Program-made: the position numbers and the translations under genes
The notes under the pieces: generated by a model
What the model saw: the letters and a program-made list of their open reading frames with translations, nothing else
What the model was told of the DNA's origin: nothing
The model's database searches: none
Shown here: positions 1-64,000 of the stretch, in pieces
How positions within the stretch are numbered: position 1 is the first letter of the stretch
Layout: each line of letters begins with the position of its first letter
NCBI GenBank assembly: GCA_902590245.1
Contig: CACIWG010000007.1
Coordinates: forward strand, 1-64,000
DNA: 64,000 nucleotides
Source of the DNA: an uncultured SAR116 cluster alpha proteobacterium
Lineage (GTDB): Bacteria; Pseudomonadota; Alphaproteobacteria; Puniceispirillales; Marisalimonadaceae
Reading direction: 5' to 3'

Positions 1-272
1 TCTTTATTAACTGAATCGGTTATTTTTGAATATAGATTTGAGACTGAAGGTTTAGTTTCGACATTAAGATCACTTTCTTTTAAAATATTAAATCTTTCTT
101 TTATAGCGTATTCACTAAGATAAATTGATCCTGAATTTGTCTTACCTCTTGACTCAATAAGATAATGCAAAATACCATTCATCTCTTTTTTGTCAACAAT
201 TGTATAAGTTAAATCATTGTTTTCTTTATTATATATAGATAAACCTACATCAATATCTTGCTTCTGAGCCAT
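1..272 (-). CDS. Hypothetical protein, 3' end cut by window edge
   Basis: An open frame on the minus strand starts at an ATG at 272 and runs off the left edge with no stop, giving about 90 residues. It begins MAQKQDIDVGLSIYNKEN. An AGAGG ribosome-binding site lies about six bases before the ATG. The visible part is hydrophilic, with no signal peptide or membrane segment, and I do not recognise the family. The gene is transcribed divergently from the winged-helix regulator at 375 across a 102-base gap that holds a small palindrome, so the two may share an operator. Confidence 0.7.
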   Translation of the reverse strand, partial: MAQKQDIDVGLSIYNKENNDLTYTIVDKKEMNGILHYLIESRGKTNSGSIYLSEYAIKERFNILKESDLNVETKPSVSNLYSKITDSVNK

Positions 273-334
273 GCATGCCTCTTAACTAATCAGATGATAG
301 TATAGTAAAATAGCATAATGTATTTGAAAATGTT

Positions 335-347
335 TCACGTTTCGTGA
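335..347. promoter_or_regulatory. Candidate operator palindrome between divergent genes
   Basis: TCACG-TTT-CGTGA is a perfect 5-3-5 inverted repeat, GC-richer than its surroundings. It lies 28 bases before the winged-helix regulator start and in the only gap shared with the divergent partial gene. This is a typical place for an autoregulatory site. Binding is inferred, not shown. Confidence 0.4.
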
Positions 348-374
348 TAATATTTAATGTGTTGGTAATTTATT

Positions 375-878
375 ATGGTATCTTTAAAACCTTTTAAACC
401 TGAAGAATATAAAAGCTTAATAGAAAAGAATTTTTCTGAAATTTGGTTTCAATTTCTTTATTTTGAGGTAATGCGTAGTAGAGATTGTGTAAAATTCATG
501 AAGAATAATCCTAATGGGTATTTAATTTTACAAGTGATTAGTTGGCATCATGGTTTAGTTTTATTGTCAGAGAACAAAAATCAAGATAGAAAAAATTTTG
601 TAAAAAGCTGGGAGGCAAGTGCTAAATCCAAAACAAAGCCAAATAAAAAGCTAACATACTCTTTGGTTTCAGAACTCACTGGTCTTAGCATAGAGACAAT
701 TAGAAGACAGGTAAAAAAATTAATTAATGATGGATGGGTATCTTACACTAAAAAAGAGGGAATCATTTACATACCTAACATTGATAAAGCTAAAGAAATG
801 ACGGAGAACTTAAATCCAAAAGAAATAGATAGATTTGTAAATCTTTTATCTAATATTGATAAAATTAGGTTTAGGTAA
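375..878 (+). CDS. Winged helix-turn-helix transcriptional regulator
   Basis: This 167-residue protein has no membrane segment. Residues about 92-135 read as a winged helix: an 'LVSELTGLSIETIRRQVKKL' recognition region followed by 'GWVSYTKKEGIIYI', the beta wing seen in MarR/Crp-type DNA-binding domains. The first 90 residues are not recognised and may sense a ligand or mediate dimerisation. The stop codon overlaps the next start (TAATG), so it is probably co-transcribed with the SDR and VOC genes and may regulate them. A palindrome at 335-347 is a candidate site for it. The fold is fairly clear; the target is unknown. Confidence 0.7.
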   Translation: MVSLKPFKPEEYKSLIEKNFSEIWFQFLYFEVMRSRDCVKFMKNNPNGYLILQVISWHHGLVLLSENKNQDRKNFVKSWEASAKSKTKPNKKLTYSLVSELTGLSIETIRRQVKKLINDGWVSYTKKEGIIYIPNIDKAKEMTENLNPKEIDRFVNLLSNIDKIRFR

Positions 879-1630
879 TGAATAATTCAGTTGTAGTTGT
901 TACAGGTGGTTCAGGAGGTATTGGTAAAGCGCTAATTAAAAAATATCTCCAGGAAGGCTCTTTTGTAATATCCGTTGATTTAGAAAACACTACTGATTTT
1001 AAAGATAAGAATTTTACTTTTTTTCAATGTAATGTTGAAGTTGAAAATGATATTGATGATTTATTTAAATTAATTTTAAAAAAGCATAGTAGGATTGACT
1101 ATTTTTTTTCAAATGCAGGGATTTTATCTTTAGGAGATGAAAACTCTAGTAATTTTCATTGGGAAAAAAATTGGAAACTGCATTTGATGAGTCATGTCTT
1201 TGTATCCAGAAAATTACTTCCTATATTTAAAAAACAAAATTTTGGTTATTTTTTAATAACTGCGTCTGCCGCAGGACTTTTGACTCACATTGATTCTATT
1301 ACCTATGCTGTAACAAAACATAGTACAATTGCATTTGCAGAATGGATAGCAATTAATAATAGGCAATCTAATTTCCATGTTTCAGTTATTTGTCCACAGG
1401 CTGTAAGAACAAATATGACAAAAGGAAGAGAAAAAGACGTTGCTTCTTTAGATGGAATGTTAGAACCTGATTTTTTAGTTGAAAAAATTCAAGAAGGGAT
1501 AGATGAGAGACAATTTTTAATATTACCTCATCCAGAAGTTCAAAATTATATTGAAAAAAAAACATCTAATTACGACAAATGGATAAGTGGTATGGCAAGA
1601 CTGAAACAAAAAATTGAGGATAATAAGTGA
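878..1630 (+). CDS. SDR family NAD(P)-dependent oxidoreductase
   Basis: This is a 250-residue classical short-chain dehydrogenase/reductase. The cofactor motif TGGSGGIG is at residues 9-16, with Asp34 at the end of beta-2 favouring NAD. The NAG motif is at 79-81, the catalytic Ser at about 130 (TASAAG), and Tyr143/Lys147 form YxxxK (YAVTK). The substrate cannot be read from sequence. It shares one base with the upstream regulator gene and four (GTGA) with the downstream VOC gene, so the three form a likely operon for oxidation or reduction of a small hydroxy or keto compound. Confidence 0.9.
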   Translation: MNNSVVVVTGGSGGIGKALIKKYLQEGSFVISVDLENTTDFKDKNFTFFQCNVEVENDIDDLFKLILKKHSRIDYFFSNAGILSLGDENSSNFHWEKNWKLHLMSHVFVSRKLLPIFKKQNFGYFLITASAAGLLTHIDSITYAVTKHSTIAFAEWIAINNRQSNFHVSVICPQAVRTNMTKGREKDVASLDGMLEPDFLVEKIQEGIDERQFLILPHPEVQNYIEKKTSNYDKWISGMARLKQKIEDNK

Positions 1631-2025
1631 AATTGGATAAAATTGATCATGTTGTAATTACGGTCAAAGATTTAAATAAAACAATTGACTTTTATACAAA
1701 CATATTAGGAATGAAATTAGAAAAATCTTCATCTTCTTCAAAAAACAATCAAATTAGATACGCCGTGAGTTTTGGTTCTCAAAAAATTAATATTCATGAA
1801 GAAAAAAAACCTCTCAAACCTAATGCATTTAATCCATCCTCAGGATCAATGGATATCTGTTTTATCTCACATAATAAGATTAATGATTGGATGCATCACT
1901 TGGAAAAAAAAGGAATAAATGTTGAAATTGGACCTGAGAAAAAAACTGGTGCTTTAGGTCCTATTTTATCTATATATATTAGAGATCCAGATTTTAATTT
2001 AATTGAAATATCTAACCAACTATAA
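1627..2025 (+). CDS. VOC family protein (glyoxalase/dioxygenase fold)
   Basis: The 132-residue protein is a single vicinal-oxygen-chelate domain with two beta-alpha-beta-beta-beta modules. Residues 6-26 (IDHVVITVKDLNKTIDFYT) are the standard first module, with His8 as a likely metal ligand. The second module ends in the family's metal-binding glutamate (NLIEIS). It resembles the small stand-alone group often labelled 'virulence-associated VOC' proteins. The start is GTG, overlapping the SDR stop by four bases. It is the third gene of the regulator-SDR-VOC operon and converges on the dehydrogenase at 2028 with only two bases between stops. The exact reaction is unknown. Confidence 0.85.
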   Translation: MKLDKIDHVVITVKDLNKTIDFYTNILGMKLEKSSSSSKNNQIRYAVSFGSQKINIHEEKKPLKPNAFNPSSGSMDICFISHNKINDWMHHLEKKGINVEIGPEKKTGALGPILSIYIRDPDFNLIEISNQL

Positions 2026-2027
2026 TT

Positions 2028-3098
2028 TTAGATTGATTTCATAATAGCGTCACCACATTCATTTGTATTAGCATTGCCACCTAAATCTCTAGTTCTGTTT
2101 TCCTGTTTAGATATTGTAGATTCAATTTTCTTGATAATGTGATCATGTGCATCTTTGTATCCAAAATAATCTAACATCATGGCGCCAGCCCAAATTTGTC
2201 CAATAGGATTTGCAATATTTTGTCCGGCAATATCAGGTGCAGATCCATGAACTGGTTCGAATAAAGATGGAAAATTTTTTTCTGGATTAATATTTCCTGA
2301 AGGAGCAACGCCTATAGTGCCAGTGCATGCGGGTCCTAAGTCAGATAAAATATCACCAAACAGATTTGATCCTACAACGACATTAAACTTTTCTGGATTT
2401 AAAACAAAATGAGCACATAAAATGTCAATGTGATATTTATCAAATTTAACTTCAGGAAAATTTTTTGATATTTTTTCAACTCTCTCATCCCAGTAAGGCA
2501 TCGTAATTGAGATACCGTTGGATTTTGTAGCTGAAGTTAAATGTTTTCTTTTTGTTTGCTTTGCTAGGTTAAAAGCAAATTTTAAAACTCTATCCACTCC
2601 AATTTTCGTCATTATAGTTTCTTGGACAACAAATTCTCTTTCAGTGTTAGGAAACATTTTTCCGCCAATAGATGAGTATTCTCCTTCAGTATTTTCTCTA
2701 ACAATATAGAAGTCAATATCGCCTGGATTTTTATTAGCTAATGGAGAGGGAACCCCAGGCATTAATTTGACAGGTCTTAAGTTAACATATTGATCAAATT
2801 CTCTTCTAAACTTCAGAAGTGACCCCCATAAAGAAATATGATCTGGGATTTTATCTGGCCAACCTACAGCTCCAAAAAAAATAGCGTCATGATTTAAAAT
2901 TTTTTCCTTCCAATTATCAGGCATCATTTGACCATGCTTTTCATAATAATCATAGGAACTAAAATCAAATTCTTCAAAATTTAAATTAATATTAAATTTC
3001 TCAGATACTTTTTTAAGAACTTTTATGCCTTCAGGCATAACTTCTTTTCCAATTCCATCACCTGCAATGACGGCAATATTAAATCTATTTTTTTTCAT
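2028..3098 (-). CDS. Tartrate/D-malate dehydrogenase-type beta-decarboxylating dehydrogenase
   Basis: The 356-residue protein belongs to the isocitrate/isopropylmalate dehydrogenase family. Seen are GDGIG (13-17), an arginine-rich substrate segment (LLKFRREFDQYVNLRP, 94-109), VRENTEGEYS (133-142), Lys192, Asp225, GDILSDLG (248-255) and EPVHGSAPDIAG (from 281). The 'KFRREFDQYVNLRPVKL' context and the length fit tartrate dehydrogenase/decarboxylase or D-malate dehydrogenase (TtuC/DmlA) better than LeuB, so a C4 hydroxy-dicarboxylate is the likely substrate with NAD and a divalent metal. The NIPSNAP gene lies 21 bases upstream on the same strand. The family is firm; the substrate is inferred. 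Confidence 0.85.
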   Translation of the reverse strand: MKKNRFNIAVIAGDGIGKEVMPEGIKVLKKVSEKFNINLNFEEFDFSSYDYYEKHGQMMPDNWKEKILNHDAIFFGAVGWPDKIPDHISLWGSLLKFRREFDQYVNLRPVKLMPGVPSPLANKNPGDIDFYIVRENTEGEYSSIGGKMFPNTEREFVVQETIMTKIGVDRVLKFAFNLAKQTKRKHLTSATKSNGISITMPYWDERVEKISKNFPEVKFDKYHIDILCAHFVLNPEKFNVVVGSNLFGDILSDLGPACTGTIGVAPSGNINPEKNFPSLFEPVHGSAPDIAGQNIANPIGQIWAGAMMLDYFGYKDAHDHIIKKIESTISKQENRTRDLGGNANTNECGDAIMKSI

Positions 3099-3119
3099 AA
3101 ATATCCATTTCTGTCATTA

Positions 3120-3428
3120 TTAAACCCATGGAGCTTGGGTCATCAATTTATTTTCCTGATTTAAGACTAAAGGTCTAAACTTAGCAGCAAATTTAATAAA
3201 ATCTTCATCTGAGAAAATCTGTTTCCATAATCTTCTTCTCTCATTATCATCCTCAAATTTCCAAATGTGGATAATTTGGTTTAAAGCACCAATGTCTCCA
3301 AGGTAATAATTTATTAAGTTTTTTTTAAATTTATTTATCCAAGGAGTTCCTAATTCTTTATATATTTCAGATGCTTCTTGGATTTTTCCTACAAAAAGAG
3401 TATATGTTCTTAGCTCATAGATTGCCAT
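3120..3428 (-). CDS. NIPSNAP family protein
   Basis: This 102-residue protein consists of one NIPSNAP (dimeric alpha-beta barrel) domain. It opens with MAIYELRTYTL, has the conserved 'IIHIWKFEDDNERRRLW' stretch in the middle, and ends with the usual 'FRPLVLNQENKLM' segment. The biochemical role of bacterial members is not established; some sit beside catabolic genes, as here upstream of the dehydrogenase at 2028. A GGATAAAA-like stretch precedes the start. It is divergent from the lactate dehydrogenase at 3516. Confidence 0.85.
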   Translation of the reverse strand: MAIYELRTYTLFVGKIQEASEIYKELGTPWINKFKKNLINYYLGDIGALNQIIHIWKFEDDNERRRLWKQIFSDEDFIKFAAKFRPLVLNQENKLMTQAPWV

Positions 3429-3515
3429 TTTATCCTCTATAATTTAGTTAATTTGAACTTGTAATGAGTTGTAAATAAGATAATTTATTAATATCAATTA
3501 AGCAACGAGAAACAT

Positions 3516-4670
3516 ATGGATATTTTAGAAATTAAGGATCTTGAAAAATTAGCCAAAAAAAGAGTTCCAAAAATGTTTTTTGATTATGTTAACTCAGGCT
3601 CATGGACAGAAACAACATACAATAAAAATGTAAGCGACTATTCTAAAATTAAACTTAGGCAAAGAGTTGCTGTTGATATGACTAATAGAAAATTAAATAC
3701 AAAATTAGTTAATCAAGATGTTTCAATGCCAGTAGCAATTGCTCCAACAGGCTTAACAGGTATGCAGAGAGCTGACGGAGAAATTTTAGCAGCTCAAGCA
3801 TGTGAAGAATTTGGTATACCCTATACTTTATCAACTATGAGTGTATGTTCTATTGAAGAAGTTGCTAAGCATACAAAAAAACCTTTTTGGTTTCAGCTTT
3901 ATGTAATGAGAGATAAAAAGTTTATGGAAAGATTGATAGAAAGAGCTGATAAAGCTGGATGTAGTGCATTAGTTTTAACACTAGATTTACAAATTCTAGG
4001 ACAGAGGCATAAAGACATACGAAATGGATTGTCTACACCACCTAAATTTACTCCAAAGCATATCTATCAAATGGTTACTAGACCAAAATGGTGTTTTGAA
4101 ATGTTGCAAACAAAAAATAGATCATTTGGCAATATAGTTGGACATGTTGATGGAGTTTCAGATTTAAGGTCATTAGGCTCTTGGACTTCTGAACAATTTG
4201 ACCCTAAACTAGATTGGAATGAAATTGAATGGATCAGAAAAAAATGGAAGAAAAAGCTTATACTCAAAGGTATATTAGACAGTGAAGATGCTATAATTGC
4301 ATCTAAAACAGGTGCAGATGCTATAATTGTTTCAAATCACGGTGGTCGTCAACTTGACGGTGCTCCTTCATCAATCAAAGTTTTACCTGAAATAGTTGAT
4401 GCAGTAGGAAGAAAAATTGAAATTCATATTGATGGTGGTATTAGATCTGGACAAGATGTTGTCAAAGCTCTGTGTTTAGGAGCAAAAGGGGTTTATATAG
4501 GAAGAGCATTTCTTTATGGTTTAGGAGCTATGGGGAAAAAAGGTGTTTTCAAATCATTAGACATAATTAAAAATGAACTTGATAAGACTATGGCTTTTTG
4601 TGGGAGAAAAAGCGTGGAAAATTTAGATAAATCAAATCTATATGTAGAAAAACCTTATAGCAATTATTAA
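3516..4670 (+). CDS. lldD: FMN-dependent alpha-hydroxy-acid dehydrogenase (L-lactate dehydrogenase type)
   Basis: The 384-residue TIM-barrel flavoprotein oxidises 2-hydroxy acids such as L-lactate, passing electrons to quinone or oxygen. It shows an aromatic FMN-domain N-terminus, FQLYV with the active-site Tyr129, Lys251, the catalytic SNHGGRQLDGAPSS block (His275, Arg278), the phosphate-binding DGGIRSG (306-312) and GR at 329-330. Its length matches LldD and related hydroxy-acid oxidases. Whether lactate, glycolate or another acid is the substrate cannot be decided from sequence alone. It is transcribed singly, and its stop overlaps the convergent esterase stop by four bases. Confidence 0.88.
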   Translation: MDILEIKDLEKLAKKRVPKMFFDYVNSGSWTETTYNKNVSDYSKIKLRQRVAVDMTNRKLNTKLVNQDVSMPVAIAPTGLTGMQRADGEILAAQACEEFGIPYTLSTMSVCSIEEVAKHTKKPFWFQLYVMRDKKFMERLIERADKAGCSALVLTLDLQILGQRHKDIRNGLSTPPKFTPKHIYQMVTRPKWCFEMLQTKNRSFGNIVGHVDGVSDLRSLGSWTSEQFDPKLDWNEIEWIRKKWKKKLILKGILDSEDAIIASKTGADAIIVSNHGGRQLDGAPSSIKVLPEIVDAVGRKIEIHIDGGIRSGQDVVKALCLGAKGVYIGRAFLYGLGAMGKKGVFKSLDIIKNELDKTMAFCGRKSVENLDKSNLYVEKPYSNY

Positions 4671-5611
4671 TTGATCTGGATTATTTTTTTAATCGCTTTA
4701 CTAGCTTCATTTATGCAATCAATTGATGTAGGTAAGCTTACTATATTACTTACAAAAGCATGCATCTGTCCTTCATAAACTTTATAATATACCTCGTTTT
4801 CAAAAGATTTTAGTCTTTTCATAAGAGCGTATCCTTCATCAACAAGCGGGTCTAATCCTGCTCCATAAATATAAGTAACGGGCATTCCATAAAAATCTGA
4901 ATAGAGTAAAGGTGATATTTTCCAATTAGTAATTTCATCATTTTTATTCAAATAATGATCAGCAAAATAATCTAAAGTTGATTTTTTAACAATTAGTCCT
5001 TCTAAATTTATGCTCATAGATGGTCTTGACATTGTAAAGTCAACCCATGGATAAAAAAGTATTTGTCCAATAATTTTTGGGAGTTTTTTTTCTTTTGAAA
5101 GAATTGCTACAATTAATGCTAAATTTCCTCCAGCACTATCACCACAAACTACAACCTTTTTTTTATCAAATTTAATTTGTTTATTGTTTTCAAAAATATA
5201 ATTTACAGCATTTATTGAATCTTCTAAAGAACATGGAAATTTATATTCTGGTGCTAAAGAATAATCTACAGCAATTAATTTACATTCAGATTTTTTGGTT
5301 AGATGTCTGCATAGTAAATCATGACTATCAAGATCACCCATAACAAAACCACCACCATGAAAAAAAATAATTAAAGGTTGATTATCATCATCATTTTTAT
5401 TTGAATATATTCTGAGCTTGAGTTTTCTACTTTCACTTTTTATTGTAAATTCATTTATATGATTAATTTGAACTTGATGTTCAGTAGGAACTGCAGCCAT
5501 GGAAGCCCTTATTTCTCTTAATTCTATTGGGGTAAGATTCTCGACTTCAGGCACATTGTTTTCAAGCCTTAATTTAATAAACTGTTTTGTATCATTATCT
5601 ACTTTCATCAT
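4667..5611 (-). CDS. Alpha/beta hydrolase, hormone-sensitive-lipase-type esterase
   Basis: This 314-residue family-IV esterase carries the oxyanion HGGG motif at residues 85-88 (FFHGGGFVMGD) and the nucleophile elbow GDSAG at 157-161 (Ser159). The acid is probably the Asp in GAGLDPLVDEG, and the His is in the late 'GQMHAF' segment. There is no signal peptide, so it is cytoplasmic and likely cleaves short acyl esters. The start has two adjacent ATG codons; either could be used. It converges with lldD with a four-base overlap and is divergent from the metal exporter at 5717. Confidence 0.88.
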   Translation of the reverse strand: MMKVDNDTKQFIKLRLENNVPEVENLTPIELREIRASMAAVPTEHQVQINHINEFTIKSESRKLKLRIYSNKNDDDNQPLIIFFHGGGFVMGDLDSHDLLCRHLTKKSECKLIAVDYSLAPEYKFPCSLEDSINAVNYIFENNKQIKFDKKKVVVCGDSAGGNLALIVAILSKEKKLPKIIGQILFYPWVDFTMSRPSMSINLEGLIVKKSTLDYFADHYLNKNDEITNWKISPLLYSDFYGMPVTYIYGAGLDPLVDEGYALMKRLKSFENEVYYKVYEGQMHAFVSNIVSLPTSIDCINEASKAIKKIIQIN

Positions 5612-5681
5612 GTTAATAATAAAGAAATATTTGAAAATTTATATATAAAAAAAGTTAGACAAGACTAAAAATGTTAGGTTA

Positions 5682-5710
5682 TTGACTTTTAGTAAGCTTT
5701 AACCAATATT
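5682..5710 (+). promoter_or_regulatory. Candidate sigma70-type promoter of the 10-TM exporter
   Basis: TTGACT at 5682-5687 and AATATT at 5705-5710 are separated by exactly 17 bases. The -35 matches 5/6 and the -10 matches 4/6. A start about seven bases downstream would fall on the A of the ATG at 5717, implying a leaderless message; no Shine-Dalgarno sequence is present there. Flanking copies ACTAAAA (5664-5670) and TTTTAGT (5687-5693) form an inverted repeat around the -35 that could be an operator. Confidence 0.4.
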
Positions 5711-5716
5711 AAGACT

Positions 5717-6910
5717 ATGTCAATTTTTAATCCAAGATTTAATGAGTTAACACAACCAATTTTAATTAAATATCAGTTAATAGCTACTTATATTTTATTA
5801 TCATTTTGCATTCTTGGTTATTTCAATTTAGATAATGAGGTTCTAAATATTATTCAAAGTTCTGTAGCTGATGCTTATATAGCAGTTTCAAGTTTTGTGG
5901 CAGGTACTTTGTTAATATTCTATTCATTAGAAAAGTTTCTCAATTTTGATATTGGTGTGTTTTTAAAAAAACATCCTAAATTAGAAATTGTAGGTTGTTC
6001 ATTTCTTGGTGCTTTACCAGGTTGTGGTGGAGCCATTATAGTAATGACACAATATACAAGAGGAAAAATATCTTTTGGATCTGTTGTAGCCACTCTAACA
6101 GCAACAATGGGTGATGCAGCATTTCTTCTCATTGCAAAAAAACCATTAATTGGATTATTTGTTCTTTTAACTGGTTTCTTTGTTGGTATTGTTTCAGGCA
6201 TTTTAGTAAATCTATTACATGGTAAATTTTTTCTCAAATTAACGGGATGCCAAGTTATTAAAAGATATGCATCAACTTCAAAAAAATATAAGCAATCCAA
6301 GAATTTAGAAAACCTATGGTTGTTTTTTATGTTTCCAGGTATTTTAATTGGTATTTTAAGCGCTTTTCAGATTGATCTTAATTCTGTTTTTACAAATCGT
6401 TTTGTAAAAGATCCTGTTTCACTCTTTGGGTTTGTTGCTGGTTCTCTATGTTTTTTTATGTGGTTGTTACCTCTTTTGCACGGATATAAAATCCATATAT
6501 CAGATAACAATGATACTGTAAAATATAGAACTATTAGTGATACCAACTTTGTAACTGGCTGGGTTATTTTGGCTTTTTTGGCATTTGAATTAAGTGTTCA
6601 TTTTTCAAATATTGATCTTTCAATTATTTTTAATACTTATTTATATTTTGTACCTTTAATCTCAATTTTGATTGGGCTTCTTCCCGGATGTGGACCTCAA
6701 ATTTTAGTTACGACAATGTATTTAAGTGGTGTTATTCCATTATCTGCTCAATTAGGTAACGCTATTTCTAATGATGGAGATGCTTTATTTCCAGCAATTG
6801 CTATACATCCAAAAGCTGCATTAATTGCTACACTTTATTCTTCTATACCAGCTTTTATAATTAGTTATTTATATTTGTTTATATTTGAGGCTAATATTTT
6901 TTGGTTTTAA
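5717..6910 (+). CDS. Putative 10-TM heavy-metal (manganese-type) exporter, ArsP_2-like
   Basis: The 397-residue protein is highly hydrophobic with about ten membrane segments. It is built as two related halves, each with a proline-glycine-cysteine signature: GALPGCGG at 98-105 followed by MGDAAFLLIA, and GLLPGCGPQ near residue 322 followed by SNDGDALFPA. This duplicated PGCG/GD pattern is typical of the family annotated as a putative 10TM heavy-metal exporter or 'putative manganese transporter'. The paired Cys and Asp residues in membrane segments suggest metal or oxyanion passage. It stands alone and is followed by the unrelated GAF gene. The substrate is inferred from the family name only. 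Confidence 0.75.
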   Translation: MSIFNPRFNELTQPILIKYQLIATYILLSFCILGYFNLDNEVLNIIQSSVADAYIAVSSFVAGTLLIFYSLEKFLNFDIGVFLKKHPKLEIVGCSFLGALPGCGGAIIVMTQYTRGKISFGSVVATLTATMGDAAFLLIAKKPLIGLFVLLTGFFVGIVSGILVNLLHGKFFLKLTGCQVIKRYASTSKKYKQSKNLENLWLFFMFPGILIGILSAFQIDLNSVFTNRFVKDPVSLFGFVAGSLCFFMWLLPLLHGYKIHISDNNDTVKYRTISDTNFVTGWVILAFLAFELSVHFSNIDLSIIFNTYLYFVPLISILIGLLPGCGPQILVTTMYLSGVIPLSAQLGNAISNDGDALFPAIAIHPKAALIATLYSSIPAFIISYLYLFIFEANIFWF

Positions 6911-6963
6911 AAATAATATATAAATAATTTTTTGTTTATTCAAAATGTTGTTAATATTACCTA

Positions 6964-7800
6964 ATGAATAGTGACAAATATATCTCAGATTATAAACCAG
7001 CACCAATTGCCAGTAATGAAAACCAAAGATTGGAAGCTGTAAAAAGAACAGGCGCCATGTATTTGGATCAGGATGAACTTTATGATGTATATTGTTATTT
7101 AGCAAAAGAGATTACAGGATGTCCAGTAAGTTGGACTGGCCTAATAGATAGCGAAAATCAATATTGCTTAGCAAGTGATGGATTTCCTGAAGACACATCA
7201 AAAAAAATACCAAGAAAACAAACTTTTTGCCAATATGCTCTTGATAAAACAGAGCCTTTAATAATACAAAATATGGAAACTGATTTAACCTTTAAAAATC
7301 ATCCATTAGTTAAAGAAGGGATCGTTAAATTTTATGCAGCCTTTCCAATAGTAACATCTGATGGTTATACTTTAGGAACGCTATGTGTAAGTGGTGATAA
7401 AGAGGTCGAACTAACTAAAAACCAAATTAAATCACTTAAAAGTTTGTCTAGAAAAATGGCTTATCAATTAGAAATACAAGAAAATTTTAGAAATAAAAGT
7501 GCTGAAAATTTAATTCAAATTATAGATAAAATTTCACAGCATGTAGAAAATTTAAATATCACTAATTTAAAAACAATTTTAAAATTTTTTTCAGATCAAA
7601 CTATTGATAATATTGAAAAAAACTATTTGTCAAAAATTAATTTAATAAAAGAATCTGCTGAAGAATTTGAAATTACAGATTTTGGTAATAAATTAAAAAG
7701 TGAACTATCTCTAGATAAGGGTATATTAAAGAGAGTAAAAAATTTATCAAACAATGAAAACGATTTAGATAATTTATTTAACGAAATTAGGAATAATTAA
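6964..7800 (+). CDS. GAF domain-containing protein
   Basis: This 278-residue soluble protein carries a GAF domain at about residues 27-170. It is recognised by 'ETGCPVSWTGLID'-like strands, the conserved 'KQTFCQYALDKTEPLIIQN' segment and 'YAAFPIVTSDGYTLGTLCV'. The remaining 110 residues are charged and helical and look like a coiled-coil output or dimerisation region, with no kinase, cyclase or DNA-binding domain. It may be a small-molecule or redox sensor acting through a partner. The stop overlaps the next ATG by one base (TAATG), tying it to the unknown 103-residue protein. Confidence 0.85.
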   Translation: MNSDKYISDYKPAPIASNENQRLEAVKRTGAMYLDQDELYDVYCYLAKEITGCPVSWTGLIDSENQYCLASDGFPEDTSKKIPRKQTFCQYALDKTEPLIIQNMETDLTFKNHPLVKEGIVKFYAAFPIVTSDGYTLGTLCVSGDKEVELTKNQIKSLKSLSRKMAYQLEIQENFRNKSAENLIQIIDKISQHVENLNITNLKTILKFFSDQTIDNIEKNYLSKINLIKESAEEFEITDFGNKLKSELSLDKGILKRVKNLSNNENDLDNLFNEIRNN

Positions 7801-8111
7801 TGTTTGGGAAAATCTTAAATTTTAGATTTCCATCAGTTAGTGAGGCAAAGCTAGCAGCTTCATTTTGTTCTGAAAAGTTTGGTTCAAAAATATCTGATTA
7901 TAATATCATTGGTCTTAACATATTTATCAGTCAGTTAGGAGATCTTAATGTTTCAATTAAATTTGAAAACTCAAATGCGCTTAATAAATTCGAAACTAAC
8001 TATGAAGAGATAATCTCAGATTTAAAAAAGAGTTTAGCTTTTAAAGAAAATAATTTTGTTGGTGTTTGTGCATATACGTATGAAAAAGAAGCAACTCTTA
8101 CAGAGAATTAG
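7800..8111 (+). CDS. Hypothetical protein (103 aa)
   Basis: This is a small soluble protein with alternating strand and helix character, no signal peptide and no membrane segment. It begins MFGKILNFRFPSVSEAKL and includes 'DYNIIGLNIFISQLGDLNV'. I do not recognise it. It overlaps the GAF gene by one base and is followed by the dehalogenase-like gene after two bases, so all are probably translated from one message. An interaction with the GAF protein is possible but unsupported by sequence. Confidence 0.7.
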   Translation: MFGKILNFRFPSVSEAKLAASFCSEKFGSKISDYNIIGLNIFISQLGDLNVSIKFENSNALNKFETNYEEIISDLKKSLAFKENNFVGVCAYTYEKEATLTEN

Positions 8112-8113
8112 TA

Positions 8114-9025
8114 ATGATTGAAGCTAAAGAAAATTTTAATAATACATGGCCATTTAATCCTAATTTTTTTTTCGGCAATGGTTTTAAACAACATTATGTG
8201 GACGAAGGTAAAGAAAATAATAAAGTAATTTTATGCCTTCATGGTGAACCTACATGGGGATATATATATAGACATTTTATTAAAGAATTATCAAAAAATT
8301 TTAGAGTAGTAGTTCCAGATTTAATGGGCTTTGGAAAATCTGAAACACCAAAGAATAAAGAATATTCTCTAAAGACACATGTTGAAAATTTAGAAAATTT
8401 AGTAAACTACCTAGAATTAAAAAACATATATTTTGTTGGGCAAGATTGGGGTGGTCCAATTTTAGGATCATATACATTACGTAATTTAACAAAAACTAAA
8501 GGTATGTTTTTAATAAATACAATTTTTGGATATAGTAGAACTGAAAAACCTAAAGAATTAACCCCATGGTTTAAATGGATAAAGAAAAATGAAGAAAATG
8601 GTACTTTAGATGGAATATTAGGAGAATTGAATACAACAGTTTTATCAATAATGAAATTATTGAATTTTACAAATAGCTCTATAATTGATGATAATTGGAT
8701 AAAAGCATATGCTTCACCATTTCCAAATAGGGATAGTTGTTTAGGAGCAATCAATTTTCCACTTGATGTTTTGCATGGAAGAATGGTTCCATTTATAATT
8801 GATTGCTTGAAAAATGGAGATATGAAATCTTTTTTAAATATTCCTTCTGAATTAGTCTATGGAATGAAAGATAGAGCAATTGACCCAGATTACGCTATAA
8901 AAGATTTTAAAGCTTTATATCCTAATTCTAAAGTAACCAAATTAGAAAATGCTGGGCATTTTTCTCAAGAAGATGAACCATATAAAATTATTGAATTAAT
9001 AAAGGAGTTTGTGAGTAATAATTAA
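8114..9025 (+). CDS. Haloalkane dehalogenase-like alpha/beta hydrolase
   Basis: The 303-residue protein has the class-defining features of haloalkane dehalogenases. HGEPTW at 43-48 follows beta-3, and an aspartate nucleophile sits in GQDWGG (Asp111) with a halide-stabilising Trp112 directly after it. Asp253 in GMKDRAIDP and His282 in NAGHFSQED complete the triad. Trp residues in the cap (PWFKWIKK) could supply the second halide ligand. The family hydrolyses carbon-halogen bonds to alcohols; related proteins with other activities exist, so the activity is inferred. It lies in a tight run with the GAF and 103-aa genes and overlaps the DUF952 gene by one base. Confidence 0.75.
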   Translation: MIEAKENFNNTWPFNPNFFFGNGFKQHYVDEGKENNKVILCLHGEPTWGYIYRHFIKELSKNFRVVVPDLMGFGKSETPKNKEYSLKTHVENLENLVNYLELKNIYFVGQDWGGPILGSYTLRNLTKTKGMFLINTIFGYSRTEKPKELTPWFKWIKKNEENGTLDGILGELNTTVLSIMKLLNFTNSSIIDDNWIKAYASPFPNRDSCLGAINFPLDVLHGRMVPFIIDCLKNGDMKSFLNIPSELVYGMKDRAIDPDYAIKDFKALYPNSKVTKLENAGHFSQEDEPYKIIELIKEFVSNN

Positions 9026-9390
9026 TGAACACAGATTTTGTTTTTAAAATTCTGGAGCACAAAGAATGGTTTAATAATGAAGAAGAATATAAAGGGTCTT
9101 TAATTGATTTAAAAGATGGTTTTATACATCTTTCTTCAGCGAACCAGATATATGAAACATGCAAGAAACATTTTTTTGGAAGAGAAAATTTAATTGTAAT
9201 TTATTTTACAATTAAAGATTTGGGAAATAACTTAAAGTGGGAAAAATCAAGAAATAATGATTTATTTCCACATTATTATGGAAATTTAAAAAAAGAATTA
9301 ATGATAGGATTTTTTGAGCTAAGAAGAATTGTTGATGGCAGCCATGAATTTCCTAAAGACTTTATCACTGGCAAAATTTTTAATAAATGA
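9025..9390 (+). CDS. DUF952 family protein
   Basis: This 121-residue protein matches the DUF952 family: an opening 'VFKILEHKEW', the conserved 'LKDGFIHLSSANQIYET' block and a late 'FPHYYGNLKKE' segment. The function is unknown; the fold is thought to resemble ADP-ribose or nucleotide-handling proteins, but no reaction is established. It is the last gene of the 6964-9390 run. Its final 72 bases lie antisense to the 3' end of the glycosyltransferase gene, an unusually long convergent overlap. Confidence 0.85.
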   Translation: MNTDFVFKILEHKEWFNNEEEYKGSLIDLKDGFIHLSSANQIYETCKKHFFGRENLIVIYFTIKDLGNNLKWEKSRNNDLFPHYYGNLKKELMIGFFELRRIVDGSHEFPKDFITGKIFNK

Positions 9391-10404
9391 TTGTCTTGCA
9401 TTTTTACCTAATTGATTTCTTTTAGTTTGATTATTAATCGCTTCAAAAATTACATTTTCTAATTCTTTTTCGTTAAGTGTGTTAACATTCCAACCTGTTT
9501 CATTGTTTATAACAGCATCTAAAACGCCACCATCTACTCCAGATATTGAAGGCACTGAAAATTTCGCAGCTTCGATATAAGATATTCCAAAACCTTCAAT
9601 AGAATTTTTAACTTTATAAGACGGCATAATAAACAAATCCGAATTCATTAAAATTTTTTCTTTTGATTTTTCATTAACAAAATTCTTGATTTTTATATAT
9701 TTATTCAATTTGTAATAGTTAATTTGTTCTTGTAATTTTTTTTTCAAATAACCGTCGCCATAAATTGACCATATAAAGTTTTTAATCATTTGTTTTTTTA
9801 TTAAGCATTTAAAAGCCTTTATTACAGGTAAAAAGCCTTTCCTTTCTTCTAATCTTGAAATAGTTGTAAGTATAAGGCCTTTTTTATTAGATGATTTTTT
9901 TTGAATTTTAATTTTATCGTTTTCTATTTCATATGTTGGAGGTATTACATGAATTTTAGTTTCAGGAAAATTGCAAATATCTAAAAAAATATTTTTTGTA
10001 TAATTTGAAGAAGATATAACAATACTTACCTTTTTTAATAATTTATTGATTTTCTTTTTTTTTGACTTGGACAAATATTCTTGACCGTGAGCAAGCATTA
10101 CAACTTTGTTATTTGTATTTGGTATAGCGTTTAGAGATTTCCAACTATCACAAATAATGATGTCATCTTTTTTTAAGATTTTTTTTAATTTAATTTTTTT
10201 TATTAATGGCCTAAGAAATTTTGGAAATTTAGAAAAATTAAACTTAATTTTATAACTTCTTATTGGATGAGATTCTGGTATATTATGATCTGGTAAAACA
10301 AAGGTTGCAATTGTTTTAGAAAAATTCTTTGCTAATGCTGACATAACACTTTGCATTCCTCCAAAACGAGGAGGAAAAGTTTGCGTAACAATTATAACTC
10401 TCAT
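9319..10404 (-). CDS. Glycosyltransferase family 4
   Basis: This GT-B fold glycosyltransferase has an N-terminal acceptor domain starting 'MRVIIVTQTFPPRFGGMQ', the standard GT4 opening with a glycine-rich loop. Its C-terminal donor domain has 'LTTISRLEERKGF' and the E(x7)E-like 'SIEGFGISYIEAAKF' nucleotide-sugar site. About 361 residues is usual. An in-frame TTG at 10422 would add six residues, but the ATG at 10404 matches the family start. It probably adds a sugar to a cell-surface glycan or lipid; the specific sugar cannot be told. It stands alone, with no other polysaccharide genes nearby. Confidence 0.88.
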   Translation of the reverse strand: MRVIIVTQTFPPRFGGMQSVMSALAKNFSKTIATFVLPDHNIPESHPIRSYKIKFNFSKFPKFLRPLIKKIKLKKILKKDDIIICDSWKSLNAIPNTNNKVVMLAHGQEYLSKSKKKKINKLLKKVSIVISSSNYTKNIFLDICNFPETKIHVIPPTYEIENDKIKIQKKSSNKKGLILTTISRLEERKGFLPVIKAFKCLIKKQMIKNFIWSIYGDGYLKKKLQEQINYYKLNKYIKIKNFVNEKSKEKILMNSDLFIMPSYKVKNSIEGFGISYIEAAKFSVPSISGVDGGVLDAVINNETGWNVNTLNEKELENVIFEAINNQTKRNQLGKNARQSFIKNFASDKVFRKFMAAINNSS

Positions 10405-10467
10405 TTTTTTGATTATATTCAAATATTTTGTGTAGTATATTACTATTAAATTTAAGAAGGTTAGAAT

Positions 10468-11076
10468 ATGTATAAATTAACTTATAGTCCAGCCTCTCCT
10501 TATGTAAGGAAAGTTAGATTAGCAGGCTACCTTTCTGGTCTAAATGATCAAATAGAATTATTAAATCCAGATCATGAAACTCATATTAAAATGAAATTAA
10601 ACAATCCATTGGGAAAGATACCAGTTTTAATGACCACAAACAATCAGTATGTTTTTGATAGTCGTGTAATTGTTGAATTATTAAATGATATTTCAGGTAA
10701 GTTATATCCTAATGATGATTATAAAAAAATAATTTTAACTAATGCTGCTCTTACTGAAGGTCTTATTGATGCATCTCTTCTTTACCTTTATTCAATTAGA
10801 TATGCAGGAGATCAGAAACCATCAGAAGTTTGGCAAAAGCTTCAATTAACTAAGATTGAAAACACTATAGATTATTTGGATAAAAATGTTTCGAATGATT
10901 TTAATCCGTCTAAAGTTTATATATCGCATATTGGTTTAATTGTTGCGCTCGATTACTTAAATTTTAGAAAAATTTATGATTGGGAAATGAATACAAAAAA
11001 CTTAGATGCATGGCATAAACAAGTTAGTGCTTCTATGCCTGGTTATAAAGAAACCTATCCAAAAGATCCTTCTTAA
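10468..11076 (+). CDS. Glutathione S-transferase family protein
   Basis: The 202-residue protein has a thioredoxin-like N-terminal domain (residues 1-75) with the active-site loop 'YSPASPYVRKVRLAG' and the cis-proline/glutathione-binding 'PLGKIPVL...VFDSRVIVELL' segment. An all-helical C-terminal domain follows. Ser at the active-site position (SPASPY) is typical of bacterial GSTs close to the beta/zeta-like groups. A TTAAGAAGG ribosome-binding site precedes the ATG. The substrate is unknown. The stop overlaps the convergent glycerate kinase stop by four bases. Confidence 0.87.
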   Translation: MYKLTYSPASPYVRKVRLAGYLSGLNDQIELLNPDHETHIKMKLNNPLGKIPVLMTTNNQYVFDSRVIVELLNDISGKLYPNDDYKKIILTNAALTEGLIDASLLYLYSIRYAGDQKPSEVWQKLQLTKIENTIDYLDKNVSNDFNPSKVYISHIGLIVALDYLNFRKIYDWEMNTKNLDAWHKQVSASMPGYKETYPKDPS

Positions 11077-12329
11077 TTTGGTAGAACAAGCACGGCCCTA
11101 AAATCATTAACATTGGTCAATGTTGGTCCGGTATAAATTAGATCTTTAGTTTTTTCAAAAAAACTAAATGCGTCATTATTATTTATATATTTTTTAATGT
11201 CTAGATTAAGTTTTTTAGATTTTAAAAATGTTTCATAAGAAAAAAATGCACCTGCATTATCTTCACTTCCATCTATTCCATCCGTATCTATTGAAAGTCC
11301 TAATATATTTTTATTTCCTTTTAAAGTATTAACCATAGACAGGGCAAACTCTGAATTTCTTCCACCTTTCCCAAGACCATTTACCTTTACTGTAGTTTCA
11401 CCACCAGAAAGGAGTAATATAGGTTTTTCTAAGGAAATATTTTTATAGCGTTTTTCTTTTTTTATTTTAAGCGCAAGATTTGCCATTCTTTCTCCTTCCT
11501 TTGAAGCATCACCCTCTAGTTTATCAGAGAGGATAATAGGTAAAAAACCTATTTTTTTTGCTAAATTTGATGCTGCTTTAAGTGCCTTCATTGGAGATGC
11601 TATTAAATGAAAATTTTTGTTTATTCCCTTGGGCAAGAGATTATTTTTTATGATAGATAAAATTTCTTTTGAAATTTCTATTTGATAATTATCTAAAATT
11701 TCAAATAACTTGTTAGGATCATTATTAGAATAAATTGTTGGCCCAGATCCGATGAAACTTGGATCGTCTCCAGGAATATCAGAAATTCCATAAGTAATAC
11801 AATTAGATGGTTTTATTAATTCTAATAATCTTCCTCCTTTAACTGCAGAAATAGATTGTCTAACAATATTCATTTCATTAATAGATGCTCCAGATTTTAA
11901 AAGTTCATTATTAATTTTTTGTTTCTCATCAAAATTTATTCCATCAAGAGGAGAGCATAATAAAGCCGATGCTCCACCTGAGATAAGGAAAATGACTAAA
12001 TCATCTTTAGATGTGTTTTTTGCAATTTGTATTATTTTTCTTGTAGCATTATAGCCATTTAAATCAGGGATTGGGTGTGATGCCTCCACTACTTTAATTT
12101 TTTTTGTTTGAACAAAGTGGTTATATCTAGTTACAACAAAACCTTCTAATTCAAATGGACATTTATCTTCGAAAGCTTTTGCCATACTTCCTGCTGCTTT
12201 ACCAGCGCCTAAGACATAAATTTTACCTTTTGGCTTTTCTAATAATTTTGGAAATTTATTATCGGGTTTAGATGAGTTGATTGCTTCTTTCATAATAAGA
12301 AATAGTTGTTGTTTATTATTTTTAATCAT
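11073..12329 (-). CDS. ttuD: Glycerate 2-kinase (MOFRL/GckA-TtuD family)
   Basis: The 418-residue protein matches the type-II glycerate kinase family, also often labelled hydroxypyruvate reductase. Seen are an N-terminal 'GKIYVLGAGKAAGSMAKAF' nucleotide-type glycine loop, 'VFLISGGASALLCSP' and 'NIVRQSISAVKGGRL' in the N domain. The C-terminal MOFRL domain shows 'LLLSGGETTV', 'GGRNSEFAL' and 'DTDGIDGSEDNAGAF'. It makes 2-phosphoglycerate from glycerate, feeding C2/C3 acids such as those from tartrate or glyoxylate into glycolysis. That would fit the tartrate-type dehydrogenases at 2028 and 29988, though they are not in an operon with it. The gene is monocistronic. Confidence 0.88.
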   Translation of the reverse strand: MIKNNKQQLFLIMKEAINSSKPDNKFPKLLEKPKGKIYVLGAGKAAGSMAKAFEDKCPFELEGFVVTRYNHFVQTKKIKVVEASHPIPDLNGYNATRKIIQIAKNTSKDDLVIFLISGGASALLCSPLDGINFDEKQKINNELLKSGASINEMNIVRQSISAVKGGRLLELIKPSNCITYGISDIPGDDPSFIGSGPTIYSNNDPNKLFEILDNYQIEISKEILSIIKNNLLPKGINKNFHLIASPMKALKAASNLAKKIGFLPIILSDKLEGDASKEGERMANLALKIKKEKRYKNISLEKPILLLSGGETTVKVNGLGKGGRNSEFALSMVNTLKGNKNILGLSIDTDGIDGSEDNAGAFFSYETFLKSKKLNLDIKKYINNNDAFSFFEKTKDLIYTGPTLTNVNDFRAVLVLPN

Positions 12330-12394
12330 AAAAAAATTGTATTAACCTTAAACTGATTTATTATTTTAATTTAATCGTAGTAAGGGGAATTTAT

Positions 12395-13183
12395 ATGTCA
12401 ATTATTGAAGGACAAAAGATTAATAATACTTTTTTTATTTCTATAAATAATCCTAAATCAAAAAACTCGATGGTTCTTGGCTTTCACCCCCAGTTACAAA
12501 GCAAAATTGATGAAGCTGAAAATTCAAAAGATATAAATTCTATAATAATTTTTGGTGAAGGTGGGTTCTTTTGTGCTGGAGGAGATCTTAATAGTCTAAA
12601 AACCAGAAGAGATATGACAGTACCTGAGAGATTAGAAACTCTTGAACAATTAAACGGAACAATAAAAAAAATTAAAGAGTGTTCCAAACCTACAATTGCA
12701 GCAGTTGAAGGCGGGGCAGCAGGTGCAGGTGTTTCTCTTGCAATGGCATGTGACTTTTTGATTATGTCAGATAAGAGTTTTTTATCTCTTGCTTATGTAA
12801 AAATTGGGCTCACTCCAGATGGTGGGGTTACAAAACTTTTAGCAGAAGTTTTCCCAAAACAAATTTTGTCAGAAATGGCACTAATTGGAGATCGAATTTT
12901 TGCAAAAAAATTATTTGATCTAGGTTTTTTAAATTTAATTTCAGATGCAGGTGAAGTTAAATCAGATGCTTTAAAGTTTTCTGAAAAATTTAAAAACTTA
13001 CCTCAAAATGCAATGTTTAGAATAAAAACATTAATTCATCATTCTTATGATAATAATTTTGACGAACAAATGAAATTAGAAGCAAATTTAATGGCAGATT
13101 CTCAAGGAGATAAAGAAAGTATGGAGGGTATAGATGCTTTTCTAGAAAAAAGAGATCCTAATTTTTCAAAATTCAGATCATAA
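12395..13183 (+). CDS. Enoyl-CoA hydratase/isomerase (crotonase) family
   Basis: This 262-residue crotonase-fold protein has the first oxyanion-hole strand 'GEGGFFCAGGDLNSLK' (residues about 54-69) and the second 'AAVEGGAAGAGVSLAMACDF' (about 106-125). The 'KIGLTPDGG' segment is where the catalytic glutamates of true hydratases sit; here Asp replaces the usual second Glu, so hydration is not certain and isomerase or other activity is possible. The start is supported by AAGGGG eight bases upstream. It is probably involved in fatty or branched acyl-CoA oxidation and stands 30 bases before the transglycosylase. Confidence 0.86.
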   Translation: MSIIEGQKINNTFFISINNPKSKNSMVLGFHPQLQSKIDEAENSKDINSIIIFGEGGFFCAGGDLNSLKTRRDMTVPERLETLEQLNGTIKKIKECSKPTIAAVEGGAAGAGVSLAMACDFLIMSDKSFLSLAYVKIGLTPDGGVTKLLAEVFPKQILSEMALIGDRIFAKKLFDLGFLNLISDAGEVKSDALKFSEKFKNLPQNAMFRIKTLIHHSYDNNFDEQMKLEANLMADSQGDKESMEGIDAFLEKRDPNFSKFRS

Positions 13184-13212
13184 ATTTGGCATTTTATTTG
13201 CTCTAGTAATGA

Positions 13213-13881
13213 ATGGTATTAATAAAAAATCTATTTTTCATTCTAATATTATTATTTTCTAAATCTGCTTTTTCAAAACTAAATTATTCTGACACTTGTC
13301 AAAAAGAAATAAATATTATTGAAAAGCAAATTGATATTCCAAAAGGTTTATTGACTGCAATTGGAAAAACCGAATCTGGAAGATTTAAAAAAGATAAGAC
13401 TGTTGTGATTTGGCCGTGGACAATAAATACAGGTAAAAAAAGTTTATTTTTTGATAATAAAATACAAATGAAAAACTTTGTTATAAATGAAATAAAAAAA
13501 GAAAACTATAATTTAGATGTTGGCTGTATGCAGATAAATTTAAAATGGCATGGATCAAAATTTAAAAATATATTGGATGTATTGGACCCAATGGTAAATG
13601 TTTCTTACGCAACTTCATTTTTATATGAATTGCATTCTAATTTTGGCAATTGGGATGAGGCTATAAAAAGATATCATTCATCTAAACCCAAAAAAAATTT
13701 AAAATATCATCAAAAAGTTTTAGCAAACTGGAATTTAAAAATAAAAAACCAAGTAGAAATTAAAGTTGCTAAACTAGATAATTTAGAAACTCACATTAAA
13801 AATTTTCAACCTAGATTGTACGAAAATATAAAAAAAATTATGTACTTTAGAAATATTTTTATGCAACAATCTGATAATTAA
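13213..13881 (+). CDS. Periplasmic lytic transglycosylase (SLT domain)
   Basis: The 222-residue protein has a signal peptide at residues 1-21 (hydrophobic core, then SKSAFS-K). An SLT-type transglycosylase domain follows, with catalytic Glu54 in GKTESGR, then 'DVGCMQINLKWHG' and 'ATSFLYELHSNFGNWDEAIKRYH', all family hallmarks. It cleaves peptidoglycan glycan strands to anhydro-muropeptides. The arrangement is like small specialised transglycosylases (IagB/VirB1-like), but no secretion system is nearby. An ATG four bases upstream in another frame stops quickly, so 13213 is the start. Confidence 0.87.
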   Translation: MVLIKNLFFILILLFSKSAFSKLNYSDTCQKEINIIEKQIDIPKGLLTAIGKTESGRFKKDKTVVIWPWTINTGKKSLFFDNKIQMKNFVINEIKKENYNLDVGCMQINLKWHGSKFKNILDVLDPMVNVSYATSFLYELHSNFGNWDEAIKRYHSSKPKKNLKYHQKVLANWNLKIKNQVEIKVAKLDNLETHIKNFQPRLYENIKKIMYFRNIFMQQSDN

Positions 13882-13917
13882 ATTAATAATTAATTCAGAA
13901 ACAATGATGGTGTAAAT

Positions 13918-14589
13918 ATGGATGTATATAATTCTTTAATTTCAAGAAGATCAGTAAGGCGTTTTCTTTCAAAAGAGGTGGATCAAAGTAAAATAAAAAA
14001 GATTTTAGAAGGTGCTGCCTTTGCACCAAGTGGCCATAATATTCAACCTTGGCATGTATATGTTGTAACTGGTGATAAAAAGAAAAAGATAACGGAAGAA
14101 ATTATAAACTCAATTGAAAATGGTGAAGCAAAAAATTTCAAGCAAGAATTTGATTATTATCCAACTGAGTGGTACGAACCATACATTTCAAGGAGAAGAG
14201 CTGTAGGTTTCGAACTCTATAAATTACTTGGCATAGCGAAAGATGATTACGATGCTAGAAATAAACAAATGCAGGAGAATTTTCATTTTTTTGGCGCGCC
14301 TGTAGGGATGTTTATAACCATGGATAGAAGGCTTGCAGAGGGCACTTTCATTGATTTGGGAATGTTTATACAAAGTATTTTGGTAGGTGCTAGAGGAGAA
14401 GGATTACATACTTGTGGTCAAGTAGCTTTTACAAAGTTTCATACTATACTAAGCAAAGAATTAGAATTTGATGAAAATGAAATGCTGGTGTGTGGTGTAT
14501 CAATGGGCTATGAAGATGAAGATGCACCAGAAAATAAATTGAGAGTTGAAAAGTTAAAACATGATCAGTTCTCAACATTTATCGATTAG
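13918..14589 (+). CDS. Nitroreductase family protein (FMN)
   Basis: The 223-residue protein begins with the classic 'SLISRRSVRRFLSKEVD' FMN-phosphate-binding segment, then 'APSGHNIQPWHVYVV'. The C-terminal half has 'GMFIQSILVGARGEGLHTCG', the dimer-interface helix, and 'LVCGVSMGYED'. Such enzymes are NAD(P)H-dependent two-electron reductases of nitro compounds, quinones or enones; the physiological substrate is unknown. It is followed after five bases by the MFS gene and could act on a compound that carrier imports or exports. Confidence 0.9.
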   Translation: MDVYNSLISRRSVRRFLSKEVDQSKIKKILEGAAFAPSGHNIQPWHVYVVTGDKKKKITEEIINSIENGEAKNFKQEFDYYPTEWYEPYISRRRAVGFELYKLLGIAKDDYDARNKQMQENFHFFGAPVGMFITMDRRLAEGTFIDLGMFIQSILVGARGEGLHTCGQVAFTKFHTILSKELEFDENEMLVCGVSMGYEDEDAPENKLRVEKLKHDQFSTFID

Positions 14590-14594
14590 TTTTT

Positions 14595-15803
14595 ATGAAA
14601 TTATTTAATATTGAGGCATCAAGAAATTTAACGTTGCCAGATATGTACATAAATATTGGTCATTTCCTTGATCATTTTATGATGTTGATATTTGCTAAAG
14701 CTGCATTTGATGCGGGTCGTCATTTTGGTCTTAGTTATGATGAAATAATTATTTATGGAACTTTAGGTTTATTTCTATTTGGAGCTGCTGCCCCATTAGC
14801 CGGGTGGTTGGCAGACAAATATTCAAGATCGTTGATAATAATTATTTATCCTTTTGGCGTATCATTAGGTGCATTTTTATGTTTTTTATCTTCTTCTCCA
14901 ATTATGCTAGGTTTTTCAATCGGTGTAATTGGTTTTTTTGCTGCTATTTTTCATCCAGTTGGTATTGCGATGTTGATAAGAGATTCAAATAAGGTTGGTA
15001 TTAGGTTAGGAGTTAATGGTGTTTGGGGTAATATGGGAGTTGCTGCTGCTCCAGTTTTAACTGGCTTTATAATTTTAAATTCAAATTGGCAATTAAGCTT
15101 TTTAGTTCCTTCAATAATTTGTTTGATATTTGGGATTGCTCAATTAAGAGGTTTTAAAGAAATTGATATCAAAGAAGAAAAAACTAAACAAAAAATATCA
15201 AATGGTCTTGTTGAAGGGTGGAAAATTGTTCTACTTTCTCTTACCATGACTACATTAGCTGGTGGGTTCATATTTGGTTCATTAACTTTTTTGATACCGC
15301 GAATATTTGAAGTAAATTTGTCAGGAATTTCTGTTGATATTGCAATAACAGGTTTATTGGCAGGAATTGTTTATGCTATTGCTTCATTATCTCAAGTTGG
15401 TGTAGGGTATTTAATTGATAGATATTCGCCTAAAATAATTTTAGGTTTTGTTGGAATAGGGCAGTTTTTGTTAATTTATTTATCAAGTTTATATATCGAT
15501 TATGCTTTATTTTTTGTAATGTTAATGGCAATGTTTTTTGTTTTTGGTCAAGTTCCAATTACTGATGCAATTCTTGTGAGATATGTTGATGATCAGTGGA
15601 GAGCAAGAATACTATCAGTAAAATTTTTAATAAATCTTTGCGCTGGTGCTTCTGTTTTACCTTTAGTTTCATTGTTTCTAGGTTATGGATATACTTTTAG
15701 TGATTTATTAACAATATTATCTTGTTTAGCTATTTTTGTTGTTATTTCAGCTTATATGTTACCTAAAATAAAAGATAATAAGCCTGAATTAAAAATAGCT
15801 TAG
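14595..15803 (+). CDS. MFS transporter
   Basis: This 402-residue integral membrane protein has about 12 hydrophobic segments. The MFS loop 2-3 signature appears as 'GWLADKYSRS' near residue 74, and an equivalent half-site 'GYLIDRYSPK' appears in the second half, so both six-helix bundles are intact. A conserved 'FHPVGIAMLIR' in the N-terminal half is typical of the fosmidomycin-resistance/NarK-like branch. Substrate and direction are unknown. The five-base gap to the nitroreductase indicates co-transcription. Confidence 0.87.
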   Translation: MKLFNIEASRNLTLPDMYINIGHFLDHFMMLIFAKAAFDAGRHFGLSYDEIIIYGTLGLFLFGAAAPLAGWLADKYSRSLIIIIYPFGVSLGAFLCFLSSSPIMLGFSIGVIGFFAAIFHPVGIAMLIRDSNKVGIRLGVNGVWGNMGVAAAPVLTGFIILNSNWQLSFLVPSIICLIFGIAQLRGFKEIDIKEEKTKQKISNGLVEGWKIVLLSLTMTTLAGGFIFGSLTFLIPRIFEVNLSGISVDIAITGLLAGIVYAIASLSQVGVGYLIDRYSPKIILGFVGIGQFLLIYLSSLYIDYALFFVMLMAMFFVFGQVPITDAILVRYVDDQWRARILSVKFLINLCAGASVLPLVSLFLGYGYTFSDLLTILSCLAIFVVISAYMLPKIKDNKPELKIA

Positions 15804-15820
15804 TTAAAGAGAATTAACTA
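15801..15820. terminator. Short hairpin between convergent genes, possible bidirectional terminator
   Basis: TAGTTAA-AGAGAA-TTAACTA is a perfect 7-bp inverted repeat with a 6-base loop that spans the stop codons of both the MFS gene and the MBL hydrolase gene. The stem is almost all A/T and no long T-run follows, so it would be a weak intrinsic terminator. Its position is the main support. Confidence 0.3.
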
Positions 15821-16830
15821 TTTAAACTAAACCATTCAACTTTATTAGAATCAGAAATTTTTTTTGCATAACCTGTTTTTACTAGATTTATGAGGTGTGA
15901 TCTAGCTTCACCAATGGCAAAATGCATTTGTTCATTTCCTATTTTTTTATCAAAAATTAAACTTAAGGAGTCATAAACAGTAATATTTCTTTTTAATAAT
16001 TCATTTTTTAAAATATCTAATCTTTGATTATGATGATTTATAAGTTCTACGGCTCTGCTGTCTCCGTCTTTAAAAGGCCAATCATGACAAGGGAATACTT
16101 CAACTTCAGAGTCAATGGTTTTAATGTCATTTAAATAGTTTAAATATCCCCCCAATCTATCATCAAAAGGATCAAAAAAATTGTCTGAAACATTTGGTGA
16201 TATTCTAGGAAGTAAGAAATCTCCAGCGAGATATAAACTTCTCTTTTTGTCTGTCAACGAAATGTGTTCAGGTGAATGACCTACATCTGTTCTAACTTTC
16301 CACATGCCCTCATTTGATTCAATTTCAAAACCTTCAGATATTGTTTTAAAATCTGGTAAGTTAAAAACTTTGTTTTTATATAATCTTGTGGCTCCTAACA
16401 TTTCTTGTTTTTGTTCCCTAGGAATTCCTGATCTTTGAAAGATGTTATCAAACATAATTGAATAGTCTTCATCAGGCATGACAAACAACTTTTTTGCCAC
16501 TTCTAATTCTTTAGATGATGTAAATGCTGGAACATTTAATTTTTTTTGAAGCCAACCTGCCATGCCAATATGATCTGGATGATAGTGAGTAATAAGTAAT
16601 GAATGAATTTTTTCTGATTTTAATGGTCCATTGAGTATCTTTTCCCACATTTCAATTGAGTGATCAGATCTCAGTCCACTATCAATCAATATCCATCCAT
16701 TTTTTGTGTTTAAAAAAAATAGATTTACATGATTTAAACGAAATGGAAGTTCGAATTGAGTCCAATACAGGTCTTTCCTAAGTTCATTAAATTCGCCATG
16801 CTTTGGTATTTCATAATTTAGTTTTGTCAA
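15814..16830 (-). CDS. MBL-fold metallo-hydrolase
   Basis: The 338-residue protein has a metallo-beta-lactamase domain. The metal-binding HxHxDH motif is 'THYHPDHIGMAGW' (about residues 81-93). Further ligands are His in 'DVGHSPEHISL', Asp in 'LAGDFLLP' and His in 'VFPCHDWPF'. The C-terminal part, about 90 residues, is a helical extension seen in the glyoxalase-II-like/LACTB2-type group. It is a binuclear metal hydrolase of thioesters, lactones or phosphoesters; which one is unknown. It lies ten bases downstream of the photolyase-like gene on the same strand. Confidence 0.87.
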   Translation of the reverse strand: MTKLNYEIPKHGEFNELRKDLYWTQFELPFRLNHVNLFFLNTKNGWILIDSGLRSDHSIEMWEKILNGPLKSEKIHSLLITHYHPDHIGMAGWLQKKLNVPAFTSSKELEVAKKLFVMPDEDYSIMFDNIFQRSGIPREQKQEMLGATRLYKNKVFNLPDFKTISEGFEIESNEGMWKVRTDVGHSPEHISLTDKKRSLYLAGDFLLPRISPNVSDNFFDPFDDRLGGYLNYLNDIKTIDSEVEVFPCHDWPFKDGDSRAVELINHHNQRLDILKNELLKRNITVYDSLSLIFDKKIGNEQMHFAIGEARSHLINLVKTGYAKKISDSNKVEWFSLNS

Positions 16831-16840
16831 TTTAAGCCTC

Positions 16841-17992
16841 TTAGTTCGTTAAACCTTGTCTTTTCAATAATTCTGGGATTTTATTTTTAAAAGGGAAAAA
16901 ACCTTTTTTAGCAAATGGAAAAGCTAACCTATCCCATTCCCTTAAATAAAAAAATACATTAACATTATTATTTGTAAATTTATTTAATAGACTTTTTCTA
17001 TTCAACAAACATTTACCTTCAGTCTCATAAGGAATTATCAAATTTTTTATTTTAAATTTTGTTATCCAATTAATCAATGCCTCATCACTTAATACGTATG
17101 AAATGTTAGTATTATTATTTATAATTTCTTCACATAAGTTATTTTCAAAGTTTTTAATTAGTTCGCTTTGATTAACTAATGAATTATCACAGTTAAAAAG
17201 GCATGTTTTAAAATTAATATCTTTTTTTAACAAAGAATCTAAAGAAAAATCATTTTTGTTAATGACTAATCCAATATCCTCTAAATTACTAAAGGAAATT
17301 TTTTCAAATTCTTTATTAATAATTTGTTGATTTAAGCTTGATTGACTTTCAAGGGGAGAAGCTGTTTCATTTAGTTCATTAACAGGGTTAAATTTATAGT
17401 TTGTAAACTTATAAATATTATCTGCACGTGCAATGTAATTTTTTCCAATAGTTTGTAATCCTGCCACCCATCTCCAACTCAATGTATTTACAGCAGGGCA
17501 CCAATCGAGTAAATTTTTTTGAAAAAAAATCGCGCCATCAATCCAATCTTTTTTTAGTGTAAAGATCCATATGCTTGCATACCACATACGTGCATGATTG
17601 TGTAAATAGCCAGTTTCAATTAATTCTTGTGTCCAATAATCAAAACATTTTATGCCTGTCTTTTTAGGAGGTTCTATATCTTGTATTTTTTTTTCATATT
17701 CATTCCAGATTATTGGATGAAGTTCAAGCCATCCTCTCCAATATGTTCTCCAAAAAATTTCTTGAACAAATTTTTCTATTTTATTTGGTTTAAACTTTTG
17801 AAACGCAATATCCAAAATATCTGTTTCTGACATTAACCTTCTACCTATATATGGTGAAAGAGTAGATACATTTGTATGAGGTGAACCCAAATCAAAATTT
17901 CGTTTAGAACTATAATCAATTAAATTTTTATTAATAAATTTATCAAATTTTTCTTTTATTTCTGAAGTTTTTGTAGGAAATTGTGAGCTCAT
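16841..17992 (-). CDS. Photolyase/cryptochrome-like FAD protein with permuted domain order
   Basis: In this 383-residue protein the photolyase FAD-binding domain lies at the N-terminus. Residues 40-62 hold 'TNVSTLSPYIGRRLMSETDI' (the TSxLSPY element), 76-88 hold 'VQEIFWRTYWRGW', 130-137 'LHNHARMW', and 164-200 'DWCPAVNTLSWRWVAGLQTI', the FAD/Trp-chain core. No antenna-type Rossmann domain precedes it. Residues about 250-383 instead form an alternating strand-helix region (starting 'FKTCLFNCDNSLVNQSEL') that looks like an alpha/beta domain. Canonical photolyases have the alpha/beta domain first. It could be a light-driven DNA repair enzyme or photoreceptor. The domain assignment of the tail is inferred. 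Confidence 0.75.
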   Translation of the reverse strand: MSSQFPTKTSEIKEKFDKFINKNLIDYSSKRNFDLGSPHTNVSTLSPYIGRRLMSETDILDIAFQKFKPNKIEKFVQEIFWRTYWRGWLELHPIIWNEYEKKIQDIEPPKKTGIKCFDYWTQELIETGYLHNHARMWYASIWIFTLKKDWIDGAIFFQKNLLDWCPAVNTLSWRWVAGLQTIGKNYIARADNIYKFTNYKFNPVNELNETASPLESQSSLNQQIINKEFEKISFSNLEDIGLVINKNDFSLDSLLKKDINFKTCLFNCDNSLVNQSELIKNFENNLCEEIINNNTNISYVLSDEALINWITKFKIKNLIIPYETEGKCLLNRKSLLNKFTNNNVNVFFYLREWDRLAFPFAKKGFFPFKNKIPELLKRQGLTN

Positions 17993-18061
17993 GAATTATA
18001 CACATACTTAATTATTAAAAAAAAGTATAGAAAATTAAAATTTGATTAAAAGGGTATTTTT

Positions 18062-19279
18062 ATGAATAGTCCATTAAAAGGTTTGAGAGTATTAGATTTA
18101 ACAAGAGTTTTAGCTGGCCCTTATTGTACACAAATGCTAGGAGATCTAGGAGCTGAAATTATAAAAGTCGAAAGACCAGGCGCCGGTGATGATACCAGAG
18201 GTTTTGCACCACCTTATTTAAAAGATGATAACGGAAATGAGACTGACCTAAGTGCTTATTATTGTGGTGCTAATAGAAATAAAAGATCTATTACAATAAA
18301 TTTAAGTGAAAAAGAAGGCCAAGATATTATTCTAAAACTTCTTAAAAATTCTGATATTCTTGTTGAAAATTTTAAAACAGGAACCTTAGCTAAATATGGT
18401 TTGTCTTATGATGATCTAAAAAATGAATTTCCAAGACTAATATTTTGTTCAATAACTGGTTTTGGTCAAACTGGACCATATGCTTCTAGACCTGGTTATG
18501 ATGGTCTTATTCAGGCAATGGGCGGAGTTATGGCTCTTACAGGTGAACCTAATGGTGAACCAATGAAAGTAGGGGTTCCAATTGGTGACTTAATGGCTGG
18601 CATGTTTGCTTCTGTAGGTATTTTAGCTGCTGTTAGGCATCAAACTGAAACAGGAAAAGGACAATTCATTGATATTGGTATGTTAGATACACATGTAGCT
18701 TGGTTAGCTAACCAAGGTATGAATTATCTTTCAACAGATGAAAATCCTGAAAGATTAGGAAATCAACACCCTAACATTGTTCCTTATCAAGTTATGCCAA
18801 CTTCTGATGGCTACATTGTATTATCAATTGGAAATGATCCAACATTTGAACGTTTTTGCGAATTAGCTGGCGAAACCAAATTACTTGAAGATGATCGTTT
18901 TAAAACAAATGCATCAAGGGTATCAAATAGAGAACATGTTACTAAAGTACTGAACGAAGTTACAAAACGAAAAACTTCTAATGAATGGTTAAGTGAACTA
19001 GAAAAAGCAAAAATTGGTTGTGGTCCTATAAACAATCTTTCAGATGTTTTTAATGATCCACACGTGATATCTAGAAAAATGGTGATGGAAATGGAGCACT
19101 CTAAAACTGGAGAAAAACCATTAAAATTAATTTCAAATCCTATAAAAATGAATGAAACACCTGTTTCTTATAGATATGCACCTCCACTCCTTGGAGAACA
19201 TACTAATGAAATTTTAAAAACCGAATTAAACCTTAACGAAGATCAAATTAAGTCACTTAAAGACAAAAACATAATTTAA
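18062..19279 (+). CDS. CaiB/BaiF family (class III) CoA transferase
   Basis: The 405-residue protein starts with the strongly conserved 'LKGLRVLDLTRVLAGPYCTQ' and 'LGDLGAEIIKVERPG' segments. It carries 'GYDGLIQAMGGVMALTGE' and the catalytic aspartate region 'FIDIGMLDTHVAWLANQG'. Class III CoA transferases move CoA between carboxylic acids, as in formyl-CoA:oxalate, carnitine or itaconate/mesaconate systems. The ribosome-binding site is AAAGGG. The MFS gene follows after 14 bases and resembles oxalate/formate-type carriers, so the pair may import and activate a carboxylic acid. Confidence 0.9.
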   Translation: MNSPLKGLRVLDLTRVLAGPYCTQMLGDLGAEIIKVERPGAGDDTRGFAPPYLKDDNGNETDLSAYYCGANRNKRSITINLSEKEGQDIILKLLKNSDILVENFKTGTLAKYGLSYDDLKNEFPRLIFCSITGFGQTGPYASRPGYDGLIQAMGGVMALTGEPNGEPMKVGVPIGDLMAGMFASVGILAAVRHQTETGKGQFIDIGMLDTHVAWLANQGMNYLSTDENPERLGNQHPNIVPYQVMPTSDGYIVLSIGNDPTFERFCELAGETKLLEDDRFKTNASRVSNREHVTKVLNEVTKRKTSNEWLSELEKAKIGCGPINNLSDVFNDPHVISRKMVMEMEHSKTGEKPLKLISNPIKMNETPVSYRYAPPLLGEHTNEILKTELNLNEDQIKSLKDKNII

Positions 19280-19293
19280 TATAAATAAATTCA

Positions 19294-20529
19294 ATGATTA
19301 ATTCAGTTAAGCCCAATTTAATAGTTTCTGATTCTAGAGGCGCATGGTTTAGGGCAACAATATTATTTATTCTTGCTCTAATAGGTACAGTAGGAATGTG
19401 GTCAGTTGTAGTTTTTATTCCTGATATAGAAAAAGAATTTGGTCTTGATAGGGGAACTTCAAGTTTGTTATACGCCTTTACTATGATTGGTTTTGGTTTT
19501 GGTACTGTCATAATTGGCAAATTTTACGATAAGTTTGGTATTAAAAAGCCAATTTTGTTAGCCACATTTGTCCTAATTACATCTTATTATTTTTATTCTA
19601 TTTTTCCATTTTATTGGCAGTTTCTAATTCTACAATTTTTTATGGGTTTTGCGGCATCGGCTTTTTTTGGTCCTGCTATGGCAGATATATCAAATTTTTT
19701 TAATAAACAAAGAGGTTTTGCTCTATCCATAGTTGCTAGTGCAAATTATGTAGCAGGAGCAACATGGCCGTTATTAATTGGTTATTTTTTAACATTCATT
19801 GACTGGAGAGCCGCACATTTTTGGATATCAATATGCTTATTTATTATGATACCACTTATACTTTTATTAAAAAATGCTTCAGTAGATGAAAGTAAATCTC
19901 ATGATATGAAGCAAAGGTATAAAGATATAAGGCTAGATCTTTCAAACAATCAAATACAAGTATTGTTAATGCTTGCAGGTATATGTTGTTGTGTTGCTAT
20001 GGCTATGCCACAAGTTCATATGGTCGCTTTGTGTGTGGATAATGGTTTTGGCCTTCAAGTTGGCACGGAAATTTTAGCTGTCATGCTCTATAGTGGTATG
20101 ATAAGTAGAATTGTCTTTGGAATGATTTCTGACAGAATTGGACCTGTTTTAACATTATTATTAGGCTCATTTTTACAAATGGTTTCGTTAACATTTTTCT
20201 TGCCGTTTTCGTCCGAAATTTCTTTATATGTTGTTTCTTTAATGTTTGGATTATCTCAAGGTGGAATTGTTCCTGCTTATGCAATAATCATTAGAAAATA
20301 TTTGCCAATCAAGGAAGCAGGATTAAGAGTTGGACTTGTTATAGGTGCTACAATTGTAGGAATGTCATTAGGAGGATGGATGTCTGGAGAAATTTTTGAC
20401 ATTACAGCATCATATTATTTTGCATTTATGAATGGCATAATTTGGAATTTATTTAATTTGATCATTGTTATATATATCATTTATAAGTCAGACTTCTGGC
20501 AGAATAGAAAGGCAATTTCAATTGGATAA
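19294..20529 (+). CDS. MFS transporter, possibly monocarboxylate/oxalate-formate-like
   Basis: The 411-residue protein has about 12 membrane segments. The loop 2-3 motif appears as 'GKFYDKFGIKKP', and the second half has 'GMISDRIGPVLTL'. The N-terminal 'PDIEKEFGLDRGTSSLLYAF' periplasmic loop is usual for the monocarboxylate/OFA-like branch. Its location directly after the CoA-transferase gene suggests uptake of the acid that enzyme activates; this is inference. Its last eight bases overlap the preferred TTG start of the next gene. Confidence 0.85.
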   Translation: MINSVKPNLIVSDSRGAWFRATILFILALIGTVGMWSVVVFIPDIEKEFGLDRGTSSLLYAFTMIGFGFGTVIIGKFYDKFGIKKPILLATFVLITSYYFYSIFPFYWQFLILQFFMGFAASAFFGPAMADISNFFNKQRGFALSIVASANYVAGATWPLLIGYFLTFIDWRAAHFWISICLFIMIPLILLLKNASVDESKSHDMKQRYKDIRLDLSNNQIQVLLMLAGICCCVAMAMPQVHMVALCVDNGFGLQVGTEILAVMLYSGMISRIVFGMISDRIGPVLTLLLGSFLQMVSLTFFLPFSSEISLYVVSLMFGLSQGGIVPAYAIIIRKYLPIKEAGLRVGLVIGATIVGMSLGGWMSGEIFDITASYYFAFMNGIIWNLFNLIIVIYIIYKSDFWQNRKAISIG

Positions 20530-21511
20530 AAGTATAAAAAAATCAAAAGATATTGTTAAAAATATTTTTGAAATTACTTACGAACTCTTTCGTATAATGA
20601 TACCTACTTTAATAATTGTCAAAATTTTACAAGAACTTGGGTTTGTTGATATTTTAAATAATTTATTATCACCTTTAATGTTCTTAGTAGGGTTGCCTGA
20701 AGAAATTGGTATAGTTGTTACAACAACAATTCTCACAAGCCCTTATACAGGTCTAGCAGTTTTAGCAGGTTTGCCACTAGAAAATGGTTTAACTAGTGCT
20801 CAGGCAAGTGTTTTAGGATTGTTAATATTATTTGCTCATTCATTACCTATAGAAGCGTTAATATGCAGAAGAGCAGGCGTCAGAATTAGAGCAACTATAT
20901 TTGTACGGTTAATTTTAGGATTTCTTTTTTGTGTTATGTTACATCAATTTTTAAATGCTACAAATTTATTAAGTTCTCAAGCAACTATAATTATTCCATT
21001 TTCTGAGCCTTCACCTATTTTGTTAGATTGGGTATTTAATCAAATTAAAACCCTTTTCATTATATTTATAATAATAGTCTTGATTGTCATCTTAATAGAA
21101 TTCTTTAAATATATTGGCATCCAAAGGCTTATAGAGTTGTCACTAAAGCCATTCCTTAATTTAATTGGAGTTGGAGAAAGAGCATCAACGATTGCTGTAG
21201 TTGGAGTAACTCTTGGTATTGGATTTGGAGGAGGTCTTTTAATTCAAGAAGTTAAATCCGGCAAAATAAAATATAAAGATGTCTTCGGCGTTATTACTCT
21301 AATTGGAATGTTGCACAGTGTAATAGAAGATACTGGATTAGTAAGTTTAATGGGCGCAAATATATTTATCACACTATTGTTAAGATGTATTTTAACTCTT
21401 TTATGCGTTTATTTGATTTTAAAAATATTTTCTAATTATTCCGAAGATTTTTGGAAAAAATATTTAGTAAATGAAAATATTCCAAAGCAAAGTTATGGTA
21501 ATATTTCTTGA
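20522..21511 (+). CDS. Nucleoside-recognition (Gate/SpmAB-like) membrane protein
   Basis: The protein of about 329 residues has around eight membrane segments and two 'Gate' (nucleoside recognition) modules. The first has 'FEITYELFRIMIPTLIIVKI' and 'TSPYTGLAVLAGLP'; the second has 'LKPFLNLIGVGERASTIAVV' and 'GGGLLIQEVKSGKI'. The family includes SpmA/SpmB and nucleoside-transporter cores, but the transported species is unknown. I prefer the TTG at 20522 because GAAAGG lies 8-13 bases before it; an upstream TTG at 20465 in the same frame would overlap the MFS gene by 65 bases. It converges with the SDR gene with a 19-base overlap. Confidence 0.75.
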   Translation: MDKSIKKSKDIVKNIFEITYELFRIMIPTLIIVKILQELGFVDILNNLLSPLMFLVGLPEEIGIVVTTTILTSPYTGLAVLAGLPLENGLTSAQASVLGLLILFAHSLPIEALICRRAGVRIRATIFVRLILGFLFCVMLHQFLNATNLLSSQATIIIPFSEPSPILLDWVFNQIKTLFIIFIIIVLIVILIEFFKYIGIQRLIELSLKPFLNLIGVGERASTIAVVGVTLGIGFGGGLLIQEVKSGKIKYKDVFGVITLIGMLHSVIEDTGLVSLMGANIFITLLLRCILTLLCVYLILKIFSNYSEDFWKKYLVNENIPKQSYGNIS

Positions 21512-22191
21512 TTATTCCAATCAAAAATTTTTCCGCTATCATTCTTAGTTTTTGTTTCTATAACATTGTAAAGATAATCAGCTGAAGTTTCAGGACTGAA
21601 ATAATTTTTATTTTTATTTTTAAAAGGATCTGAAAGTTTTGAGGTGACTGTCCCAGGATGTAAACCAAAAATTATACTATTTTTATTTGTTCTATTTATC
21701 TCAATTGAAAAATTCTTAATGATCATATTTAAAGCTGATTTAGATGCTCTATATGAATACCAACCACCTAGAAAGTTATCGCTGATACTTCCAACTCTAG
21801 CAGATAGAGATGCGAATTTAGAAATTCTATTTTTATTCAATTTTGGAAGGAAATATTTTCCAATTAATAAAGTTGGCAGGGTATTAGCAGAAATCATATT
21901 ATTAAATTTTTCTACGTTTAGGTCTTTTATGGATTTCTCTGGATTTAAAAGTGCTCCAATTGAAATTAAAATAATATCAAATGAAAAATTTATTTCACTT
22001 GATATGGTAGATAAATTTTCTTCGTCTAGATAATCTAAAATAAAACAGTGAGCCTTTTCGTGTTTGACTTCAGTTATTTGCCTAGAAAAACAATATACTT
22101 TTTCGACATTTTCTTGCTGTATATATTTTTTACAAAGGGCAGACCCAATTGCACCAGAACTCCCAAAAATTGCTATTTTTAATTGATCCAT
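21493..22191 (-). CDS. SDR family oxidoreductase
   Basis: This 232-residue short-chain dehydrogenase carries the cofactor loop 'FGSSGAIGSALC' at residues 9-20, 'ISIGALL' in place of NNAG after beta-4, Ser in 'FASLSARVGS', and 'YSYRASKSAL' with YxxxK. It is closest in style to the short C-factor-like SDRs with an SxxG in place of the usual asparagine motif. The substrate is unknown. The gene is single, divergent from the hydrolase at 22257 and tail-to-tail with the Gate-domain protein. Confidence 0.87.
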   Translation of the reverse strand: MDQLKIAIFGSSGAIGSALCKKYIQQENVEKVYCFSRQITEVKHEKAHCFILDYLDEENLSTISSEINFSFDIILISIGALLNPEKSIKDLNVEKFNNMISANTLPTLLIGKYFLPKLNKNRISKFASLSARVGSISDNFLGGWYSYRASKSALNMIIKNFSIEINRTNKNSIIFGLHPGTVTSKLSDPFKNKNKNYFSPETSADYLYNVIETKTKNDSGKIFDWNNQEILP

Positions 22192-22256
22192 CTTTAAATG
22201 ATATAGTTATATTACTAAATCATATAATTTTTTTTTAAACAACGTATAATATATTT

Positions 22257-22988
22257 ATGGAAAATAAATTACATTTTTTATTAATTCATGGAGCATGGCA
22301 TGGAAGTTGGGCTTGGAAGAATGTTAGTTCAAAGTTGTCTGAGAAAAATTTTAAAGTTTCATGTCCTAATTTGACTGGATTAGGCGAAAGAAAGCATTTA
22401 ATTTCTAATCAAATTACAATTGATACATTTATTAAAGATGTTGAAAACCATATTATTTATCAAAATTTAGAAAATTTGGTTTTAGTAGGTCATAGTTTCG
22501 CAGGCAGTATCCTTTCTGGTTTGGCTGATAGACTTAAAGATAAGATTAAACTTTTAATTTATTTTGACAGTATTATTTTATTAAATGGAGAAGCTCATTT
22601 TGACACTTTGCCAAAAGAAATAGTTAAAAAAAGAATTCAACTTTCAGAAAAATTTGATAATGGGATCTCTATACCAGAACCTAGTGCTGAAAGTTTTGGA
22701 ATTTTTGATATTAAGCAATCTTTATTTCTCAAAGATAAATTGACGCCAATGCCATTAAGTTCTTTTCAATCAAAATTAAGTTTAAAAAATAAAATTGGAA
22801 ATGGTTTACCACTTTGTTATATAAGATGCATAAATCCATTATATGAGCCATTAGAGTTATCAAGAAAAAGGGTGGAAGATTTTGGATGGCCAGTCTATGA
22901 TTTAAATGCAGGTCATGATGGTATGATAAGTCATCCGCACGATACTATTAATTTATTTTATAAGATTTTAGCAGAACAATTAAAATAG
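22257..22988 (+). CDS. Alpha/beta hydrolase (hydroxynitrile lyase/esterase-like group)
   Basis: The 243-residue protein has the 'LIHGAWHGSWAWKNV' oxyanion segment at residues 9-23, the nucleophile elbow 'VGHSFAG' (Ser near 82) and the catalytic 'NAGHDGMISHP' with His near 222. The 'HGAWHGSWAW' opening is typical of the salicylate esterase/hydroxynitrile lyase/pyrethroid hydrolase-like group of small esterases. The substrate is unknown. It is followed 12 bases later by the thiolase gene, so it may hydrolyse a thioester or ester in the same pathway. Confidence 0.86.
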   Translation: MENKLHFLLIHGAWHGSWAWKNVSSKLSEKNFKVSCPNLTGLGERKHLISNQITIDTFIKDVENHIIYQNLENLVLVGHSFAGSILSGLADRLKDKIKLLIYFDSIILLNGEAHFDTLPKEIVKKRIQLSEKFDNGISIPEPSAESFGIFDIKQSLFLKDKLTPMPLSSFQSKLSLKNKIGNGLPLCYIRCINPLYEPLELSRKRVEDFGWPVYDLNAGHDGMISHPHDTINLFYKILAEQLK

Positions 22989-23000
22989 GGGGTTTTTTAA

Positions 23001-24164
23001 ATGGGAAATATAATTGGATGGGGGCACAATAAATTTGGTAGAAATGACACGGAATCTACCGAAGATATGATCGCAGAAGTAGTTTCTGAGGCTATATCTC
23101 ATGCACAAGTAGATCCAAAAGACATTGATAATATTGTTGTAGGCACTTTTAATAATGGTTTTCAAAAGCAGGATTTTCATGGTGCTCTACCGGCAATTAA
23201 TTGCGAAGTTTTAAAGCATGTACCATCACTTAGGGTTGAAAATGCATGTGCAACAGGTTCAGCTGCAATTCATACTGCGTTAAATAGTATTGAAGCCAAA
23301 AGATCAAAGTTAAATTTAGTTGTTGGTGTAGAGAAAATGACTGATAGATCTACAAAAGAAGCAGGTGATATATTACTTGGAGCTAGTTACAGAAAAGAAG
23401 AAGATAAAATAGATGGTGGTTTTGCAGGTGTTTTTGCACAAATAACTGATACTTATTTTCAAAGATATGGAGATCAAACTAAATATCTGTCAAAGATTGC
23501 AGCAAAAAATCATAAAAATGGTGCTGTGAATCCATACGCACATATGCAAGTAGATTTAGGTTTTGATTTTTGTAATAAAGTGTCAGAAAAAAATCCTTTG
23601 GTTGCACCACCTTTAAAGAGAAGTGATTGTTCAATGATTTCAGATGGAGCAGCAGCACTTATAATAGCGGATGACGAGTTATCTTTAGAAGCTGAAAAAG
23701 CAATTAGTTTTAAGGCCAGAGTTCAAATGAATGATTTAATGCCAATGAGTAAAAGAGATAAAACTGAATTTCGTGGAGCTTCACTTTCCTGGAAGAAAGC
23801 TTTGTCGGATGCTCAAGTAAATCTAATGGACCTTTCTTTTGTTGAGACACACGATTGTTTTACAATTGCAGAACTAATTGAATATGAAGCAATGGGATTA
23901 ACTAAAAGGGGAGAGGGCTATAAAGTTTTAGAAGAAGGTACTGTTTATAAAGATGGAAAATTACCAATCAATCCATCTGGTGGGTTAAAAGCAAAAGGGC
24001 ATCCTGTAGGTGCAACTGGTGTTTCACAGCATGTTATGGCTTGCATGCAACTAGTAGGTGAAGCAAAAGATATGCAAATAAAAGACGCATCATTAGGTGG
24101 TATTTTTAATATGGGTGGTTCTGCTGTTGCTAACTATGTTTCAATCTTAGAAAGAAAAAGCTAA
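23001..24164 (+). CDS. Thiolase family protein (SCP2-type acetyl-CoA acyltransferase)
   Basis: The 387-residue thiolase has the nucleophilic Cys83 in 'VENACATGSAA', His in 'FVETHDCFTIAELIEYEAMG' and His in 'NPSGGLKAKGHPVGATG', the standard triad region. The NEAF-type motif is replaced by 'HDCFTIAE', as in SCP2/SCP-x thiolases that handle branched or sterol-like acyl-CoAs. It releases acetyl- or propionyl-CoA in beta-oxidation. An AGGGGG ribosome-binding site precedes the start. The crotonase and two acyl-CoA dehydrogenases at 24687-27683 supply the other beta-oxidation steps. Confidence 0.9.
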   Translation: MGNIIGWGHNKFGRNDTESTEDMIAEVVSEAISHAQVDPKDIDNIVVGTFNNGFQKQDFHGALPAINCEVLKHVPSLRVENACATGSAAIHTALNSIEAKRSKLNLVVGVEKMTDRSTKEAGDILLGASYRKEEDKIDGGFAGVFAQITDTYFQRYGDQTKYLSKIAAKNHKNGAVNPYAHMQVDLGFDFCNKVSEKNPLVAPPLKRSDCSMISDGAAALIIADDELSLEAEKAISFKARVQMNDLMPMSKRDKTEFRGASLSWKKALSDAQVNLMDLSFVETHDCFTIAELIEYEAMGLTKRGEGYKVLEEGTVYKDGKLPINPSGGLKAKGHPVGATGVSQHVMACMQLVGEAKDMQIKDASLGGIFNMGGSAVANYVSILERKS

Positions 24165-24168
24165 ATAT

Positions 24169-24681
24169 TTGCCTCAAATCATTATTATAAGACATGCTAA
24201 GTCTGATTGGAGTTCTTTTAACTCTGATTTTGAAAGGGGACTTAATGAAAGAGGTTATAGGTCTTGCGAAATCATTTCGCGAGAATTGAAAAAAAAAATA
24301 AATCTTCCTGATAAATTTCTTATTTCTCCAGCTAAAAGAGCTCAGCTCACTTTCGAAGAAATATTTTTTTCATGGTTTCAAAATAAAAGTATTTTTCAAT
24401 TAACTTATAATGAAGAAATTCTCTATGGTGGTTCTAAAATTGATATTTTAAATTTGATAAAACAAAATTTTTCAGGCATTCAAACTGGTGTTGTAATCGG
24501 ACATAATCCTGTTCTCAGTGAATTAATTAATGATATGGCTTTCAAGAACAAAAAATTACTTCCTTATAATTTAGTAACGGCAGGTTGTATAATTTTAGAT
24601 TACGAAAGCTCCGATTATGTTAATTCAAACTTTAAAGATGGTGTAGTAAAAGAATATATCTTTCCAAGACAATTCATGTGA
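24169..24681 (+). CDS. SixA-type histidine phosphatase
   Basis: The 170-residue protein starts with 'IIIIRHAKSDWSS', the RHG-type phosphohistidine motif in its SixA form (RHAKSDW). It also has 'RGLNERGYRS', 'ISPAKRAQLT' and the second catalytic His in 'VVIGHNPVLSELI'. SixA proteins dephosphorylate phospho-histidine on phosphotransfer proteins; here the target is unknown. The start is TTG at 24169, four bases after the thiolase stop, with no in-frame ATG upstream. It ends five bases before the convergent crotonase stop. Confidence 0.85.
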   Translation: MPQIIIIRHAKSDWSSFNSDFERGLNERGYRSCEIISRELKKKINLPDKFLISPAKRAQLTFEEIFFSWFQNKSIFQLTYNEEILYGGSKIDILNLIKQNFSGIQTGVVIGHNPVLSELINDMAFKNKKLLPYNLVTAGCIILDYESSDYVNSNFKDGVVKEYIFPRQFM

Positions 24682-24686
24682 ATTGA

Positions 24687-25484
24687 TTATGAGTTTTTAT
24701 AATTTGGATCCCTTTTTTCAATTAATGCTTGAATGGCTTCTTTATGATCATTTGTCATTTGAAGAAGGGTTTGTTGACTTGCAGCCATTTCAAGAGCGGT
24801 ACTTAAATTAATGTTTTGAGATAATCTTAATAGTCTTTTAGCTCTTCTAATTGATTGAGGCGGGTTTTTAATAATTTTATTTGCTATTTCATATGCTTTG
24901 TTTAGTAATTCTTCTTGAGGGACAACATGTGAAACTAGTCCCCAATTTAAAGCTTTTTGTGCATCAAGCACTTCACAAGTTAATATCATTTCTGTAGCTC
25001 TAGAAAGGCCAATTATTTTTGGTAAAAACCATGAGCCTCCATCACCAGGTATAATTCCAATTCTTAAAAAACTTTCAGAAAATTTGGCATTTTCTGATGC
25101 TATTCTGATGTCACACATTGTGCAGAGATCATTACCTGCACCTATTGCATGCCCATTAACAGCTGCTATAACTGGCACATCTATTTTGTTGAATGTCATA
25201 GGAATTCTTTGAATTCCATTTCTATACCAATTTTCAATATCTCTTAATGACATGTTGTTATTTTCTGTCATTTCATTGATTTCGTGTAAATTTCCACCAG
25301 AGGAAAAGCTTTTTCCAGCTCCGGTCAATATTGCGCATGATATCTTTTTGTTATTATCAATTTCTTCTAAAATACTTACTAATTCTTTTATTATTTCTGG
25401 AGAAATGGCATTTCTAGTATCTTCTTCATTAAGAGTTATTAAACAAATATTATCTTTTTCTTCACATAAAACTGATTTGCTCAT
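24687..25484 (-). CDS. Enoyl-CoA hydratase/isomerase (crotonase) family
   Basis: This 265-residue crotonase has the oxyanion-hole strands 'GAGKSFSSGGNLHEI' and 'AAVNGHAIGAGNDLCTMCDI'. 'RIGIIPGDGGSWFLPKIIGL' has Asp in the second catalytic position, as in many proteins annotated simply as enoyl-CoA hydratase/isomerase. It is third in a minus-strand run behind the two acyl-CoA dehydrogenases (22-base gap), which places it at the hydration step of an acyl-CoA beta-oxidation path. Substrate chain type is not readable. Confidence 0.9.
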   Translation of the reverse strand: MSKSVLCEEKDNICLITLNEEDTRNAISPEIIKELVSILEEIDNNKKISCAILTGAGKSFSSGGNLHEINEMTENNNMSLRDIENWYRNGIQRIPMTFNKIDVPVIAAVNGHAIGAGNDLCTMCDIRIASENAKFSESFLRIGIIPGDGGSWFLPKIIGLSRATEMILTCEVLDAQKALNWGLVSHVVPQEELLNKAYEIANKIIKNPPQSIRRAKRLLRLSQNINLSTALEMAASQQTLLQMTNDHKEAIQALIEKRDPNYKNS

Positions 25485-25506
25485 CTATTTTCTCCAATAC
25501 TTAATT

Positions 25507-26532
25507 TTAATGATTTAAAAATTCCCAAAGGTTTTTATTTTGATTTAGAAATAGTTTGCCAAGAATATTTTGCCAATATATTTCGTTCCCAAACTCATTT
25601 CGCCAACTATTTAAAGCCTTGGTGAAATAGCTAAGTTCATATTCTTTTGTAAATCCCATTGCTCCATGAACTTGATGAGACAAGGCTATAACTTTTCCTG
25701 ATGCTATTCCAGTTCTTATTTTAGGGATAGCAGTACTTTTGAGATTATAAAAATTTTTATTATTATTTTTTAAAGTAGATAGAGACGCACCACTTGCTGC
25801 CACCTCTAAAGCAATTTCACTAATGTGATTTTGTATCATCTGAAATTTAGATAATGTACGTCCAAATTGTTTTCTTTGAGAGCAATATTCAATACAAAGT
25901 TTTAAAATTTTTTCCATAGCACCAAATGATTGAATTGACCTTACATTTATTAAAAGATTTTGTACGTCTATTTGTTCAGGTTTTTCCATCATAGAAATGA
26001 TTTCTAACTCTGCAGCATCAAGATCAAACTTTGGCTCTGATAAAAAATTTTTTTGTAGTTTTAATTTTCCACCTTTTTTAAACAAAATGATATATTTTTG
26101 ATTTTTAATTTCAGTTTCTACTAAAATTTTCTCAGCTAAATTCAAGTAAGGTATTGATTTAAAGGTTCCAGATATTTTATCTGACTTTATTATAATATTT
26201 TCAGTTTTATTAGTCAGTGTTATAAAATCGTTTTCAGGTTTTATATTTAATTCTGATAATAAAAAATTACTTATTATTGTTTCAATGAAAGGTATAGGTG
26301 TACCATATTGAGCTGACAACTGTACTATCGGAATAATATCATTCAGTGTCATGCCAGCACCACCTAAGTCTTCTTTTACAAGTAACTTTGTTAACTCACT
26401 TGATATGATTTCATCTTTTAAAGTTTTAAATTGAGTTGAATTTGATTCTGGATTTAATCTGAGATGATGATCTACATTTTTAAGCAATATTTTATCACAA
26501 ATATCTAAAATTATTTTAACTTCATCTTTCAT
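25507..26532 (-). CDS. Acyl-CoA dehydrogenase, short partner subunit
   Basis: The 341-residue protein has the acyl-CoA dehydrogenase fold: an N-terminal helical domain with 'KEDLGGAGMTLNDIIPIVQ', a shortened middle beta domain, and a C-terminal helical domain with 'CSQRKQFGRTLSKFQMIQNH' (FAD-binding arginine) and 'SHQVHGAMGFTKEYELSYF'. It is about 40 residues shorter than usual and starts inside the stop of the neighbouring full-length homologue (four-base ATGA overlap). That arrangement is typical of heteromeric alpha-beta acyl-CoA dehydrogenases, so the two probably form one enzyme. The substrate is likely a bulky acyl-CoA, by analogy only. Confidence 0.86.
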   Translation of the reverse strand: MKDEVKIILDICDKILLKNVDHHLRLNPESNSTQFKTLKDEIISSELTKLLVKEDLGGAGMTLNDIIPIVQLSAQYGTPIPFIETIISNFLLSELNIKPENDFITLTNKTENIIIKSDKISGTFKSIPYLNLAEKILVETEIKNQKYIILFKKGGKLKLQKNFLSEPKFDLDAAELEIISMMEKPEQIDVQNLLINVRSIQSFGAMEKILKLCIEYCSQRKQFGRTLSKFQMIQNHISEIALEVAASGASLSTLKNNNKNFYNLKSTAIPKIRTGIASGKVIALSHQVHGAMGFTKEYELSYFTKALNSWRNEFGNEIYWQNILGKLFLNQNKNLWEFLNH

Positions 26533-27683
26533 CTTAAGCCAAGTTGTTTTGAGATTATACCTCGCATGATTTCAGATGTGCCTCCTCTTAATGAATTCGC
26601 TGGTATTCTAAGGGTAGCATCTTGAAATAAACTTTTTAGACTAGATGACCATTCTTCAAAAGGAATCAAGTTTGACATTTCTCTAATCGTTTCAATTAAT
26701 TTTTTTTCAAAAACGTTGCCGGCTTCTTTAACAAAAGCTGCTTGAACATCTGGTGATTTTTTTTCTTGTATCATCCAAGCAATTGAAAAACTCATCATTC
26801 TTAATGTTTGTAATTCTGATATGATTTTACCTAATGATGTAATACCCATTTCAGACATTTTAGATCTGAATTCACTAATAAAGTTATCTAATAAAATATA
26901 ATGAGATAAAAATCTCTCTGGCCCAGATCTTTCAAGAGCAAGTTCTCCAACAACTTGTTGCCAACCCATACCTTCTTCACCTAAAAGGGCATCTTTATTT
27001 AATTTAACATTATTAAAAACTGTTTCATTAAAGTGCTTTTGGTGTGTCATATCTTCAATTGGATTAATTTCTACACCTGGTAATTTTAAATTTACTAAAA
27101 ATTGAGATAGACCAGAATGTCTGTTTTTCTCATCAAGTTTTTCTGTTCGAGCTAAAACAATCATGTAATGTGACAAATGGGCTCCTGTTGACCATATTTT
27201 TCTGCCTGTTAACTCCCAACCATCGGCAGTTTTTTTTGCAAAAGTTTTCACTGAAGCAAGGTCAGATCCTGAATCAGGTTCGCTCATCCCAATGGCAAAA
27301 AAACATTCACCAGATGAAATTTTAGGAATGATTTCTTTCTTTTGTTTTTCTGTTCCGTATCTAATAATTTGTGACCCACTTTGTCTATCTGCAATCCAAT
27401 GAGCAGCAACAGGTGCTCCGGCAACTAAAAGTTCTTCAGTAATAACGTATCTTTCCAACATTGTTTTTTCACGACCGCCGTATTTTTTAGGGAATGACAT
27501 TCCAAGCCATCCTTTTTCACCAAGTTTTTTACTAAACTCTGGGTTTGCAGAATACATCCAGGCATCAGCTTGAGGTTTAATGTTGTTAGAGTTAAATGTT
27601 GTTTTTAAAAAACTTTTTACATCATTTCTTAGGTTTTTAAGATTATCATCTTCTTCAATATGTGGAAAATTAAAATAAGTCAT
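26529..27683 (-). CDS. Acyl-CoA dehydrogenase, full-length subunit
   Basis: The 384-residue protein shows the complete family pattern: 'EKGWLGMSFPKKYGGREKTM' in the N domain, 'FFAIGMSEPDSGSDLASVKT' and 'GRKIWSTGAHLSHYMIV' in the middle FAD/substrate domain, and 'LRGGTSEIMRGIISKQLGL' at the C-terminus. It oxidises acyl-CoA to enoyl-CoA, reducing electron-transferring flavoprotein. It overlaps the short homologue by four bases and leads a three-gene run with it and a crotonase. No regulator is adjacent. Confidence 0.9.
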   Translation of the reverse strand: MTYFNFPHIEEDDNLKNLRNDVKSFLKTTFNSNNIKPQADAWMYSANPEFSKKLGEKGWLGMSFPKKYGGREKTMLERYVITEELLVAGAPVAAHWIADRQSGSQIIRYGTEKQKKEIIPKISSGECFFAIGMSEPDSGSDLASVKTFAKKTADGWELTGRKIWSTGAHLSHYMIVLARTEKLDEKNRHSGLSQFLVNLKLPGVEINPIEDMTHQKHFNETVFNNVKLNKDALLGEEGMGWQQVVGELALERSGPERFLSHYILLDNFISEFRSKMSEMGITSLGKIISELQTLRMMSFSIAWMIQEKKSPDVQAAFVKEAGNVFEKKLIETIREMSNLIPFEEWSSSLKSLFQDATLRIPANSLRGGTSEIMRGIISKQLGLR

Positions 27684-27771
27684 AATAATAATATAAATAA
27701 TTTATTGAATATGACTAGGGTAAATTTGTGGGTTAATTGATTTTAATGTTTAAATCACATAAACTCAATTG

Positions 27772-28425
27772 ATGGTTAAATTTACAAAAGAACATAAATC
27801 AAGGTTAACAAAATTAGCAACTCCAACATTGGCAAATGTGTTGGATGATATTGGGTTTGAAGGAATAATGTATAATTTACAACCTGCAGGTTTTGGAATG
27901 AGGGTTGTAGGTGAGGCACTTACAGTTCAAGAAACAACTGGACCTTTTGGTTCATTTAAAACTGAAGATTTTAAAGTGGGTCACATGATCGAAAAAGCAA
28001 ATCCAGGAGATGTTATTGTTGTAGCAAATAATGGTGCACCAGTTTCTACTTGGGGAGGTATGGCTTCTTATTCTGCAAAATTAAAGGGTATTGGTGGATT
28101 AGTTGTTGATGGAGGGATAAGAGATAGAGAAGAAATAATTGAGTTTAACTTTCCTGCCTTTTCAAGGCATATGGTTCCAACCCCAGGAAAAACTAGGATA
28201 AAAGTTTTATCGATTGGGGAGCCAATTATTTGTTCTGGAGTGAAGGTGAGAACAGGTGATATAATTGTAGCTGATGGAACAGGTGTTCTTTGTATTCCTC
28301 TAGAAGAATTAGAAAATGTAATTTCAAATGCTGAAAAATTTAGCGCTGATGATAATCAAGCAATGTTAGAAATGGAGAAAGGTTTAACATTTATAGAAGC
28401 GCTTTCAAAATTCAAAAAAATATAA
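27772..28425 (+). CDS. RraA/HMG-aldolase-like family protein
   Basis: The protein of about 217 residues matches the RraA-like family that includes 4-hydroxy-4-methyl-2-oxoglutarate aldolase and oxaloacetate decarboxylase. Seen are 'TPTLANVLDDIG', 'GHMIEKANPGDVIVVANNG', 'STWGGMASYSAKLKGIGGLV', 'VDGGIRDREEI' and 'GDIIVADGTGVLCIP'. The GGxxS...DGGxRD arrangement carries the pyruvate-enolate and metal-binding residues of the aldolases. I start it at the ATG (27772); a TTG immediately upstream would add one residue. It converges on the OtnK-like kinase, two bases apart, so both may act on related 2-oxo or sugar acids. Confidence 0.86.
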   Translation: MVKFTKEHKSRLTKLATPTLANVLDDIGFEGIMYNLQPAGFGMRVVGEALTVQETTGPFGSFKTEDFKVGHMIEKANPGDVIVVANNGAPVSTWGGMASYSAKLKGIGGLVVDGGIRDREEIIEFNFPAFSRHMVPTPGKTRIKVLSIGEPIICSGVKVRTGDIIVADGTGVLCIPLEELENVISNAEKFSADDNQAMLEMEKGLTFIEALSKFKKI

Positions 28426-28427
28426 TT

Positions 28428-29672
28428 TTATAGTTTTTTTAAAGCTCTAGAAAAAAAATCTTTCTGCCCAAAGTTCCCTGATTTTAAAGTGATTTTAATA
28501 TTCTTTTCTGGCTCCCACATAACAGGCACACCTGCTGAAATTTCTTCACCAATTTGAAGTTCTTTAATCATTAATGCTTTAACAATAGCGCCTGAGGTTT
28601 CACCTCCAGCACATACAATTTTATTAAAATTATATTTATAAATATTTTTAATAATTTTTTGAAAAAGGGTTTCTATTTTAGATGAAATCTTTGAACCAAA
28701 CTTTCTCTGATAAAAAGATACTTTTTTAGGAAGAGCTGTTGAATAAATAAGAGGTCTTTTTTTATTATGTCTCAATATCCATTCAATAATCTCATTGTGA
28801 TAATTTTCGTTTTTAATTAATTCCTCTGGTGAAATAAACAAAGAAGGATTACTTTTTTTATATAATTCTACTTGTTCATTAGTTGCCAAAGAACAAGAGC
28901 CTGAAAGAATGATTGTGTTTCCTTTAACATTAGGTAACTTAGAGTTGCTTTTTTTAAGCATACCTTTTTTCTTGAAAACTTTTGGAAGACCTAGTGCTAT
29001 ACCTGAGCCACCTGTTAGAAATTTTAAATTATCTGTGCCACTACAAATTAAATCAAAATCTTGATTATCAAGAGTATCAGTAATTGCGTATTTCACATTA
29101 CTTTTTTTTAATTCAGTTATTCTTTTTTTTATTGATTTAGCACCTTCTTTGATTGTAACGGAATTTATTAAATCTACTTTTCCTTTTGTTTGATAGTTTA
29201 ACCATCTAACAAGGTTATTATCGGTCATGGGTGTAAGTGGATGGTTTTCCATTCCTGATTCATTGAGTGGTACACCATTAACAAACATGTGGCCTTGATA
29301 TAATGTTCTTCCTGCATCTGGAAAAGATGGACAAGCAATGGTAAATTCAACATTTAAGTTTTTCATAATTGCATCAATGACAGGCCCTATATTACCTTTT
29401 TTTGTGGAGTCAAAAGTAGAGCAGTATTTAAAAATTATTTTTTTACACTTTTTAGATTTCAACCATTCTAAAGCTTTAACACTTTCTGAAATTGCTTTTT
29501 TTATTGGGATTGTTCTTGTCTTAAGGGCAATTACAACAGCATTATACTTATTTAATTTCATTTTATTGTCAGGCACTCCTGAATACATGCCAACTGACAT
29601 TCCAGCTTTTTTTAAATTATTTGCTATATCTGAAGAGCCGGTAAAATCATCACCTATTACCCCAAGAAGCAT
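28428..29672 (-). CDS. Four-carbon acid sugar kinase family (OtnK/DUF1537)
   Basis: This 414-residue DUF1537-type kinase has an N-terminal substrate domain opening 'LLGVIGDDFTGSSDIANNL', a 'KYCSTFDSTKKGNIGPVIDA' segment and 'CPSFPDAGRTLYQGHMFVNG'. The C-terminal nucleotide domain shows 'LSGSCSLATNEQ' and 'VCAGGETSGAIVKAL'. Members phosphorylate 3-oxo-tetronates or D-threonate/erythronate using ATP. Downstream of it in such pathways a PdxA2 or aldolase is expected; neither is adjacent, although the RraA-like protein and the dehydrogenase at 29988 could serve. The run 31082-28428 on this strand is dehydrogenase, ABM protein, kinase. Confidence 0.86.
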   Translation of the reverse strand: MLLGVIGDDFTGSSDIANNLKKAGMSVGMYSGVPDNKMKLNKYNAVVIALKTRTIPIKKAISESVKALEWLKSKKCKKIIFKYCSTFDSTKKGNIGPVIDAIMKNLNVEFTIACPSFPDAGRTLYQGHMFVNGVPLNESGMENHPLTPMTDNNLVRWLNYQTKGKVDLINSVTIKEGAKSIKKRITELKKSNVKYAITDTLDNQDFDLICSGTDNLKFLTGGSGIALGLPKVFKKKGMLKKSNSKLPNVKGNTIILSGSCSLATNEQVELYKKSNPSLFISPEELIKNENYHNEIIEWILRHNKKRPLIYSTALPKKVSFYQRKFGSKISSKIETLFQKIIKNIYKYNFNKIVCAGGETSGAIVKALMIKELQIGEEISAGVPVMWEPEKNIKITLKSGNFGQKDFFSRALKKL

Positions 29673-29682
29673 CTTAACCTCA

Positions 29683-29970
29683 CTAGTTTTGTTTAATTAA
29701 TTGATTAACTGTTTTCTTTGTCACCCAATTTTTTACATCTTTATCAAAGCTTAAATAGTGATCACTTTTAAGATGATAATCAAAAGCATCTCTATCTTGA
29801 TAAATTTCATAAAGAAAGACTTTGTTTGTATTTTTTTCATCAAAACATACATCGAATATCAAGCACTTTTCTTCATTGTTTAATGAATCTTTTGCTTGTT
29901 GCAAAACTCTATTTCTGAATTCATTTACAAATTCACTTTTAATTTCAAAGTCTACAGTTATAACAAACAT
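29683..29970 (-). CDS. Antibiotic biosynthesis monooxygenase (ABM) domain protein
   Basis: The 95-residue protein is one ABM dimeric ferredoxin-like domain: 'MFVITVDFEIKSEFVNEFRN', 'CLIFDVCFDEKNTNKVFLYE', 'YQDRDAFDYHLKSDHYLSF'. This is the pattern of YgiN/LsrG-like proteins, which act on quinols or on small phosphorylated carbonyl compounds. It lies between the OtnK-like kinase (10 bases) and the dehydrogenase (17 bases) and is surely co-transcribed. It may isomerise or rearrange a reactive intermediate of that pathway; this is an inference from position. Confidence 0.85.
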   Translation of the reverse strand: MFVITVDFEIKSEFVNEFRNRVLQQAKDSLNNEEKCLIFDVCFDEKNTNKVFLYEIYQDRDAFDYHLKSDHYLSFDKDVKNWVTKKTVNQLIKQN

Positions 29971-29987
29971 GTTAATAAAACCTTTCT

Positions 29988-31082
29988 TTATTTAATTAAA
30001 TTCAAAATTTGAGATGTTATTTCAGTAGTGGACATATCTCCTCCAAATTCGAATGGTCTTAACAAATTTTTATTAAATCCTTCTTCAATAGCATTTTCTA
30101 TTATTAATGCAGCTTCATTTGCTTGTGGGTAATTTTTTTTATCAGCAAGATATTCTAACATCATTGATCCACTTAAAATTGTTGCAAGTGGATTTGCTTT
30201 ATTTTTACCCATAATATCTGGTGCACTTCCATGGGCCGGTTGAAATAGACCGTGATCATCACCAATTTCTCCGCAAGATGCCATGCCCATACCACCAACT
30301 AAGCCCCCACCCAAGTCTGAAAGTATATCGCCAAATATATTTTCCATTACCATAACATCATATTCCCATGGTTGTCGGATCAGATTAAGAGCCATTGCAT
30401 CTACATAACAAGTGTCAGCCTCTATGTTTGGAAAATCATCTTTAATTTCATTAAATATTTTTCTAAATAATGCTTGAGATTTAAAGACGTTAGCCTTATC
30501 AACGCATGTTACTTTTCCTAGTTTTCCTTTTTGTTTTCTTTTTTCAGCTAGCTTAAATGCAAAATTATGGAGTCTAGTTGTTGTATTTCTTGTTATTCTC
30601 ATGATGTCTTCGACTTCATCATTATTTGCAATTTTATTTCTATTATGAACCGCAGCAGTATAAAATAAACCTTCAGTACATTCTCTTAGTACTACAAAGT
30701 TAATTTTTTCAGCTTTTTTGTCGCTTAATCGTTGAGGTGTATTCCTATATGCTTTTACAGGTCTAACTCCTGCATAGAGATTAAATTTTTCTCTAAATCT
30801 TAAATGTGGTGCTATTTCTGTTCCATCTTTTTTTCTTACAGTTGGTAATCCAATTGCACCTAAAAAAATTGCATCTGCTTCAGATGCTTTTTTTTCTCCA
30901 TCAGGCTCTACATCCATTCCAGTCTTTTGATAATAGCTAGCTCCAGCTTCGATATAGTTCCATTCATAATTTAAGCCACTAACTGCATTAGATGCCTTTT
31001 CAATTATTTCTATTGCAGAATTAATAACATCAGGTCCTATACCATCACCTTGAAATGTTGCAATATTAAAAGTTATGCTCAT
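29988..31082 (-). CDS. Isocitrate/isopropylmalate dehydrogenase family protein
   Basis: The 364-residue protein is a second beta-decarboxylating dehydrogenase, distinct from the one at 2028. It shows 'FQGDGIGPDVINSAI', an arginine segment 'LRFREKFNLYAGVRPVKAY', 'VVLRECTEGLFYTA', the catalytic Lys in 'TCVDKANVF', Asp in 'CYVDAMALNLI', 'FGDILSDLGGGLVGG' and 'FQPAHGSAPDIMGK'. The RECTEG variation, where LeuB has RE(L/N)TGG, indicates a non-leucine substrate. As first gene of the run with the ABM protein and an acid-sugar kinase, it probably oxidises a C4-C6 hydroxy-acid with NAD(P). The exact substrate is unknown. Confidence 0.85.
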   Translation of the reverse strand: MSITFNIATFQGDGIGPDVINSAIEIIEKASNAVSGLNYEWNYIEAGASYYQKTGMDVEPDGEKKASEADAIFLGAIGLPTVRKKDGTEIAPHLRFREKFNLYAGVRPVKAYRNTPQRLSDKKAEKINFVVLRECTEGLFYTAAVHNRNKIANNDEVEDIMRITRNTTTRLHNFAFKLAEKRKQKGKLGKVTCVDKANVFKSQALFRKIFNEIKDDFPNIEADTCYVDAMALNLIRQPWEYDVMVMENIFGDILSDLGGGLVGGMGMASCGEIGDDHGLFQPAHGSAPDIMGKNKANPLATILSGSMMLEYLADKKNYPQANEAALIIENAIEEGFNKNLLRPFEFGGDMSTTEITSQILNLIK

Positions 31083-31127
31083 TATTTTAACCTATTTTAT
31101 AAATTAAATTTTACATTATATAATATA

Positions 31128-31146
31128 ATAATGATATCGAGTTATC
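31128..31146. promoter_or_regulatory. Weak Fur-box-like sequence before mbfA
   Basis: ATAATGATATCGAGTTATC holds the half-sites GATA and TATC separated by six bases and resembles one and a half Fur/NAT-NAT repeats. It ends 12 bases before the mbfA ATG. MbfA genes in alphaproteobacteria are known to be iron-regulated, usually by Irr. The match is imperfect, in AT-rich DNA. Confidence 0.3.
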
Positions 31147-31158
31147 TGATTTCTTATT

Positions 31159-32136
31159 ATGTTCAAATTTAAATTTAATAAAACACATTTTTCCAAATTG
31201 TCTGACAAACATGTGCTTGCTTTAGCAATTTACGCTGAAGAAGAGGATTCTAAGATTTATTTTTATTTTGCTAATACTTTTAAAAAAGAATTTCCTGAAA
31301 CAGCCAAGTTATTTGATGAAATGGGAAAGGAAGAAAACGAGCATCGAAAACTATTAATTGATTTATATAAAAAAAAATTTGGAAGTAGTATTCCAATAGT
31401 TAAAAGAGAGCACGTATCTGGATTTTATAAAAGAAAACCAATTTGGTTAATTGAAAATTTAAAACTAGATACTGCTAGAGATGAAATTAGAAAAATGGAA
31501 AATGATGCTTCAAAATTTTATTTTGACGCTGCTCAAAGAACGTCAGATCCAAGTATAAGGAAATTGCTTGGTGATTTGGCATTTATTGAATCTAAGCATG
31601 AAGGTAAAGCTATAGAGAGAGCAAGAAAGTTAGACTCTAATAAATCTGCCATCAATGAATTAGAAAAAGATAAAAAACAATTTATATTAACATGGGTTCA
31701 GCCTGGTCTTGCCGGTTTAATGGATGGTTCAGTTTCAACTTTAGCTCCGATATTTGCAACTGCTTTTGCAACCATGAATTCTAATACAACACTGCTTGTT
31801 GGTCTTGCAGCTTCATTAGGAGCTGGCATATCTATGGGCTTCACTGAAGCTGTTCATGATGATGGAGTTATATCAGGTAGGGGTTCACCTTTAAAAAGGG
31901 GGCTTGCTTCAGGAATAATGACAACTTTAGGTGGGTTAGGTCATGCTTTACCATATTTGATAAATGATTTTTACACTGCAACAGTTATAGCAATTTTTAT
32001 TGTATTTTTTGAACTGTGGTTAATAGCATGGATACAAAACAAGTATATGAAAATAAGCTTTTCTAAAGCAATTTTTCAAGTTGTTTTTGGAGGAGGATTA
32101 GTGCTTTCTACAGGAATTTTGATAGGCGCTTTTTAA
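31159..32136 (+). CDS. mbfA: Membrane-bound ferritin-like iron exporter MbfA
   Basis: This 325-residue two-domain protein has a ferritin-like/rubrerythrin domain at residues about 15-160 with paired iron-ligand patterns ('IYAEEEDSKIYFYFA', 'GKEENEHRKLL', 'DASKFYFDAAQ', 'IESKHEGKA'). A VIT1-type membrane domain from about 175 follows ('PGLAGLMDGSVSTLAPIFA', 'ISMGFTEAVHDDG', and further helices). This fusion is MbfA, an inner-membrane ferrous-iron (or manganese) exporter that protects against iron overload and peroxide in alphaproteobacteria. It heads an iron-homeostasis island with the binding protein, Fur and permease that follow. Confidence 0.9.
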   Translation: MFKFKFNKTHFSKLSDKHVLALAIYAEEEDSKIYFYFANTFKKEFPETAKLFDEMGKEENEHRKLLIDLYKKKFGSSIPIVKREHVSGFYKRKPIWLIENLKLDTARDEIRKMENDASKFYFDAAQRTSDPSIRKLLGDLAFIESKHEGKAIERARKLDSNKSAINELEKDKKQFILTWVQPGLAGLMDGSVSTLAPIFATAFATMNSNTTLLVGLAASLGAGISMGFTEAVHDDGVISGRGSPLKRGLASGIMTTLGGLGHALPYLINDFYTATVIAIFIVFFELWLIAWIQNKYMKISFSKAIFQVVFGGGLVLSTGILIGAF

Positions 32137-32162
32137 TTTATTTGACAAAATGATATTAATAA

Positions 32163-32195
32163 TGATAATTGTTCTCATAACGATAACTATTATCA
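32163..32195. promoter_or_regulatory. Fur-box-like operator of the iron-binding protein gene
   Basis: The segment reads TGATAATT, then TTCTCATAAC, then GATAACTATTATC. The part at 32182-32194 is a perfect inverted repeat GATAA-CTA-TTATC, and the upstream AATGATAAT adds a further half-site, matching the layout of overlapping Fur boxes (GATAATGATAATCATTATC). It lies just before the AAGGA ribosome-binding site (32195-32199), so bound Fur would block expression. It also shows that the true start is the ATG at 32207, not an upstream ATG at 32150. Confidence 0.65.
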
Positions 32196-32206
32196 AGGAT
32201 AACTTT

Positions 32207-33220
32207 ATGTTTAAATTATATATAATAATCAATTCTCTTTTTATGTTGTTAGGTTCATCTTTTGCCATTGCAAATGAACTTAATATTTATTCATATAGAA
32301 AACCATTTTTATTAAAACCATTTCTCGATGAATATTCCAAAAAAACTAATATCAAATTTAATGTTCTACATTTAAAAAAAGGGATGGCTCAAAGATTACT
32401 TTCTGAGGGAAAAAATACAAAAGCAGATATAATATTAACAGTAGATATATCAAGAATAACAGAATTAAAAGATTATGATCTGTTAAAATCTATCAATTCA
32501 AAAGCGATAAATAATAATGTTCCAGACCATTTGGTTGATAGTGATAATAAATGGGTAGCCTTATCAACTAGAGCTAGGATAATAGGTGTATCAAAAAGCA
32601 GAGTTAATAAAGATGAAATTAAAAGAATTGAAGATTTAGCTAATCCTCAATTTAAAAATAAAATATGCACAAGAAAAGGGAGTCATCCATATAATAGAGC
32701 TTTGCTATCCTCTATCATAAGTCACAATGGATATGAAAAAGCTTTAACATGGGCTAAGGGTTTAGTAAATAATTTTGCTAGAAAGCCACAAGGTAACGAT
32801 AGAGCTCAGGCAAAAGCAATTTTTTCTGGAGAATGTGATATTGTTTTAATGAATACCTACTATTTTGGATTGATGAAATTTAATACAAAAAACCCTGAAC
32901 AACAAAAATGGGCTGATGCAACTGATATCATATTTTTTAATCAGAATGATAGGGGGCAGCATATTAATGTTTCAGCAGGTGCAATATCAAAGCATTCTAA
33001 AAATTCAAAAGAAAGTTTAAAATTTTTAGAATGGTTAACAAGTGAAAAGGCACAAAAAATATATTCTGAAATAAACTATGAATATCCTGTAAATAAAAAT
33101 ATTAAACCATCAGGAAAAATTACAATGTGGGGCTCTTTCAAATCAGATGAAATTAATATTACTACTCTTTCTAAAAATGCACCAAAAGCACAAGAAATTA
33201 TAGATAAAGTAGGTTGGTAA
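32207..33220 (+). CDS. fbpA: Ferric-iron ABC transporter substrate-binding protein (FbpA/FutA type)
   Basis: The protein has about 337 residues. It has a signal peptide (FKLYIIINSLFMLLGSSFAIA) and then 'NELNIYSYRKPFLLKPFLDEY', the usual opening of class-IV ferric-binding proteins. The iron-coordinating tyrosine pair is probably in 'MNTYYFGLM', with supporting 'RKPQGNDRAQAKAIFSGECD' and 'GQHINVSAGAISKHSKNSK'. It captures Fe3+ in the periplasm for the permease at 34586. The start at 32207 is chosen because AAGGA lies seven bases upstream and a Fur-box-like operator occupies the bases before it. The gene is followed by a perfect hairpin. Confidence 0.88.
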   Translation: MFKLYIIINSLFMLLGSSFAIANELNIYSYRKPFLLKPFLDEYSKKTNIKFNVLHLKKGMAQRLLSEGKNTKADIILTVDISRITELKDYDLLKSINSKAINNNVPDHLVDSDNKWVALSTRARIIGVSKSRVNKDEIKRIEDLANPQFKNKICTRKGSHPYNRALLSSIISHNGYEKALTWAKGLVNNFARKPQGNDRAQAKAIFSGECDIVLMNTYYFGLMKFNTKNPEQQKWADATDIIFFNQNDRGQHINVSAGAISKHSKNSKESLKFLEWLTSEKAQKIYSEINYEYPVNKNIKPSGKITMWGSFKSDEINITTLSKNAPKAQEIIDKVGW

Positions 33221-33233
33221 TTTTAAAAAAATT

Positions 33234-33257
33234 GGTTATCATATCATTATGATAACC
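33234..33257 (+). terminator. Perfect hairpin after the iron-binding protein gene
   Basis: GGTTATCAT-ATCATT-ATGATAACC has perfect 9-bp arms and a six-base loop, starting 14 bases after the fbpA stop. No U-run follows, so it may stabilise or attenuate the message rather than terminate it. Its TTATCAT/ATGATAA core also resembles a Fur box and could act as an operator for the SDR gene at 33275; the sequence alone does not decide. Confidence 0.55.
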
Positions 33258-33274
33258 ATTTATAGTATATTTAT

Positions 33275-34006
33275 ATGAACGAAAATATAATTATTCTGAC
33301 AGGTGGTAGCAGAGGTATAGGTCATGCTACCTCAAAAAAGTTTTGGGAAGAAGGTTGGAGAGTTATCACCTGCTCAAGAACTGAAGTTGCCCCTCAATGT
33401 CCATGGGAAAAAAATAAAACAGATCATTTTCAAATAGATTTAGAAGATTTAGATGATTTACGAAAAAAAGTTAAGGATTTACAAGCCTTACTAAAAGGCA
33501 AACCTGTTAAAGCATTAATAAATAATGCGGCTATTTCCCCTAAAAATGAAAAAAACAATAGACTTAATTTTGACGAAACCGATATAAATTTGTGGCAAAA
33601 AGTATTTAATGTAAATTTCTTTTCACCTATAATTTTATCTAAGAGTTTAATTCCAAATCTTCAATCAGCAAATGGAGTAATTATAAATATTACATCGATT
33701 GCAAGTGATATGGTGCATGAATTTGCAGGTCCAGCCTATGCCACTTCAAAAGCAGCACTTAAATCATTGACTAGAGAAATGGCATCTGATTTAAGCCAAT
33801 ATAATATTAGAGTAAATGCTATTGCTCCTGGGGAAATTGAAACTAGTATGATTACAAAAAATTCTCAACATTTGATCAAACAAATTCCAATGGGTAGATT
33901 TGGAAAGCCCGAAGAAGTAGCTTCTGTAATATTCTCAATGTGTTCAGAATCTTTTTCATACGTTAACGGAACAGAAATCCAAATAAATGGTGGACAGACT
34001 GTTTAA
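33275..34006 (+). CDS. SDR family oxidoreductase
   Basis: This 243-residue classical SDR has TGGSRGIGHAT at residues 9-19, 'LINNAAISPKN' (NNA motif), Ser in 'NITSIASDM', 'YATSKAALKSLTREMA' (YxxxK) and the C-terminal 'APGEIETSMI' and 'YVNGTEIQINGGQTV' typical of FabG-like enzymes. Arg/Thr residues after beta-2 (CSRTEV) favour NADPH. It stands inside the iron island but has no obvious iron role. The 43-residue membrane protein overlaps its 3' end by 20 bases. Confidence 0.9.
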   Translation: MNENIIILTGGSRGIGHATSKKFWEEGWRVITCSRTEVAPQCPWEKNKTDHFQIDLEDLDDLRKKVKDLQALLKGKPVKALINNAAISPKNEKNNRLNFDETDINLWQKVFNVNFFSPIILSKSLIPNLQSANGVIINITSIASDMVHEFAGPAYATSKAALKSLTREMASDLSQYNIRVNAIAPGEIETSMITKNSQHLIKQIPMGRFGKPEEVASVIFSMCSESFSYVNGTEIQINGGQTV

Positions 34007-34118
34007 TATTAAAGGAAATCTTAAATACATTGGTATAGGAGCATTTTTATTTTTTTTAATTAAAGGAATAATCTGGCTAATAATTGGTGGATCTCTTTTA
34101 ACCTATTTTTTAAATTGA
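33987..34118 (+). CDS. Small single-pass membrane protein (43 aa)
   Basis: An ATG at 33987, in another frame inside the last codons of the SDR gene, opens a 43-residue frame ending with TGA at 34116-34118. The product has a positively charged N-terminus (VDRLFNIKGNLKY) and one long hydrophobic helix (residues about 15-41). Basic residues before a membrane helix fit a real inner-membrane protein oriented N-in. It fills the whole gap before the convergent fur gene, which in this compact genome would otherwise be the only long unexplained convergent space. The family is not recognised. Confidence 0.6.
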   Translation: MVDRLFNIKGNLKYIGIGAFLFFLIKGIIWLIIGGSLLTYFLN

Positions 34119-34129
34119 TAAAAACTGTT

Positions 34130-34534
34130 TTATTTTTTTATTTTTTTTCCAAACAATTCAAGTCTATGATCAACTAATTCATAACCCATACTTAATGCAA
34201 CTTGACGCTTCATTTCTTCTAATTCTTCATTTTGAAATTCTATAATCTCACCAGTTTCAACATCAATGAGATGTTCATGATGTTCACCAGCTTCCTCATA
34301 TCGCGCTCTTCCATCGCCTATATCAAGTTTTTCAATTATACCAGCTTCTTCAAACAATTTAATTGTTCTGTAAACAGTGGCAATTGAGATGGATCTGTCT
34401 TTTTCAACAGCTCTTCTGTAAAGTTCTTCTACATCTGGATGATCTTCTGAAGCTTCAATGACTTCAAGAATAACTTTTCTAGGTAAAGTCATTCTTAGTC
34501 CAACTTTTAAGCATTTATCATACAATTCAGCCAT
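34130..34534 (-). CDS. fur: Fur family transcriptional regulator
   Basis: The 134-residue protein has an N-terminal winged-helix DNA-binding domain ('CLKVGLRMTLPRKVILEVIE', 'SISIATVYRTIKLFEEAGII') and a C-terminal dimer and metal domain with the conserved 'EAGEHHEHLIDVETGEIIEF' ligands. It lacks the CxxC pairs of structural-zinc Fur proteins, as in alphaproteobacterial Fur/Mur. It could respond to iron or manganese. It lies 51 bases downstream of the iron permease on the same strand and between the two parts of the iron transporter, and candidate Fur boxes precede fbpA and mbfA. An iron role is the simplest reading. Confidence 0.9.
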   Translation of the reverse strand: MAELYDKCLKVGLRMTLPRKVILEVIEASEDHPDVEELYRRAVEKDRSISIATVYRTIKLFEEAGIIEKLDIGDGRARYEEAGEHHEHLIDVETGEIIEFQNEELEEMKRQVALSMGYELVDHRLELFGKKIKK

Positions 34535-34585
34535 GTTTTTTTATACAATAGAATTAATTAAAATTAAATAAATTATAATGACAAA

Positions 34586-36226
34586 TTATTTTTTAATAAA
34601 AGTTTTATAAATTATTAAAACGGGTAATAAACTAGCAATTATAATTATTAGTGATGGTAAAGCAGCTTTTTCAAGCATTTCATCACTAGCATATTGATAA
34701 ATATGAGTTGTAAGGGTTTCGAAGTTAAAAGGCCTTAGCAATAAGGTAATTGGTAATTCTTTGATAATGTCAATAAATGTAAGTATAAAGCCGATTAAAA
34801 TAGATGATTTAAGTAAAGGTAATAAAATTTTCTTTGTTCCATGAATAAATGATTGGCCAAGCGTAAGATTAGCTTCAATTAAATTTTTAGGAATTCTAGA
34901 CAACCCGGTGTTTATAGAACCAAGACCAATAGAATTAAATCTTACAGTAAGAGCTAAAATTAAACCAAAAAAACCACCAATAAATGAAAAATTTAAATTA
35001 AATTCAAAAAAATTAAGAAAACTATTAATTTGAAACTGTAAATTTCCTAAAAAGAAAAGAGTTCCAAGAGCTATAACAACCCCTGGAAAAGCATATCCAG
35101 AACCTAGAATGGGTAGTAGAAAATTAGATACTCTGGAGTTGTCATACAATTTGTATAAACAAAAATATAATGATGATATGACAATACTTGCTCCACCTAA
35201 AAAACCAATTAGAAAAGAGTTTTTTGTTATTATAAGAGAGTATAATAATTCATCAAAATCAAAATTGGAGAGAGTTAAATTTAACAAAATTAAAACAGGT
35301 ATAATGAAACCAATAATAATGGGAATTAAACAAAGAAATAAAATTAAAAGTTTTTGAGAACGAGATATTTTTTTAGAAAATTCATATTCATTACTAATAA
35401 CATTACTATCAAATCTTTTATTTCTTCTATTTATTAACTCAATAGAAAGAATAATTATTACAAATGAAAAAATTATTAATGAAATTTGTGAGGCGGCTTC
35501 TAAATTGTTCATACCTAACCAGAGATTAAACATTGCTAATGTCAGTGTTTCTACAGCAAAGTAATCGACAGTACCAAAGTCTGATATGGTTTCCATTATG
35601 ACTAATGCTGATCCAGCAATTATTGCAGGCCTTGATAAAGGTAAAATGACATTATAAAAAGGATTTTTCTGATTTAATAAAGAAGTTTCTATTAGATTTT
35701 TTGGAGTAGTATTAAATGCAAATTTTACCAGGAGATAAACATAAGGATACAAAGAAAAAGATAATATAAAAATTGCTCCTCCTAGAGATCTAATAGATGG
35801 AAAATAATATTCACTTGGATTAGAAAATCCAAATAATGATCTTATAAAAGTTTGAAAAGCACCACTGTATTCAAGAAAATCTGTATAAGCATAGGCCACA
35901 ATATATCCTGGGATAGCTAAGGGTAAAATTAAAAGCCACTCAATATATTTTTTGAAATAAAAATTATATTGTGTAGTCAACCAAGCTGATGATACTCCCA
36001 AAAATGTTGATAAAATGCCAACTCCAAAAACTAGTATTATAGTGTTATAAATGTATAAAAATAACTTAGTATTTTTAAGGTGAATCCAAACATCTAAAGT
36101 ATTTGCAAATGAATTAATTATTAGAAATATTATTGGACATAAGATAAATATAGAAAATAATATATTAATAAATAACCATTTATTTATTAACAAATTGTTC
36201 AAATTTAGATAGTATTTATTTTGCAA
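34586..36226 (-). CDS. fbpB: Ferric-iron ABC transporter permease (FbpB-type, two fused domains)
   Basis: The 546-residue protein has about 12 membrane helices arranged as two tandem permease domains. Each ends in an EAA-like cytoplasmic loop: 'IETSLLNQKNPFYNVILPLS' in the first half and 'IEANLTLGQSFIHGTKKILL' in the second. The length and the double domain are typical of FbpB/FutB iron permeases. The start is TTG at 36226 with weak GAG spacing; no better in-frame ATG exists. It pairs with the binding protein at 32207. No ATPase gene accompanies it, so the ATPase must be encoded elsewhere. It is followed by fur. Confidence 0.86.
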   Translation of the reverse strand: MQNKYYLNLNNLLINKWLFINILFSIFILCPIIFLIINSFANTLDVWIHLKNTKLFLYIYNTIILVFGVGILSTFLGVSSAWLTTQYNFYFKKYIEWLLILPLAIPGYIVAYAYTDFLEYSGAFQTFIRSLFGFSNPSEYYFPSIRSLGGAIFILSFSLYPYVYLLVKFAFNTTPKNLIETSLLNQKNPFYNVILPLSRPAIIAGSALVIMETISDFGTVDYFAVETLTLAMFNLWLGMNNLEAASQISLIIFSFVIIILSIELINRRNKRFDSNVISNEYEFSKKISRSQKLLILFLCLIPIIIGFIIPVLILLNLTLSNFDFDELLYSLIITKNSFLIGFLGGASIVISSLYFCLYKLYDNSRVSNFLLPILGSGYAFPGVVIALGTLFFLGNLQFQINSFLNFFEFNLNFSFIGGFFGLILALTVRFNSIGLGSINTGLSRIPKNLIEANLTLGQSFIHGTKKILLPLLKSSILIGFILTFIDIIKELPITLLLRPFNFETLTTHIYQYASDEMLEKAALPSLIIIIASLLPVLIIYKTFIKK

Positions 36227-36319
36227 TATTCATCTCATATATCTTAGAATTTGTTATATGTATATATTGAAAAGTTATTAATTGGTAGTAATTTTAATCA
36301 AGATAATTATGATCAAATA

Positions 36320-37540
36320 ATGGATTTAAATCAAACATTTGTTAGTCATTTATCTTGCTCTTTAACTGGAGAAAAATATGATGCAAGTAAGATACATAAC
36401 CTTTCTAAAGTAGGTAAACCACTTTTAGTAAATTATTATTTAGACCAAATTAAAGAGAGAATTACCAAACCAGAAATTAGTCAAACAAATTTAAATGGAT
36501 TATGGAAATATAGTTTTTTACTACCTGTTGAAAAAGAAAATAGAGTATCACTAAATGAAGTTTTAACTCCTTTGGTAACCCTGAACAACGTAAAAAAGAA
36601 GATTGATTTCAGCGGTGATCTTGTTGTCAAAGATGAAAGTTATTTACCAACAGCCTCCTTTAAGGCGAGAGGTTTATGTTTAGCAGTTTCAATGGCGAAA
36701 CAACTTGGTATAAAACATATGGCTATACCAACTAATGGGAATGCTGGGGCAGCATTAGCTGCTTATTGTGCAAGGGCAAATATTAAATGTACTGTATTTT
36801 GTCCAGAGGATACTCCTGAAATAAATATTAAAGAAATCAATGCTCTTGGTGCTGACACTTATCTTGTAAATGGTTTTATTAATGAGTGTGGAAAAATAGT
36901 ATTTGAAGGAAAGGAAGAAACTGGGTGGTTTGATGTATCAACTTTAAAAGAGCCTTACAGAATAGAAGGGAAAAAAACTATGGGGCTTGAGCTGGCGGAA
37001 CAATTTAACTGGGAGTTACCTGATGTGATTTTTTATCCAACTGGTGGAGGAACTGGTTTGATAGGTATGTGGAAAGCATTTAATGAATTAGAGGAACTTG
37101 GATGGATCTCAAAAAAACCAAGAATGGTTGCTGTTCAATCAGATGGATGTGCACCAATTTATAAAGCATGGAAAGAAAATAAAGAATTTGCAGATCTCTG
37201 GGAAAATCCAAAAACAGTAGCTTCCGGAATTAGAGTTCCAATAGCAGTTGGAGATTTTCTAATTATTAGAGCTTTAAATGAAAGTAATGGATTTTCTATC
37301 ACAGTGTCTGATCAAGAAATATTAAATGACCGAGATTTTATATCTAAGCAAGATGGACTTTTAATGTGTCCCGAAGGTGCTGCAACTTTTTCAGCTCTTA
37401 AAAAATCTTTAAAACAAGGACTAGTCTCTAATAATGAAAAAGTTGTTTTGTTTAACTGTGCGTCTGGTCTTAAGTATCCATTATCAGATGTAAATTCTTA
37501 CATCGACAAAAATAAAAAGGTTGATTATTCAAAATTTTAA
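36320..37540 (+). CDS. thrC: Threonine synthase
   Basis: The PLP enzyme of about 406 residues converts O-phosphohomoserine to threonine. Starting at the ATG at 36320, the protein opens with a CxxTG-type segment (LSCSLTGEKYDA), then the PLP lysine Lys115 in 'LPTASFKARGL', 'IPTNGNAGAALAAYCARA' (phosphate loop), and 'YPTGGGTGLIGMW', the fold-type II glycine-rich loop. An in-frame start at 36251 would add 23 non-conserved residues, so the later ATG is preferred. It could also be a close relative acting on other substrates, but all landmarks fit ThrC. Its last 12 bases overlap the convergent GFA gene. Confidence 0.86.
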   Translation: MDLNQTFVSHLSCSLTGEKYDASKIHNLSKVGKPLLVNYYLDQIKERITKPEISQTNLNGLWKYSFLLPVEKENRVSLNEVLTPLVTLNNVKKKIDFSGDLVVKDESYLPTASFKARGLCLAVSMAKQLGIKHMAIPTNGNAGAALAAYCARANIKCTVFCPEDTPEINIKEINALGADTYLVNGFINECGKIVFEGKEETGWFDVSTLKEPYRIEGKKTMGLELAEQFNWELPDVIFYPTGGGTGLIGMWKAFNELEELGWISKKPRMVAVQSDGCAPIYKAWKENKEFADLWENPKTVASGIRVPIAVGDFLIIRALNESNGFSITVSDQEILNDRDFISKQDGLLMCPEGAATFSALKKSLKQGLVSNNEKVVLFNCASGLKYPLSDVNSYIDKNKKVDYSKF

Positions 37541-37945
37541 AATTTTTTTTTTCTGTAATGAAGCTTCCCCTTGCTTTTGATCTTCAAGTGTGAACTCTTG
37601 TCCATTTGTAAAATCAGAAACATTTTGAATCCAAGACATATAAAATCCGTCTAAACAACCAACATTAACTCCAAAAGCATTAGGATTTGTTCTTCTTTTA
37701 TTATGAGTATTTATACCACAAATTTTGCAAAAAAAATGTTTAGCAATTTTTGTGTTCCATTGATAAATACTCAAATAATCTTTTCCACTTTCTAAATTAA
37801 ATTCGTCTTTATTAACAGTCGTCATTACATAACCTTTTCTTCTACAATGAGAGCAGTTACATCTTCTAAGTTCTTTTAACTCACAATTAATAGAAAACTT
37901 TACTTTTCCACAATGACATTGACCTTTAATTTGATTTTTAGTCAT
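37529..37945 (-). CDS. GFA (glutathione-dependent formaldehyde-activating) family protein
   Basis: This 138-residue zinc protein of the GFA/CENP-V fold has 'GQCHCGKVKFSI' (first Cys pair), 'RRCNCSHCRRKGYVM' (CxCxxC cluster) and 'HFFCKICGINTHNKRRTNP' (third pair). The seven cysteines bind two zinc ions in Gfa-type proteins, which bind glutathione adducts. Most members have no proven substrate. It is 14 bases downstream of the DapA-family gene on the same strand and may be co-transcribed with it. Confidence 0.88.
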   Translation of the reverse strand: MTKNQIKGQCHCGKVKFSINCELKELRRCNCSHCRRKGYVMTTVNKDEFNLESGKDYLSIYQWNTKIAKHFFCKICGINTHNKRRTNPNAFGVNVGCLDGFYMSWIQNVSDFTNGQEFTLEDQKQGEASLQKKKILKF

Positions 37946-37959
37946 AAAGAGTTCCTAAA

Positions 37960-38859
37960 CTAATATGAATAACCAAACTCATTATTTAACGTATTAGCAA
38001 GTTCTGATACTTTATCATCATTGATAGATTTCAACGGTGGTCTAACATTTAACCACTCACTAATTTTTGTTTTTTTAGCTAAGAGACCTTTTTGTGCAGG
38101 TATAGGAGCATAATCTTGAAACAACAACCTTACTTTTGTAACCTTTTTATGTAAATCTTCAGCTTTTTCCCATTCATTATCATGACAAAAATTTATAACT
38201 TTTGATATATCACCCCCGTTTAAATTTGCAGTAGCTGATATACATCCTGGAGCTCCAAGCTTTATTGCTTGAATTACTGGTAACTCAGCACCTGGGTAAA
38301 CAATAAGGTCATCTATCCCTAATAGAGATTTTGTATTTTCCCAGTCGCCTGAACTGTCTTTAATTCCAACAATAATGTCAGGATAAGTTTTTTTAAGTTT
38401 TGATACTAAATCAATTGAAAGTCCTACCCCAGAAACTTGAGGTATATGGTATAAATAAATCTTAAGCTTGCTGTGATTAATTTCTTCTATTAATTTTTCA
38501 AAATATTCAAATAAACCTTCATCACTCATGCTCTTGAAATAAAAAGGTGGTAAAGTCATAACGCCATGGCAACCTAAATCTAGAGCATGTTTACTAATCA
38601 TCACAGTATCTGGAAAATTACATAAACCTGTACCAGGAATTAGTTGATCAGCTTTAATACCACTGTTTAATAACCCTTCTAGTGCATTCATTCTTTCTTT
38701 ATTACTCAAAGATAAAGCCTCACCAGTTGTACCAAAAGGAGCTAACCCAGAGCATCCGTTTTCAAGTAAATCATGAGCAAGGTCATTATACATGTTTTGA
38801 TTAAATTTTAAGTCATTATTAAATGGGGATAGAATGGGTGCAATTAATCCTTTTATCAA
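37960..38859 (-). CDS. Dihydrodipicolinate synthase (DapA) family lyase/aldolase
   Basis: This 299-residue TIM-barrel class I aldolase has 'PFGTTGEALSLSNKER' at 41-56 (carboxylate loop), Tyr137 in 'IYLYHIP', and the Schiff-base Lys167 in 'IIVGIKDSSGDW'. The family includes DapA, N-acetylneuraminate lyase and several 2-keto-acid aldolases. The 'HIPQVSGVG' after the tyrosine differs from lysine-biosynthesis DapA, and the neighbourhood is not lysine synthesis, so a catabolic 2-keto-acid aldolase is more likely. It is followed by the GFA gene and preceded by the AbrB-family gene. Confidence 0.85.
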   Translation of the reverse strand: MIKGLIAPILSPFNNDLKFNQNMYNDLAHDLLENGCSGLAPFGTTGEALSLSNKERMNALEGLLNSGIKADQLIPGTGLCNFPDTVMISKHALDLGCHGVMTLPPFYFKSMSDEGLFEYFEKLIEEINHSKLKIYLYHIPQVSGVGLSIDLVSKLKKTYPDIIVGIKDSSGDWENTKSLLGIDDLIVYPGAELPVIQAIKLGAPGCISATANLNGGDISKVINFCHDNEWEKAEDLHKKVTKVRLLFQDYAPIPAQKGLLAKKTKISEWLNVRPPLKSINDDKVSELANTLNNEFGYSY

Positions 38860-38875
38860 AGATACCTCCTACATG

Positions 38876-39934
38876 TTAATTCCTTTGTTTTACCATTAAT
38901 TTAAATTTTGGATACAAAAATTTTTGTGCCAATCCTAAAATTATTACTACAACTGACAATCTAAATAAATGGTGTGTAATTACAAATGCTGGTTCAATAT
39001 TTAACAAAAAAGCTAGTAATCCCATTTCATTTACACCACCAGGAGCAAATGCAAGAAAAATAGCAGCTGGTGTTATTTCTGAAATTAATTTTATAATCAA
39101 AATGAAAGGTAATAATGATATAATTAAAGTTATAACAACCGAAACTGAATGACCAATATACTTTCCAGCAATTTTCCAACTTAATCCGTTGAAATTGCTA
39201 CCAAAGAAACTTCCCGATACCAACTGTGCAAAAATTACCACAGTTATAGACATTTCAATTTTGTAAATTTCAAAAATGCTTATAATTGCACTTAACAATA
39301 GTGGTCCAAATAATCTAGGGCCAGGTAATTTTGTAATCCTACCAATAAAAATACCTAAATATACTATCACGAATAAAATAATTAAATTAATCAAATCTAA
39401 ATCCATCATTGGCCAAATAGCTTCTCTCTTAAATGACCCTGGAAACGATATCAAAATTAATGATGGAATTGTAAACACTGTTAAGAAAATTCTAATCATA
39501 TGTATTATTCCGACTTGTTTAGAATCTGCGCCACATTCTTCAGCACCCAAAACCATTTCGAGAAGTCCACCAGGTGAAGCAATAAAAAATGCTTCTGGTT
39601 TTTCAATTTTTCTAATTTTATGAAGTACTAGAAATGTTATAAAAAATGCAAAAGGTATATATAGAGCTAACAATAGTAGGGTGAAAAACCATGTTTCTAC
39701 ATTATCAAGAATTGAGGAATCAAAAGATCCTCCCAACCAAACTCCGAGGACACCAATAAATGGATTTCTAAATTTTGGTGGTATTAAAACATTGACTTTA
39801 AATAAAGCAAAGATTGCTACTAAAAACGCTGGCCCTAAAACCCATGGTAGAGGAAGTAATAAATAGTTGAAAATACTTCCGCCAATAAAGCCAATAAGTA
39901 GTGTGTATAATATATATTTTATTGATGTTAATAT
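38876..39934 (-). CDS. AbrB-family (PF05145-type) membrane protein with non-canonical start
   Basis: This multi-spanning membrane protein has two related halves carrying the family signature 'FFIASPGGLLEMVLGAEE' and 'IFLAFAPGGVNEMGLLAFLL'. The first ATG/GTG/TTG in frame is a TTG at 39736, but the reading frame continues upstream without a stop to 39943. It encodes clear family sequence there ('LIGFIGGSIFNYLLLPLPW', then 'PPKFRNPFIGVLGVWLGG'). I therefore extend it to an ATA codon at 39934, giving about 352 residues, the family's usual length. The start codon is not certain: ATA or ATT initiation, or a sequence error, are possible. The function is unproven; these are probable transporters or permease-like proteins. 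Confidence 0.75.
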   Translation of the reverse strand: MLTSIKYILYTLLIGFIGGSIFNYLLLPLPWVLGPAFLVAIFALFKVNVLIPPKFRNPFIGVLGVWLGGSFDSSILDNVETWFFTLLLLALYIPFAFFITFLVLHKIRKIEKPEAFFIASPGGLLEMVLGAEECGADSKQVGIIHMIRIFLTVFTIPSLILISFPGSFKREAIWPMMDLDLINLIILFVIVYLGIFIGRITKLPGPRLFGPLLLSAIISIFEIYKIEMSITVVIFAQLVSGSFFGSNFNGLSWKIAGKYIGHSVSVVITLIISLLPFILIIKLISEITPAAIFLAFAPGGVNEMGLLAFLLNIEPAFVITHHLFRLSVVVIILGLAQKFLYPKFKLMVKQRN

Positions 39935-40011
39935 TTTATTTCTCTAAGTTATTAACGGAAAGTTATTAAGTAACATAATTAAAAAAAATTTAAATGGAAA
40001 GAATTCGTTAA

Positions 40012-41121
40012 ATGGATAATCAATTTAGAGTAAATGTCAGGGATGCCGAAATATTAATATCTGAGATTTTTGAAAAAAAAGGTTGTATTAAAGAAGAAGC
40101 AAATCTTATTTCTAAAAGATTATGCCTTTCAAACTTAAAAGGCCACGATAGTCACGGAATTGTGAGAGTTCCTCGATATTGTGATTGGGTTGATGAAGGG
40201 AAAGTTTTTCCTAATAAACAACATTCTTTAATTTTAGATTCTGGATCTCTTGCTTTGATAGACGCTAATCAGGGTTTTGGTCAAATCATGGGTGAAAAAT
40301 CTGTTCAGGAGGGTACTAATAGAGCAAAAAATCATGGAATCGCTCTCATTGGATTGAAAAATTCAGGTCACCTTGGCAGAATTGGCGATTGGTCAGAATT
40401 AGCTGCTGACAAAAATTGTGTTTCTTTACATTTTGTTAATGTAAGAGGTAGTTTGTTAGTAGCTCCTTATGGTGGTTCAGATAGACGAGGAAGTACATCT
40501 CCACTATCAATTGGAATTCCTGTAAAAGGAAAAGAACATGTAATTTTAGATATGGCAACATCTACTGTTGCTGAGGGCAAAGCTTTAGTTGCTCAAAAAG
40601 GTGGTAAAAAATTACCTATGAGCGCTTTAATCGACAACTTAGGAAATCTTACAAATAATACAGAAGCTTTATACGGTAAAATTGGACCAGATGACGTTCC
40701 AAATCCAGATAAAGGAGATGGTGCAATAACAGCATTTGGTATGCATAAAGGTTCAGGTATTAATTTTATGATGGAGATTTTAGGTGGGGCACTCACAAGT
40801 AATGATACGTGTGCAATAGATCATAAAAATATTAGACCATTTGCAAACGGTATGCTTTCTATTTACATAGATGTCGAAAAGTTTGTTGATGTAGATTATT
40901 TCTCAAAAGAAGTTCAGGCTTATTCTAACTTTGTAAGATCATCACCTCCAGCTGAAGGTGTTGAAAAAGTTATGATACCTGGTGATAACGAAAAAAAAAT
41001 CTATAAAGATAGAATACAAAACGGAATTCCTATTGCTCAAGAAGCATGGAATTTAATTACGTTAAGAGCAAAAAGTTTAGGTGTTGAAGATTTAAATAGA
41101 TTTCAAAATGCTATTTTATAA
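40012..41121 (+). CDS. Ldh2 family (malate/L-lactate/ureidoglycolate-type) dehydrogenase
   Basis: This 369-residue protein of the NAD(P)-dependent Ldh2 family, unrelated to classical LDH, has 'LKGHDSHGIVRVPRY' (catalytic His45/His48 region), 'IDANQGFGQIMGEK', 'GIALIGLKNSGHLGRIGDW' and 'STSPLSIGIPVKG' with 'LDMATSTVAEGK'. Relatives are malate, sulfolactate, 2,3-diketogulonate and ureidoglycolate dehydrogenases. The last is tempting because ureidoglycolate is made by allantoicase at 52451, but a lyase (AllA) is present there. It sits with the DapA-like lyase and AbrB-family gene, more likely in sugar-acid metabolism. The substrate is undecided. Confidence 0.85.
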   Translation: MDNQFRVNVRDAEILISEIFEKKGCIKEEANLISKRLCLSNLKGHDSHGIVRVPRYCDWVDEGKVFPNKQHSLILDSGSLALIDANQGFGQIMGEKSVQEGTNRAKNHGIALIGLKNSGHLGRIGDWSELAADKNCVSLHFVNVRGSLLVAPYGGSDRRGSTSPLSIGIPVKGKEHVILDMATSTVAEGKALVAQKGGKKLPMSALIDNLGNLTNNTEALYGKIGPDDVPNPDKGDGAITAFGMHKGSGINFMMEILGGALTSNDTCAIDHKNIRPFANGMLSIYIDVEKFVDVDYFSKEVQAYSNFVRSSPPAEGVEKVMIPGDNEKKIYKDRIQNGIPIAQEAWNLITLRAKSLGVEDLNRFQNAIL

Positions 41122-41255
41122 ATTGTTAATTTTAGCAAATATTATTGATTAAAATTTAATCAAAAACGATTTAATAATTAAAATAATTAAAATGTTGAAT
41201 AAAAAGCAATCACATTAACATTATTATACATTAGTATAACCTCTTTGGTGTGCAT

Positions 41256-41933
41256 ATGTTTGAGTTAAGATTTTTTGAAATTTATCGATCTCAAGAGTAC
41301 TTATCTCTATTACTTGATGGCATCTTGGTAAGCACAGCTCTAACAATATTTGGCGGTATATTCGGATTTGTTATTGCTTTTATATTAGCAGCTTTAATTT
41401 ATTGGAGAGTTTTCGGCATAAGTTTAATAAGTACTTGTTATGTAGATTTCATAAGAAATACTCCATTGATTGTACAAATATTTTTTATAACTTTTGGCCT
41501 ACCAGCTCTTTTTGGTTATGTATGGCCTTTTTGGTGTCACGCTTTATTAGCTTTAACAATTAATTTCTCAGGATATTTTGCAGAAATATTAAGAAGTGGT
41601 TACGAGTCAACACCTAAAGGACAAATTGAAGCTGCTTCTGCTTTAAATCTAAACAAAAATATAGTTTTTAGAAAAATAATATTGCCACAAACTATTATTA
41701 AAATGTTTCCATCATTATCTAGCCAATTCATATTTATTTTTCTAACAACAGGTATAATATCCGAGATAGGAGTTACAGATTTAACACATGCTGGACTTTT
41801 TATAGACAGTAGGATTTTTCGATCATTTGAAATATTTATTGTACTTACTTTTCTCTATATAATTATGTCTCTAGTTTACAAATCATGTTTGGAAATAATT
41901 TTTAAAATTTCACTTGGTAAAAGAGCTTTGTAA
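41256..41933 (+). CDS. Amino-acid-type ABC transporter permease (HisQ/GlnP family) 1
   Basis: The 225-residue permease has about five membrane helices, the family opening 'LLLDGILVSTALTIFGG', 'YVDFIRNTPLIVQIFFITFG', and the EAA-loop 'GQIEAASALNLNKNIVFRKI'. It belongs to the polar amino-acid uptake (PAAT) group. I start at the ATG at 41256 rather than a GTG six bases earlier. It shares one base (TAATG) with the second permease and precedes the binding protein; the order permease-permease-SBP has no ATPase alongside. Substrates could be amino acids or related amides or ureides. Confidence 0.88.
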   Translation: MFELRFFEIYRSQEYLSLLLDGILVSTALTIFGGIFGFVIAFILAALIYWRVFGISLISTCYVDFIRNTPLIVQIFFITFGLPALFGYVWPFWCHALLALTINFSGYFAEILRSGYESTPKGQIEAASALNLNKNIVFRKIILPQTIIKMFPSLSSQFIFIFLTTGIISEIGVTDLTHAGLFIDSRIFRSFEIFIVLTFLYIIMSLVYKSCLEIIFKISLGKRAL

Positions 41934-42616
41934 TGGAAGGTTTATTAATAAACATTTTAGGTAAGCCTGAAGGTATCATTATATCCCAATTAATTGCAGC
42001 TTGTAGATTTACGATATACTTATCACTAATTGCTTTTGTAGGTGGTGGAATTTTAGGAATTTTGATTACTTTTTTAAGAATAATTCCAAATAAGCTCTTA
42101 AACAAATTAAGTTTTTCTTATGTTTGGTTGTTTCAATCTGTTCCGCTTTTAATGCTTTTATTTTTGTCAGGTTTAGGAGTTCCTAGATTGCTTGGGTATG
42201 ATATAGATCCTTGGATAGCTGCTACATTATCCTTAGTTATTTTCACATCAGCCTATCTATCTGAAGTTTGGAGAGGTTCAATTATCGCTGTATCTCAAGG
42301 TCAATGGGAAGCAGCAAAAAGTATAAATTTAAATTTTACACTAAGCTTAGTTTTGATAATTATACCTCAAGCTTTTAAATATAGTGTGGCACCAACTATA
42401 AGTTTTTTAATACAGATAATTAAAGGAACTTCTTTAGCTTATATCATAGGATTTCAAGATCTTATGTTATTAGGAAAGAGATGGGCAAATGCTCCTGTTC
42501 CAGGATCAGAACCTTTTATAATCTTTCCAATTATGGCAGTAATGTATTTCTGTCTTTGTTATCCTCTAGCTGTTTATGCAAAGCATTTAGAGAAAAAAAT
42601 ATTAATAAATAATTAA
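41933..42616 (+). CDS. Amino-acid-type ABC transporter permease 2
   Basis: The 227-residue partner permease has 'FTIYLSLIAFVGGGILGILI', 'VWLFQSVPLLMLLFLSG' and the EAA loop 'GQWEAAKSINLNFTLSLVLI'. It resembles the HisM/GltK half of PAAT transporters and would form a heterodimer with the preceding permease. It overlaps that gene by one base and is followed 19 bases later by the binding protein, so the three are one transcription unit. Confidence 0.88.
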   Translation: MEGLLINILGKPEGIIISQLIAACRFTIYLSLIAFVGGGILGILITFLRIIPNKLLNKLSFSYVWLFQSVPLLMLLFLSGLGVPRLLGYDIDPWIAATLSLVIFTSAYLSEVWRGSIIAVSQGQWEAAKSINLNFTLSLVLIIIPQAFKYSVAPTISFLIQIIKGTSLAYIIGFQDLMLLGKRWANAPVPGSEPFIIFPIMAVMYFCLCYPLAVYAKHLEKKILINN

Positions 42617-42635
42617 ATTAGTGAAAGGAGAAATT

Positions 42636-43412
42636 ATGTTAAAATTAATTAAATTATTTTTTGTATTCCTCACATTTACTTTAAGTTCTGCATTTGCAGA
42701 TTTAAGTGATATATTAAAAAAAGGTGAGGTAAAAATTGCAGTACCTGAAGCTTTTCCTCCATTTGGTGCTGTTGGAAAATCTGGCGAGCATGAAGGTTAT
42801 GATGTCGACGTTGCCAAGTTAATCGCAAAAGATTTGGGTGTGAAGTTAAAGATAGTTCCAGTTGTATCTAAACAAAGAATCCCTTTTTTAGAAACTGATA
42901 AAGTTGATTTAGTTATATCCACAATGGGTGCAAATCCAAAGAGAGCGAAATCAATAAATTTTTCAAGTGCTTATGCTCCTTTTTACTCTGGTGTATTTGC
43001 ACCGTCCTCTATTAAGATCAATTCATATGCAGATTTAGATGGTTTAACTGTAGGAGTTACAGGTGGAACCTTAGAAGACTTAGAATTGACTAAACGAGCT
43101 CCTAAAGGAACAAAAATCACTAGATTTGGAGATAATGCTGCAACTTTAAGCGCTATAAAGTCAAAGCAAGTTCAGGTATTAGTCTCTGGTAATACAGCGG
43201 CAGCATCTATAACAGAAAGTGATCCCAACTTTGATTTGCAAAGAAAGTTTATTATTAAAGATAGCCCTTGTTTTATCGGAGTAAAAAAAGGAAACGAAGA
43301 TCTTTTAAGATGGGTAAATGTTTTTATACTTCATAAAAAATTAGGTGGAGATCTCAACAAAATATCTAATAAATGGTTAGGTCAAGATTTACCACCGTTG
43401 CCATCATTATAA
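42636..43412 (+). CDS. Amino-acid-type ABC transporter substrate-binding protein (family 3)
   Basis: The protein of about 258 residues has a signal peptide (MLKLIKLFFVFLTFTLSSAFA). The SBP_bac_3 domain follows, with 'LKKGEVKIAVPEAFPPFGAV', 'YDVDVAKLIAKDLGVKLKIV' and 'TDKVDLVISTMGANPKR'. The ligand-binding Asp/Arg pair of amino-acid binders is not clearly visible, so a non-amino-acid ligand is possible. The start at 42636 is supported by AAAGGAGAA directly before it; an in-frame GTG at 42621 overlaps this site. The hairpin at 43427-43452 follows the stop. Confidence 0.87.
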   Translation: MLKLIKLFFVFLTFTLSSAFADLSDILKKGEVKIAVPEAFPPFGAVGKSGEHEGYDVDVAKLIAKDLGVKLKIVPVVSKQRIPFLETDKVDLVISTMGANPKRAKSINFSSAYAPFYSGVFAPSSIKINSYADLDGLTVGVTGGTLEDLELTKRAPKGTKITRFGDNAATLSAIKSKQVQVLVSGNTAAASITESDPNFDLQRKFIIKDSPCFIGVKKGNEDLLRWVNVFILHKKLGGDLNKISNKWLGQDLPPLPSL

Positions 43413-43426
43413 ATTTGAAAAATAAA

Positions 43427-43452
43427 GCCTAATCTATTAATTTAGATTAGGC
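43427..43452 (+). terminator. Perfect hairpin after the SBP gene and just before DUF1989
   Basis: GCCTAATCTA-TTAATT-TAGATTAGGC is a perfect 10-bp inverted repeat with a six-base loop, 15 bases after the SBP stop and ending six bases before the DUF1989 ATG. There is no U-run, so it may protect the upstream mRNA end, attenuate read-through, or hide the DUF1989 start, which has no visible Shine-Dalgarno sequence. Confidence 0.6.
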
Positions 43453-43458
43453 ATACTT

Positions 43459-44121
43459 ATGATAGAAAAAACAAAAATACCAGCTGGTCATGGCAAAGCA
43501 TTCATTTTAAATAAATCACAAACTATATCTGTTATTAATACATATGGAACACAAGTTGTTGATTGTTGGGCTTTTAATAAAGCGAATACAAATGAATACA
43601 TGTCAATGGAAGCTAGCAGGGTCTGGTCTCAAAGATTAAATCCTATACTAGGTGACACGTTTGTTACCAATAATAGAAATAAAATTCTTACTATTGTTGA
43701 AGATACATCTCCTGGCATTCATGATACTTTCATGGCAGCATGCGATGAAAAAAGATATAAATTATTAGGTGTAAAAAAATATCATAGAAATTGCTGCGAT
43801 AATCTTGTTGAAGCCCTTAAAGAATATGAAATTAATTATAATAAACCTATACTTGCATCATTTAATATATTTATGAATATAGAGGTACAAGAGGATAAAA
43901 AAACATTAAAAACTTTACCTACAGTAACCAGTCCAGGTGATAAAATTACTTTAAGAGCAGAGATGGATTGTTATGTTGTATTTTCATCTTGTCCACAAGA
44001 TATTGTAAAAATTCAGGGTGAATTTGATAACGAACCAAAAAGTGTTGAAATTGAAATTAATCAAGATGTTCAAACATTTACTGAAATAAAGACTACAAAT
44101 ACATGGATACCGAATACATAG
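43459..44121 (+). CDS. DUF1989 (urea carboxylase-associated) family protein
   Basis: The 220-residue protein matches DUF1989: 'KIPAGHGKAFILNKSQTISV', 'NTYGTQVVDCWAFNK', 'DTSPGIHDTFMAACDEKRYK', 'HRNCCDNLVEAL', and 'PTVTSPGDKITLRAEMDCYV'. The conserved His/Cys residues (HDTFMAACD, HRNCCDN) suggest metal or covalent chemistry. Relatives include the two carboxyguanidine deiminase subunits that act beside urea/guanidine carboxylase, but no carboxylase is here; this copy is solo. It sits between two ABC transporters in a nitrogen-compound island, so a role with an amidino or ureido compound is likely but unproven. Confidence 0.85.
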   Translation: MIEKTKIPAGHGKAFILNKSQTISVINTYGTQVVDCWAFNKANTNEYMSMEASRVWSQRLNPILGDTFVTNNRNKILTIVEDTSPGIHDTFMAACDEKRYKLLGVKKYHRNCCDNLVEALKEYEINYNKPILASFNIFMNIEVQEDKKTLKTLPTVTSPGDKITLRAEMDCYVVFSSCPQDIVKIQGEFDNEPKSVEIEINQDVQTFTEIKTTNTWIPNT

Positions 44122-44189
44122 TTAAGTTTGTTATTCAAATCAAAATAAATTTCGTAATTATTAATTTGATCAATTTTTAATCATTTGTT

Positions 44190-44218
44190 TTTTCAATTTA
44201 GATTTATGGTGCTATAGT
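44190..44218 (+). promoter_or_regulatory. Candidate promoter of the purine/ureide transport and catabolic run
   Basis: TTTTCA (44190-44195) and TATAGT (44213-44218) are 17 bases apart, 4/6 and 5/6 matches to sigma70 elements, 41 bases before the SBP start. The gap 44122-44259 holds nothing else recognisable; I looked for a purine riboswitch core and saw none. It would drive the genes from 44260 to 51947. Confidence 0.35.
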
Positions 44219-44259
44219 AATCTCTTAATTATAGAGTTATCCTACGAAAGGAGAATGTT

Positions 44260-45264
44260 ATGAAAGCATTTAATATATTTATTTCAACTTTAATCTTTTT
44301 TATCTCCAGTTTAGCTAATGCAAATGAGAAGATAAAATTTTCACTTGATTGGAAATTTGAGGGACCATCAGCGATTTTTCTAACGAGTAAAGAAAGAGGA
44401 TATTATAAAAGTTCAGGTTTAGATGTAACAATTGATTCTGGAAAAGGAAGTAGAGACGCAATTCCGAAAGTAGCTTCAGGAACATATCCATTAGGATTTG
44501 CAGATATTAATTCAGTAATTAAATTTTTAGACCAAAACCCAAAAGCTAAAGTAAAAGCTATTATGATGGTATATGATAGACCTCCATTTGCAATAATAGG
44601 TAGAAAAAGTCTTGGTGTGGTAAAGCCAAAAGACCTTGAAGGTAAAATTCTTGGAGCTCCTGCTCCAGATGGTGCTTATGCCCAATGGAAATCCTTTGTA
44701 AAAGCTAACAATATAAATGCTAGTAAAGTTAAAATTGAAAATGTTGGCTTTCCAGTTCGAGAACCAATGTTAGCTTCTGGAAAGGTTCAAGCAATTACTG
44801 GTTTTTCTTTCTCTTCATATATAAATTTGGCAAGTAAAGGTGTGTCTGAAGATGATATTAGTTTAATGTTAATGGCTGACTATGGATTAAAATTGTATGG
44901 CAATGCAGTGATTGTCAATACAGATTTTGCTAAAGCAAAGCCAAATATTGTAAAAACGTTTCTTTCAACAACTATTAAAGGAATGAAAGAAATGATTGCT
45001 GATCCAGCTTCAACAATTCCACATGTTTTAAAATATAACAAAATTGCAAAAGCAAAAACTGAAACTACAAGATTGAAAATGGCGATTAGAGATAATATTG
45101 TAACTGATGCAGTTAAAGCTAATGGAATTGGAAGTGTTGACATGAACAGACTAAATGAAAGCATCAAACAATTAAGCGAGACATATAGCTTTAAGACTAA
45201 AATGGATGGATCTAAAGTATTTGATGACAGTTATTTACCAGATAGTTTTAAAAGAAAGCTATAA
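44260..45264 (+). CDS. NitT/TauT-type ABC transporter substrate-binding protein
   Basis: The 334-residue protein has a signal peptide (STLIFFISSLANA-N) and an NMT1/SsuA-like domain: 'KFSLDWKFEGPSAIFLTSKE', 'KGSRDAIPKVASGTYPLGFA', 'AIIGRKSLGVVKPKDLEGK' and 'YAQWKSFVKANNI'. Family ligands are nitrate, sulfonates, thiamin precursors, purines, pyrimidines or hydantoins. Its genes run straight into xanthine dehydrogenase, so a purine or ureide is the best guess. AAAGGAGAA lies just upstream. The ATPase gene follows after five bases, and this SBP gene lacks the hairpin seen after the other three. Confidence 0.87.
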   Translation: MKAFNIFISTLIFFISSLANANEKIKFSLDWKFEGPSAIFLTSKERGYYKSSGLDVTIDSGKGSRDAIPKVASGTYPLGFADINSVIKFLDQNPKAKVKAIMMVYDRPPFAIIGRKSLGVVKPKDLEGKILGAPAPDGAYAQWKSFVKANNINASKVKIENVGFPVREPMLASGKVQAITGFSFSSYINLASKGVSEDDISLMLMADYGLKLYGNAVIVNTDFAKAKPNIVKTFLSTTIKGMKEMIADPASTIPHVLKYNKIAKAKTETTRLKMAIRDNIVTDAVKANGIGSVDMNRLNESIKQLSETYSFKTKMDGSKVFDDSYLPDSFKRKL

Positions 45265-45269
45265 TCTAA

Positions 45270-46037
45270 ATGGCACATGAATTTATTGAAATTAATGATG
45301 TTTCAGTAAATTATGAAATAAACAATTTATTAGCAGTATCCGGACTTGATATGAAAATTAAGTCCGGTTCTTTTTCAGCTGTTGTTGGCCCTTCAGGGTG
45401 CGGAAAATCTACATTAATGAAAATTTTATCAGGTTTGATAAAACCAACAACTGGAAATGTAAAAATTAATAATTCTGAAGTTAATGGACCACAAAATTTT
45501 GTTGGCATGGCTTTTCAAAACCCTGTTATGATGCCATGGAGAAAAACATTAGAAAATGTTTTAATACCATTTGAAATTTTAAAACAAAATAAATCAAAAA
45601 AAGAGAATATTGAAGAAGCAATTAAACTTTTAGAAATTGTAGGTTTAGGTGATTTTATTGATTCTTATCCTTGGCAGCTGTCTGGTGGAATGCAACAAAG
45701 AGCTTCTTTATGTAGAGCTCTAGTTCACAAACCTAAATTATTAGTTTTAGATGAACCTTTCGCTGCTCTTGATGCATTTACAAGAGAAGAATTATGGTGT
45801 GTTTTAAGAGATTTGTGGATAGATCATAAATTCACTACCCTTCTAGTGACACATGATCTAAGAGAAGCTGCTTTTTTAGCAGATAAGATATTTGTGATGA
45901 GTGCAAGACCAGGAAAAATTACTAATGTTCATAATGTAAATTTTAAACATAAAAGAGATTTAAAAATTACTTATAGTGAAAAATTTGTAAAGTTAACTCA
46001 AAATCTTAGAAAAGAAATATCAAATAACAGATCATGA
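45270..46037 (+). CDS. NitT/TauT-type ABC transporter ATPase
   Basis: The 255-residue ATPase has Walker A GPSGCGKST at 40-48, Q-loop 'GMAFQNPVMMPWRKT', signature LSGGMQQR at 137-144, Walker B LLVLDEP at 157-163, D-loop SALD-like 'AALD', and the H-loop in 'LLVTHDLREAA'. It drives the SBP/permease pair flanking it. It overlaps the permease gene by four bases (ATGA). It is the only ABC ATPase visible in this window, although three other transporters here lack one. Confidence 0.92.
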   Translation: MAHEFIEINDVSVNYEINNLLAVSGLDMKIKSGSFSAVVGPSGCGKSTLMKILSGLIKPTTGNVKINNSEVNGPQNFVGMAFQNPVMMPWRKTLENVLIPFEILKQNKSKKENIEEAIKLLEIVGLGDFIDSYPWQLSGGMQQRASLCRALVHKPKLLVLDEPFAALDAFTREELWCVLRDLWIDHKFTTLLVTHDLREAAFLADKIFVMSARPGKITNVHNVNFKHKRDLKITYSEKFVKLTQNLRKEISNNRS

Positions 46038-46810
46038 AAAACTTATCACAATCTCAAAAACAAATTTATTACCCAACCATTTACATGATTATATTCTTTT
46101 TATTTTGGGAAATATCTTGTTATATTTTTAAAATTCCAGTTTATTTTTTGCCAAGTCCCATAGATATTATGGACGCATTTAGAGAGTTTTCAGATGCAAT
46201 AATTGAGAACTCAATTCAAACTTTCTATACGACATTCGTTGGTTTTGGAATGGCAATAATATTTGGGTTAATGATAGGAATATTAATTGGTTGGTCTAAT
46301 AATATTTATGCAGGTTTATACCCTATAATGGTTGGTTTTAACTCCATTCCAAAAGTTGCAGTCGTGCCAATACTAGTTTTATGGTTTGGTATTGGCGATG
46401 TTCCTGCAGTTTTAACCGCATTTTTAATTTCATTTTTTCCAATAGTTGTTAATGTTGCAACTGGTCTAGCTACAATTGAACCTGAACTAGAGGATGTATT
46501 AAGAGCTTTAGGTGCTAATCGTTACCAAATCATGACCAAAGTTGGTATTCCCAGGTCATTACCATATTTTTTTGGATCGTTAAAAATTGCTATTACATTA
46601 GCTTTTGTTGGATCAGTTATTTCAGAAACTGTAGCTGCTAATTCTGGAATAGGCCACATGATGTTAACTGCACAATCAAATTTTGAGGTTCCTTTAGTAT
46701 TCGCAGGCCTAGTTGCACTAGCTATTGAGGGAATTGGTATGTATGCTATTATGGCTTTAATAGAGAAAAAGTTTACATTTTGGGCTCATCGATCTCAATT
46801 TGGATCATAA
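46034..46810 (+). CDS. NitT/TauT-type ABC transporter permease
   Basis: The 258-residue permease has about six membrane helices. Conserved are 'PSPIDIMDAFREFSDAIIEN', 'GFNSIPKVAVVPILVLWFGI', and the EAA loop 'DVLRALGANRYQIMTKVGIP'. This is the SsuC/TauC/ThiX-like group. Being tied to the ATPase by a four-base overlap and to xdhA at its 3' end, it belongs to the transport-and-oxidation operon running from 44260 to 51947. Confidence 0.9.
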   Translation: MKNLSQSQKQIYYPTIYMIIFFLFWEISCYIFKIPVYFLPSPIDIMDAFREFSDAIIENSIQTFYTTFVGFGMAIIFGLMIGILIGWSNNIYAGLYPIMVGFNSIPKVAVVPILVLWFGIGDVPAVLTAFLISFFPIVVNVATGLATIEPELEDVLRALGANRYQIMTKVGIPRSLPYFFGSLKIAITLAFVGSVISETVAANSGIGHMMLTAQSNFEVPLVFAGLVALAIEGIGMYAIMALIEKKFTFWAHRSQFGS

Positions 46811-48236
46811 AGCACATGGAGCAAGAAAAATTTTGGAAATTAAAAATTATAATGAAATTTCGGTCAACAATATTACATTCAAAGTTGATGGTTTAGATTG
46901 TGATATAAATCTACTTGATTGGATTAGAGATAATACCCCTTTTAAAGGAACAAAAGAAGGATGTAATGAGGGGGATTGTGGTGCATGTTCTGTTTTAGTT
47001 TATGATAAAAACGATAAGTTCCCTAAACCTATCAACTCTTGTTTAGTTCGCTTAGGTCAACTTTACAAAAAAAATGTTATAACAGTTGAAGGACTTGGTT
47101 CTTCAAAGAAACTTAATCCTGTTCAAAAATCTTTTGTAAAAAATCACGCTTCTCAATGTGGTTATTGTACCCCAGGATTTGTGGTTGCTGGGACTTCAAT
47201 TTTTTATGAAAATGAGAAAATAGATTATGAAACCATTCATGATGCTTTATCTGGAAATTTATGTAGATGTACAGGATATGTGCCTATAATAAGAGCTTTA
47301 ATGGATGTAAAAAATTTTGTTCCTCCAAAACTAACCTATAATGATGTAATAACTTCACCAAAGATAAAGATAGGAAATAGCACTTATTTTCATCCTAAAA
47401 ATCTAAAAGAGTTAAAAAATATTTTATTTAATTTAGATCATTTTCAATTTATTGCTGGAGGTACCGATCTTAATTTAGAAAGAGAAATTTACGATTTAAA
47501 GGAAAGTAATCTCGTTTGTCTTGAGAATGTCAATGAATTGAAAAAGGTCTCGATCGATAAAAATAAGATAATTTTAGGTTCATGTGTTTCTCTAGAGGAA
47601 TTTTTAAAAATTGCAAAAAATAAAATTCCACAAATAATTGAAATTATTAAAAGATTTGGATCTCCTTTGATAAGAAATCAAGCAACTATCGGTGGAAATA
47701 TTTGTACTTCAAGCCCGATTGGAGATATAGCTCCAATATTATTAACTTTAAGTTCAGAAATAATAACATTTAGCACAAAAGGACAACGAAAAATACCAAT
47801 AGAAAAATTTTTCAAAAGTTATAGAAAAAATATATTATACAAAGATGAAATAATTGAAAAAATAATTATTCATTTACCAAAAAAAAATCAAAAATTGTTA
47901 AGTTGGAAGTTTTCTAAAAGATATGATCAGGATATATCAACCTTATCAGTATGTATTTTATATGTGTTAGAGAATAATATAATAAAAGAGTTTCAAATTG
48001 CTGCTGGGGGAATTGCTGAAAAACCTGTCTTATTAAAAAATATATCAAGGCAAATAATAGGAAAAAGTATAGATACATCTTTTGAAACTTTAATTGCTAA
48101 TATAAAACAATATATTAATCCAATTTCGGATTTAAGAGGATCTTCTGAATATAGAATCAACACCTTCAAAGGTGTTTTTATAAAACTCAAAAATCATTTA
48201 ATTAATAAAGTTAATTTACAATCTATAATGGATTAA
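46800..48236 (+). CDS. xdhA: Xanthine dehydrogenase small subunit (2Fe-2S/FAD)
   Basis: The 478-residue protein has two [2Fe-2S] domains followed by an FAD domain. The first cluster has Cys55, Cys60, Cys63 ('KEGCNEGDCGACSV') and Cys81; the second has Cys120, Cys123 ('CGYCTPGF') and Cys155, Cys157 ('GNLCRCTGY'). The FAD domain has 'FIAGGTDLNLE' and 'IRNQATIGGNICTSSPIGD'. It passes electrons from the molybdenum subunit to NAD. Its start is TTG at 46800, overlapping the permease by 11 bases; a TTG at 46833 with GGAG upstream is equally possible. It is the standard XdhA layout. Confidence 0.9.
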   Translation: MDHKAHGARKILEIKNYNEISVNNITFKVDGLDCDINLLDWIRDNTPFKGTKEGCNEGDCGACSVLVYDKNDKFPKPINSCLVRLGQLYKKNVITVEGLGSSKKLNPVQKSFVKNHASQCGYCTPGFVVAGTSIFYENEKIDYETIHDALSGNLCRCTGYVPIIRALMDVKNFVPPKLTYNDVITSPKIKIGNSTYFHPKNLKELKNILFNLDHFQFIAGGTDLNLEREIYDLKESNLVCLENVNELKKVSIDKNKIILGSCVSLEEFLKIAKNKIPQIIEIIKRFGSPLIRNQATIGGNICTSSPIGDIAPILLTLSSEIITFSTKGQRKIPIEKFFKSYRKNILYKDEIIEKIIIHLPKKNQKLLSWKFSKRYDQDISTLSVCILYVLENNIIKEFQIAAGGIAEKPVLLKNISRQIIGKSIDTSFETLIANIKQYINPISDLRGSSEYRINTFKGVFIKLKNHLINKVNLQSIMD

Positions 48237-48242
48237 AATTTA

Positions 48243-50549
48243 ATGAATTATCAAAAAAAAATAAATGTTGGTAAAGATTTTCATCATGACTCGGCTTCCT
48301 TGCAAGTCTCAGGTGAGGCTATTTATATAGATGACTTGATTAAAAATTCTGAATTGATGCATGCATCACTCGTCACGTCTGACATTGCTTGCGGAACTAT
48401 TTTGAAGATTGATATTTCTAAGTTAAAAGAGTTACCTTTTAAAACTTATTTCATTACCGCAAACGATATTCCAGGAAAAAATGATGTAGGGCCTATTTTT
48501 TCTGGAGAACCTATATTAGCAGAAAAAGAAATTAGCTATTATGGTCAACCGATTGGAGTTGTTGTTGCTGACAGTTTCCAAAAAGCTAAATATGCTTCGA
48601 AATTAGTTAAAGTTAAAACAAAAAAAAATAATAAGCCAATTTTAAATGTAAATGATGCTTTTAAAAAAAAGTCCTTTCTTGCCAAACCTCAAGTAATTGA
48701 AAATGGAGATGCAAATAAAAGTATAAAAAACTCCTCTAACAAACTAAAAGGAGTATTCACAATTGGTGGGCAAGATCATTTTTATCTTGAAACACATGTT
48801 GCTATATCATCAATCGGTGAGAATGACGAATTGACTGTTTGGTCAAGTACTCAACATCCAACCGAGGTCCAACATGGTGTAAGTAAAGTATTAAATATCC
48901 CTTATGCTAAAGTTGAATCAAAAACTAGAAGATTAGGTGGCGGATTTGGCGGCAAAGAAAGTCAGGCGACAATTTTTGCTTGTATAAGTGCTTTGGCAAC
49001 TTATAAATTAAAACACCCTGTAAAATTAAGATTAGACAGAAAAACTGACATGACGGTTAGTGGTAAAAGACATGACTTTCAAGTTAGATATAATGTGGGT
49101 TTTTCTGAAAATGGAAAAATTAATGGAATAAAAATTATTTTATTAAGTAATGGTGGCAATGTATTAGATTTGTCTGGTCCAGTTATGACTAGAGCTTTAA
49201 CTCACCTAGATAACTGTTATTCATTTAAAAACTTTTTTGCAAAAGGATATATTTGTAAAACAAATACAGTTTCAAATACTGCTTTTAGAGGTTTTGGTGG
49301 TCCTCAAGGTATGCTTGCAATTGAAAATATTTTAGACGAAATTTCAAAATATCTTAAAAAGCCGCTAAACAATGTCAGAGCAATAAATTATTATAACAAA
49401 AAAAATGGTCTTAAAACACCATATGGGCAATTAGTTAAAAATTCAAAGTTGCAAAAAATATTAAATGAGATCGAAAAATTTAGTAATTTTTCTTCACGAT
49501 TTAGAGAAATACAAACATTTAATGAACACCAAATTAAAAATGGAAAATCTCTTAGAAAAGGGATAGCAATGATGCCAGCTAAATTTGGAATTTCTTTTAA
49601 TAAACCATCTTTAAACCAGGCAGGTGCTCTTGTTAATGTATATATGGATGGGTCAATAAGATTAAACCATGGTGGAACTGAAATGGGTCAAGGTTTGTTT
49701 ATTAAAGTAGCCCAAGTTGTTGCGGAATGTTTTGGTGTAACCTTAGACAAGGTCTTCCTAAGCCCAACCAATACTTCAGAGATTCCAAATACATCTGCAA
49801 CCGCTGCATCATCTGGATCGGATCTTAATGGTATGGCAGCGTGGAATGCATCTAAAGTTATAAAAAATAGAATGGAAGATTTAGTTATAAAGTTATTTAA
49901 TGTTAAAAGAAATAATATATTGTTTAGAGATAATCTTGTTTTTTATGGTAATAAAAGCATTTCTTTTAAAGAGCTTTGCTTTAAATGTTGGGAAAATAGG
50001 GTTTCATTATCATCAACTGGATTTTACAAAACGCCTAAAATATTTTGGGACCAAGTTAAATTAAAAGGTAGGCCATATTTTTATTATACATGGGGAGCTG
50101 CAATTTCCGAAGCTTTAATAGATATAGACACTGGAGAAAATAGAATTTTAAAAGCCCATATAATAGAAGATTGTGGAGAATCCCTTAATCAGTCAATTGA
50201 TATTGGTCAGATTGAAGGAGGGTTTATACAAGGACTAGGATGGCTAACCTGCGAAGAATTATATTCAAATGAAGATGGAAAAAATCTTACTATTGGGCCT
50301 TCAACATACAAAATTCCAGGAAGTAGAGATATACCACTGGAATTTAAAGTCAGACTTCTTAAAAATAGTCCAAATGAAGAAAAAACAATATTTAGGTCAA
50401 AAGCGGTTGGAGAACCACCTTTACTTTTAGCTATATCTCAATTTTTAGCTATAAAAAATGCAATAGAAAATTCTGGGAAAAAATCAAATACTTCAACTTT
50501 AAATAGTCCAATCACCCCGATGGAACTTTTAAAAGTATTCAATCAATGA
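48243..50549 (+). CDS. xdhB: Xanthine dehydrogenase large subunit (molybdopterin)
   Basis: The 768-residue molybdenum subunit oxidises hypoxanthine and xanthine to urate. Visible are 'RRLGGGFGGKESQATIFACI' near residue 230, 'NTAFRGFGGPQGMLAIENIL', the molybdopterin-binding 'LNHGGTEMGQGLFIKVAQV' and 'TSATAASSGSDLNGMAAWNA', and the catalytic glutamate Glu724 in 'SKAVGEPPLLLAIS'. Length and motif order match XdhB. It follows xdhA after six bases. No XdhC cofactor-insertion protein is seen in the window, so that function must lie elsewhere. Confidence 0.92.
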   Translation: MNYQKKINVGKDFHHDSASLQVSGEAIYIDDLIKNSELMHASLVTSDIACGTILKIDISKLKELPFKTYFITANDIPGKNDVGPIFSGEPILAEKEISYYGQPIGVVVADSFQKAKYASKLVKVKTKKNNKPILNVNDAFKKKSFLAKPQVIENGDANKSIKNSSNKLKGVFTIGGQDHFYLETHVAISSIGENDELTVWSSTQHPTEVQHGVSKVLNIPYAKVESKTRRLGGGFGGKESQATIFACISALATYKLKHPVKLRLDRKTDMTVSGKRHDFQVRYNVGFSENGKINGIKIILLSNGGNVLDLSGPVMTRALTHLDNCYSFKNFFAKGYICKTNTVSNTAFRGFGGPQGMLAIENILDEISKYLKKPLNNVRAINYYNKKNGLKTPYGQLVKNSKLQKILNEIEKFSNFSSRFREIQTFNEHQIKNGKSLRKGIAMMPAKFGISFNKPSLNQAGALVNVYMDGSIRLNHGGTEMGQGLFIKVAQVVAECFGVTLDKVFLSPTNTSEIPNTSATAASSGSDLNGMAAWNASKVIKNRMEDLVIKLFNVKRNNILFRDNLVFYGNKSISFKELCFKCWENRVSLSSTGFYKTPKIFWDQVKLKGRPYFYYTWGAAISEALIDIDTGENRILKAHIIEDCGESLNQSIDIGQIEGGFIQGLGWLTCEELYSNEDGKNLTIGPSTYKIPGSRDIPLEFKVRLLKNSPNEEKTIFRSKAVGEPPLLLAISQFLAIKNAIENSGKKSNTSTLNSPITPMELLKVFNQ

Positions 50550-50594
50550 CTTATCAAGTATGATTAATAGTTTTTAAATTTTAAAATTTAATTT

Positions 50595-51947
50595 ATGAGT
50601 ACTTTACTGATCAAAAATGCTTCCTTTGTAGCTACAATGGACAAAAATGAAAATGAACTTAGAGATGTTTCAATTTTTTGTGAAAATGGGGTTATTAAAG
50701 AAGTAGGTAATTGTAAAAATATTGTTAAAAATATAGATAAAGTAATTGATGCAAATGATTTAATAGTAATTCCTGGTCTTATAAATACACATCATCATCT
50801 TTTTCAAAATCTTACAAGAGTGTATAAACCAGCTCAAAATAAGCCTTTGTTTGGTTGGCTTACAAGTTTGTATCCAATATGGCAAAATATAATTCCCTCC
50901 GATATTTACATTTCTTCTTTAATTGGAATTTCAGAAATGGTTTTAACAGGGTGTACAACAACAAGTGATCATTTATATTTATTTCCCAATGGAAGTAAAT
51001 TAGAAGATCAGATTGAAGCAGCAAAATTAGTGGGGTGTCGTTTTCATGCTGCCAGAGGCTTTATGAGTGTGGGAGAAAGTAAAGGAGGATTACCTCCGGA
51101 TAGCCTAACTGAGAATGAAAACTTTATTATGAAAGATTGTCAAAGGGTAGTTGAAGAGTTTAATAATCCTGATCCCTTTTCTATGCTAAGAGTTGTACTT
51201 GCTCCATGTTCACCATTTTCAGTGAGTGAAAATCTAATGAAAATAACAGCTGAAATGGCAAGAAGTTATAATGTTACACTTCACACCCATTTAGCTGAAA
51301 ATGATGAAGACATTGAATATTCTATGAAACATTTTAATAAATCTCCTGGAGAATATGCGAAAGATCTAGGATGGTTAGGAGATGATGTATGGCATGCGCA
51401 TTGTGTAAAGTTAAGTAGATCAGAATCAAAATTATTTTCAAAAACTTGTACAGGTATTGCTCATTGTCCAACTTCGAATATGAGATTAGCTAGTGGAATT
51501 GCTCCTGTGAGAGATTGGATAGATTTAGGAGTAAAAGTGGGGTTAGGTGTAGATGGATCTAGTTCAAATGACAGCGGACATCTACTTGCTGAAGCAAGAC
51601 AAACTATGCTTCTTCAAAGAGTAAAACATGGTGCTGAAAGTTTTTCAGCAAGAGAGGCTCTCAAAATAGCTACTAAAGGCGGTGCAGAAACATTGTGCAG
51701 AAGAGATATTGGGGAAATTTCAATTGGAAAAGCAGCAGATTTTGCTATCTATGATTTAAATCAGATTGATATGTCTGGAACATTATCTGATCCAATAGCT
51801 GCATTAATATTTTGTGGCCCAATTAAAACAAAATACACAATATGTAATGGCTCGATAATAGCTGAAACCGGACATATGAAAAATTTTGATTTAAACATTT
51901 CACTTGAAAATCATAAATTAGCAAGTAAAAGATTGCTAAGCATTTAA
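50595..51947 (+). CDS. 8-oxoguanine/guanine-type deaminase (amidohydrolase)
   Basis: The 450-residue amidohydrolase has the metal-binding HxH in 'PGLINTHHHLFQNLTR' (His66/His68), His in 'TLHTHLAEN', His in 'HAHCVKL' and Asp in 'GLGVDGSSSNDSGHL'. The 'THHHLFQNLTRVYKPAQN' region and 'LYLFPNGSKLEDQIEAA' resemble the bacterial 8-oxoguanine deaminase group, which turns 8-oxoguanine into urate directly. Guanine or another amino-triazine or purine substrate is possible. It lies 45 bases after xdhB on the same strand and would feed urate or xanthine into the same pathway. Confidence 0.82.
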   Translation: MSTLLIKNASFVATMDKNENELRDVSIFCENGVIKEVGNCKNIVKNIDKVIDANDLIVIPGLINTHHHLFQNLTRVYKPAQNKPLFGWLTSLYPIWQNIIPSDIYISSLIGISEMVLTGCTTTSDHLYLFPNGSKLEDQIEAAKLVGCRFHAARGFMSVGESKGGLPPDSLTENENFIMKDCQRVVEEFNNPDPFSMLRVVLAPCSPFSVSENLMKITAEMARSYNVTLHTHLAENDEDIEYSMKHFNKSPGEYAKDLGWLGDDVWHAHCVKLSRSESKLFSKTCTGIAHCPTSNMRLASGIAPVRDWIDLGVKVGLGVDGSSSNDSGHLLAEARQTMLLQRVKHGAESFSAREALKIATKGGAETLCRRDIGEISIGKAADFAIYDLNQIDMSGTLSDPIAALIFCGPIKTKYTICNGSIIAETGHMKNFDLNISLENHKLASKRLLSI

Positions 51948-52454
51948 ATTTATGTACGCATAATCATTTTCATTAAAATTAAATTCAACTAAATTTTCAT
52001 TGTTACTTTCTTTATCATTAATACGATCAACTATCCAAAAATCCTGCTTTTTAAGAACTAAAAGAGGATGGTGCCATACATTTGTTTTATAAGTTACGCC
52101 AAATTCAGAATTAATTTTAAAACACCTTAAACTCTCAAGGTTTGGAGCATTATTTTTTTCTTCTGCTACAACGACTAACCAATCAAAATTTTGAATAGGC
52201 AAAAAAGTTTGTGTTGCTAAGGGATGTTTTTCTAATATTTTTATTTCAATTGGAAATTTTCTTGGTTCGCCAGAAAAAATTGAAATATAACTCTCACCAT
52301 TATTTGTATTAAGATTTAATTTCGAAATTTCACTATGTCTAATAGTTGTACCTTGATTAATAGTAAGTTTTTTGTTTGAATTTGTTTTTTCTATTATATC
52401 TCCAAAAGGTAAAAATGCTTCTTGGTTAACAGTTTCTATTGGCAGCTCATTCAA
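51936..52454 (-). CDS. allA: Ureidoglycolate lyase
   Basis: The 172-residue protein matches AllA: 'MNELPIETVNQEAFLPFGDI', 'SIFSGEPRKFPIEIKILEKH', 'TQTFLPIQNFDWLVVVA', and 'YKTNVWHHPLLVLKKQDFWI', with the conserved WHHP. It releases urea from ureidoglycolate, giving glyoxylate. It overlaps the allantoicase gene by four bases (ATGA), so the two are translated together. It converges on the deaminase gene with a 12-base overlap. Its urea product feeds the urease encoded at 54933-59759. Confidence 0.92.
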   Translation of the reverse strand: MNELPIETVNQEAFLPFGDIIEKTNSNKKLTINQGTTIRHSEISKLNLNTNNGESYISIFSGEPRKFPIEIKILEKHPLATQTFLPIQNFDWLVVVAEEKNNAPNLESLRCFKINSEFGVTYKTNVWHHPLLVLKKQDFWIVDRINDKESNNENLVEFNFNENDYAYINLNA

Positions 52455-53428
52455 CTTGACAAATCTCCAAAAATTCTAAGTCTGGATACACCTCCATCTG
52501 GATAAATATTTAGTTTAACATAATTTACTGGGCCGCATTGATTTAAGTCTAAATAAGTGTGGATTTTGTCTGCCTCTAATTTTTGTGAAGACAAAATTTC
52601 TGTCCAATTTGAAGAAATATCAATTATCTCATCATCAGTCATTTTATCTTTAACTAAAGCACATTGCACTGAAGCTCTATCAGGATAATTTCCTTTGAAA
52701 TGTGCAGTATCAATCTCTATTTTATTTATGATACCAACGTGAGCTAGTTTAATAATAATCCAATCATTTCCAGGAGTTCTTCGTCTTCTTGTCTCCCATC
52801 CATCACCCATGGTTTTACCTCTTCCACTAGAAAGTAAAGCAGATACATCCCCATAATGAGCATTATTGTAAGTTATTATTTTTCCACCTAAATTTAGAGA
52901 AGAAAGTTCGTAGTCATTTTTTTTGTTTATATCAAAGTTGTAAATTACTTCTCCATTAAGCCTTAACCTTGCAACACCGCCATCAGGAAAAATTTGAAAT
53001 CTTACATAATTGACTATCTCTGATTCTACTTCAAATTTTTGAGAGTGGTCTCCTTTTAATTCAGATTTTTTTAAAATAGATATCCAATTATCATCAAAGT
53101 TTGGATTTTCATTTGAATAAATACCCTCTAAGGAAGCATAAGGAGGAAAATTTCCAGTGAAATATGCTGTATCAATTTCTATTTCACTGATTTTTCCAGG
53201 TGAACCTAATTTAATAATACACCAATCATTGCCTTCAGTTCTTTTTCTTCTACTTTCCCATCCATCCATCCATTTGCCATGGTCATCATATTTATCTTCA
53301 ATAAAAACAGGTTCTTTATCATTGAGCATTCTTGAAACATCACCAAAAAAATCATCAGAAAAATCGATGATTTTAGTACCTAATTTTGGTGATGCTAGAT
53401 TTACAAGTTTTAAAATATTTTCATTCAT
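52451..53428 (-). CDS. alc: Allantoicase
   Basis: The 325-residue protein consists of two tandem allantoicase jelly-roll domains. The repeated signatures are 'GWESRRKRTEGNDWCIIKL' and 'GWETRRRRTPGNDWIIIKL', each followed by 'IEIDTAYFTGNFPPYAS' or 'IEIDTAHFKGNYPDRAS', and each closed by 'FPDGGVARLRL' or 'YPDGGVSRLRI'. It hydrolyses allantoate to ureidoglycolate and urea. It overlaps allA by four bases and lies 10 bases after the dihydropyrimidinase-like gene. This pathway branch (Alc + AllA) releases two ureas without ammonia. Confidence 0.94.
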   Translation of the reverse strand: MNENILKLVNLASPKLGTKIIDFSDDFFGDVSRMLNDKEPVFIEDKYDDHGKWMDGWESRRKRTEGNDWCIIKLGSPGKISEIEIDTAYFTGNFPPYASLEGIYSNENPNFDDNWISILKKSELKGDHSQKFEVESEIVNYVRFQIFPDGGVARLRLNGEVIYNFDINKKNDYELSSLNLGGKIITYNNAHYGDVSALLSSGRGKTMGDGWETRRRRTPGNDWIIIKLAHVGIINKIEIDTAHFKGNYPDRASVQCALVKDKMTDDEIIDISSNWTEILSSQKLEADKIHTYLDLNQCGPVNYVKLNIYPDGGVSRLRIFGDLSS

Positions 53429-53438
53429 AACTAATTCC

Positions 53439-54845
53439 TTAAAATGATGAGAAATCTCTGCTCATATATTTGCCAAGATTGTTTACTGTAGTAAACTCTC
53501 CATTATCAAAAATTTTATTACCACGTAACCAAGTTTGAACTGGCCATCCAGTTATTTCTAATCCTTCATATGGGGTATAGTCAGAACCATGATTAAGATC
53601 ATTTTGAGAAATTTTCTTTTTTAAATTTGGATCCCAAAATGTAAGATCCGCATCTGAACCAACTTTTATAACCCCTTTTTGAGGGTACATACCATACATC
53701 TTAGCAGGGTTTGTAGAAGTTAATTCTACAAATCTTTTTAGATTAATTTTGTTTTTTGTAACACCTTCTGAAAACAAAATGGGCATTCTTGTCTCTACTC
53801 CAGGAATTCCATTTGGTACCCATTTAAATGAAGTTCTTGCACCAGGTCTATCTTTCCCTTGTTTATCTTTAAATCTAAATGGGCAGTGATCTGAGGAGAA
53901 TATTTCAAATGTACCATCGATTAACCCTGACCAAATGGCTTCTTGACTTTTTTTATCTCTTGGCGGAGGAGAGCAAACATATTTTGCACCTTCAAAGTCC
54001 ATATTTAAACCTTTGAGGTCATCTTCAGTTAGACAAATGTATTGAGGACATGTTTCTGAAAAAACTTTTATACCTTTATCTTTTGCCCATCTAATTTGGT
54101 TTAGCGCTTCTTCTCCTGAAACATGAACAATCATAAGTGGAATATCAACTATTTGAGCATGACTTATAGCTCTGTGTGTAGCTTCTCTTTCAACAATTTG
54201 TGGTCTGGTAGGAGCATGATAATAAGGCGCTGTTTTTCCTTCTTTTTCAAACTTATCTGATAAATATTTTATAGAGTCATAACCTTCTGCATGAACCATC
54301 ACTAAGGTTTTTAATTGTTTTGCAACGTCAAAAACTTCAATTAATTCTTTGTCGTTTAAAACTAAATCATCGTATGTCATAAATACTTTAAAAGACGTAT
54401 AGCCATCTTTTGACAGGGCCGGTAACTCTTGACCTAAAACTTGAGGAGTTGGGTCGCTAATTATCAAATGAAAAGAGGTATCTATATACATATTCCCTTG
54501 AGCCTTTTTATGGTAATCCTCAACACATTTTCGTAAGGATTGTCCTTTTATTTGCATGGCAAAAGGTAAAATAGTTGTATTTCCACCTGCAGCTGCAGAT
54601 TTTGTTGCTGATTGAAAATTGTCAGCCATAATGACATCATCTCCTGATGGCTGATCTACATGGACATGAGGGTCAATGCCTCCAGGTAAAACAATTAGAT
54701 CACTGGCATTGATTTTAAATTCTGCATTTAGATTTTCATCACCAAGATAAGCTATTTTACCATCTTTAATTCCAATATTTAGGTGACCAATTTTATTTTC
54801 AGTAACAACTAAACCATTTTCAATTAGCGTATCTAAATTATTCAT
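53439..54845 (-). CDS. Dihydropyrimidinase/hydantoinase-family cyclic amidohydrolase
   Basis: This 468-residue amidohydrolase with a binuclear metal centre has His60/His62 in 'GGIDPHVHVDQP', the carboxylated Lys153 in 'GYTSFKVFMTYDD', His in 'LVMVHAEG', His in 'LMIVHVSGEEAL' and Asp in 'EIFSSDHCPFRF'. The SFKVFMTY context is that of dihydropyrimidinase/D-hydantoinase rather than E. coli-type AllB. It heads the operon with allantoicase and ureidoglycolate lyase, where an allantoinase (allantoin to allantoate) is required and no other is present. Pyrimidine ring opening is the alternative; a hydantoin racemase nearby fits either. Confidence 0.85.
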   Translation of the reverse strand: MNNLDTLIENGLVVTENKIGHLNIGIKDGKIAYLGDENLNAEFKINASDLIVLPGGIDPHVHVDQPSGDDVIMADNFQSATKSAAAGGNTTILPFAMQIKGQSLRKCVEDYHKKAQGNMYIDTSFHLIISDPTPQVLGQELPALSKDGYTSFKVFMTYDDLVLNDKELIEVFDVAKQLKTLVMVHAEGYDSIKYLSDKFEKEGKTAPYYHAPTRPQIVEREATHRAISHAQIVDIPLMIVHVSGEEALNQIRWAKDKGIKVFSETCPQYICLTEDDLKGLNMDFEGAKYVCSPPPRDKKSQEAIWSGLIDGTFEIFSSDHCPFRFKDKQGKDRPGARTSFKWVPNGIPGVETRMPILFSEGVTKNKINLKRFVELTSTNPAKMYGMYPQKGVIKVGSDADLTFWDPNLKKKISQNDLNHGSDYTPYEGLEITGWPVQTWLRGNKIFDNGEFTTVNNLGKYMSRDFSSF

Positions 54846-54932
54846 TTATCACTCGATATAAAGATTGTCATAAAGATATATAAGGTTAACATGTTTTGAT
54901 ATAATTTTAAATGCAAAGGAAAAATTATTTTA

Positions 54933-55733
54933 ATGCATGATAATAATTCACAAAAGTCGTTTGGAAAACTTGATGTAGAAGTAAAAAATAACGAATTAAA
55001 AAAATTTTTCCAAAAGGGCTGTGCAAAATCTTTTATTCCTAAAAATGATAATTCAACTACTGAATTAGTAACATTAAACACAGCGGGAGGTTTAACATCG
55101 GGTGATAATTTTGTAACTAATTTTAAATTAAATAACTCAAAGATTTGTATTTCAACCCAAGCAGCTGAAAAAATATATTCTGGTTTTGGTTATCCTGCAA
55201 GAGTAGAAAATAAAGTAATTGTTGATGATTCAAGTACGCTATTTTGGATGCCTCAAGAATTAATATTATTTAATAACTCGAAGTTAGAGAGAAATTCATA
55301 TTTTGATTTAAAAACTAATTCAAATTTACTCATTTGTGAAACCATCATTTTTGGAAGAAGATCAATGAATGAAAATATAAAAAATATTTTAATTACTGAT
55401 CATTGGGAAATTAAAATTAATGATAAAATTAAGCATTTTGAAACTGTTAATTTTAAAGGCGTTTTAAGAGATTATTTTAAAAACAAATCAGCCCTTTCAA
55501 ATAATTGTGCTTTTAATTTTATATTTGGTTATGGAGAATCACTTATTAATAAAGCAGAAACAATTGATAAGAATTTACTTAATCATGAAAATACTGATAT
55601 GGCTATTTCAATTTGGGATGAAAAATTCATCATAAGATCGGTTTCTGAAGATAATTACGATTTAAGAATTGCTCTTCAAAAAATATTGCCTTATTTTTAT
55701 AATAATGAATTACCAAAAATGTGGAAATTTTAG
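54933..55733 (+). CDS. ureD: Urease accessory protein UreD
   Basis: The 266-residue protein contains the UreD/UreH landmarks 'GCAKSFIPK', 'LNTAGGLTSGDNFVTNFKL', 'STQAAEKIYSGFGYPARVEN' and 'FWMPQELILFNNSKLERNSY', ending with 'PKMWKF'. UreD is part of the UreDFG complex that delivers nickel and carbon dioxide to apo-urease. It is the first gene of a compact ureDABCEFG operon and is followed by ureA with no gap. The divergent gap to the dihydropyrimidinase-like gene (87 bases) probably holds both promoters. Confidence 0.92.
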   Translation: MHDNNSQKSFGKLDVEVKNNELKKFFQKGCAKSFIPKNDNSTTELVTLNTAGGLTSGDNFVTNFKLNNSKICISTQAAEKIYSGFGYPARVENKVIVDDSSTLFWMPQELILFNNSKLERNSYFDLKTNSNLLICETIIFGRRSMNENIKNILITDHWEIKINDKIKHFETVNFKGVLRDYFKNKSALSNNCAFNFIFGYGESLINKAETIDKNLLNHENTDMAISIWDEKFIIRSVSEDNYDLRIALQKILPYFYNNELPKMWKF

Positions 55734-56036
55734 ATGAAATTGTCACCTAGAGAAAAAGAAAAGTTATTAGTTAGTTTGGCTGCCATGGTAGCTAAAGACA
55801 GGCTTAAGAGAGGTGTAAAACTTAATTACCCAGAGGCTATTGCCATCATCTCAGATTTTGTTATTGAAGGAGCACGAGATGGCAAATCAGTAGCTGATTT
55901 AATGGAAGAGGGTGCTCATGTCGTTAAGAAAGATCAGTGTATGGAGGGAATTAAGGATATGATACATGAAGTTCAGGTAGAAGCAACATTCCCTGATGGC
56001 ACTAAATTGGTAACTGTTCATCATCCAATACGATAA
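55734..56036 (+). CDS. ureA: Urease gamma subunit
   Basis: The 100-residue gamma subunit has '[20 protein letters not shown]', '[20 protein letters not shown]', '[18 protein letters not shown]' and '[20 protein letters not shown]', full-length for UreA. It forms the (alpha-beta-gamma)3 urease with UreB and UreC in the cytoplasm. Its ATG follows the ureD stop directly and ureB begins 10 bases after its own stop. Confidence 0.97.
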
Positions 56037-56046
56037 GGATTTATAA

Positions 56047-56355
56047 ATGAAACCAGGTGAAATAATTAATAAAGAAGGTTTTATAGAGTTAAATAAAATA
56101 TCAAATTCTATTACAATTAAAGTTTCTAATAAAGGAGACAGACCTATTCAAGTTGGAAGTCATTATCATTTTGAAGAAGTAAACGAATTTTTAGAATTTG
56201 ACAGACTTAAATCAAGAGGAAAAAGACTGAACATTCCATCGGGTACAGCTGTTCGATTTGAACCAGGGCAAACTAGGGATGTAGAGTTAATCGATTTCCT
56301 CGGAGGTCGAAATATTTATGGATTTAATAAAAAAATAATGGGCTCTTTAAAATGA
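56047..56355 (+). CDS. ureB: Urease beta subunit
   Basis: The 102-residue beta subunit has '[16 protein letters not shown]', '[20 protein letters not shown]' and '[20 protein letters not shown]', the normal UreB core. It supports the active-site flap of UreC in the trimer. The gene overlaps ureC by four bases (ATGA), so subunit synthesis is coupled. Separate ureA and ureB genes indicate the standard bacterial rather than the Helicobacter-type fused arrangement. Confidence 0.97.
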
Positions 56356-58058
56356 AGAAAATTACCAGACAATCTTATTCTGATATGTATGGACCAACTA
56401 CCGGTGATAAAATAAGGTTGGCAGATACAGAACTATTTATAGAAGTTGAAAAAGATCTTACAACATATGGCGAGGAAGTAAAATTTGGTGGTGGAAAAGT
56501 AATTCGAGATGGAATGGGGCAATCTCAAGTAACTAATAAAGATGGTGCTGTAGATACAATTATCACTAATGCTCTGATTGTAGATGTAACAGGAATTTAT
56601 AAAGCAGATGTAGGGTTAAAAGACGGAAAAATAAATAAAATTGGTAAAGGTGGAAACCCAGATACTCAACCAAATGTTGATATAGTCGTTGGTCCTGGCA
56701 CAGAAGTTATTGCAGGCGAAGGTAAAATTTTAACTGCTGGAGGATTTGATAGTCATATACATTTTATATGCCCACAACAAATAGATGATGCTTTGCATTC
56801 AGGATTAACTACTATGTTAGGGGGTGGAACTGGACCAGCTCATGGAACTCTTGCAACAACGTGTACTCCAGGTCCATGGCATATTCAAAGAATGATTCAA
56901 GCCTCAGATGCTTTCCCAATGAATTTAGGTTTTGCTGGTAAAGGTAACTCATCATTGCCAGAGGGTTTGAAGGAACAACTCATGGCAGGTGCTTGTGCTC
57001 TAAAACTTCATGAAGATTGGGGTACCACTCCAGGAGCAATTGATAATTGTCTATCAATGGCCGATAAATTTGATATACAAGTAATGATACATACTGATAC
57101 CTTAAATGAGAGTGGTTTTGTTGAAAATACACTTAAAGCAATCAATAAAAGAATTATTCACGCCTTTCATACTGAGGGTGCAGGTGGTGGGCATGCTCCA
57201 GATATTATAAAAGTATGTGGTGAAGAAAATATTATACCATCGTCTACCAACCCAACAAGACCATATACTGTTAATACAATAGAAGAGCATTTAGATATGC
57301 TTATGGTTTGTCATCACCTTGACAAATCTATACCTGAAGATGTTGCATTCGCAGAAAGCAGAATCCGAAAAGAAACGATTGCTGCTGAAGATATTCTTCA
57401 CGATATGGGCGCATTTTCAATAATTGCGTCAGACAGTCAAGCAATGGGCCGAGTAGGTGAAGTAATTATAAGAACATGGCAAACTGCTCATAAAATGAAA
57501 GTACAAAGAGGCAAATTACCTGAAGAACAAGGAGACAATGATAACTTTAGGGTTAAAAGATATATTGCCAAATATACAATTAATCCAGCAATTACACATG
57601 GAATTTCAAAGTATATTGGAAGTGTTGAAGAGAAAAAAAGAGGTGATTTAGTATTGTGGGATCCTGCATTTTTTGGAGTAAAACCAGAAATGGTTTTAAT
57701 TGGAGGCAGTATAGCATGTGCGCAAATGGGAGATCCTAACGCTTCTATACCAACACCTCAACCAGTATATACGCGTCCAATGTTTGGATCTTTTGGAAGA
57801 TCATTAGAAAAATCTTCAGTTATATTTACTAGTGAATTATCTTTAGAAAACGATATTCTGAAAAATAATGATACCAAGAAAGAATTTGTAGCAGTAAAAA
57901 ATACCAGAAACATATCAAAAAAAGATATGGTTTTTAATAACACATGTCCAAAAATCGAGGTTAATCCAGAAACATATGAAGTTAAGGCTGACGGAAAATT
58001 AATTACATGTGAACCTGCTAACATTTTACCAATGGCACAAAGATATTTTATGTATTAA
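56352..58058 (+). CDS. ureC: Urease alpha (catalytic) subunit
   Basis: The 568-residue nickel amidohydrolase hydrolyses urea to ammonia and carbamate. All key residues are present: His135 and His137 (DSHIHF), carbamylated Lys218 (CALKLHEDW), His247 (MIHTDT), His273 (AFHTEGAGG), flap Cys320 and His321 (MVCHHLD) and Asp361 (ASDSQAMGR). The enzyme therefore looks functional. Length is usual (about 567-570). The product ammonia is the end point of the purine/ureide pathway encoded upstream. Confidence 0.98.
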
Positions 58059-58061
58059 GTC

Positions 58062-58505
58062 ATGGAAATTTGTAATTCAATTTTACATAATACAGGCGTT
58101 GATAGTCATAAAGATTTTATTGAACTTTCTTATGATGAGAGATTTTTAAGAAGAAAAAAATTAACATCTTATAATGGTATTGAATTTCTTGTAGATTTAA
58201 AAAATACAATATCACTTAAAAAAGACGATATGTTCAAGCTAGATAGTGGTTTACTTATAAATGTTAGATATAAAATAGAAGAACTTTTAGAAATTAAGGG
58301 TAATAATTTAATGCATTTAATCTGGCATATTGGAAATAGACATATTCCATGTCAAATTGAAGAAAATAGAATTTTAATTCAGAATGATAAAGTCATTGAA
58401 GAAATGATATTGAGGTTAAATGGGCAAACAAAAGTAGTTCTAGAAGCATTTGATCCTGAGGGAGGAGCCTACGGAATTGGAAGAACACATGGCCATAGAC
58501 ACTAA
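58062..58505 (+). CDS. ureE: Urease accessory protein UreE (nickel chaperone)
   Basis: The 147-residue protein has the UreE N-terminal domain ('LSYDERFLRRKKL', 'LVDLKNTISLKKDDMF') and the metal-binding C-terminal domain ('HLIWHIGNRHIPCQIEENRI', with the His of GNRH). The tail is short: GRTHGHRH holds only three histidines, unlike the long His-rich tail of some species. UreE hands nickel to UreG. The ureF start lies inside its last codons (17-base overlap). Confidence 0.94.
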   Translation: MEICNSILHNTGVDSHKDFIELSYDERFLRRKKLTSYNGIEFLVDLKNTISLKKDDMFKLDSGLLINVRYKIEELLEIKGNNLMHLIWHIGNRHIPCQIEENRILIQNDKVIEEMILRLNGQTKVVLEAFDPEGGAYGIGRTHGHRH

Positions 58506-59142
58506 TTTTTCAGATGATATCAAACAGAATCAAATATTACAGATATGGTTTTCATCATCTTTTCCAATAGGATCATTTGCCTATTCTCACGGATTAGAAG
58601 CTATGATAGATAATAAATATATTAAAGATGAAAAAGATATTTTGAAATGTATTGATGTACTGACTAATCATGGTACTTTAAAAAATGATTTTATTTATAT
58701 AAAAGAAACGTATGAAGGCTATGAATTAAATGATATCGTTCTAGCTAATGCAGCGAGCAAAGAGAGATATTTTGAAACAATTTCTTTAGGCAAATCTTTT
58801 AGTAAAATACTCAAGGAAACGTGGGGTTTTGATTTAGAATCAAATTTATCCTATCCAATATGTATTGGAAAAGCTGGTTTATATTTCAAGATCCCTTTTG
58901 ATAAACTTATTACGTTTTATTTTCAGTCATTTATTTCAAATTTAATAAATATTTGTGTAAAGCATATCCCACTAGGACAAAAAATTGGACAGGACTGCCT
59001 ATTAAAATCAACATCTATTGTTGAAAATTTTTTTAAAAATTCTAAAAAATTAAAATTAAAAGATATCGGTGGGATAACTTTTAATTTAGATCTACATAGT
59101 ATTCATCATGAAAAATTAACATCAAGGATTTATATTTCATGA
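58489..59142 (+). CDS. ureF: Urease accessory protein UreF
   Basis: The protein of about 217 residues shows '[20 protein letters not shown]', the UreF signature, then '[19 protein letters not shown]' and '[16 protein letters not shown]'. It acts with UreD and UreG in nickel loading and may check GTP hydrolysis. The start is the ATG at 58489, inside ureE (17-base overlap); an in-frame TTG at 58450 would add 13 residues with no family match. It overlaps ureG by four bases. Confidence 0.93.
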
Positions 59143-59759
59143 AAAGTTTCAATGGTCCATTGAGGATAGGTATTGGAGGCCCAGTAGGAGCTGGTAAGAC
59201 TAGTTTAACTGAGGGCTTATGTAATGCATTATCAAATAAGATATCTATGGCTGTAATTTCAAATGATATTTATACCGTTGAGGATGCAGAATACTTAATG
59301 AAAAAACAAGCCTTGCCTGTTGAAAGAATAAAAGGCGTTGAAACTGGTGGATGTCCTCATACTGCAATAAGAGAAGACGCATCAATAAACTTGTTAGCAG
59401 TTGATGAAATGAAAAATAAATTTCCAGATCTAGATTTGATTTTGATAGAATCTGGAGGCGACAACTTAGCGGCAACATTTAGTCCGGAACTTGTAGATTT
59501 AACTATCTATGTTATTGATGTTGGAATGGGAGGTGATATTCCAAGAAAAGGAGGTCTTGCCTTAAAAAAATCTGATCTTTTAATTATAAATAAAACTGAT
59601 TTGGCACCATATGTAGATGTTAATCTTGAAGAAATGAAAACTGATGTTGAAAAGACTAGAGATGGTTTACCTTATATTTTCGGTCAAATGAAGAATAAAG
59701 TTGGTATAGAAGAAGTTTCAAAGTTTTTAGAATTAGAAGGTGGTTTGAATTGTTTTTAA
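59139..59759 (+). CDS. ureG: Urease accessory GTPase UreG
   Basis: The 206-residue SIMIBI GTPase has a P-loop '[18 protein letters not shown]' (residues 11-28), '[14 protein letters not shown]', the metal-binding CPH in '[17 protein letters not shown]', '[19 protein letters not shown]', and the guanine-specificity 'INKTDLAP'. It supplies the energy for urease nickel insertion. It is the last gene of the urease operon and abuts the convergent upp stop codon with no intervening base. Confidence 0.97.
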
Positions 59760-60383
59760 TTAAGTATCATACAATCTATCGCCAGCATCACCCAATCCAG
59801 GAACAATAAAACCTTTATCATTTAAATCAAAGTCTTTCTGTGCAGTATAAATCCTATAATTAGGATATTTTGTAACAACATTTTTTATACCAATTTCACT
59901 TGATAAAAGAGTAACTATAGATATGTCATTACAATCATAACTATTTAAAATTTGGATGGATTTAATAATACTTCCTCCAGTAGCAAGCATTGGATCACAT
60001 AAAAATACTTTTCTTTTTGATATATTTTTTGGAAACTTTTCGAAATAAGTTTGAGGTCTTAATGATTTTTCATCTCTAAAAATACCTATATAACCTGTTG
60101 AACAATATGGAAAAATTTCAGATAAACCATCAACTATAATTGAGCCTGCTCTTAAGATGGAGACAAGGCATGGGTATGGCTCATGAATTTTTATACCTCT
60201 ATAATTTTCAATTGGTGTTTCAATTTTATGATTATTTACCAATAATTCCTTAAACACTTCAAATCCCATCAAAACAGAAACTTTTTTAGCTAAAGATTTA
60301 AATTCACTACTCGATGTATTTTTATTTCGAATAATAGTCATATAGTGATTGATTAATGGATGATCTAAAACTGTAACATTCAT
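59760..60383 (-). CDS. upp: Uracil phosphoribosyltransferase
   Basis: The 207-residue type I phosphoribosyltransferase makes UMP from uracil and PRPP. It shows 'VTVLDHPLINHYMTIIRNK', 'PCLVSILRAGSIIVDGL', the PRPP loop 'VFLCDPMLATGGSIIKSIQI', and the uracil-binding 'FIVPGLGDAGDRLYDT' tail. It lies seven bases downstream of the hydantoin racemase gene on the minus strand. It salvages the base rather than degrading it, so the operon from 64000 down to 59760 may import pyrimidine-related compounds. Confidence 0.94.
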   Translation of the reverse strand: MNVTVLDHPLINHYMTIIRNKNTSSSEFKSLAKKVSVLMGFEVFKELLVNNHKIETPIENYRGIKIHEPYPCLVSILRAGSIIVDGLSEIFPYCSTGYIGIFRDEKSLRPQTYFEKFPKNISKRKVFLCDPMLATGGSIIKSIQILNSYDCNDISIVTLLSSEIGIKNVVTKYPNYRIYTAQKDFDLNDKGFIVPGLGDAGDRLYDT

Positions 60384-60389
60384 AATAAT

Positions 60390-61118
60390 TTAAACTTCAA
60401 AATTTTTAAATATACCAGTAAATTTCTTACTTCTTGGCGTTGCAAAGCTATTTCGAGAGGATGTTTTTAAATCTAAATCAATAAATGATTCTGCGAATTT
60501 AACAGAAACTGAAATACCTTCAATAACAGGAATATTATATTTTTTTTTCATTTTAATAGCAAAATCAGCCATTCCAGCACATCCTAGAACAAAAATTTCA
60601 GTATCAGAATTATCTAAAATTTCTTTAATTTTTTCTTCAATCTTTTGCTCAGTTAATTTCAAATTACTCTCTAATTCTAAAACTGGTATATCAACGGAAC
60701 TTAAAGAAACACAATTATCATAAAGTCCATAATTTTTTAAATTCTTTTTCAATGCTGGTATTGATCTTTTTAGAGTTGTAATTACTGAAAAATGACCACC
60801 TAACATATTTGCGGCATGATAAGAGGCTTCGCCTATGCCAATAACTGGTTTGTCTGTAATGGTTCTGCATGCATCCAATCCCGTGTCATCAAAACATGCG
60901 ACAATGTATGCGTCATATTCAGGATTAGCTCTTATTTCAGATATAATACCTGGAATGCAAAAGGCTTCATCATAGTAACCTTCAATGCTTTCGGGACCAA
61001 ATTTAGGATTAATTGAAAATATTTTTGTATTATTTGATGCAAAAGATTTTGCAACCTTATCGATATTGTTTGTCATCAAATTTGATGTATTTGGGTTTAT
61101 TACGCAAATTTTTTTCAA
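60390..61118 (-). CDS. Hydantoin/allantoin racemase-type Asp/Glu racemase family protein
   Basis: The 242-residue protein opens with 'KKICVINPNTSNLMTNNID', the hydantoin/allantoin racemase hallmark. The two catalytic cysteines are Cys75 ('VACFDDTGLDACR') and Cys180 ('VLGCAGMADF'). Racemases of this group interconvert hydantoin or allantoin enantiomers by acid-base chemistry without cofactor. It is co-transcribed with the polyamine-type permeases and upp, and would serve a stereospecific hydantoinase or allantoinase such as that at 53439. The substrate is inferred. Confidence 0.86.
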   Translation of the reverse strand: MKKICVINPNTSNLMTNNIDKVAKSFASNNTKIFSINPKFGPESIEGYYDEAFCIPGIISEIRANPEYDAYIVACFDDTGLDACRTITDKPVIGIGEASYHAANMLGGHFSVITTLKRSIPALKKNLKNYGLYDNCVSLSSVDIPVLELESNLKLTEQKIEEKIKEILDNSDTEIFVLGCAGMADFAIKMKKKYNIPVIEGISVSVKFAESFIDLDLKTSSRNSFATPRSKKFTGIFKNFEV

Positions 61119-61134
61119 AATAATAATCTCTCTT

Positions 61135-61998
61135 TTATTTTTTTCTCATAATCATAAATAAAATTATTGCAATGAATATTGCAAGAAAAGAAATTCCTGT
61201 TGTTAAAGTGCCTAGTGCATAAATAACAGGAGTAGTAACTGTCGTTGTAAGACCTTTTAATTCTAGTGGCAATGTGTTTGTTGCTCCCATAACTTGTGAT
61301 GAACGAGCCAATTCATCATACGATAATGTAAAACCAAAAAGCGCTATTCCAATTACACTAGGTGCTATGATAGGCAAAACAACAAATTTAAACGTTTGCC
61401 AAGACGATGCACCAAGATCCATTGATGCTTCCTCAAATGATTTGTCAAATCTATTAAAAATCGCAAACATAATTAATAAACCAAAAGGTAGTGTCCAAGT
61501 AAGTTGTGCTCCAAGCCCGCTAGAATACATATTTAATGTTGTTTGGAAATCATTGATTATCCATTGAATACTATATTTATCTCCTAAAAATTTTAAGGTT
61601 TCGTCAAGAAGTCTAAATTCTAGCGCAATACCAAGACTTAAAATAATTGATGGTACGATTAAACTTGAAACTGTTATAAGAAATAAAAAATTTGCTCCAA
61701 AAAATTTTTTTCTAAAAGCCATTCCAGCGGATACAGAAAGTAAGACTGTTAGAACCATTAAAATTAGACCTAGCAATATTGATCTCCTGAATGCTGAGCC
61801 AATATCGACATAACCTCCTCCTTCCCAAAGCTTATGAAACCAATGGAATGAGAACCCATTCATAGGAAAAGTTAATCCTCCTTCGGGACCTTGAAAGCTG
61901 AGAACCACAATAGTAAAAGTGGGTCCATACAAGAAAATTACAAAAGCTAAAAAAAAGCCCCAACAAAAATAGTAAGATTTTCCTTTTTTATTTAACAT
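61135..61998 (-). CDS. Polyamine-type ABC transporter permease (PotC-like)
   Basis: The 287-residue permease has about six helices. The N-terminus 'FFLAFVIFLYGPTFTIVVLS' and the EAA loop 'EEASMDLGASSWQTFKFVVL' are typical of the second permease of spermidine/putrescine-class transporters. It follows the PotB-like gene with no gap (61998/61999). The operon has no ATPase here. The ligand may be a polyamine or another cationic amide. Confidence 0.88.
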   Translation of the reverse strand: MLNKKGKSYYFCWGFFLAFVIFLYGPTFTIVVLSFQGPEGGLTFPMNGFSFHWFHKLWEGGGYVDIGSAFRRSILLGLILMVLTVLLSVSAGMAFRKKFFGANFLFLITVSSLIVPSIILSLGIALEFRLLDETLKFLGDKYSIQWIINDFQTTLNMYSSGLGAQLTWTLPFGLLIMFAIFNRFDKSFEEASMDLGASSWQTFKFVVLPIIAPSVIGIALFGFTLSYDELARSSQVMGATNTLPLELKGLTTTVTTPVIYALGTLTTGISFLAIFIAIILFMIMRKK

Positions 61999-62868
61999 TT
62001 ATAATTCTTTTCTAATATCTATGAATTTAGTCATAGTCCAAATTAAAAGTAGTGTAATCATTAGAAGAATAACAGCATTAGCGGCTGCAGAGGGCAATTG
62101 TAAATAACTCATTTCTACTTGAATGATTTTTCCAATTGAAGCTATTTGCTGTCCTCCCATTATTCCAATGGTTAAGAAATCACCCATTACAACAGTTATT
62201 ACAAAAATTGATCCAATTATAATGCCGGGTTTACATAGTGGAATAATAATATTTGTCAAAATTTGGAAACCATTTGCACCAGAATCATAAGCTGCTTCGA
62301 TAAGAGATTTGTCTATTCTTATTAAGGAGTTAAATATTGGCACAATCATAAATAATGTATAAAGGTGTACAAAAGCTAAAATGACAGAAAAATGAGAATA
62401 TAAAAACCACTCTTGAGGTTCATCAATCACACCAGTTGAGATCAAAAAAGAATTGAATAAACCATTTCTTCCAAGAAGTGGTATCCACGAAATCATTCTT
62501 ATTACATTTGAAGTCCAAAATGGAATTGTACATATTAAAAACAAGACAATCTGCATTCCTACTGATCTGACATGAAATACTAAAAAATAAGCGACGGTGA
62601 ATCCAATAATTAATGTAAAAAACCATGCCATAAAACAAAAATAAAAAGTTGATAAATAAGTTTTGAAAGTAACGCAGAGGTCGTTTGAAAATTCAAAGCA
62701 TTTATTGAAAATATATTTATAATTATCAAAAATAAAATCAGGAATTATGGAGTACTCCGTATAATCCCAAAAACTTACTATGATAGTTAAAATAAGAGGT
62801 ATTATAAAAAAAAATATGAAAATTAGATAAAATGGAAAAGCTAGTAAAAAATATTTATTGATTTTCAT
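61999..62868 (-). CDS. Polyamine-type ABC transporter permease (PotB-like)
   Basis: The 289-residue permease has about six helices; it begins with 'YFLLAFPFYLIFIFFFIIPL' and carries the EAA loop 'LIEAAYDSGANGFQILTNII' followed by 'IPLCKPGIIIGSIFVIT'. The arrangement matches PotB, and it forms a heterodimer with the downstream PotC-like protein. It lies 63 bases downstream of the binding-protein gene, with the hairpin 62891-62924 in between. Confidence 0.88.
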   Translation of the reverse strand: MKINKYFLLAFPFYLIFIFFFIIPLILTIIVSFWDYTEYSIIPDFIFDNYKYIFNKCFEFSNDLCVTFKTYLSTFYFCFMAWFFTLIIGFTVAYFLVFHVRSVGMQIVLFLICTIPFWTSNVIRMISWIPLLGRNGLFNSFLISTGVIDEPQEWFLYSHFSVILAFVHLYTLFMIVPIFNSLIRIDKSLIEAAYDSGANGFQILTNIIIPLCKPGIIIGSIFVITVVMGDFLTIGIMGGQQIASIGKIIQVEMSYLQLPSAAANAVILLMITLLLIWTMTKFIDIRKEL

Positions 62869-62890
62869 ATCTATTTTTTAGATGGAAATT

Positions 62891-62924
62891 ATGTAGAGAG
62901 CAATGATAAAATTACTCTCTACAT
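62891..62924 (-). terminator. Perfect hairpin between the SBP and permease genes
   Basis: ATGTAGAGAG at 62891-62900 pairs perfectly with CTCTCTACAT at 62915-62924 (14-base loop with extra inner AAT/ATT pairing). On the transcribed minus strand it starts eight bases after the binding-protein stop codon. No U-run follows. By position it is most likely an mRNA 3' stabiliser or partial attenuator that keeps the binding protein in excess over its permeases. Confidence 0.6.
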
Positions 62925-62931
62925 TTTAAAA

Positions 62932-64000
62932 TTAGGAAGCTATCATCTCATTCCATTTTCTAACCATGTATTTGTTTTCATCCATGGTAGCGTTCCAACA
63001 AGCAACTGCACCCATACGATCATTATAAGATCCACCGTCTCTTATCTCACCTTTAGACGCAAGTTTTTTTCCAGTCGGTGAAAGTATATCCTGAGCAGCA
63101 GGTTTGCCGTTCATCCAATAATCCCACTCATATGCTTTCATGTTTTTCTCTGCAGTTGATAAAACAGCGGAGTAATAGCCTTGTCTGTTTAAGTAAGCTC
63201 CCATCCAGCCTGATAAAAACCAATTGATGTATTCGTAACATATGTCGGCTTGTCTTCCTTTAGCAGTTGAAGGTAGTGCAAAACCAGCTGCCCACGCTCT
63301 ATAACCTTCTTTAAGTGGTTGATAAATACATGGAATACCTTGTGATCTTACAGCTGTTATTGCCGGAGACCACATTGATTGAATTACGACCTCTCCTGAA
63401 GCCATTAAATTAACACTTTCATTAAAGTCGCTCCAAAATGCTCTAAATTGACCAGCTTTTTTTGCTTCAGTGAAAATTTTCATAGTTAAGTCAATTTCAG
63501 CTTTTGTCATATTACCTTTATCTGGATAAGTATATTCACCCATTGCTTCAACAACCATTGCTGCATCCATAATTCCAATTGATGGAATATTAAGAATACA
63601 AGCTTTACCTTTAAATTCTGGGTTTAATAGTTCAGCCCAAGTATTTATTGGTCTTTTGATAAGATCTGGTCTGATACCAAGAGTATCAGCGTTATATACA
63701 GTTGGTATTAAAGTTGCGTATCTAGTCGGTTCTTTAGAAAATTCAGTAGAATTCGGGCCTTTAAGGTATAAAACTTTCTTTGGAGCAGTTCCTTGATCAC
63801 CAATAGTTTTTCCATTTACTTTACCTTCGGTGAATGCAGTTACTACATTACTCCATTCCTTAATCCTATTTGTATCCATACCTAAAAGACTTCCTGATGG
63901 TACAAGTTTGGGCATACTAAAATATTCAGAATCAACAATATCAAAGCTGTTTGGTTGTGTAAGAATTGTTTTAACAACTTCATCAGTAGTTTTAGAAATG
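62932..64000 (-). CDS. Polyamine-type ABC transporter substrate-binding protein (5' end cut by window)
   Basis: The frame is open to the right edge, so the N-terminus and signal peptide are missing. The visible part, about 355 residues, begins 'ISKTTDEVVKTIL'. It has 'ATLIPTVYNADTLGIRPDLI', 'TWAELLNPEFKGKACILNIP', 'ESVNLMASGEVVIQSMWSPA' and 'GYRAWAAGFALPSTAKG', patterns of PotD/PotF-type and SBP_bac_8-type proteins. An internal ATG at 63915 is not the start, because in-frame coding sequence continues upstream to the edge. It supplies ligand to the PotB/PotC-like permeases. Confidence 0.88.
   Translation of the reverse strand, partial: ISKTTDEVVKTILTQPNSFDIVDSEYFSMPKLVPSGSLLGMDTNRIKEWSNVVTAFTEGKVNGKTIGDQGTAPKKVLYLKGPNSTEFSKEPTRYATLIPTVYNADTLGIRPDLIKRPINTWAELLNPEFKGKACILNIPSIGIMDAAMVVEAMGEYTYPDKGNMTKAEIDLTMKIFTEAKKAGQFRAFWSDFNESVNLMASGEVVIQSMWSPAITAVRSQGIPCIYQPLKEGYRAWAAGFALPSTAKGRQADICYEYINWFLSGWMGAYLNRQGYYSAVLSTAEKNMKAYEWDYWMNGKPAAQDILSPTGKKLASKGEIRDGGSYNDRMGAVACWNATMDENKYMVRKWNEMIAS

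Follow-up and report, generated by a model that had tools for sequence, protein, structure and literature searches.

The protein encoded on the minus strand at positions 16841–17992 of the window (the whole 64,000-nucleotide stretch of DNA analysed here) is very probably a photolyase of the NewPHL class from a SAR116 bacterium, with a predicted activity in the repair of cyclobutane pyrimidine dimers (CPDs) and with a tail that is homologous to the antenna domain of photolyases, though displaced, and probably acts as a cap. The inverted order of its two lobes is real and belongs to a class that is already known. In papers that cite the original work, NewPHL is ascribed to Emmerich et al. 2020 and takes in Prochlorococcus Phr7 (PMC9426592; PMC13274461), the members A8LJA9 of D. 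shibae and M7YZC8 of M. mesophilicum are named, and the enzyme is described as a photolyase that repairs CPDs in single-stranded DNA. The assignment follows from the inverted order, the C-terminal Rossmann-type domain, the absence of CxxC and the position in a clade with Roseobacteraceae members. The features concerned are the following:

16841..17992, minus strand: NewPHL-type photolyase gene, 383 aa
17387..17983, minus strand: N-terminal FAD/catalytic core, residues 4–202 (PF03441; hhalign)
17498..17506, minus strand: D163-W164-C165, with Asp changed to Cys at a listed FAD-binding position
17288..17386, minus strand: variable linker, residues 203–235 (poorly conserved columns in the 35-member alignment)
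16844..17287, minus strand: C-terminal Rossmann-type domain, residues 236–383, the "Z-domain" of NewPHL/Phr7 (AlphaFold2, structure alignment, hhalign)
15814..16830, minus strand: metallo-beta-lactamase-fold hydrolase gene (PF00753, E 7e-24)

The open reading frame at 16841–17992 is intact, starts with ATG and is free of internal stops. A Pfam search of the protein detected a single domain, PF03441, on residues 77–196 (E 5e-14), and no PF00875 match ahead of the FAD core, which agrees with the sequence-only reading that no antenna Rossmann domain precedes it. The four FAD core motifs, which the same reading had located within residues 45–180, were all recovered there (LSPYIG 45–50, WRTYWRGW 81–88, LHNHARMW 130–137 and WRWVAGLQT 173–181). 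Comparison of the N-terminal profile with that of the canonical FAD domain using hhalign gave a match with Prob 99.9 over 186 columns, and residues 9–215 align to the C-terminal halves of solved photolyases. The PF03441 match spans only profile positions 3–135 of 203 and thus leaves the last third of this canonical domain uncovered. The FeS cysteine motif CxxC...C is absent from the 383-aa protein.

Residues kept in nearly all members of the family are Y27, S43, L45, S46, E78, W81, R82, N132, R135, M136, D163, N169, W173 and W175. The equivalents of S. elongatus E283, W286, N349, M353 and W392, which form the CPD pocket in class I photolyases, are all retained. Two positions depart from the usual pattern: V168 stands where Ser or Ala is commoner, and residue 165, here a cysteine, is the equivalent of S. 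elongatus D382, which PMC9426592 lists as a FAD-binding residue. The motif D-[WFY]-C occurs in 26 of 26 genome_contigs loci (L031–L056) and in 27 order-level relatives (L162–L188), two sets that overlap in genomes, and D-x-D in 41 other NewPHL tree rows, nine SPL rows and 14 class I rows. Sequences with D-[WFY]-C form one clade with support 100 in a tree built without columns 164–165, and the change from Asp to Cys has, on this tree, a single origin. Since C165 replaces a FAD-binding Asp and V168 the commoner Ser/Ala, the activity of the clade could differ from that of its relatives. The remaining pocket residues being conserved, the mildest reading is that fixation of D-[WFY]-C has probably retuned the surroundings of the flavin without abolishing activity. 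That the SAR116-type NewPHLs are a functional variant, in which the pocket cysteine and the adjacent aromatic residue alter flavin chemistry, is a tentative proposal to which we give a rather low probability; the alteration may take the form of redox tuning, of a thiol–flavin step or of a switch from repair to sensing.

It is also conceivable, though unlikely in our estimate, that the protein of the SAR116 clade now senses light like a cryptochrome or is a flavoprotein that has lost repair activity, with repair left to two proteins of canonical order, as the replacement of the pocket Asp by Cys would alter flavin redox or binding. The fixation of the motif throughout a well-supported clade speaks for such a change of role, as does the gene content of the host genome (1.56 Mb, 75% complete), which encodes two more photolyase-family proteins, both of canonical order: a class I CPD photolyase at C12 (L002) and a protein of 511 aa with PF00875 and PF03441 (G000:C1 ~36332–37717; L109, L111). 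The residues of the CPD pocket nevertheless stay conserved in the clade, which would be needless in a repair-dead protein.

The full-length AlphaFold2 model obtained from the single sequence was unusable (pLDDT 38). For the C-terminal part (residues 222–383), a model made from 32 sequences gave pLDDT 82 and pTM 0.75. In this model five strands alternate with helices in a Rossmann-like fold, which bears out the earlier impression that the last ~130 residues are alpha/beta. The top Foldseek matches of the tail are nucleotidyl-transferases, universal stress proteins and cryptochromes/photolyases, with similar scores. Upon structural re-alignment most photolyase/cryptochrome rows give Z values of 7.4–9.3 over ~137–148 residues of the tail, the best row, 8ijy, giving Z 10.1 over 107 residues; the matched part runs from the chain start to about residue 160–176 and thus corresponds to the N-terminal antenna domain. 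A sequence search of the PDB yielded no NewPHL structure. Universal stress proteins align over ~100–110 residues with Z up to 8.3. A Z value of about 8 is indecisive by itself, and a profile-sequence test of the tail was therefore added. The tail profile aligns end to end with a profile of diverse antenna domains (154 columns, 22% identity), with a global P of 3e-4 to 5e-4 in hhalign, and among 400 controls shuffled by column or by block not one scores as high, either locally or globally. The match to an antenna profile restricted to class I is weak (P 0.004–0.011) and becomes stronger as the antenna profile is made more diverse.

These results bear on the alternative that the tail is an unrelated domain of the HUP/Rossmann kind, such as one of the universal-stress-protein or nucleotidyl-transferase type, which was recruited independently. 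The similar Foldseek scores of universal-stress-protein and PPAT structures, together with the Z of 8.3 attained by the former, would fit this origin, and so would the absence of PF00875 matches in the tails of all 35 members and an hhalign probability of only 14–32% for the tail–antenna match. Against it, universal stress proteins align over ~104 residues compared with ~141 for photolyases, and their profile, used as a control, has no global match to the tail, whereas the match to the antenna profile is collinear over its whole length. Moreover, placing the tail before the FAD lobe in silico lengthens the match to canonical photolyases from 195 to 349 columns; among 100 block-shuffled tails none equals the number of columns or the summed probability, and one equals the raw score. 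We thus consider independent recruitment quite improbable. Sequence and fold together support the view that the tail is a homologue of the antenna domain, a relationship that the sequence-only reading had raised conditionally.

The reordered tail and FAD lobe give one collinear match to canonical photolyases, and the domain order is therefore truly inverted. The arrangement is not a clean circular permutation, since the FAD lobe is shorter than canonical FAD domains at its C-terminal end; the tail substitutes for the part that is missing. The earlier suggestion of a circular permutation or a separate lineage is thus retained as to the inverted order and has to be abandoned as to a clean permutation and to novelty, homologues of the same order having already been characterised as NewPHL/Phr7.

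The named relatives nearest to the host genome are bacteria of the SAR116 cluster. A match at E <= 1e-20 was obtained in 29 of 289 genomes sampled from the class; of 61 near relatives, 41 have a match. Both counts take in FAD-only forms. Two-lobed homologues occur in SAR116, other Alphaproteobacteria, Gammaproteobacteria, Opitutia/Verrucomicrobiota and Planctomycetes (Planctomycetota); full-length, stop-free sequences share 54–99% identity within SAR116 and 30–40% in other phyla. Both lobes are kept in the alignment of 35 members, and a Roseobacteraceae homologue of the same architecture covers 98% of the query. No relative was confirmed on viral contigs. An assembly or frame artefact joining a FAD-only SPL to an unrelated downstream ORF, for which the FAD-only SPLs of 218–295 aa in the same class might have provided the material, is dismissed because the stop-free fusion recurs in dozens of independent genomes at 30–99% identity. 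In a tree computed without the D. shibae and M. mesophilicum references, the window protein clades with Roseobacteraceae sequences (Ruegeria L191, Roseovarius L070; SH-aLRT 96), and this clade stands apart from class I and from eight of nine SPL rows, the ninth (L076) being a long-branch row truncated behind the FAD core, with 250 aa. We infer the NewPHL orthology of the window protein from its architecture and its relatives.

The metallo-beta-lactamase-fold hydrolase gene lies on the same strand, 10 bases 3' of the photolyase gene, and the pairing is kept in the closest relatives only (L031–L037, L040, L041). The neighbourhood is conserved to this extent and offers no functional clue; the hydrolase is taken as a neighbour only. 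In some Alphaproteobacteria a photolyase-family gene of canonical order is found within a few kb of the NewPHL gene (G128:C5 ~132738–134275; G104:C4 ~309813–314692; G035:C1 ~123862–130140). At another locus (L027, G213) a FAD-only SPL gene lies near an ORF on the opposite strand that starts like a PF00875 photolyase/cryptochrome.

By homology with characterised photolyases, FAD would be bound by the N-terminal lobe, and blue/UVA light would excite the reduced flavin, from which an electron would pass to a cyclobutane pyrimidine dimer and split it. The dimer would sit in the conserved pocket of E78, W81, N132, M136 and W175, and a preference for single-stranded DNA may be expected from the characterised NewPHLs. 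The C-terminal lobe would substitute for the segment that the FAD lobe lacks, its most likely role being that of a structural cap over the FAD site; in the NewPHL paper this domain is reportedly given the role of shielding the FAD site, which would fit the shortened FAD lobe of the window protein. Synthesis of the antenna cofactor 8-HDF requires cofH; as this gene was not found in the incomplete genome, there is no sign of 8-HDF synthesis, which is weak evidence.

There is thus evidence from both sequence and fold that the domain at the tail of the inverted NewPHL architecture is truly homologous to the antenna domain of photolyases. This bears on the origin of the photolyase/cryptochrome family, with its FAD-only SPLs, tail-antenna NewPHLs and front-antenna canonical forms. 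The clade of ocean bacteria with one changed flavin-contact residue, for its part, may serve as a natural mutant for probing the role of that residue.

Comparison with known systems places the protein as follows. It shares with the class I CPD photolyase of its own genome the FAD core, the CPD-pocket residues and an antenna-type domain; there, however, the antenna comes first and the FAD domain is last and full-length, and membership among canonical photolyases/cryptochromes is ruled out by the lack of a PF00875 antenna domain ahead of the FAD domain. Phr4/Phr5 and Phr6 of marine Synechococcus/Cyanobium likewise have the FAD and photolyase domains reversed, but they have FeS cysteines, and in the case of Phr4/Phr5 the domains lie in two neighbouring ORFs (PMC9426592). 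SPLs, among them SePhrC, are counted as a class (PMC9178010), and their forms without an alpha/beta domain are credited to Xu et al. 2021 in PMC9649867; they resemble the window protein in the N-terminal FAD core, the HNHARM-type motif and the adjoining tree group. The SPLs examined stop after the FAD core, and some bear CxxC...C, whereas the window protein is without this motif and adds a C-terminal alpha/beta domain that rules out SPL membership. Inverted domain topology is described for NewPHLs/SPLs (PMC13274461), and FeS cysteines are absent from Phr7 (PMC9426592). The NewPHLs, finally, are bacterial and share with the window protein the N-terminal FAD domain, the C-terminal "Z-domain" and the lack of FeS cysteines (PMC9426592; PMC13274461). 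The difference, and what is new here to judge from the aligned sequences, is the clade-wide cysteine of the SAR116-type NewPHLs at the position of the flavin-pocket Asp, where the other NewPHLs examined, Roseobacteraceae included, have D-x-D.
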